Shown here one piece after another: positions 1-25,788 of a DNA stretch of 25,788 nucleotides. The notes beneath the pieces were generated by a model. The model saw only the letters and a program-made list of their open reading frames with translations. It did no database searches and was not told where the DNA came from. A program made the translations under genes and the position numbers. The stretch's first letter is position 1. The number at the start of each line of letters is the position of its first letter. The DNA lies in IMG/VR virus record IMGVR_UViG_3300017773_000119, positions 1-25,788 of that record, one strand, 5' to 3'. The stretch comes from a virus.

Positions 1-3000
1 GAGGAGAACTTTACTATAGACACTAGGGCTTATCAAAGTAATGGATATGGATCTCCTCAAAGTATAGCTGTAGATGATAATTACATATACGTTGGTTATG
101 GTTACTATAGAACATCAAGTACTGATAATACAGGCGCTGTCCAAGTATTTGATCATAGTGGTAGTCTCGTTAGATCGATTGTAAAAAGTGTAAACAATAA
201 AAACTTCGGAGATTTTATTTTTACAGACCCAACCACTGGAAAGGTTTATGTAGTAGAGTCAACTCTAAGTGACTTCGCCGTAGGATATAGTCCAACATTA
301 TATCGTTTTGATTCTGGGATGACAACCGAAGAAACCACATTTAGCTTAGGTGATGCTTATATGTGGGGTTTGCCTAACAAACACGCTTTCGTTAACGGGA
401 AGTTTTATTTTACTGACAGAGATGGTAATGGAACAGCCAATACTTATTATTCGGTGGAAGAGTTCGATGTGAATACTGGAACCTTTACTAACTCATATAA
501 TCTACCTTCAGGATTAAGATCTAAAAACACCGACTTTGGTGCGAAAATCTTACTTGATGAAAATACTGATACTTTGGTAGTTTTGGAAGAAGGCCAAGAT
601 GATTCGTCTGGTACTTATGGTCAGTCTGACTTTAGAGTAAACGGCAAAACATTACACTTTTTTGATACCACCGATGGTAGTTATATCGGAGAGATTCCTC
701 AAGAGGTAAAACAAGTTGCACTTGATGATGGTGTAGTTTTTGGTTCAGCTGATGCTGGAGCTGCGATTTTAGATAGCAACCTTTTTGGTGCTTCCGTTTT
801 TGTTGATGGTTCCATAGTTGTTACAAGGAATCAGGTTCGTGGCAATATGCTTGCATCATTTAAAGTAACTGCAAGTTTAAACACTACTACGAATTATGTT
901 GTAGACGATTCTTTATTTGCTACTAAAGCATATGTTGATTCAGGTGTTGCTGGTGTAGACTTATCTGGTTACTCAACTACAACGGAAATGAATACTGCAA
1001 GAACTGCCGCAATATCAACTGAGACTACTGCAAGACAAGCTGCAATCGTTACTGCTAAGTCTGAAGCTGTCGCACTCGCTGCATCTGATGCAACAACTAA
1101 AGCAGATGCCGCACAAGCTGCTGCAATTTCTACTGCAAGTGCTGATGCAACTAGTAAAGCAGATCAAGCAGAAACAGACGCTAAAGCATATGCCGATCAG
1201 GTTGTTGCTGCGACTGTAGATGCTGCTCCTGCTGCTCTAGACACTCTTAATGAGTTGGCTGCTGCGCTTGGAGATGACGCAAACTTTGCATCTTCAGTAA
1301 CTTCATCTATCGCAACTAAGGCAGATGATGCTGCAACTACTGCTGCTCTTGCTACTAAGGCAGACGCTAGTGCAATGACTACCGCTCTTGCTGCTAAGGC
1401 AGATGCTTCAAGTGTTTCTTCTATTGAAGATTTCTTGAATGGTAATCCTGTGGATGGAACTCCAACTTTAGAATCTACTATTACGGATCCTGTAAGCAGT
1501 GATGATTGGGGACAAGAAGTTATAGTACATGATGATGTAGTTTTGGTAAGAGATGATACGTATATGCGAATCTATTCTCCTAGTGATTTAGTTAATCATC
1601 TAGAGTTAGTTGGTTCATCCTCCGGTGAATTTGCATATGATCCAGTTACCAAGATTCTTATGGCTGGTAATGCTAAGCTAGGTACTGCTCAGAACGGTTC
1701 TATTAACTTCCATCATTTATCAGACCTAATAACGGGTACTGGCCCACGTCAAGCACATCACGTCCATACTCTAGATTCTGGAGCTACCGCTGATCCCGGC
1801 TTTGGGGGATCTGTCGGTTTTGCTGATGGTAAATTCTATGCTGCTAAATATGGCGATAGTTACGGTGCTACGCCAACGGTTCATGTTTGGAATGCGAGTG
1901 ATATTGCTGCTCAAATGCCTAATTCTAATGCATCAGTATTGTTATCAGTAACACCGACATCAATTACAGCTCCCCCGGCCGCAGATCCTCGTGGTTATTG
2001 GGGATATAATATGGCAGCTGGAGGAAATTATTTCTATGTTCTAGATTTGTTCTATAGTCAAGTCACAAATGTAGCTGGTGCAATATTTGTCTATAACACT
2101 TCTGATAATCAACTTGTAGCTACATTAGAGTGTACAAATGATGTTAAGTACTTTGTGACTGCTACTGAAAGTTATTATGCTGTTCATTATCATGGTGTAA
2201 ATCCTATTATAACTAGAGTTTATCAAGCTGGAACAAACACCCTTCTTGCCGAACTTAGCGCTGCTAAACCAAGTCCAAGAACCATGTACGAATTTGGTAA
2301 TCATTTATCTCTTGGTCTCGACGATAAAATTTATGATCAAAGCGGAAATCTTCTTTCCCATGATAAAGGTGTGTCAATATATGATACTAATGATTTTTCT
2401 AAGGAACCAACAAAGATTGTTACTGGTTCAACCCATCATACAGTATCTTCTTCTCAGAAATTATATGCACACACTGAATCCGATGTACAAGTATATGATG
2501 TTTCTTCACTTGGTGGATTCTCATTACAAGATGACTTGGAAGCACTAATAACTGCTAACACTTCTGCAATCTCTGCTGAGACTACTGCAAGAACTTCTGC
2601 AATATCCACCTTACAAGGTGAAGTAAATGCTCTCAGTGGAACTGATACTACTCTTACTGCTAGTATAACGGCTAATGCTGATGCAATTACTGTTAACTCC
2701 AATGCAATCTCTGCTGAGACTACTGCAAGACAAAGTGCTGTAACATCTGCTATCTCGACTGCAAGTTCTGATGCAACGACTAAGGCAGATGCTGCTGAAG
2801 CGGATGCTATCGCAACTGCCTCTGCGGATGCAACTAGTAAAGCAAATGCTGCTCAATCAGCTGCTGTCTCTACTGCATCTTCTGATGCGACTTCGAAAGC
2901 AAATGCTGCACAGTCTGCCGCTGAAGCGACTGCTTCTGCGGATGCAACAACTAAAGCGGATGCTGCTCAAGCTGCCGCAGCTGTTGATGCAACGACTAAG

Positions 3001-3345
3001 TCGGATGCTGCACTTGTTTCTGCACAGACTTACGCAGACAATGCCGCATCAACTGCGGTTGCTAATGTAATTGATGCCGCTCCTGCTTCGTTGGATACAC
3101 TCAACGAACTAGCTGCTGCTCTAGGTGACGATGCGAACTTTGCATCTACTATGACTAATAGTCTTGCAACTAAGGCAAATACTGCCGATGTCGCAACTGC
3201 TGCTCAAGGTGTTAAGGCGGATAGTGCTTTACAACCTGGCGATGCAGTTAGTCTTACAGTAGACAACTCTGACAAGTTAGACGGTCAGCAGAGTTCACAC
3301 TTCCGTATCGACATTTATGACATTAACGGTAACATCGTTAACTAA
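1..3345 (+). CDS. Tail-fibre-like structural protein, 5' end outside window
   Basis: The reading frame is open from base 1, so the gene begins upstream; 1114 codons are visible. The first ATG in the window (319) lies inside continuous coding sequence and is not taken as the start. The protein has two layouts repeated in series: beta-rich segments with Asp/Gly-rich blades reminiscent of beta-propellers (about 1-900 and 1430-2520), each followed by Ala/Thr/Asp/Lys-rich stretches (about 1000-1420 and 2540-3200) built from ATTKADAAQ-like repeats that look like trimeric coiled fibre shaft. A 36-residue block containing TLNELAAALGDDANF occurs in both shafts. The C-terminus contains KLDGQQSSHFR, a motif seen in phage fibre proteins. 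The position just before gp13 is where T4 carries wac (fibritin) and gp12 is nearby. The role (host contact or whisker/fibre) is inferred. No chaperone or tip domain is identifiable. Confidence 0.75.
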   Translation, partial: EENFTIDTRAYQSNGYGSPQSIAVDDNYIYVGYGYYRTSSTDNTGAVQVFDHSGSLVRSIVKSVNNKNFGDFIFTDPTTGKVYVVESTLSDFAVGYSPTLYRFDSGMTTEETTFSLGDAYMWGLPNKHAFVNGKFYFTDRDGNGTANTYYSVEEFDVNTGTFTNSYNLPSGLRSKNTDFGAKILLDENTDTLVVLEEGQDDSSGTYGQSDFRVNGKTLHFFDTTDGSYIGEIPQEVKQVALDDGVVFGSADAGAAILDSNLFGASVFVDGSIVVTRNQVRGNMLASFKVTASLNTTTNYVVDDSLFATKAYVDSGVAGVDLSGYSTTTEMNTARTAAISTETTARQAAIVTAKSEAVALAASDATTKADAAQAAAISTASADATSKADQAETDAKAYADQVVAATVDAAPAALDTLNELAAALGDDANFASSVTSSIATKADDAATTAALATKADASAMTTALAAKADASSVSSIEDFLNGNPVDGTPTLESTITDPVSSDDWGQEVIVHDDVVLVRDDTYMRIYSPSDLVNHLELVGSSSGEFAYDPVTKILMAGNAKLGTAQNGSINFHHLSDLITGTGPRQAHHVHTLDSGATADPGFGGSVGFADGKFYAAKYGDSYGATPTVHVWNASDIAAQMPNSNASVLLSVTPTSITAPPAADPRGYWGYNMAAGGNYFYVLDLFYSQVTNVAGAIFVYNTSDNQLVATLECTNDVKYFVTATESYYAVHYHGVNPIITRVYQAGTNTLLAELSAAKPSPRTMYEFGNHLSLGLDDKIYDQSGNLLSHDKGVSIYDTNDFSKEPTKIVTGSTHHTVSSSQKLYAHTESDVQVYDVSSLGGFSLQDDLEALITANTSAISAETTARTSAISTLQGEVNALSGTDTTLTASITANADAITVNSNAISAETTARQSAVTSAISTASSDATTKADAAEADAIATASADATSKANAAQSAAVSTASSDATSKANAAQSAAEATASADATTKADAAQAAAAVDATTKSDAALVSAQTYADNAASTAVANVIDAAPASLDTLNELAAALGDDANFASTMTNSLATKANTADVATAAQGVKADSALQPGDAVSLTVDNSDKLDGQQSSHFRIDIYDINGNIVN
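1219..1326 (+). repeat. Copy 1 of 36-residue fibre module (TLNELAAALGDDANF block)
   Basis: This in-frame 108-nt segment encodes a block beginning DAAP and ending ATKAD. It recurs at 3073-3180 with about 30 of 36 residues identical by eye but many synonymous codon differences. It probably marks the end of a shaft module. Confidence 0.8.
3073..3180 (+). repeat. Copy 2 of 36-residue fibre module
   Basis: This is the second copy of the block at 1219-1326, starting DAAPASLDTL and ending LATKAN. It is conserved at protein level but diverged at DNA level, so it is an old internal duplication and not a recent one. Confidence 0.8.
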
Positions 3346-3352
3346 TAAATTG

Positions 3353-3360
3353 TATAAATA
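3353..3360 (+). promoter_or_regulatory. T4-type late promoter (TATAAATA) for gp13
   Basis: This is an exact TATAAATA octamer 52 nt upstream of the gp13 start, just after the fibre gene stop. The gp55/gp33/gp45-dependent late RNA polymerase of T4 recognises this octamer. Start of transcription is expected near 3366 (inference). Confidence 0.8.
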
Positions 3361-3364
3361 TAAC

Positions 3365-3387
3365 AGGGTGTCACAACGTGGCACCCT
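3365..3387 (+). promoter_or_regulatory. Stem-loop at the 5' end of the gp13 late transcript
   Basis: AGGGTGTCAC pairs with GTGGCACCCT around a 3-nt loop (10 bp, one G-U). It starts almost at the predicted late transcription start and is not followed by a T-run, so a 5' leader hairpin is more likely than an intrinsic terminator. It could still act as a weak terminator for the fibre gene. Confidence 0.6.
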
Positions 3388-3411
3388 AGTTATAAAATAG
3401 GAATAGGTTAT

Positions 3412-4164
3412 ATGATACCGAACAGTAAAGACGAATTGATGGATTACTGCTTGAGGTCTTTAGGACATCCAGTAGTAGAAGTAAATATTGATGACGACCA
3501 ATTGGACGATAGAATTGATGAAGCCCTTCAGTGGTTTCGTGAACATCATCCAGACGGTTCCAAACGACAATATTTGTCACATCAACTAACACAGGATGAT
3601 ATTGATAACGGATACATCGATTTCGGTGTGGATGTCATGTCAGTTGTTAGGATGTTGCCCGTTAATACTGTACAAGGACAAACAAACTTCTTTGATATCA
3701 AGTATCAAATGATGTTAAATGATATCACAGATTTAAATAATTATGCCGGTGATATGGCATATTATGAACAAATGCAACAACATCTATCGTTGTTAGATAT
3801 GAAACTTTCTGGTTTGCCAGAGATAACATTCGATAGACAGAACAATAGAGTAAACTTTTTCTTAAGTAAATCCAAGATTCCAGTTGGACAATATGTTGTT
3901 TTCGAAGTTTATGGAATGAGAACTCCTAACTCTGATTATGAATATAATTCATTGTGGAATCATAAATTTATTAAGTCATATTCTACAGCCCTTGTCAAAA
4001 GACAATGGGGAACTAATCTTATAAAGTTTGACGGTATGACACTGCCCGGCGGTGTTACAGTTAATGCTCGTCAGATATATGAGGATTCTCTACAAGACAT
4101 CGAAAAGATTATGGAGAAGTTCCGAGAAGAGGAAGACGAAGGTCCGATCTTCTTTGTAGGTTAA
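3412..4164 (+). CDS. 13: gp13-like neck (head completion) protein
   Basis: This 250-residue protein has the N-terminal signature of marine T4-type gp13: a YCLRSLGHPVVEVNIDDDQ stretch (about residues 12-30) followed by DDRIDEALQWF, an acidic helix typical of the family, and DDIDNGYIDFGVDV. T4 gp13 is about 309 residues, so this is a compact version. gp13 and gp14 form the neck that seals the DNA-filled head and receives the tail. It is preceded by a late promoter and a leader hairpin. The SD is weak: a GGAATAGG stretch lies upstream of the ATG. gp14 starts 1 nt after the stop, implying translational coupling. Confidence 0.88.
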   Translation: MIPNSKDELMDYCLRSLGHPVVEVNIDDDQLDDRIDEALQWFREHHPDGSKRQYLSHQLTQDDIDNGYIDFGVDVMSVVRMLPVNTVQGQTNFFDIKYQMMLNDITDLNNYAGDMAYYEQMQQHLSLLDMKLSGLPEITFDRQNNRVNFFLSKSKIPVGQYVVFEVYGMRTPNSDYEYNSLWNHKFIKSYSTALVKRQWGTNLIKFDGMTLPGGVTVNARQIYEDSLQDIEKIMEKFREEEDEGPIFFVG

Positions 4165-4165
4165 C

Positions 4166-5284
4166 ATGGCCACTAATCGTTATATAAGTCAAAGAGTACG
4201 CAGCGAACAAAATCTGTATGAAGATTTGATTATAGAATCTATACAGTTTTACGGTCAAGATGTGTATTATCTCCCCAGAGAAATTGTTAATAGAGATCCT
4301 ATCTTTATTGATGATGTACCTTCTCGTTTCTCAGATTCATACAAAGTCGAAATGTACATTGAAAACCAAGACGGTTTTGATGGAGAGGGTGATCTATTCA
4401 CCAAATTTGGCATTGAATTGAGAGACCAAGCAACATTTGTTGTTGCTCGTAAGAGATGGCAATCCTTGATAGGAGACTATCTTGACTCACAGAAATTTAG
4501 ACCTAGGGAGGGTGATTTAATATTCCTTCCTATGTCAGAATCTATCTTTCAGATAATGAAGGTAGAAACAGAAACTCCTTTCTACCAACTAAGTCAACTT
4601 CCGACGTTTAGGCTTCAGTGTGAGTTATTCGAATACAATGATGAAGATTTTGATACTGGTATAGAAGGTATTGATATTGTAGAACAGGAATCAGCATTTA
4701 AATATGAATTGGTGATGTCGGATTACTTATCTTCTTCGGCAGAATTATCTTCAGTTATTGATAGTGAAGGAAAGGTCACAGATTTAAATATTATAGAATC
4801 TGGAGAGAATTACACCACAGTTCCTACCGCAATATTCTCATCTCCATCAGATCCAGCTGGGGTAACAGCTGAGGTTACTCTAGAAATTTCTGGTGGATCC
4901 GTTACTGGAGGAACAATAGAGAACCAAGGGAGTTTGTATGATACTGCACCTACGGTCACAGTATCGCCTCCAGTATCCGGTGGAGACTTCTTGGATGGTC
5001 AAGTACTAACTCAAGATAACGGAGAATACATTATCAAGGGTGAAGTTACTACTTGGAATAGTGATACTAAGACGTTATCTATCGCCCATACCGGAGCTAC
5101 CGATGGTAAGTTCCATCTATGGACCACGACATCTCCGATAACAAGTGAGACTGCAAGTTGGATACCCACACAGATTAAAGAGATTCAGGACATACAGATA
5201 GAATCCCAGAATCAGATATTCGACGATTTCGAATCAGACTTCTTGGACTTTAGTGAGACTAATCCATTTGGAGACCCGTCATAA
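4166..5284 (+). CDS. 14: gp14-like neck protein with C-terminal insertion
   Basis: Residues 1-160 match the gp14 neck family: an early ED(L/I)xxExIQFYGQDVYYLPRE stretch (about 19-39), YKVEMYIENQDGFDGEGD (about 59-76), and an RDQATFVVARKRW block (86-98). It acts with gp13 at the head-tail joint. The protein is 372 residues against about 256 in T4. The extra part (about 200-335) contains two YxTxPT-type beta repeats (NYTTVPTAIFSS and LYDTAPTVTVSP) and a Gly/Thr-rich beta segment, as found as decoration modules in other marine phage virion proteins. The C-terminus (DFESDFLDFSETNPFGDPS) returns to a gp14-like acidic tail. Its stop overlaps the gp15 start by 1 nt. Confidence 0.87.
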   Translation: MATNRYISQRVRSEQNLYEDLIIESIQFYGQDVYYLPREIVNRDPIFIDDVPSRFSDSYKVEMYIENQDGFDGEGDLFTKFGIELRDQATFVVARKRWQSLIGDYLDSQKFRPREGDLIFLPMSESIFQIMKVETETPFYQLSQLPTFRLQCELFEYNDEDFDTGIEGIDIVEQESAFKYELVMSDYLSSSAELSSVIDSEGKVTDLNIIESGENYTTVPTAIFSSPSDPAGVTAEVTLEISGGSVTGGTIENQGSLYDTAPTVTVSPPVSGGDFLDGQVLTQDNGEYIIKGEVTTWNSDTKTLSIAHTGATDGKFHLWTTTSPITSETASWIPTQIKEIQDIQIESQNQIFDDFESDFLDFSETNPFGDPS

Positions 5285-6069
5285 TGTTTGGAACTCATTT
5301 TTATAATAAGAGAGTAAGAACTACAGTATCTATATTCGGATCTCTTTTTAACAACTTGCATGTCATAAGATCGAACGCATCTAATGAGGTAATATCTCAG
5401 GTGAAAGTTCCTTTGTCGTATGCTCCTAAGAGAAACTTCTTAGAAAGATTATCTTCCATGTCTAATGGGGAGGAGTCCGAACGAAGAATTGCGATGAAAC
5501 TTCCGAGAATGTCATTTGAGATTGTTGATCTAGCTTACGACCCTATGCGACAACTTCCAAAGGTTAATGCATATAAAGAACCTCTCTCTTCTGATGCAAC
5601 AAAGGCCAGAAAGGTTTATACCGGAGTTCCTTATAATATTCAGTTTCAATTAAATATATATGCCAAATCCCAAGACGATGCTTTACAAATAGTAGAACAA
5701 ATCATACCTTACTTCGCTCCTCAATATAATTTGACAGTCAAACCTTTTTCAGATTATCCAGATGTCAAGGAAGATGTCCCTGTAGTTCTTCAAGGAATAA
5801 CCTTCTCTGATGACTACGAAAGTGGTTTAGAACAGAGAAGGACCATAATCTATACTCTGGACTTTCAGATGAAAATAAACTTCTATGGTCCTGATCGAGA
5901 CAGATCTGTAATTAGAGAGGTTAATACACCTTTGAGTATACTAACAGATTTACAAAACAACCTACCTCTTGAGACTATAAATATTACACCAGATCCTATT
6001 GGTGTAAGCCCTGACAGTGACTATGGATTTAATGTGAAATACTTGGATAATGATGGAAATGAAATCTGA
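5284..6069 (+). CDS. 15: gp15-like tail terminator / sheath stabiliser
   Basis: This 261-residue protein (T4 gp15 about 272) begins MFGTHFYNKRVRTTVSIFGSL, the typical gp15 opening, followed by KVPLSYAPKRNFLERL. In T4, gp15 caps the completed tail by binding gp3 and the last sheath ring, and provides the surface that docks to the neck. It is coupled to gp14 by a 1-nt stop/start overlap. Its 3' end overlaps gp16 by about 17-20 nt. A TATAAATA octamer inside the gene at 5976-5983 could be a late promoter for gp16/gp17. Confidence 0.9.
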   Translation: MFGTHFYNKRVRTTVSIFGSLFNNLHVIRSNASNEVISQVKVPLSYAPKRNFLERLSSMSNGEESERRIAMKLPRMSFEIVDLAYDPMRQLPKVNAYKEPLSSDATKARKVYTGVPYNIQFQLNIYAKSQDDALQIVEQIIPYFAPQYNLTVKPFSDYPDVKEDVPVVLQGITFSDDYESGLEQRRTIIYTLDFQMKINFYGPDRDRSVIREVNTPLSILTDLQNNLPLETINITPDPIGVSPDSDYGFNVKYLDNDGNEI

Positions 6070-6448
6070 TAAAGAAAATAATATAGAAAATGATTATGAA
6101 CATTCCAGAGATACATATTACGATTTAATCGAAAAGGGTCGAGAGTCTCTTGAGTTGATGATACAAGTTGCTAGAGAAAGTGAACACCCTAGAGCTTTTG
6201 AAGTGTTGTCTGGAATGATTAAGAATATTTCCGATGTTAATGATAAACTTATGGATCTGAATAAGAAACATAAAGACATCAACAAACCGGAAGAAAGCGT
6301 CAACGCTCTTCCAAACGGAACTACAAATAATAATGTTTTTATAGGTTCGACAACCGACTTACAGAGAATGTTGGGAAACCTAGATAATGAAGAAAGGGTG
6401 ATTGAAGCAGAAGATGCAATCGACAGTTCTGGATCAAACGAAATCTAG
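6053..6448 (+). CDS. 16: gp16-like small terminase subunit
   Basis: This is a short acidic helical protein of 131 residues (T4 gp16 164). The central stretch, ARESEHPRAFEVLSGMIKNI followed by SDVNDKLMDLNKKHKD, is the family's coiled-coil oligomerisation core. It forms a ring that recognises DNA and stimulates the gp17 ATPase/nuclease during packaging. ATG codons at 6050, 6053 and 6059 are all possible. 6053 gives GGA a 5-nt spacing and is preferred, but this is uncertain. The gene overlaps the end of gp15 and the start of gp17. Confidence 0.85.
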   Translation: MEMKSDKENNIENDYEHSRDTYYDLIEKGRESLELMIQVARESEHPRAFEVLSGMIKNISDVNDKLMDLNKKHKDINKPEESVNALPNGTTNNNVFIGSTTDLQRMLGNLDNEERVIEAEDAIDSSGSNEI

Positions 6449-8060
6449 TACCGCTGCACACTATCTTGGAAACCCCAACGTAAAACGTGACGGTGTACAA
6501 GAGGAGTGGACACAGAAGAAACTTCTAGAATATAAAAAGTGCATGGAAGATCCAGCGTACTTCGCTCGAACCTATGTTAAAATTATATCACTTGACAAAG
6601 GTCTAGTACCTTTCGATCTCTACGATTATCAAGAAGAGATGTTCGACCACTTTAATGATAATCGATTCTCTATTGTACTGGCGTGTCGTCAGTCAGGAAA
6701 ATCTATAAGTTCCGTAGCATACCTTCTCTGGTATGCGTTATTTCATCCCGAAAAAACTATCGCAGTTCTTGCTAACAAAGGTGCTACCGCAAGAGAAATG
6801 CTTGCACGTGTGACACTTATGTTGGAGAATCTTCCCTTCTTTCTACAGCCAGGATGTAAAGCACTCAACAAGGGTTCTATAGAACTTAGTAACAACTCAC
6901 GAATCATTGCAGCTGCAACTTCTGGTTCCTCTATTCGAGGTATGTCAGTAAATTTATTGTTTCTCGACGAGTTCGCATTTGTAGATAATGATGCAGAGTT
7001 CTACACTTCAACCTACCCAGTAGTATCCTCTGGTAGAAATACCAAGGTTATTATTACTTCTACCGCAAACGGCATAGGTAATGTCTTCGAGAGAATTTGG
7101 ACAGGCGCAAAACAAAAGGTCAACGAGTACAAAGCATTCGAAGTTAATTGGTGGGACGTGCCTGGCAGAGACGATAAGTGGAAGGAAGAAACAATTTCCA
7201 ATACATCACAAATGCAATTTGATCAAGAGTTCGGTAATACCTTTTTCGGTACTGGTAACACTCTGGTCAAAGGAGACACTTTACTTAAGTTAAGGGCGAA
7301 GCCTTACAAAAGATCCCTAGAACAGGGAGACTTGTTAATATACAAAGATCCTATTAAGGATCATCAATACATCACTCTCGTAGATGTAGCACGAGGAAGA
7401 GGTCAGGATTTCAGTACGTTCAACGTAATCGATATAACGGTCCAACCCTTTCAACAGGTTGCGGTGTATCGCAATAATAGTATTTCTCCGATACTCTTTC
7501 CAAATATTATTTATAAGTATTCGATTCTCTACAATAACGCATACACGGTGGTTGAAGCTAACGATCAAGGTCAAGTAGTTTGTAACGGTTTGTACTACGA
7601 ACTAGAATATGAGAACTTGCATACAGAGTCGGCTATTAAAGCCAATGCTTTAGGTATAGAGATGACAAGGAAGGTAAAAAGACTTGGATGTTCTGCGGTA
7701 AAAGATTTGTTGGAAAATAATAAATTAGATATTCACGACGAACAAACTATATCAGAAGTCTCAACCTTTACAGCCAAAGGGACCTCATATGAGGCTTCCA
7801 ACGGAAATCATGATGATCTAATGATGAACCTTGTCATGTTTGGTTACTTTGTATCAACTCAGTTCTTTTCCGATATGACTGATATAGATTTGAAAAGAAT
7901 GATGTTCGAGGAAAAAATGGTCGCTATAGAACAGGATGTCCCACCTTTTGGTATCATAGATGATGGATCGGAATTTATGAAACAGATAGAATCTGACAAT
8001 ATATACGATACAGGTTGGCATGACATAGGGGAAAGACATCTCGTCGACGACGAATGGTAA
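6414..8060 (+). CDS. 17: gp17-like large terminase (packaging ATPase/nuclease)
   Basis: This is a 548-residue DNA-packaging motor. With the ATG at 6414, the ATPase has a Walker A-like CRQSGKS (91-97), Walker B LLFLDE (181-186) and coupling motif ITSTANG (214-220). The RNase H-like nuclease has the expected acidic triad: D324 in LVDVARG, E381 in VVEAND and D467/D468 in NHDDLM. T4 gp17 is 610 residues, so the spacing is compact but complete. It works with gp16 at the portal gp20, cutting concatemers and translocating DNA into the prohead. The frame extends upstream to a TTG at 6402; the ATG is preferred. It overlaps gp16 by 35 nt. Confidence 0.96.
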   Translation: MQSTVLDQTKSSTAAHYLGNPNVKRDGVQEEWTQKKLLEYKKCMEDPAYFARTYVKIISLDKGLVPFDLYDYQEEMFDHFNDNRFSIVLACRQSGKSISSVAYLLWYALFHPEKTIAVLANKGATAREMLARVTLMLENLPFFLQPGCKALNKGSIELSNNSRIIAAATSGSSIRGMSVNLLFLDEFAFVDNDAEFYTSTYPVVSSGRNTKVIITSTANGIGNVFERIWTGAKQKVNEYKAFEVNWWDVPGRDDKWKEETISNTSQMQFDQEFGNTFFGTGNTLVKGDTLLKLRAKPYKRSLEQGDLLIYKDPIKDHQYITLVDVARGRGQDFSTFNVIDITVQPFQQVAVYRNNSISPILFPNIIYKYSILYNNAYTVVEANDQGQVVCNGLYYELEYENLHTESAIKANALGIEMTRKVKRLGCSAVKDLLENNKLDIHDEQTISEVSTFTAKGTSYEASNGNHDDLMMNLVMFGYFVSTQFFSDMTDIDLKRMMFEEKMVAIEQDVPPFGIIDDGSEFMKQIESDNIYDTGWHDIGERHLVDDEW

Positions 8061-8077
8061 GTAAAGAACTAAAAAAT

Positions 8078-8085
8078 TATAAATA
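8078..8085 (+). promoter_or_regulatory. T4-type late promoter for gp18-gp19
   Basis: This exact TATAAATA lies in the 91-nt gap between gp17 and gp18, 66 nt upstream of the sheath ATG. No strong leader hairpin follows it, unlike the gp13 and gp20 promoters. Confidence 0.8.
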
Positions 8086-8151
8086 GAACTATTGAGAAAG
8101 AATTCCGTATTATGACTAACTTATTATACCTTAACTAAAAAGGACACTATC

Positions 8152-9666
8152 ATGACTCTTAAATTTTCCGAGTCGCCAGCGGTACAGATCAAAGAGATCG
8201 ACTTGACGGGAACCGTTCCTTCTGTCACCTCTACGACTGGTGCATTAGTAGGTGACTTCAATTGGGGTCCAGTAAACACACCAACTCTAATCGGTAACGA
8301 ATCTGAGTTATCAGCTGTTTTTGGAAACCCTACATCAGGAGGTGTGGAAGTAGATGATTACCTTTCTGCCGCATACTTCTTAAAATATTCATCAAGTTTA
8401 TACGTTGTAAACATTAACCCAGGCGCTAAGGCCTCTGACTCTACATTCACAGCAAAGTACCCAGGCTTATTAGGAAACTCTATTTCCGTTTCAGTATGTG
8501 GTCCAATAGATGCTCTTGACACTGACCAACTCACTAATGAATTCGATAATTGGACTTACGCATCCTCGTTCACTTCAGCACCAGAAGGTGATGAACTTCA
8601 TGTTGTAGTTTTATTAGATGGTTCCGTTGTCGAAACTTTCGAATATGTTTCTAGTGTTGAGGGATCAAAGACTACAAACGGAACTAACAATTACGTTGTT
8701 GACGTTCTAGAGTCTCGTTCATCTTGGGTAACCGCAAGTGCCTCACCATCACCAGAAGACTTCACTCTTGTAGGAGGAACAAAGGTTGCTCCAACAAATA
8801 GTCATTATCATACTGGATATGATGCATTTGCAAACAAGGAAGAAGTTCAGATTGACTTTTTAATAGCTCCAGCTGGAAATCAGGCTAATATCTCATCTAT
8901 GCATTCTAAGTTATTATCTATCGCTGAAGATAGAAAAGATTGTGTTGCTGTGGTTTCTGTAGATTATAACTCTGCATCCACTGGTGACGTATCTGGATAC
9001 CTCGCTACAAACAATTACAACTCTTCTTACTTGGTGGTAGACTCAAATTGGTTAAAAGTTTACGATAAGTACAATGATACATATGTCTCTATTCCAGCTG
9101 CGTCTTCTACAGCTGGTATTATGGCGGCATCAGACTCAGTTTCAGCTCCTTGGTTCTCACCAGCTGGTTCACGACGTGGACAGTATCTTGGTGTAACTGA
9201 ATTATTACATAACCCAACTAAAACGCAAAGGGATGTAATGTACAAACAAGGCGTTAATCCTATTGTCAGTATGCCGGGTCAAGGTATAATGTTGTTCGGT
9301 GATAAAACTCACCTAAAACGTCCTTCAGCATTCGATCGAATAAATGTTCGTAGACTATTCTTAGTTATCGAACGAGCGATTAGTGAAGCTGGACAAAACG
9401 TTATGTTTGAATTCAACGACGAGTTTACTCGTGCTGAGTTCGTAAACATCGTAGAACCATTCCTACGTGAAATTCAGGGTCGTCGTGGTATTAGTGATTT
9501 CCGTGTTGTTTGTGATGAAACAAACAATACTCCGGAAGTTATTGACCGCAACGAATTTATAGCATCTTGCTTCATCAAACCAGCACGTTCCATCAACTAC
9601 GTAACTCTAAACTTCGTAGCGGTTAGAACTGGTGTTGACTTTGAAGAAGTCGTTGGCACAGTATAA
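8152..9666 (+). CDS. 18: gp18-like contractile tail sheath protein
   Basis: This 504-residue sheath subunit starts with SPAVQIKEIDLTG, the strand that links neighbouring sheath subunits in this family, and has a conserved C-terminal domain (FLREIQGRRGISDFRVV and IARSIN/VRT-type ending NYVTLNFVAVRTGVDFEEVV). T4 gp18 is 659 residues; the outer decoration domains are shorter here. Many copies polymerise round the gp19 tube and contract on infection. It has a good SD (AAGGA) and its own late promoter. gp19 follows after 11 nt with an AAGGGG SD. Confidence 0.94.
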   Translation: MTLKFSESPAVQIKEIDLTGTVPSVTSTTGALVGDFNWGPVNTPTLIGNESELSAVFGNPTSGGVEVDDYLSAAYFLKYSSSLYVVNINPGAKASDSTFTAKYPGLLGNSISVSVCGPIDALDTDQLTNEFDNWTYASSFTSAPEGDELHVVVLLDGSVVETFEYVSSVEGSKTTNGTNNYVVDVLESRSSWVTASASPSPEDFTLVGGTKVAPTNSHYHTGYDAFANKEEVQIDFLIAPAGNQANISSMHSKLLSIAEDRKDCVAVVSVDYNSASTGDVSGYLATNNYNSSYLVVDSNWLKVYDKYNDTYVSIPAASSTAGIMAASDSVSAPWFSPAGSRRGQYLGVTELLHNPTKTQRDVMYKQGVNPIVSMPGQGIMLFGDKTHLKRPSAFDRINVRRLFLVIERAISEAGQNVMFEFNDEFTRAEFVNIVEPFLREIQGRRGISDFRVVCDETNNTPEVIDRNEFIASCFIKPARSINYVTLNFVAVRTGVDFEEVVGTV

Positions 9667-9677
9667 GGGGAATAATC

Positions 9678-10202
9678 ATGTCATTAAGAGTAGATGATTT
9701 TAAAGCAAAATTAAAAGGTGGTGGTGCACGTCCTAATCTGTTTCGTGCAACAGTCAACTTCCCAATATATGCCGGCGGAGATGTAGAACTGACTTCATTT
9801 ATGTGTAAAGCTGCGCAATTGCCAGCATCAATCATGAATGTTATTGAAGTTCCTTTCCGTGGTCGTCAGTTAAAGATTGCTGGTGATCGTACTTTTGAAG
9901 TATGGTCTCCTACCGTAATTAACGACACTGGTTTCGAAGTGCGTAATGCTTTGGAAAGGTGGATGAATGGGATGAACGGTCATAGTGCAAATACAGGTAT
10001 AACTAACCCTGTAGCATACCAAGCTGACCTACTTGTAGAACAATTAGATAAAGATGGATCAGTCCTTAAGACTTATAAGTTCCGTGGATGTTTCCCAACA
10101 AATCTAAGTGCTATAGAACTGAGTTATGATACAGTAGATACTCTAGAAGAGTTCACTGTGGAGTTCCAAGTACAGTACTGGGAAGCAGATACTACTAGTT
10201 AA
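9678..10202 (+). CDS. 19: gp19-like tail tube protein
   Basis: This 174-residue protein (T4 gp19 163) has family features: RPNLFRATVNFP near the N-terminus, a KAAQLPAS loop, VPFRGRQLKIAGDR (about 57-70), an LERWMNG helix segment, and the C-terminal CFPTNLSAIELSYDT followed by a beta strand (FTVEFQVQYWEAD). Hexameric rings of it build the inner tube inside the sheath. It is co-transcribed with gp18. A second, diverged member of the same fold is encoded at 15831-16355. Confidence 0.94.
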   Translation: MSLRVDDFKAKLKGGGARPNLFRATVNFPIYAGGDVELTSFMCKAAQLPASIMNVIEVPFRGRQLKIAGDRTFEVWSPTVINDTGFEVRNALERWMNGMNGHSANTGITNPVAYQADLLVEQLDKDGSVLKTYKFRGCFPTNLSAIELSYDTVDTLEEFTVEFQVQYWEADTTS

Positions 10203-10208
10203 TATTGG

Positions 10209-10216
10209 TATAAGTA
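10209..10216 (+). promoter_or_regulatory. Probable late promoter (TATAAGTA variant) for gp20
   Basis: This is a one-base variant of the TATAAATA late octamer in the gp19-gp20 gap, 53 nt upstream of the portal ATG. It is followed within 10 nt by a strong GC stem-loop, the same layout as upstream of gp13. Confidence 0.5.
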
Positions 10217-10225
10217 TATGATACG

Positions 10226-10246
10226 GGGGGAAGGTTTCTTTCCCCC
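10226..10246 (+). promoter_or_regulatory. Stem-loop in gp20 leader
   Basis: GGGGGAAGG pairs with CTTTCCCCC around a 3-nt TTT loop (9 bp, one G-U). The 3' flank is ATATTATATTA without a T-run, so a 5' mRNA hairpin is favoured over a terminator; partial termination of gp18-gp19 transcripts is possible. Confidence 0.6.
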
Positions 10247-10269
10247 ATATTATATTATAGGGTAAAGGT

Positions 10270-11793
10270 ATGGCAGATCAAGACAATAGTATTCTAAAAG
10301 CATTTGGATTCGAATTAAAAAGATCCAAGTCACAATCTTCTGGTGAGGAAAACAAAAAACTTCCTTCTATAGTTCCCAAGGTTGATGAGGATGGAGCTGG
10401 TTATATAACCGCTTCCGGTTCACACTTTGGTCAGTATGTTGATATGAATGGTAAGTCCGCTAAGGACAACCATCAGTTAATCAAAAAATATCGAGGTATT
10501 GCGGAACACCCAGAGGTGGATGCTGCAATTGAGGATATTGTTAATGAATCTGTAGTGGCTTCAGAATTAGAAGCTTCGGTATCATTAGATTTGGATAAAG
10601 TAGAAACTACCGATAAGATTAAGAAAACTTTACATGAAGAGTTTGACGCTATATGTTCTATGTTAAATTTTGAAGAACATGGTCATGATCTGTTCCGTAG
10701 TTGGTATGTCGATGGTAGAATATATCATCATCTATTGGTCAACGAAAGTAATTTGAAAGCTGGTATTCAGGAGATACGTCCTGTAGATGCCACAAAGATA
10801 AGAAAGGTAAAAGAGGTAGAATACAAAAAGGATCCTGTTACAGGAGCCAAACTTGTAGATAAGGTAAAAGAATTTTACATTTATCAAGAAAAAGCAGGTT
10901 CTAATCAGGGTGTAAAGTTGTCACCGGATTCTGTTTCGTATGTTACTTCGGGTCTATTAGATCCAGAAAAGAAGAGAGTTATTTCTCACCTACATAAGGT
11001 GATCAAACCAGTTAACCAGTTAAGGATGATGGAAGACTCTTTGGTTATCTATAGACTTGCACGTGCACCAGAACGCAGAATCTTTTATATAGATGTTGGT
11101 AACTTACCCAAGGGTAAAGCGGAACAACACATGAAAGACATTATGACTCGTTATAGAAACAAGTTAGTCTATGATGCAAGTACTGGTGAAATGAAGGATG
11201 ACCGAAAGCATATGTCTATGCTTGAAGACTTCTGGTTACCCAGACGTGAAGGTGGTCGAGGTACTGAGATTAGTACACTACCAGGCGGAGAAAACTTAGG
11301 TCAGATTGATGATATTGTTTACTTCCAAAAGAAGGTGTATCGTTCATTAAATGTTCCTATGAATCGTTTGGAACAGGAAGCTCAGTTTAGTCTTGGTAGA
11401 GCTACAGAAATAAACAGAGACGAAGTTAAGTTTCAGAAGTTTGTTGATAGATTAAGAAAGAAATTTTCTAATCTATTCATATCAATTCTTAAGAAACAAT
11501 TGCTTCTGAAAGGTGTGTGCACAGAGTTAGATTGGGAAAGTTGGAAGTCAGATATCAACGTTGACTTCTTGCGAGACAATCAATTTGCGGAACTAAAAGA
11601 ATCAGAAATACTTAGAGAAAGACTCCAGACTATGGATCAAGTCTCTCAGTATGTAGGCGAATATTTCTCGCGTGAGTGGGTAATGAAGAATGTCATGAGA
11701 TTTGGTGATGAAGATATCGAAGATATGGCAAAACAGGTCGAAGCTGAAAATGCACAAAGCGACGACGAAGTAGATGATGAACTTGGAGTATAA
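10270..11793 (+). CDS. 20: gp20-like portal vertex protein
   Basis: This 507-residue protein (T4 gp20 524) has YRGIAEHPEVDAAIEDIVNE (about 74-93), typical of T4-type portals, then RPVDATKIRKV, the stem/wing region RAPERRIFYIDVGNLPKG, and the clip/crown region with LPGGENLGQIDD. Twelve copies form the DNA channel of the head. They nucleate prohead assembly and dock gp17 and then the neck. The SD is AAAGG. The C-terminus is acidic. gp67 starts 1 nt after its stop. Confidence 0.95.
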   Translation: MADQDNSILKAFGFELKRSKSQSSGEENKKLPSIVPKVDEDGAGYITASGSHFGQYVDMNGKSAKDNHQLIKKYRGIAEHPEVDAAIEDIVNESVVASELEASVSLDLDKVETTDKIKKTLHEEFDAICSMLNFEEHGHDLFRSWYVDGRIYHHLLVNESNLKAGIQEIRPVDATKIRKVKEVEYKKDPVTGAKLVDKVKEFYIYQEKAGSNQGVKLSPDSVSYVTSGLLDPEKKRVISHLHKVIKPVNQLRMMEDSLVIYRLARAPERRIFYIDVGNLPKGKAEQHMKDIMTRYRNKLVYDASTGEMKDDRKHMSMLEDFWLPRREGGRGTEISTLPGGENLGQIDDIVYFQKKVYRSLNVPMNRLEQEAQFSLGRATEINRDEVKFQKFVDRLRKKFSNLFISILKKQLLLKGVCTELDWESWKSDINVDFLRDNQFAELKESEILRERLQTMDQVSQYVGEYFSREWVMKNVMRFGDEDIEDMAKQVEAENAQSDDEVDDELGV

Positions 11794-11794
11794 T

Positions 11795-12058
11795 ATGAAC
11801 GAAGATAATCAAGAAATGACAATAAATGATTTTATTAATGCCGTAGGTGAAAAAGAATTCAATAGAGCTGAATCTATATTTTCTAGTGTTTTGGGTGACA
11901 AGGTTAATACTGCACTGGATGCAGAAAAGGTTGCTGTAGCATCTGATATTTTTAATGAACCCTTAGAAGATGAAACTGATTTAGAATCTGAGTTAGAGTC
12001 CGAGTTGGAAGAAGAGGATTCCGAAGAAGAGAGTGTTGCGGAAGAAGACGCAGCATAA
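11795..12058 (+). CDS. 67: gp67-like prohead core protein
   Basis: This 87-residue, strongly acidic protein has a helical N-terminus (EMTINDFINAVGEKEFNRAE) and a C-terminal run of Glu/Asp/Ser. Its position directly after the portal gene and its composition match T4 gp67, an internal core protein degraded by gp21 during maturation. The ATG at 11795 is chosen because GGAG lies 6 nt upstream; an ATG at 11774 inside gp20 has no such site. Assignment rests on synteny and composition. Confidence 0.7.
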   Translation: MNEDNQEMTINDFINAVGEKEFNRAESIFSSVLGDKVNTALDAEKVAVASDIFNEPLEDETDLESELESELEEEDSEEESVAEEDAA

Positions 12059-12086
12059 AATATTTTCATTTTAAGAATGTAATTTG

Positions 12087-12094
12087 TATAAATA
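12087..12094 (+). promoter_or_regulatory. T4-type late promoter for the gp68-like/gp21/gp22/gp23 unit
   Basis: This exact TATAAATA is 18 nt upstream of the gp68-like start. It lies in the 54-nt gap after gp67 and would drive the prohead core, protease and capsid genes up to the terminator at 15397-15422. Confidence 0.75.
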
Positions 12095-12112
12095 CTAAGT
12101 AAAGGTATTAAA

Positions 12113-12340
12113 TTGAAATCTTTTAAAGAAATTAGAGAAAAAAGAAAACAACCGAAGGGTGACGTTGTTTTTTCCGGTAAGGCTGGCGGACGTATTGCCA
12201 AAGCTTCTGTCTCTATTATTAAGGAACCTAAAGGTTTCACTGTTTACATTGATGGTGACAAACTAGATGTATTTAAGTCTCAGGGTGAAGCAATGAAAGC
12301 ACTCAAGAGTACGGTAAAAGAACTAGGCGGTAAACTATAA
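12113..12340 (+). CDS. Small basic prohead-core-like protein (gp68 position)
   Basis: This 75-codon gene starts with TTG: AAAGG lies 7 nt upstream, and there is no ATG until far into the frame. The product begins MKSFKEIREKRK, is Lys-rich, and has a small beta-rich middle (SIIKEPKGFTVYIDGDKLDV). T4 encodes gp68, another prohead core protein, at this place between gp67 and gp21, so a gp68 role is likely by position, but the sequence resemblance is not strong enough to be sure. Its stop overlaps the gp21 ATG by 1 nt. Confidence 0.6.
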   Translation: MKSFKEIREKRKQPKGDVVFSGKAGGRIAKASVSIIKEPKGFTVYIDGDKLDVFKSQGEAMKALKSTVKELGGKL

Positions 12341-13002
12341 TGAAACTTATTACTGAGTTTAATGAAAATAATGATGTACAATGCATTGTGGAAGCCAAAG
12401 AGAACGGTGAGAAATCATACGTTATAGAAGGCGTTTTCGCGCAAGCAGACAAAAAGAATCGTAATGGTCGTGTATACCCGAAACCTATAATGGAATCGGC
12501 AGTATCAAAATACGTGACCGAACAAGTTAGCAAGAAACGTGCTGTAGGGGAGCTCAATCACCCCGAAGGTCCAACTGTTAACTTGGATAAAGTTTCGCAC
12601 CTCATCACTGACCTTAAATTAGAAGGTAATGATGTTGTCGGAAAGGCACAAATACTAGATACCCCAATGGGAAAGATTGTCAAAGGTCTTCTTGAGGGTG
12701 GTGTACAGTTAGGTGTCTCAACTCGTGGTATGGGAAGTCTTGAGACAAGAAATGGCGTAAACTACGTCAAAGAAGACTTTATTCTTAGTACGGTAGATAT
12801 CGTACAAGATCCAAGTGCACCTGATGCTTTCGTTAATGGTATAATGGAAGGTGTAGATTGGATTTGGAATAATGGGATTCTAGAACCTCAAGTAATTGAA
12901 GAGATGGAGACTGAAATCAAACAAGCAACGGTTGCGCATCGTCCAGAAGTGCAAATTCGTGAGTTTAAGAATTTCCTCTCGTTAATCAAATCTAAAATAT
13001 AG
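12340..13002 (+). CDS. 21: gp21-like prohead protease
   Basis: This 220-residue protein (T4 gp21 212) is a serine protease of the phage prohead family. Visible motifs are GRVYPKPIME (about 43-52), GELNHPEGP with the predicted catalytic His74, and LGVSTRGMGS with the predicted nucleophile Ser127; a following TVDIVQDPSAPDAFVNG block (about 151-167) is conserved in the family. It cleaves the scaffold and trims gp23 and gp24-type proteins after (I/L)-x-E sites before DNA entry. It is translationally coupled to the preceding small gene. Confidence 0.93.
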   Translation: MKLITEFNENNDVQCIVEAKENGEKSYVIEGVFAQADKKNRNGRVYPKPIMESAVSKYVTEQVSKKRAVGELNHPEGPTVNLDKVSHLITDLKLEGNDVVGKAQILDTPMGKIVKGLLEGGVQLGVSTRGMGSLETRNGVNYVKEDFILSTVDIVQDPSAPDAFVNGIMEGVDWIWNNGILEPQVIEEMETEIKQATVAHRPEVQIREFKNFLSLIKSKI

Positions 13003-13011
13003 GAGTCAATT

Positions 13012-14049
13012 ATGACTGAAGAAAGTAAAGTCGAAGTTGAACTTCACGACGAAGATATTAACGAAATCGTGGAGGAAACTCTCGAAGAAGCGCAAGAGCC
13101 TAAAGGTGGAGCAACAGACGTTAAAGCGCCAAGCGAAGACGAATCTATTGCATCTGTCGATAAGGCAACAAAAGCGACAGCTAAAACTTCTTTGCCTAAA
13201 ACAAAAGCTGGTATGATCAATGCTATGTATAAAAGCATGAGCAAAATGAAAAAAGGTGATCTACAAGCTGCATACTCAAAAGTATGCGAAGGCGTTGATG
13301 CTGAAGACTTAGTAATCGAAGGTTCAGATACTACATCTGAAATCGATGCTCTATGTCAAAGCGAAGCGACTCTCTCAGAAGAGTTCAAAGAAAAAACTGC
13401 GGTAATTTTTGAAGCTGCTGTAAAGTCTAAGTTATCTGAAGAAGTTAGCCGACTTGAAGAACAGTATCAAGAAGAACTCGCAGAAGAAGTTGCTACAATC
13501 AAAGAAGATTTGGTTTCTTCTGTCGATTCATACTTGAACTACGTTGTTGAGTCTTGGGTAGAAGACAATAAAGTTGCAATCCAGAACGGTCTCCGTACTG
13601 AAATTGCTGAGAACTTTATGACCAAGATGAGAGACGTATTTGTAGAATCTTATGTCGAAGTACCAGAAGCTAAAGTTGACCTAGTTGACGATCTAGCAGA
13701 ACAAGTTACAGAACTAGAAGAGAAGTTAAATTCTACTACTGGTGATGCAATTGCTCTAGCAGAAGAGTTAGAAACTTACAAACGTGAGTCTATTATCTCT
13801 GAAGCATGTCGTGACCTAGCTGACACCCAAACTGAGAAGTTAAAAGGACTTGTAGAAAGCATCGATTTCGAAAGTGAAGAAGAATTCACTCAGAAAATTG
13901 CTACTATCAAAGAATCTTACTTCGCTAAAGAAATCGTAGAGCAAACCAATGAAGCTGAGTCACTTGTTGAAGAAGCTGATGAAGAAGTTGAAGTTTCTTC
14001 AGTAATGGAGCACTACTTAACTACTCTTAGAAAAACCTCTAAAAAATAA
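13012..14049 (+). CDS. 22: gp22-like major prohead scaffold protein
   Basis: This is a 345-residue, very acidic, helix-rich protein with long coiled-coil stretches (about 140-180 and 225-265). It lies between the gp21 protease and the gp23 capsid gene. The conserved part includes an AMYKSMSKMKKGDLQ helix (about 71-85), and an LTTLRK-type basic C-terminus follows an acidic run. It forms the inner core on which gp23 assembles and is then digested by gp21. T4 gp22 is 269 residues, so this one is longer. The SD is AGGAG, 6 nt before the ATG. Confidence 0.88.
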   Translation: MTEESKVEVELHDEDINEIVEETLEEAQEPKGGATDVKAPSEDESIASVDKATKATAKTSLPKTKAGMINAMYKSMSKMKKGDLQAAYSKVCEGVDAEDLVIEGSDTTSEIDALCQSEATLSEEFKEKTAVIFEAAVKSKLSEEVSRLEEQYQEELAEEVATIKEDLVSSVDSYLNYVVESWVEDNKVAIQNGLRTEIAENFMTKMRDVFVESYVEVPEAKVDLVDDLAEQVTELEEKLNSTTGDAIALAEELETYKRESIISEACRDLADTQTEKLKGLVESIDFESEEEFTQKIATIKESYFAKEIVEQTNEAESLVEEADEEVEVSSVMEHYLTTLRKTSKK

Positions 14050-14061
14050 GGAATTACTAAA

Positions 14062-15357
14062 ATGCAATCTTTTGATACACTAATCGAAAAGTGGTCTCCA
14101 GTACTGAACGAAGAGAGTGCCGGAACTATTCGAGATCATCAGCGTAAAGCTGTAACTGCTGCCGTTCTTGAGAACCAAGAAAAAGCAATGAACGAGCAAC
14201 ACCTACAAGAGTCTGGTTTCATTACTGAAACTGCGGCAAACAACACTACATCACAGTCACGATGGGATCCAGTATTGATCTCATTGGTTCGTCGTGCAAT
14301 GCCTAACTTGATGGCTTATGACGTTTGTGGTGTTCAACCTATGTCTGGTCCTACTGGTCTTATCTTCGCTATGAAGTCAAGATATAACGGTGGTTCAACT
14401 TCTAACGACGAAGCTTTCTTCGACGAAGCTAAAAATGGTTTCTCTGGCGACGGTTCAACCAAACCTACTGACACTTCTGGTTTCGCTGGTATCGATTCTG
14501 AAGGATCTCGAGTAACTGATCTTGCTGCTTCTGGAATGGAAACTACTGTTGCTGAATCACTTGGTAACACTGGTCCTGATTTCGCTGAAATGGGTTTCAC
14601 AATTGAGAAGTCAACTGTTACTGCAAAGTCACGTGCTTTGAAAGCAGAATACTCTCTTGAACTCGCTCAAGACTTGAAAGCTATCCACGGTTTGGACGCA
14701 GAAACAGAATTGGCAAACATCTTGTCAACTGAAATTCTTGCAGAAATTAACCGAGAAGTTATTCGTACAATTAACTCTCAGGCAATTACTGGCGCACAAC
14801 AATCAAACGTTGCTAAGAAAGGTATCTTTGATCTTTCTGGTGATGCTGATGGACGTTGGTCTGCTGAGAAGTTCAAAGGTCTAGTTGTACAATTAGATCG
14901 TGAAGCAAACGTAATTGCTAAGCAAACTCGTAGAGGTAAGGGTAACATCGTTATCTGTTCTTCAGACGTTGCTACTGCACTTTCTGCTTCAGGTATGTTG
15001 GACTACACTCCTGCTATGAGCACTACTCTACAGGTAGACGACACTGGTAACACTTTTGCTGGTGTTCTTAATGGTCGTACTAAGGTTTACATCGATCCAT
15101 ACGCAACTACTGATTATATCACTGTCGGTTATAAGGGTACTAACCCATATGACTCAGGTATTTTCTACTGCCCATATGTACCTCTACAGATGGTTAAAGC
15201 TGTCGGTGAGAATGATTTCCAGCCACGAATCGGATTCAAGACTCGTTATGGTATGACTTCTAACCCATTTGTTGGACCTACTCCTTCAGATAACCTAGCT
15301 GCTGCTAAAACCAATCAGTACTACAGAATCTTCCGTGTGGACAACATCCTCGCATAA
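14062..15357 (+). CDS. 23: gp23-like major capsid protein
   Basis: This 431-residue major head protein (T4 gp23 521) has a charged N-terminal region that opens MQSFDTLIEKWSPVLNEE, then GFITETAANN; cleavage by gp21 is predicted after E56 in I-T-E. The HK97-fold body has SRWDPVLISLVRRAMPNLMA (about 66-85), PMSGPTGLIFAM, and the C-terminal IGFKTRYGMTSNPF. It has an AAGGA SD. A strong terminator follows the gene, fitting the need for high expression of a defined late unit. Confidence 0.97.
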   Translation: MQSFDTLIEKWSPVLNEESAGTIRDHQRKAVTAAVLENQEKAMNEQHLQESGFITETAANNTTSQSRWDPVLISLVRRAMPNLMAYDVCGVQPMSGPTGLIFAMKSRYNGGSTSNDEAFFDEAKNGFSGDGSTKPTDTSGFAGIDSEGSRVTDLAASGMETTVAESLGNTGPDFAEMGFTIEKSTVTAKSRALKAEYSLELAQDLKAIHGLDAETELANILSTEILAEINREVIRTINSQAITGAQQSNVAKKGIFDLSGDADGRWSAEKFKGLVVQLDREANVIAKQTRRGKGNIVICSSDVATALSASGMLDYTPAMSTTLQVDDTGNTFAGVLNGRTKVYIDPYATTDYITVGYKGTNPYDSGIFYCPYVPLQMVKAVGENDFQPRIGFKTRYGMTSNPFVGPTPSDNLAAAKTNQYYRIFRVDNILA

Positions 15358-15373
15358 GATTATAAAAACTAGA

Positions 15374-15388
15374 ATCCCCAAAAGGGAT
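15374..15388 (+). terminator. Small hairpin before the gp23 terminator
   Basis: ATCCC pairs with GGGAT around CAAAA, followed by CATTTT. It is a weak stem that probably helps the stronger terminator just downstream; its C-run could also pair with the G-run at 15396-15399. Confidence 0.4.
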
Positions 15389-15396
15389 CATTTTAG

Positions 15397-15422
15397 GGGA
15401 GACTTCGGTCTCCCTTTTTTTT
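15397..15422 (+). terminator. Rho-independent terminator after gp23
   Basis: GGGAGAC and GTCTCCC form a 7-bp stem closed by a TTCG tetraloop, directly followed by eight T residues. It separates the capsid unit from the riboswitch cassette. Confidence 0.93.
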
Positions 15423-15424
15423 AT

Positions 15425-15432
15425 TATAAATA
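15425..15432 (+). promoter_or_regulatory. T4-type late promoter for the riboswitch cassette
   Basis: This exact TATAAATA lies only 2 nt after the T-run of the gp23 terminator. The expected start (about 15438) falls at the first bases of aptamer 1, so the transcript would begin with the RNA domain. Confidence 0.8.
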
Positions 15433-15438
15433 ATAGTC

Positions 15439-15496
15439 CGTTCATTTATATTTTTTTTATATAAACGGAAGTAGTCTTTAGACGAAGGAACGCATC
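15439..15496 (+). ncRNA. Glutamine-riboswitch-like aptamer 1 (Downstream-peptide/glnA class)
   Basis: This domain carries the hallmark segments of the glutamine aptamer: CGTTCAT at the 5' side, ACGGAAGTAG in the middle, and CGAAGGAACGC at the 3' side. CGTTC (15439-15443) pairs with GAACG (15488-15492) as P1; TTTATAT pairs with ATATAAA (15445-15465, T-loop); GTC pairs with GAC round TTTA (15474-15483). RNAs of this class bind L-glutamine and occur upstream of glnA or short peptide genes in cyanobacteria, their phages and marine metagenomes (recalled knowledge). The match is from memory of the consensus. Confidence 0.82.
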
Positions 15497-15498
15497 TT

Positions 15499-15549
15499 CG
15501 TTCATCTCGAAAGAGACGGAAGTAGGTGATTTTACCGAAGGAACGCATC
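15499..15549 (+). ncRNA. Glutamine-riboswitch-like aptamer 2 (tandem copy)
   Basis: This second domain, 2 nt after the first, has the same conserved segments: CGTTCATCT, ACGGAAGTAGG and CCGAAGGAACGCATC. P1 is CGTTC (15499-15503) with GAACG (15541-15545). P2 is TCTC/GAGA capped by a GAAA tetraloop (15505-15516). P3 is GGT/ACC (15525-15536). The stems differ in sequence from copy 1 but keep pairing, which is strong internal covariation evidence. It lies 12 nt upstream of the SD of the 55-codon gene. Confidence 0.87.
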
Positions 15550-15573
15550 TAACTTTTAACTAAGGAGGATGTC

Positions 15574-15741
15574 ATGACTACATACTATAGAGGTGTCAAT
15601 ATCCAAAATAAACCCACCGAGAAAGGGGCTAAACAATTGTCTGGTCTTTATCGTGGTGTGTCTTGGAAAATTGAAGATCTAAAACAGTCATTGAAGCAAC
15701 CACGAGAGCGAGTCTATCGTGGTGTAAAATGGACTGCCTAA
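15574..15741 (+). CDS. YRGV-repeat small protein controlled by tandem riboswitch
   Basis: This 55-residue protein has a perfect AAGGAGG SD 5 nt upstream of its ATG. The protein is essentially three short repeats: YYRGVNI (4-10), LYRGVSW (25-31) and VYRGVKW (47-53), joined by Lys/Gln-rich linkers. YRG motifs are the feature of small cyanobacterial DUF4278-type peptides and of the peptides found after the Downstream-peptide RNA. In cyanobacteria a glutamine riboswitch controls a glutamine synthetase inactivating factor (IF17), so a role in steering host nitrogen metabolism is conceivable, but no direct similarity to IF17 is claimed. It lies between two terminators with its own late promoter. 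Confidence 0.88.
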   Translation: MTTYYRGVNIQNKPTEKGAKQLSGLYRGVSWKIEDLKQSLKQPRERVYRGVKWTA

Positions 15742-15758
15742 TATAGACAAGAATGGAA

Positions 15759-15784
15759 GGGGTTCGAAAGAGCCCCTTTTTTTT
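15759..15784 (+). terminator. Rho-independent terminator after the YRGV gene
   Basis: GGGGTTC and GAGCCCC form a 7-bp stem (one G-U) with a GAAA tetraloop, followed by eight T residues. It closes the cassette 17 nt after the stop codon. Confidence 0.93.
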
Positions 15785-15797
15785 ATCTTATTTTTTG

Positions 15798-15805
15798 TAT
15801 AAATA
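15798..15805 (+). promoter_or_regulatory. T4-type late promoter for the gp19-like gene
   Basis: This exact TATAAATA lies 13 nt past the preceding terminator T-run and 25 nt upstream of the next ATG. It gives the tail gene its own late transcript. Confidence 0.8.
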
Positions 15806-15830
15806 AAGGTATAGATTAAAAGAGGTTATC

Positions 15831-16355
15831 ATGCCAGTCACAACCACTACAGGAATATTAGAAAGTACTCTAACCGATAACAAAGGTTTTTTGCAACCTA
15901 CTGGTTTTAGAATTGTTATCAATAAAGGATACTATGCAAACTTAGAATATTTTGCTCAATCAGTCATGCATCCCGGCGCAACAGTAAATGTTGTGGAACT
16001 CCCTGTCAGAAAGGTTACTTCAGTTCCTTTGGCTGGAGATAAGATAACATATTCGGAATTAGAATTAACTCTGATACTAGATGAGGGTATGTCAGGTTAT
16101 AAGGAGATGCAATCTTGGTTAGAAAGAACCATCGAAACTAATACTAGAGGAGTGCTAGAGACACCAGTATCTTCTATATATTCAGACATAACTGTTATGG
16201 TTTTGTCCAGTCAAAATAATACCTCTGTCCGTATAAAGTACAAGGACTGTATTCCTACAGCTTTGAGTGCTATAGATTTAAATGCAACCACAGGAGATGT
16301 AACATATCTGACGTTTAATGCAACGTTTAGATTTGCTCAATTTGAAATTATATAA
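15831..16355 (+). CDS. Tail tube-fold protein at the gp3 position
   Basis: This 174-residue protein resembles gp19: VVELPVRKVTSVPLAGDK (about 54-71) parallels the VPFRGRQLKIAGDR region of the tube protein, an MQSWLERTIE helix parallels LERWMNG, and IPTALSAIDLNATTGDV parallels PTNLSAIELSYDTVD before the last strand. In related marine phages the gene between gp23 and uvsY is usually labelled gp3 (tail completion). The product is thus a virion tail component: a tube initiator/terminator or baseplate-hub tube homologue (gp48/gp54 type) rather than a second bulk tube protein. It has an AGAGG SD and its own late promoter. Confidence 0.72.
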   Translation: MPVTTTTGILESTLTDNKGFLQPTGFRIVINKGYYANLEYFAQSVMHPGATVNVVELPVRKVTSVPLAGDKITYSELELTLILDEGMSGYKEMQSWLERTIETNTRGVLETPVSSIYSDITVMVLSSQNNTSVRIKYKDCIPTALSAIDLNATTGDVTYLTFNATFRFAQFEII

Positions 16356-16370
16356 TGAAGGATTTATATT

Positions 16371-16820
16371 ATGTTATTAGATTTAGAATCAATTATGAAA
16401 GAGTGGGGTGAGGATTGTGAAATTCCCCAACATCAACTAGACGAGGTTTCTAGACAGACTCCAAGTCTTCACGCAAAATATCTACAAAGTTTGTCTCTCG
16501 CAAAGTTACAACTCAAAAGAGTTGAGAACTCCCAACAAGTATTGCTCAAGGAAAAGTGGTTATACTATAATGGTAAGATGGATCAAGAGACCTTAATGTC
16601 TAAGGGGTGGGAACCTGATCCATTTAATGGTCTAAAGATTCTCAAGGGTGAGATGGACTATTACTATAACTCTGATCCAGAGATTGTAGCTTCAGAAGAA
16701 AAGGTGGAGTACTATAAGGTTCTTATTCAACACTTGACTGAGATAGTTGATACTTTAAAGTGGAGACATCAGACTATTGGGAATATGATAAGGTGGAGAC
16801 AATTCGAATCAGGTATTTAA
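16371..16820 (+). CDS. uvsY: UvsY-like recombination mediator
   Basis: This 149-residue helical protein (T4 UvsY 137) lies directly before uvsW, as in T4. The conserved core is HAKYLQSLSLAKLQLKRVE (about 34-52) followed by an L-LKEKWLYYNGKM segment, and a C-terminal RHQTIGNMIRWRQFESG like the end of T4 UvsY. It loads UvsX recombinase on gp32-covered single-stranded DNA. It has an AAGGA SD 8 nt from the ATG. It probably reads through with the preceding gene and uvsW. Confidence 0.88.
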   Translation: MLLDLESIMKEWGEDCEIPQHQLDEVSRQTPSLHAKYLQSLSLAKLQLKRVENSQQVLLKEKWLYYNGKMDQETLMSKGWEPDPFNGLKILKGEMDYYYNSDPEIVASEEKVEYYKVLIQHLTEIVDTLKWRHQTIGNMIRWRQFESGI

Positions 16821-16838
16821 TATTCGAATACATATAGT

Positions 16839-18350
16839 ATGGAAAAAATCCAAATACAAATGAAGAACCATGCGCAGTTGCTGGTATCCGCTCATCCTTC
16901 TATAGATCAAGAGTTGAGAGAATACTTTGCATTTTTCGTGCCGGGTTATCGTTTTATGCCAGCCTTCAAACGAAGACAGTGGGACGGAAGAATCAAACTG
17001 TATAATCAGGTGACTAAAGAGTTACCCGTTGGATTGTATACGCATCTCAGAAGATTCTGTGCTGATAGATTCTACCCTATGGAAATACTGGACAGTGACG
17101 AGTTTGGAATTCCCTCTGCAAAGAATGATGTGGATCATCCGAAATTAATAAAACAAATGTCGTCTTGGGGAATGCCATTTGAACCTAGAGATTATCAGTA
17201 CAAAGCTATAACACACGCTATAGAAAATAAAAGATGTTTGTTGTTATCTCCTACCGGAAGCGGCAAGAGCTTTATTATATACAATTTATTGCGTTTTGTC
17301 AAGGAAAATGAAAAAATAAATAAAACTTTGATAATAGTACCTACAACATCTTTGGTAGAACAGATGTATAAAGATTTCTCAGAGTATGGTTATGATGTTG
17401 AGAATAACTGTCACATGATATATTCTGGTAAGGACAAGGTTACAGATAAACCTGTGATCATATCCACTTGGCAGTCTTTATATAGGTTTGGTACAGAATT
17501 CTTTGAACAGTTCGATGTCGTGTTCGGAGATGAGGTTCATCTGTTTAAAGCTAAATCCTTATCGACAATGATGGATAAGTGTGTTAATTCTCAGTATCGT
17601 TTTGGTACTACAGGTACATTGGATGGAACGGAAACTAATAAGTTAGTCTTAGAAGGTTTGTTTGGTCCGACATATAAGGTTACCACTACGGTAGCTCTTC
17701 AGGACTCAGGGACTCTTGCAGACTTAGATATTTCTGTATTATTACTAAGGTACCATAATGACATATGTCACTTTATGGATGGTAAAACATACCAAGAAGA
17801 AATTGATTGGATTGTTACTAATGATGCAAGAAATAACTTTATTACAAAGTTAGCTGTAGATCAGGAAGGAAATACTCTGGTTATGTTTCAGTTTGTTGAG
17901 AAACATGGAAAGGTTTTATTTGATAAGATAAAAGATTCTGTGGATGAGGACAGAAAGGTTTTTTATGTGTCGGGTGAAGTAGGTGCTGCTGACAGAGAGT
18001 CTATAAGAAGTATTGTCGAGAAACAAGATAATGCAATTATAGTTGCCTCTTTAGGAACATTTAGTACTGGTATAAATATTAAAAACTTACACAATATTGT
18101 ATTTGCAACACCAAGTAAATCTCAAGTAAAGGTGTTACAAAGTATAGGTAGGGGATTGAGAAAGTCTGACAATGGTGAGACTACTAAGCTTTTTGATATA
18201 GCTGATGATTTTCACAAGAAAGGTTATAAGAATTTTACACTAAAACATTCAGCTGAAAGAATTAAAATATATACCAAAGAAGGGTTTAAATATAAAATAT
18301 ACCCTATCGATATGAAAACTGCCCAACTTAAGGATAATGATGAAAGTTAA
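16839..18350 (+). CDS. uvsW: UvsW-like RNA-DNA/DNA helicase
   Basis: This 503-residue protein has the same length as T4 UvsW. It has an N-terminal substrate-binding domain (about 1-100, with FKRRQWDGRIKLY), then SF2 helicase motifs: Walker A SPTGSGKS (137-144), motif Ia IIVPTTSLVEQM, DEVH box (231-234), motif III FGTTGT (255-260) and motif VI QSIGRGLRKS (434-443). UvsW unwinds R-loops and branched DNA and drives the switch from origin-dependent to recombination-dependent replication. The next gene overlaps its 3' end by 11 nt. Confidence 0.95.
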   Translation: MEKIQIQMKNHAQLLVSAHPSIDQELREYFAFFVPGYRFMPAFKRRQWDGRIKLYNQVTKELPVGLYTHLRRFCADRFYPMEILDSDEFGIPSAKNDVDHPKLIKQMSSWGMPFEPRDYQYKAITHAIENKRCLLLSPTGSGKSFIIYNLLRFVKENEKINKTLIIVPTTSLVEQMYKDFSEYGYDVENNCHMIYSGKDKVTDKPVIISTWQSLYRFGTEFFEQFDVVFGDEVHLFKAKSLSTMMDKCVNSQYRFGTTGTLDGTETNKLVLEGLFGPTYKVTTTVALQDSGTLADLDISVLLLRYHNDICHFMDGKTYQEEIDWIVTNDARNNFITKLAVDQEGNTLVMFQFVEKHGKVLFDKIKDSVDEDRKVFYVSGEVGAADRESIRSIVEKQDNAIIVASLGTFSTGINIKNLHNIVFATPSKSQVKVLQSIGRGLRKSDNGETTKLFDIADDFHKKGYKNFTLKHSAERIKIYTKEGFKYKIYPIDMKTAQLKDNDES

Positions 18351-18729
18351 AAAAGATATTAGACAACTTAAAATGATTAACGGTGATGAAGTTATCTGCG
18401 AAGTTGTTGAAGAACACAAGAGTCATTTTATCGTAAGAAACGCATTAAAACTTAAAGAGAAATTGACTGAGGAAAATCATAAATATTTCACCTTTAGTTC
18501 TTATATGACTTATCAGGATGGATTAATCCAAGTAATTATGTTGATGACTAGACATATAATGGCGTTCGCTATACCTACTAAGGAAATGATATTTCAATAT
18601 GATATAGCTTTAGAACAAATAGACAATTTAAAAAATAGTGTAGAGGAAGAACCAATCTTAGATGAAGCTGTAGAAGACTGGTTAGAAAATATCGTAGAGG
18701 ACATGAATAAAAAACGTATTATACATTAA
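18340..18729 (+). CDS. Conserved small phage protein, possible LSm-like fold
   Basis: This 129-residue product overlaps the end of uvsW. The ATG at 18340 is chosen because AAGGA is 5 nt upstream, against 2 nt for the ATG at 18337. The N-terminal half (IRQLKMINGDEVICEVVEE then FIVRNALKL) has the strand pattern of a small SH3/Sm-like barrel, and the C-terminal third is acidic and helical. Genes of this type sit between uvsW and gp55 in marine T4-type phages (recalled). The function is unknown; RNA binding is a guess from fold pattern only. Confidence 0.7.
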   Translation: MKVKKDIRQLKMINGDEVICEVVEEHKSHFIVRNALKLKEKLTEENHKYFTFSSYMTYQDGLIQVIMLMTRHIMAFAIPTKEMIFQYDIALEQIDNLKNSVEEEPILDEAVEDWLENIVEDMNKKRIIH

Positions 18730-18765
18730 TATAAACTCTATTCATCCCTCCGGAGCAGTAGATAT

Positions 18766-18794
18766 ATTATACACTACAGAACAAGTATTGTCAA
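18766..18794 (-). promoter_or_regulatory. Consensus sigma70 promoter on the minus strand
   Basis: On the minus strand the sequence reads TTGACA (18794-18789), a 17-nt spacer, then TATAAT (18771-18766) inside TAGTGTATAATA. Transcription would start near 18759 and run leftwards antisense to the 129-residue gene and uvsW. There is no minus-strand gene of convincing length downstream. It mirrors the + strand promoter at 18821-18849. Confidence 0.6.
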
Positions 18795-18820
18795 GCGTTT
18801 TTTTAAAATAAATTTAATTA

Positions 18821-18849
18821 TTGACAAAATCTATAAAATAGTGTATAAT
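18821..18849 (+). promoter_or_regulatory. Consensus sigma70 (early) promoter for gp55
   Basis: TTGACA, 17 nt, TATAAT: a perfect match to both hexamers. It starts an early transcript about 30 nt before the gp55 ATG. The -10 lies in TAGTGTATAATA. Confidence 0.88.
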
Positions 18850-18886
18850 ACACACATTAACAACATAAAAATCGGAACTATTAATT

Positions 18887-19477
18887 ATGGCTAGTGAAGC
18901 ATCCAAAAGACCACATTATGTTAATAACAAACAGTTTAGTCAAGCGGTCGTAGACTATGTAACTCATCTTAGGGAATGTGAGAAGGAGGGTTTATCAAAA
19001 CCCATCGTACCTAATTACATCGCAGAATGTTTTTTAAAGATATGTGAAGGTCTATCTCATAAAGCTAACTTTGTTCGTTATACATACAGAGAGGAAATGG
19101 TTATGGATGCTGTAGAAAATTGTCTCAAAGCAATTAATAGGTTTGATCCAGAGGCCGCAACTCGTACAGGAAATCTTAATGCGTTCGCATACTTCACACA
19201 GATTTCTTGGTATGCATTCTTACGTCGCATACAAAACGAGAAACGTCAACAAGATATAAAGATGAAGTATATTTCAGAAGCTGCAATAGAAGACTTTTTA
19301 GTCAATGGAGAAAACATAGATGGTCATATTCATAATCAACCATTTGTAGATGTTCTTCGACAGAGGATTGATATTGTGAAAGATGCTGACAGTCACTTCA
19401 AAGATTACGCAAAAGAAGAAAAGAAAAGAAAGAGAAGATCGGTAAAGGTTGATTCTGATCTTTCAGATTATTTGTAA
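18887..19477 (+). CDS. 55: gp55-like late sigma factor
   Basis: This 196-residue protein (T4 gp55 185) is a minimal sigma70-family factor that directs host RNA polymerase to the TATAAATA promoters seen in this window. The region 2-like segment includes YREEMVMDAVENCLKAINRF (about 67-86) and NAFAYFTQISWYAFLRRI (about 99-116). The C-terminus ends DSDLSDYL, an acidic-hydrophobic tail of the kind that docks to the gp45 sliding clamp (inference). It has a strong early promoter of its own, no good SD, and is followed by another promoter. Confidence 0.92.
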   Translation: MASEASKRPHYVNNKQFSQAVVDYVTHLRECEKEGLSKPIVPNYIAECFLKICEGLSHKANFVRYTYREEMVMDAVENCLKAINRFDPEAATRTGNLNAFAYFTQISWYAFLRRIQNEKRQQDIKMKYISEAAIEDFLVNGENIDGHIHNQPFVDVLRQRIDIVKDADSHFKDYAKEEKKRKRRSVKVDSDLSDYL

Positions 19478-19485
19478 TAAAACAC

Positions 19486-19515
19486 TTGACATTTACTTAT
19501 GAAGTGTGGTATAAT
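19486..19515 (+). promoter_or_regulatory. Sigma70 (early) promoter for gp47
   Basis: TTGACA, 18 nt, TATAAT, with TGTG just before the -10. The start is expected about 25 nt before the gp47 ATG. Confidence 0.85.
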
Positions 19516-19546
19516 TACCACATAATTTTATAGGATTATATTATAC

Positions 19547-20602
19547 ATGAAAGTAGCGATACTAAACGATACTCATTGCGGTATTCGTAATTCCTCTGAT
19601 ATATTCATGAAGTATCAGGAAAGTTTTTATTCAGAAATATTTTTCCCATACTTGGAAGAAAACAACATAACTCAGATTCTGCATCTGGGCGATTACTATG
19701 ATAATCGAAAAACTATAAACTTTAAAGCTTTAAACCATAATCGTAAGATCTTCCTTGAGAAATTAAGGGAGTACGGTGTTACTATGGATATAATTCCGGG
19801 CAACCACGACTGTTACTTTAAGAACACTAATGATTTAAATTCTTTGAAAGAATTACTGGGTCATTATATGAACGAGGTGAATATCGTTGAGGAACCTCGA
19901 ATCATGGATTATGATGGATGTAAGATTGCTCTTGTCCCTTGGATTAATCCGGAGAATGAAAAAGAGTCGTTGAAGTTTTTGGAGACATGCAAAGTTGACA
20001 TTGTAGGCGCACATTTAGAGTTAACTGGTTTTGAGATGGATCGAGGACTAGAATGTCGAGATGGGATGTCACCTACACATTTTGATAGATTTGAGATGGT
20101 AATGACAGGTCACTTTCATGCTAGATCTACTAGAGGTAATATCCATTACCTAGGCTCTCAGATGGAGTTCTATTGGAATGATTGTAATGACAAGAAATAT
20201 TTCCATGTGTTTGACACCGATACCAGAGAATTGACACCTATACATAATCCACTCACAATATACGAAAAGATTTATTATAACTCAGATACTACAGATGTTT
20301 TCCAAGATCTTTCTTACATACATAACAAGTTTGTTAAATTGATTGTTGTTAATAAGGGAGACCCTTTAACCTTCGAAAGATTTGTTGATCGTATTCAAAT
20401 GCAACCCATACACGAACTAAAGATAGTTGAAAACTTTAAGGAGTTTATTGGAGACGCTGTCAATGGAGATATAAAGATTGACGACACAACTGATCTTGTT
20501 CATAAGTATATCGACATGGTTGATACTGATCTCGATAAGAATAGAATCAAGACCGAACTTTCGGAACTTATGATTGAAGCTCAAAACTTAGAGGTAGTGT
20601 AG
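19547..20602 (+). CDS. 47: gp47-like recombination nuclease (Mre11-type)
   Basis: This 351-residue (T4 gp47 339) calcineurin-type phosphoesterase shows all metal motifs: NDTHCG (D8, H10), LGDYYDNR (D49), PGNHDCY (N86, H87), GAHLE (H155) and TGHFHAR (H189, H191). With gp46 it forms the Mre11/Rad50-like complex that resects DNA ends for recombination-dependent replication and degrades host DNA. gp46 follows after one small gene, and the early promoter lies directly upstream. Confidence 0.95.
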   Translation: MKVAILNDTHCGIRNSSDIFMKYQESFYSEIFFPYLEENNITQILHLGDYYDNRKTINFKALNHNRKIFLEKLREYGVTMDIIPGNHDCYFKNTNDLNSLKELLGHYMNEVNIVEEPRIMDYDGCKIALVPWINPENEKESLKFLETCKVDIVGAHLELTGFEMDRGLECRDGMSPTHFDRFEMVMTGHFHARSTRGNIHYLGSQMEFYWNDCNDKKYFHVFDTDTRELTPIHNPLTIYEKIYYNSDTTDVFQDLSYIHNKFVKLIVVNKGDPLTFERFVDRIQMQPIHELKIVENFKEFIGDAVNGDIKIDDTTDLVHKYIDMVDTDLDKNRIKTELSELMIEAQNLEVV

Positions 20603-20604
20603 TT

Positions 20605-20898
20605 ATGGTTAGTAAAAATGATATTACTGGTGACGCAATACAAACTAAAAGTCCCAACAATCAGTATTCAGAAAACTTCGATAAAATTTTTAACAAGACT
20701 CCTACAAGAGACGGTAGTCACATAGACATTTCTGTCTTTGATATAGATTTCATTGTTAGAAATAGAATTAGTATTATAACCCCAGCGGATTTTGTCAGTA
20801 GAGATATGTTTAAGATTTACGATGCTAAAGTGACCGCGTATGGTAAAAGTATGGAAGATGCGATAACGGCCTTCCTACACGAAAAAGAAAAAATGTAA
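20605..20898 (+). CDS. Small protein between gp47 and gp46
   Basis: This 97-residue protein starts 2 nt after the gp47 stop. A Ser/Asn-rich start is followed by a mixed region (SVFDIDFIVRNRISIITP, FVSRDMFKIYDAKVTAYG) and an acidic helix at the end. No catalytic motif is visible. T4 also carries small genes (46.1, 46.2, 47.1) here. It is probably translated with gp47; the function is unknown. Confidence 0.75.
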   Translation: MVSKNDITGDAIQTKSPNNQYSENFDKIFNKTPTRDGSHIDISVFDIDFIVRNRISIITPADFVSRDMFKIYDAKVTAYGKSMEDAITAFLHEKEKM

Positions 20899-20905
20899 AA
20901 AACAC

Positions 20906-20934
20906 TTTACATTTTGCTTTATATATGTTATAAT
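20906..20934 (+). promoter_or_regulatory. Sigma70 (early) promoter for gp46
   Basis: TTTACA, 17 nt, TATAAT, just after the stop of the preceding small gene. It is one mismatch from consensus in the -35. Confidence 0.8.
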
Positions 20935-20976
20935 ACCCCTCCTTTCCAAATGTTTTATTTGTGAGTAATATACTTT

Positions 20977-22701
20977 ATGATAATATTTAAGAAACTTAGA
21001 TATAAGAATTTTCTTTCTACCGGAAATAGTTTTACGGAGATTGACCTACAGGATTCTTCTACCACTCTGGTTGTGGGTCAGAATGGTGCTGGTAAATCGA
21101 CTATGTTAGATGCTTTGTCTTTTGGTTTATTTGGTAAAGCTCACAGAAAAATATCTAAACCGCAATTGGTAAATACTATAAACTCTAAGGCTACTATGGT
21201 TGAGGTAGAGTTTTCTATAGGGTCTAAAGACTATAAAATTGTACGTGGAATAAAACCTAATGTGTTTGAAATCTATGTCAATGGTGTTATGATTGACCAG
21301 AGTTCTCACGCTAAAGAGTATCAACAAATATTAGAGAAAAATATTTTAAAACTTAACCACAAATCTTTTCATCAGATTGTTGTGTTGGGTTCGGGTTCCT
21401 TTGTCCCATTTATGCAGTTGAGTCAGGCACAGAGAAGGGATGTTATCGAAGATCTTCTGGATATAAATGTCTTCTCTAAAATGAATCAACTTCTAAAGGA
21501 AAAAATTGCGCTTCTTAAAAATTCTATAGGGGATAATAACCACCGATTAGATGTTGTTAATACTAAGATAAATTCTCAGAAAAAATACATCAGAGATCTT
21601 ACTGCTATTACTGTCGCTAATAGAAAACAGAAAGAAAGTGATATAGCAGACCTACATAAAAAAATAAAAAAACTTTCCAAACAAAATATTGAGTTGTCTT
21701 CTAAAGTGGAGGAGTTGTTGCCTGCACACACCAATGAGATGAAAACTCTGAATGAAAAGAAGAATAAACTCTCTTCATATAACACTCAGTTTAAAACTCA
21801 AGTTAAAGGTATTGTTAAGGAAGCTAAGTTTTTCGAAGACAACGAATCCTGTCCTACATGCGAACAGGTTATTAGTGATGACCTAAGAAAAGAAAAGAAA
21901 GATAAAGCTCAGTTTCGTGCTAAGGAACTTAATGATGCAATGATTAAAGTTGCTGAAGAGATAGTGTCAGTAAATTCCGAAATAGAAAGAGTTAATAGTG
22001 AGTTGATCCTTATACAGAAAGATCAAACTGAAATGTATAGTAATAACAAATCCATCAGTCAATTCCAAAATCAAATAGACAGAATTCAATCTGAGATAGA
22101 TAGTCTTGTTGATAGTGAAGGTGATATGGGTCAGGCCAACAAAGATCTCGACGATCTTCGTGATCAGTTGCACTCTTTCCAAGACGAGAAGTATAAGTTA
22201 AATGAACAACATTCTTACAACCAAGTTTCTTCTGAACTTCTGAAGGACACTGGTATTAAGACCAAGATTATCAAACAATACATACCTGTTATAAATCAGT
22301 TGACCAATCAGTACCTACAGACTTTAGATTTCTTTGTTCACTTTGACCTCGACGAAAGCTTTCAAGAAACTATCAGATCTCGTCACCGCGATTCTTTTAC
22401 ATATGACTCGTTTTCTGAAGGAGAGAAACAAAGAATAGATCTCTCTTTATTGTTTACTTGGAGACAGGTAGCTAAGATGAAGAACTCTGTAGCAACAAAT
22501 CTTTTGATTCTGGATGAGACTTTTGACTCTTCTCTGGATGAAGATGGAGTTGATAATCTCATGAAGATTATTCACTCGTTGGGAGATGACACTAACGTGT
22601 TTGTTATCTCTCATAAGTCTGAACTCGAAGATGCTCACTTTGAGAATAAACTAGTGTTCAGTAAAAAGAAGAATTTCTCCACATTGAAAAAAGTTGCATA
22701 A
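20977..22701 (+). CDS. 46: gp46-like recombination ATPase (Rad50-type)
   Basis: This 574-residue (T4 gp46 560) SMC/Rad50 family ATPase has Walker A GQNGAGKS (34-41), long coiled-coil arms (about 170-290 and 300-420) around a zinc hook CPTC (C292, C295), the ABC signature FSEGEKQRIDLSLLF (about 479-493), and Walker B LLILDE (about 509-514) followed by a D-loop-like SSLDEDG. It is the partner of gp47 in end resection. The SD is weak. It has its own early promoter. Confidence 0.95.
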   Translation: MIIFKKLRYKNFLSTGNSFTEIDLQDSSTTLVVGQNGAGKSTMLDALSFGLFGKAHRKISKPQLVNTINSKATMVEVEFSIGSKDYKIVRGIKPNVFEIYVNGVMIDQSSHAKEYQQILEKNILKLNHKSFHQIVVLGSGSFVPFMQLSQAQRRDVIEDLLDINVFSKMNQLLKEKIALLKNSIGDNNHRLDVVNTKINSQKKYIRDLTAITVANRKQKESDIADLHKKIKKLSKQNIELSSKVEELLPAHTNEMKTLNEKKNKLSSYNTQFKTQVKGIVKEAKFFEDNESCPTCEQVISDDLRKEKKDKAQFRAKELNDAMIKVAEEIVSVNSEIERVNSELILIQKDQTEMYSNNKSISQFQNQIDRIQSEIDSLVDSEGDMGQANKDLDDLRDQLHSFQDEKYKLNEQHSYNQVSSELLKDTGIKTKIIKQYIPVINQLTNQYLQTLDFFVHFDLDESFQETIRSRHRDSFTYDSFSEGEKQRIDLSLLFTWRQVAKMKNSVATNLLILDETFDSSLDEDGVDNLMKIIHSLGDDTNVFVISHKSELEDAHFENKLVFSKKKNFSTLKKVA

Positions 22702-22706
22702 AGTGC

Positions 22707-22735
22707 TTTACAAAAGTGTAGGAATAGTGTATAAT
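22707..22735 (+). promoter_or_regulatory. Sigma70 (early) promoter for gp45
   Basis: TTTACA, 17 nt, TATAAT, with TAGTG before the -10, the same extended context as the gp55 promoter pair. Confidence 0.83.
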
Positions 22736-22764
22736 GTATGTCATATTAACTAAGGAATTATATT

Positions 22765-23442
22765 ATGGAATTATCAGATCGCACTCTATCAGTTCTTAAG
22801 AACTACTCTAACATCAATCCTAACATTGTTTTCAATGAAGGTAACACAATAAAGACTATGGCTGTAGCAAGAAATGTCGTCTCTTCTGCTACGGTAGAAG
22901 AAACTTTCCCCAGAACTTTTGGAATCTATGACTTAAACGAGTTCCTAAATGTTCTAGGATTGGTAGAAAGACCCAACATTAGTTTTAGTGATGACTATGC
23001 AACCATTACTGACGGTTCAGGATTATCATCTATACGTTACTTTTACTCTGATCCCGATATGTTAACTACACCCACTAAAGATATTACTATGCCTGATAGC
23101 GAAGTTAGTTTTACTTTGAGTGTAGAAACTCTAGCAAAAATCAAAAGAGCTTCTGCTGCATTAGGTCACCAAGAGATTCGTATCCAACCTTCTAACGGAT
23201 CTATAGTTCTTACTGTCGGGGATTCTAATGATCCTACATCTAATTCATTTTCTATAAATGTGGATGGTAATTACTCCGAAGGAACAGAGTTTAGTTTTAT
23301 TCTTAATGTGAATAATATTAAAGTTGTCAACGAGTCTTTTGAAGTTTCCATCTCAAGTAAACTTATAAGTAATTTCCGAAGCACACATTCTGATATAGAA
23401 TACTTCGTTGCACTGGAAAAAACTTCAACTTACGGAGTATAA
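22765..23442 (+). CDS. 45: gp45-like sliding clamp
   Basis: This 225-residue protein (T4 gp45 228) is the trimeric DNA clamp. Family features include LSVLKNYSNINPNIVF near the N-terminus (about 8-23), TFGIYDLNEFLNVL (about 51-64), a VSFTLS strand, and the C-terminal SDIEYFVALEKTSTYG. It tethers the DNA polymerase gp43 and also activates late transcription through gp55 and gp33. gp44/gp62 load it. It has an AAGGA SD. The gene's stop lies in a TATAAATA sequence (23438-23445). Confidence 0.94.
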   Translation: MELSDRTLSVLKNYSNINPNIVFNEGNTIKTMAVARNVVSSATVEETFPRTFGIYDLNEFLNVLGLVERPNISFSDDYATITDGSGLSSIRYFYSDPDMLTTPTKDITMPDSEVSFTLSVETLAKIKRASAALGHQEIRIQPSNGSIVLTVGDSNDPTSNSFSINVDGNYSEGTEFSFILNVNNIKVVNESFEVSISSKLISNFRSTHSDIEYFVALEKTSTYGV

Positions 23443-23445
23443 ATA
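23438..23445 (+). promoter_or_regulatory. TATAAATA octamer at the gp45 stop, possible late promoter
   Basis: This is an exact late octamer, but it ends 1 nt before the ATG of the next small gene, so a late transcript would start inside that gene. It could serve the tRNA cluster downstream, or it may be fortuitous (it contains the gp45 stop codon). Confidence 0.3.
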
Positions 23446-23446
23446 G

Positions 23447-23647
23447 ATGACCGATCAAGAAAAATTGAACGACTTAGCCAATAGAATCGCAAGATCTACT
23501 GTAGCTGTTATAGATACTATAACACAACGTGGAGGTTTTAAGGGTGAGGAACTTTTGACTATTGGTCAACTAAGAGAACAGTCTGTCCAAGTTATTAGTT
23601 TGGTTGAAGAAATTTCAGAAGAGGGAACTAAAAAAACTAAAAAATAG
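23447..23647 (+). CDS. Small helical protein after the sliding clamp
   Basis: This 66-residue protein starts 4 nt after the gp45 stop. It is predicted to be mostly helical (an N-terminal amphipathic helix, then IGQLREQSVQVISLVEEI) with a Lys-rich end. No known motif is seen. T4 has rpbA after gp45, but this one is half its length and not recognisably similar. It is probably co-translated with gp45. Confidence 0.7.
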   Translation: MTDQEKLNDLANRIARSTVAVIDTITQRGGFKGEELLTIGQLREQSVQVISLVEEISEEGTKKTKK

Positions 23648-23653
23648 TTTAGA

Positions 23654-23729
23654 GTCCCGTTCGTCTAGTCGGTTAGGACACTAGGTTTTCATCCTAGCAA
23701 CATCGGTTCGAATCCGGTACGGGATGCCA
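23654..23729 (+). tRNA. tRNA-Glu (TTC)
   Basis: This is a complete cloverleaf with acceptor GTCCCGT/ACGGGAT (first pair G-U), anticodon stem CTAGG/CCTAG with loop TTTTCAT, so anticodon TTC, T-loop TTCGAAT, and an encoded CCA after discriminator G. It reads GAA/GAG, codons frequent in these genes. Confidence 0.93.
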
Positions 23730-23733
23730 ATTT

Positions 23734-23803
23734 GCGGAGGTCAGTTATTGAGTCAATGGGGACCACTCATTGAAGGTAGGGGAAGATCCTACACTCCGCT
23801 CCA
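23734..23803 (+). ncRNA. tRNA-Gly-like RNA with atypical loops
   Basis: This 70-nt element between two tRNAs folds as a cloverleaf: acceptor GCGGAG/CTCCGC with T discriminator and encoded CCA, a shrunken D arm (TCA/TGA, 5-nt loop), a 7-bp anticodon-like stem (23753-23759 with 23767-23773) with loop GGACCAC, and a T-like stem GTAGG/CCTAC with loop GGAAGAT. It lacks the D-loop GG, T33 and the TTC of the T-loop. The acceptor end nearly equals that of the neighbouring tRNA-Gly, and the anticodon position would be ACC (Gly). It is either a decayed tRNA-Gly or a stable tRNA-like RNA. Confidence 0.6.
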
Positions 23804-23808
23804 ATATT

Positions 23809-23884
23809 GCGGATATAGCTCAGTTGGTAGAGCGCAACCTTGCCAAGGTCGAGGTCGTCGGTTCGAGACCGACTATCCGCTCCA
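23809..23884 (+). tRNA. tRNA-Gly (GCC)
   Basis: The cloverleaf has acceptor GCGGATA/TATCCGC, D arm GCTCAGTTGGTAGAGC, anticodon loop TTGCCAA (GCC), T arm GTCGG/CCGAC with TTCGAGA, discriminator T and encoded CCA. The anticodon stem CAACC/GGTCG has one A-C mismatch where bacterial tRNA-Gly usually has G-C. Confidence 0.93.
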
Positions 23885-23887
23885 AAT

Positions 23888-23964
23888 GCGCCCGTAGCTC
23901 AGTTGGATAGAGCAACAGCCTTCTAAGCTGTGGGTCGCACGTTCGAATCGTGCCGGGCGTGCCA
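23888..23964 (+). tRNA. tRNA-Arg (TCT)
   Basis: The cloverleaf has acceptor GCGCCCG/CGGGCGT, anticodon stem ACAGC/GCTGT with loop CTTCTAA (TCT), T arm GCACG/CGTGC with TTCGAAT, discriminator G and encoded CCA. It reads AGA, the dominant Arg codon in AT-rich phage genes. Confidence 0.94.
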
Positions 23965-24117
23965 TAAGAAACCCGAAGGAACTGTCTTCCAATCCAGTTC
24001 TTTCATACACAACCTAGTTGATTGGAATACGAATCGGTTGCCCGTCGACTGATTAGGAGATTAATATTCGGATATGGTTGTCCGAGTATAGGGCGGGCCG
24101 AATTTTTGGATTTCTTA
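23965..24117 (+). ncRNA. Structured RNA candidate / lipoprotein leader
   Basis: The region directly after the tRNA-Arg CCA can form a closed multibranch structure. TAAGAAA (23965-23971) pairs with TTTCTTA (24111-24117). GAAGGAACTG (23975-23984) pairs with CAGTTCTTTC (23995-24004). CAACC/GGTTG and GATT/AATC stack (24010-24040). CCCGTC (24041-24046) pairs with GGCGGG (24092-24097). TATTCGGA (24065-24072) pairs with TCCGAGTA (24081-24088). It contains no convincing gene. It could be a small stable RNA like the non-tRNA species in the T4 tRNA cluster, or a leader that hides the downstream start codon. Confidence 0.5.
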
Positions 24118-24503
24118 TGCGACTATTTTTAATTTCACTTTTAATATTCACTGTGTCTTGTAGCACTACGCCTGTATCCAAACCTAAAGGAAAAGATGGT
24201 TATAGGTTTGAGGTTAAAGATACTGAGATGTTGACTCCTAATATAGAATTTGTTATTATAAAAAATAAAGAAGAGTACAATAAAATAAGGAAAAGGTTTT
24301 TTGGTCACCATTGGGATACCGTACAAGCCTTTACTCGTTGGAGACCAGAATCTAAAACTTGCATCATATACATAAAAGACCCTATGTGGATGTATCAACC
24401 AGAATATATAGGACATGAGGTAGCTCATTGTATTTGGGGCAACTGGCACAAAATAGAAATTAAACCTATAAATAATTACCAAGATAGACTTGAAACTGAT
24501 TGA
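24117..24503 (+). CDS. Phage lipoprotein with HExxH motif
   Basis: This is 128 residues from the ATG at 24117; an upstream in-frame TTG (24078) would spoil the signal peptide and is rejected. The start MRLFLISLLIFTVSC is a short lipoprotein signal with a lipobox-like FTVSC, so Cys15 would be the lipidated residue and the protein would sit in the host membrane. Near the C-terminus GHEVAHCIWGNWH contains HExxH followed by a third His, suggesting a zinc-dependent peptidase fold. The role could be envelope remodelling, lysis aid or superinfection exclusion; none is shown. The SD is poor, and the start codon lies at the base of the predicted upstream stem. Confidence 0.75.
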   Translation: MRLFLISLLIFTVSCSTTPVSKPKGKDGYRFEVKDTEMLTPNIEFVIIKNKEEYNKIRKRFFGHHWDTVQAFTRWRPESKTCIIYIKDPMWMYQPEYIGHEVAHCIWGNWHKIEIKPINNYQDRLETD

Positions 24504-24528
24504 CACACCTTGCGTATTGTGTTATAAT
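24500..24528 (+). promoter_or_regulatory. Consensus sigma70 (early) promoter for gp44-gp62
   Basis: TTGACA, 17 nt, TATAAT, perfect in both hexamers. It overlaps the stop codon of the lipoprotein gene and lies 32 nt before the gp44 ATG. Confidence 0.88.
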
Positions 24529-24560
24529 TCGCGTATTGATTTATATATTATGGAGTAACT

Positions 24561-25496
24561 ATGAAAGAATTTCTATGGGTAGAAAAGTATCGCCCGTCAA
24601 AAGTATCAGAAACCATTCTCACAAAAGATCTCAAAGACACTTTCCAATCTATTGTGGACGGTGGTGAAATACCTAATATGATGTTTACTGGTACGGCTGG
24701 TACTGGTAAGACTACTATCGCTCGTGCTATATGTGAAGAACTTGGACTTGACTATATTGTCATCAACGGTTCTGAAGAGGGTAACATTGATACTCTCCGT
24801 GGCAAGATCAAACAGTTCGCCTCGTCTGTATCTCTCTCAGGGGGTTACAAAGTTGTAATCCTTGACGAGGCGGACTACCTTAATCCACAATCAACCCAAC
24901 CAGCATTACGTGGGTTTATCGAAGAGTTCTCTAAGAATTGTCGATTCATTCTGACCTGTAACTTTAAGAATCGTATAATCGAACCCCTTCATTCTCGTTG
25001 TTCCAATTATGAATTTTCTTTTAGTAAAAAGATAATGGCACAACTCTGTGGTCAGTTTATGACGAGACTACAAACTATCTTAGATGGTGAGGGTGTTGAC
25101 TACAATAAGGATGTTGTTGCTGGTCTGATAATGCGTCACGCACCAGATTGGAGGAGAGTTCTTAATGAGGCTCAGAGAGGATCTATAGGTGGTTCATTAC
25201 TAACAACTGTTATAGATAATGACAATAATAGCAACTACTCACAATTGTTTTCTTATATTAAAAATAAAGACTTTAAGAAGATGCGTCAATGGGTAGTAAA
25301 TAATATGGACTTAGAACCTGCCTGTATATTCAGAGATGTTTATGACAACATGCAAGACTTCGTGGTACCTGAAAGTATACCCCAGTTGGTTCTTATACTT
25401 GCAGACTACCAATATAAAAATGCGTTCGTGGCAGATCACGAACTTAACTTAGTTGCCTGCCTTACTGAAGTCATGGCAAACGTGGAGATAAAGTAA
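24561..25496 (+). CDS. 44: gp44-like clamp loader ATPase subunit
   Basis: This 311-residue AAA+ protein (T4 gp44 319) has WVEKYRPSKVSE (6-17), Walker A GTAGTGKT (44-51), Walker B VVILDEADYL with the DEAD box (102-105), a sensor 1-type LTCNFKNRI, and an SRC arginine-finger motif (145-147). Four gp44 and one gp62 open the gp45 ring and load it on primed DNA. It has a GGAG SD upstream of the ATG. A small membrane-protein gene overlaps its stop by 1 nt and separates it from gp62. Confidence 0.95.
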   Translation: MKEFLWVEKYRPSKVSETILTKDLKDTFQSIVDGGEIPNMMFTGTAGTGKTTIARAICEELGLDYIVINGSEEGNIDTLRGKIKQFASSVSLSGGYKVVILDEADYLNPQSTQPALRGFIEEFSKNCRFILTCNFKNRIIEPLHSRCSNYEFSFSKKIMAQLCGQFMTRLQTILDGEGVDYNKDVVAGLIMRHAPDWRRVLNEAQRGSIGGSLLTTVIDNDNNSNYSQLFSYIKNKDFKKMRQWVVNNMDLEPACIFRDVYDNMQDFVVPESIPQLVLILADYQYKNAFVADHELNLVACLTEVMANVEIK

Positions 25497-25663
25497 TGGA
25501 AAATATAGAAGTAATGACCCCAATGAAGAAAGCTTTGTTAGAAAAAAATATGAAAAGTGCCTCCTATAGAAAAAAACATGCGAGAGAAAATAAAAACCTA
25601 AAAATAATGTGTTCTATATTATTGCTATCAAATTTTATTCTTCTTGCATTGTTGTTCGCATGA
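25496..25663 (+). CDS. Small single-pass membrane protein between gp44 and gp62
   Basis: This 55-codon gene has its start overlapping the gp44 stop (TAATG) and its stop overlapping the gp62 ATG (ATGA). It has a basic N-terminal half (KNMKSASYRKKHARENK) and a C-terminal hydrophobic helix (IMCSILLLSNFILLALLFA, about 37-55), a tail-anchored layout. Tight coupling on both sides supports real translation. No homologue is recognised. Confidence 0.75.
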   Translation: MENIEVMTPMKKALLEKNMKSASYRKKHARENKNLKIMCSILLLSNFILLALLFA

Positions 25664-25788
25664 AAAAAGTGAAAACACTTTCGCCCTTTGATTTTCTGAA
25701 TAGTATAAATGATTCTAAGATAGATATTATGTCTATAGATACTAATAACGAGAAAGTTTATAACTCGTTTATGGTTAATAGAAGTCTA
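25660..25788 (+). CDS. 62: gp62-like clamp loader small subunit, 3' end outside window
   Basis: Forty-three codons are visible, starting with an ATGA overlap after the membrane-protein gene. The product begins MKKVKTLSPFDFLNSI and reaches YNSFMVNRSL, the conserved N-terminal motif of marine T4-type gp62 proteins (recalled). Position after gp44 supports the call. gp62 is the non-ATPase member of the clamp loader. Confidence 0.8.
   Translation, partial: MKKVKTLSPFDFLNSINDSKIDIMSIDTNNEKVYNSFMVNRSL

Follow-up and report, generated by a model that had tools for sequence, protein, structure and literature searches.

What do two adjacent structured RNA domains directly behind the major capsid gene of a marine T4-like phage sense, and which gene do they control? 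A sequence-only reading of the window (the whole 25,788-nucleotide stretch analysed, IMG/VR record IMGVR_UViG_3300017773_000119) had proposed a tandem pair of glutamine-riboswitch aptamers, and cmscan, run on the full stretch with every Rfam 15 model, agrees. Two end-to-end matches to RF01739 (Glutamine riboswitch), each covering model positions 1-53, exceed the gathering score of 35 bits by 23-26 bits, and chance is not a serious explanation for them. The segments said to be common to both halves, CGTTCAT, ACGGAAGTAG and GAAGGAACGCATC, are present in each, and the connecting helices do differ in sequence while still pairing (TTTATAT/ATATAAA and TCTC/GAGA in P2; GTC/GAC and GGT/ACC in P3). Three sibling viral contigs contain both matches as well, with scores of 58-61 bits. 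P2 and P3 carry double changes among viral leaders, while P1 is nearly invariant, in part because our search patterns fixed its 3' strand. A related aptamer, RF01704 (Downstream-peptide, Glutamine-II), is known from cyanobacteria and marine samples, where it precedes short ORFs (PMC2864571), but this model had no match within the window in the same search, or in two sibling contigs tested. From family membership we infer that the ligand is glutamine. Because both halves belong to the same one-ligand class, the further suggestion of a "two-input" response finds no support; a sharper response from the pair is plausible, in line with the pseudo-cooperative view of tandem glutamine riboswitches, of which 157 doublets and 4 triplets have been reported (PMC9481103). 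Those likewise place two complete aptamers of the same class in series, but here there is one ORF and one Shine-Dalgarno sequence (SD), which the tails of both aptamers can target.

The aptamers are part of a self-contained unit consisting of the gp23 terminator, a late promoter, the two aptamers, an SD, a 55-aa ORF and a closing terminator (Table 1). The earlier reading had named the correct aptamer class and missed the regulated gene, the expression platform and the flanking terminators. Its placement of the pair directly 3' of the major capsid gene is confirmed by Pfam and Rfam matches, and its view that the phage would read host glutamine late in infection is supported, as to the timing, by a consensus T4 late promoter, TATAAATA, and a gp55-type sigma gene in the window, which fits the use of such promoters; together, at the level of sequence, promoter and phage-encoded sigma factor make this a T4-type late transcription unit. 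The octamer occurs 10 times in the window against 2.65 expected, and the copy before the module ends 6 nt ahead of the first P1 strand. By analogy with T4 late promoters, transcription is predicted to start at about 15438, the first aptamer nucleotide, and since P1 begins at 15439 the RNA would begin at the aptamer. Elsewhere the window holds three tRNA genes (Glu(TTC), Gly(GCC) and Arg(TCT), 23654-23964) and a 141-aa ORF (24078-24506) with a lipoprotein-like start, an HEVAH motif suggestive of a zinc peptidase, and only one weak PHROG match, to a family of unknown function.

Table 1. Features of the late unit and its surroundings; positions are those of the window.
Feature	Position	Strand	Basis
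gp23 major capsid protein, upstream gene	14062-15357	+	Pfam Gp23 E 2e-143; phrog_138
Intrinsic terminator after gp23, parting the module from the capsid transcript	15395-15416	+	terminator scan
T4-type late promoter TATAAATA	15425-15432	+	exact match
Glutamine aptamer 1	15437-15496	+	RF01739 58.0 bits, E 1.3e-10
Aptamer 1 P1 helix	15439-15443/15488-15492	+	folding
Tail 1 (inter-aptamer linker), CAUCUUC	15493-15499	+	sequence; folding with tail 2 open; tandem relatives
Glutamine aptamer 2	15497-15549	+	RF01739 60.9 bits, E 2.2e-11
Aptamer 2 P1 helix	15499-15503/15541-15545	+	folding
Tail 2, CAUCU, 5' strand of the SD-sequestering stem	15546-15550	+	MFE fold; covariation, 102 leaders
Shine-Dalgarno AAGGAGG	15562-15568	+	sequence
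GGAUG, 3' strand of the sequestering stem	15567-15571	+	sequence; covariation
55-aa DUF4278 ORF, ATG at 15574	15574-15741	+	Pfam PF14105; viral homologues; pN/pS
Intrinsic terminator closing the module	15755-15780	+	terminator scan
Next late promoter TATAAATA, ahead of the tail-tube-like gene	15798-15805	+	exact match
Tail-tube-like gene	15831-16355	+	phrog_45 tail tube
gp55-type late sigma factor gene	18887-19477	+	phrog_234 E 8e-51

How could the aptamers act on the ORF? The terminator scan places terminators before the promoter and after the ORF but leaves the stretch from aptamer to ORF empty, which makes control by termination unlikely. The tail that follows P1 of the last aptamer, here aptamer 2, can instead pair with the spacer between SD and AUG. 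In a MAFFT alignment of 102 leaders (128 minus 26, the dropped ones including visibly different platforms), 99.7% of the pairs in this helix are standard: pair 1 is C-G in 102/102; pair 2 is A-U in 101 and G-U in 1; pair 3 is C-G in 61, U-A in 29 and A-U in 6 (standard in 99/102); and pair 4 is C-G in 51 and U-A in 24 (standard in 100/102). Our search patterns fixed the first tail nucleotide, and kinship among the sequences inflates such counts, but the exchanges occur in several peptide groups. Covariation over the whole structure scores 0.318; slid versions reach 0.079 at the most, and shuffles 0.115. The window leader itself folds only moderately better than its shuffles (z -2.76). Because the tail nucleotides covary with the SD-AUG spacer, control is probably translational, and sequence and folding together give the platform of a translational riboswitch: a sequestered SD with no terminator between aptamer and ORF. 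In the full set of 128 leaders, the tail forms 4 bp or more starting from its first nucleotide in 115, and 13 are without the stem; at the SD most of these exceptions have GUAAAGGAG, preceded in several cases by a CUUUAC/GUAAAG stem. A contig that carries psbA (L088) and three others (L100, L103, L115) have similar single-aptamer leaders before YRG-type peptides, with a different platform in which GUAAAG immediately precedes the SD.

We consider it likely that this late unit of a T4-like phage uses a tandem type-1 glutamine riboswitch to control translation of a 55-aa DUF4278 micropeptide; most likely, the two-aptamer late RNA decides whether the 55-residue protein is made. Starting at the late promoter, the RNA would carry the aptamers at its 5' end. 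Without glutamine, tail 2 would pair with GGAUG and hide the SD, and tail 1 could pair at the same place, so that the SD would be doubly locked, since both tails can cover one site. Glutamine would stabilise P1 of each aptamer and pull back its tail, such that the peptide would be made when glutamine is high. As both tails would need to be withdrawn, we infer that the response is steeper than with one. The ON polarity is suggested by cyanobacterial experimental precedent, where both characterised glutamine riboswitch types raise expression upon glutamine binding (PMC6316151), and this phage's host may not be cyanobacterial.

In simple folding, however, the sequestering stem persists when both aptamers are forced to form, so any release must come from tertiary effects outside such folding. 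Two other readings draw on this result. One might suppose that the aptamers do not switch at all and that the leader is a structured 5' end protecting, or weakly repressing, a small late mRNA, as folding gives no release of the SD once the aptamers form. We regard this as highly improbable: each aptamer gives a high-scoring match to the complete model, covariation is seen in P2, P3 and the sequestering stem when viral leaders are compared, and the sibling contigs examined retain two full copies. It is also conceivable, if distinctly unlikely, that polarity is reversed, with glutamine favouring the sequestering stem and the peptide made only at low glutamine; tail 2 does still pair with the SD spacer in the model with both aptamers formed, and tandem aptamers in marine alphaproteobacteria precede genes for AmtB and glutamine synthetase (GS), where repression by glutamine would make sense. 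But the published polarity of the riboswitch-DUF4278 pair is activation (PMC6316151), and the bacterial loci have another downstream arrangement (CATGC/GCATG). True tandem aptamers were found in only four bacterial loci, other matches in genome contigs being mostly chance owing to too short a pattern. All four are alphaproteobacterial, one of them labelled SAR116; the ORFs downstream, named by reading their sequences, are AmtB-like in two cases, GS-like in one and of another kind in the last. There, tail 1 CATGC matches GCATG 3' of aptamer 2, a hint that the tail may serve as an output strand. A 2018 review described these riboswitches as restricted to cyanobacteria, with which the alphaproteobacterial loci contrast.

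The preferred reading, in which glutamine releases the SD, gives tail 1 a direct part in the lock. Tail 1 is complementary to GAGGAUG (15565-15571) over the SD across 7 bp, including one G-U, and in folding with tail 2 kept open, tail 1 takes its place at the SD. This complementarity is common to scorable tandem loci with a CATCTT linker, and to this linker class only. A pseudo-cooperative pair would have one expression platform per aptamer; that of aptamer 2, the tail 2 stem, is strongly supported, and tail 1 may provide the other in this class. In other linker classes tail 1 matches the P3 5' strand and the loop of aptamer 2 over 6-7 bp (CAUUAUC, CAUUGUU and UAUUAUC with GGUAAUG, GGCAAUG and GGUAAUA), and in the CCGAA class it has neither pairing. 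We suggest that the first arrangement could be a double lock and the second a relay. Could the window, too, be a serial relay, in which tail 1 acts on aptamer 2 and not on the SD, so that aptamer 1 gates aptamer 2? A match of at least 6 bp is present in 15/34 locus types, compared with 6.8% for P3 regions of single aptamers, and the covariation between tail 1 and aptamer 2 is no more than suggestive; once near-identical types are collapsed, though, 988/20000 shuffles reach the observed value, which is weak support. Within the linker class of the window, only 4 bp (CAUC/GGUG) link tail 1 to aptamer 2, against 6-7 bp to the SD region, and the CCGAA class does without either pairing, so we think a relay very unlikely here. 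An inter-aptamer hairpin seen in the window fold (CGAAG/CUUCG) was set aside, as it requires the linker CUUCG, which other linker classes do not have.

The next question is what the peptide does. The ORF encodes MTTYYRGVNIQNKPTEKGAKQLSGLYRGVSWKIEDLKQSLKQPRERVYRGVKWTA (MTTYYRGVNIQ...VYRGVKWTA), with three YRG motifs, and matches Pfam DUF4278 (PF14105) at 32.5 bits against a cut-off of 25.3 (E 1.1e-7, profile positions 1-56 of 57). This was its sole Pfam match; NCBIfam gave none, tblastn in annotated phages and PDB sequence searches found nothing significant, and weak matches to PHROGs 5049 and 545 lead to families of unknown function. The peptide is 71-100% identical in related contigs, with pN/pS of 0.22-0.49 against siblings, and its AlphaFold model (pTM 0.27) has short strands paired around the YRG motifs. 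DUF4278 occurs in 48/146 sampled genomes from the phylum of a Calothrix genome and in 1/14 control genomes, that one being Synechococcus elongatus. The domain is the N-terminal part of the cyanobacterial GS-inactivating factor IF17, and it is mostly to DUF4278 genes that glutamine riboswitches are linked in cyanobacteria (PMC6316151). Given the domain match and this published link between DUF4278, IF17 and a glutamine riboswitch at its gene, the peptide could be an IF17-like factor with which the phage shuts down host GS when glutamine is plentiful, a proposal that concerns the target only and is compatible with the translational riboswitch. We find this unlikely. The ORF stops with DUF4278 and has no C-terminal IF7-like inhibitory part, and the portion of IF17 that it spans is reported to be disposable for function (PMC6316151); peptides of other phage cassettes have no DUF4278 match; and the host may not be a cyanobacterium. 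A search for psbA, as a pointer to the host, found it in one YRG contig only (L088); the sibling contigs and Phage C48C1 do not have it. C48C1 has the nearest gp23 (72%), followed by Melnitz (62%) and HTVC008M and S-BM3 (both 59%). More broadly, we would guess, with considerable doubt, that the peptide tunes nitrogen metabolism in the host while virions are being made, for example by acting on GS.

The module is not alone. Pattern scans of viral contigs with regular-expression parsing gave at least 170 distinct viral riboswitch units, 86 single and 84 tandem, and a scan specific for tandem pairs gave 117 stretches in all; at least 160 other viral DNA fragments carry similar cassettes of glutamine sensor and tiny protein, often in the same spot. 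A short ORF lies 3' of 164 units, and all 158 complete target ORFs have at most 78 residues (median 49), as called from starts within 70 nt of the aptamer, which could favour short ORFs, with no upper length limit. The peptides are mostly basic; in the larger groups the median net charge is about +5 to +9. Clustered by blastp, they fall into several unrelated families: YRG/DUF4278 with a linked MTKY group, WC, RFxHL, DPRLQ and smaller ones. Among ten representative peptides, Pfam recognised YRG members only. In tblastn searches of annotated phages with three other cassette peptides, only the RFxHL family gave matches, to Pelagibacter podophages; one of these, HTVC019P (NC_020483.1, 38842-38967), encodes an RFxHL relative without an RF01739 match. 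The 60 nt upstream contain the late-promoter motif NTAAATA in 84/84 tandem and 48/84 single units; as a background, TAAATA occurs in 11.5% of the 60-nt stretches that precede ORFs of 100 aa or more.

Where enough upstream sequence was available, a major capsid gene is the immediate upstream neighbour of 64/163 units, at a distance of no more than 150 nt in 51 cases, and these 64 carry at least five peptide groups. The capsid gene is gp23 (phrog_138) in 57 cases and an unrelated head protein (phrog_267) in 7. The patterns that found the loci contain no reference to a capsid gene, and seven loci came via a peptide query. No cassette was found behind gp23 in Melnitz, Mosig, HTVC008M or the near relative C48C1; a blast match of the module to C48C1 among annotated phages covers the terminator-promoter piece only, with no riboswitch. 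It is tempting to propose, though we think it less likely than not, that marine phages with different hosts and capsid types share a capsid-adjacent slot in which glutamine gates the translation of small basic peptides, that unrelated families have been swapped into one riboswitch-controlled cassette and manipulate host nitrogen metabolism while virions are made, and that one subset works as a relay, with aptamer 1 controlling aptamer 2.

Several elements of this arrangement have been described separately. The type 1 glutamine riboswitch of cyanobacterial gifB/DUF4278 genes (Klahn 2018, in PMC6316151) has the same aptamer class in a 5' leader before a DUF4278 target, and control of protein synthesis is presumed there as for the phage module; here, by contrast, the element is phage-borne, with two aptamers and a T4 late promoter, and the target consists of DUF4278 alone, carries three YRG motifs and lacks the IF7-like part. 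Melnitz and Mosig also encode RF01739 riboswitches (PMC9004378), which we find to precede short ORFs as well, but unlike those of the window these are single aptamers with other peptide families and do not lie behind gp23. The Melnitz element has been tied to ssrA and the late coactivator (PMC9004378); in MZ577097.1 the riboswitch (46398-46446) is followed 26 nt on by an unannotated 32-aa ORF of the WC type with its own SD, MTLYQQWCYLKAQKEYRRRQKILMYFRIRLKG, which points to this ORF as the likelier target. In Mosig the riboswitch is followed by Mosig_00116, a DPRLQ-type protein of 51 aa. Synechococcus phage S-BM3 (OQ319121.1, 41956-42005) has a sub-threshold aptamer (24.9 bits as RF01739, 28.3 bits as RF01704) before a phrog_545 YRG protein.

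Glutamine riboswitches in phages, tandem glutamine riboswitches and the pairing of riboswitch and DUF4278 are thus each known already; what looks new is their combination, how widely it is spread, and its expression platform. In the literature covered, largely without subscription journals and preprints, we found no account of the late-promoter cassette, of the sequestering stem that the units share, of their micropeptide targets or of the slot beside the capsid gene. Our survey conflicts with a published scan that reported no riboswitches in pelagimyophages or cyanophages (PMC7029224). Where the targets of phage glutamine riboswitches have been unclear, the module supplies both a target gene and an expression platform, and it marks several micropeptide families as candidate small effectors of nitrogen metabolism. 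Whether marine lytic phages sense the glutamine level of their host late in infection, and what use their peptides make of it, now becomes a testable question.
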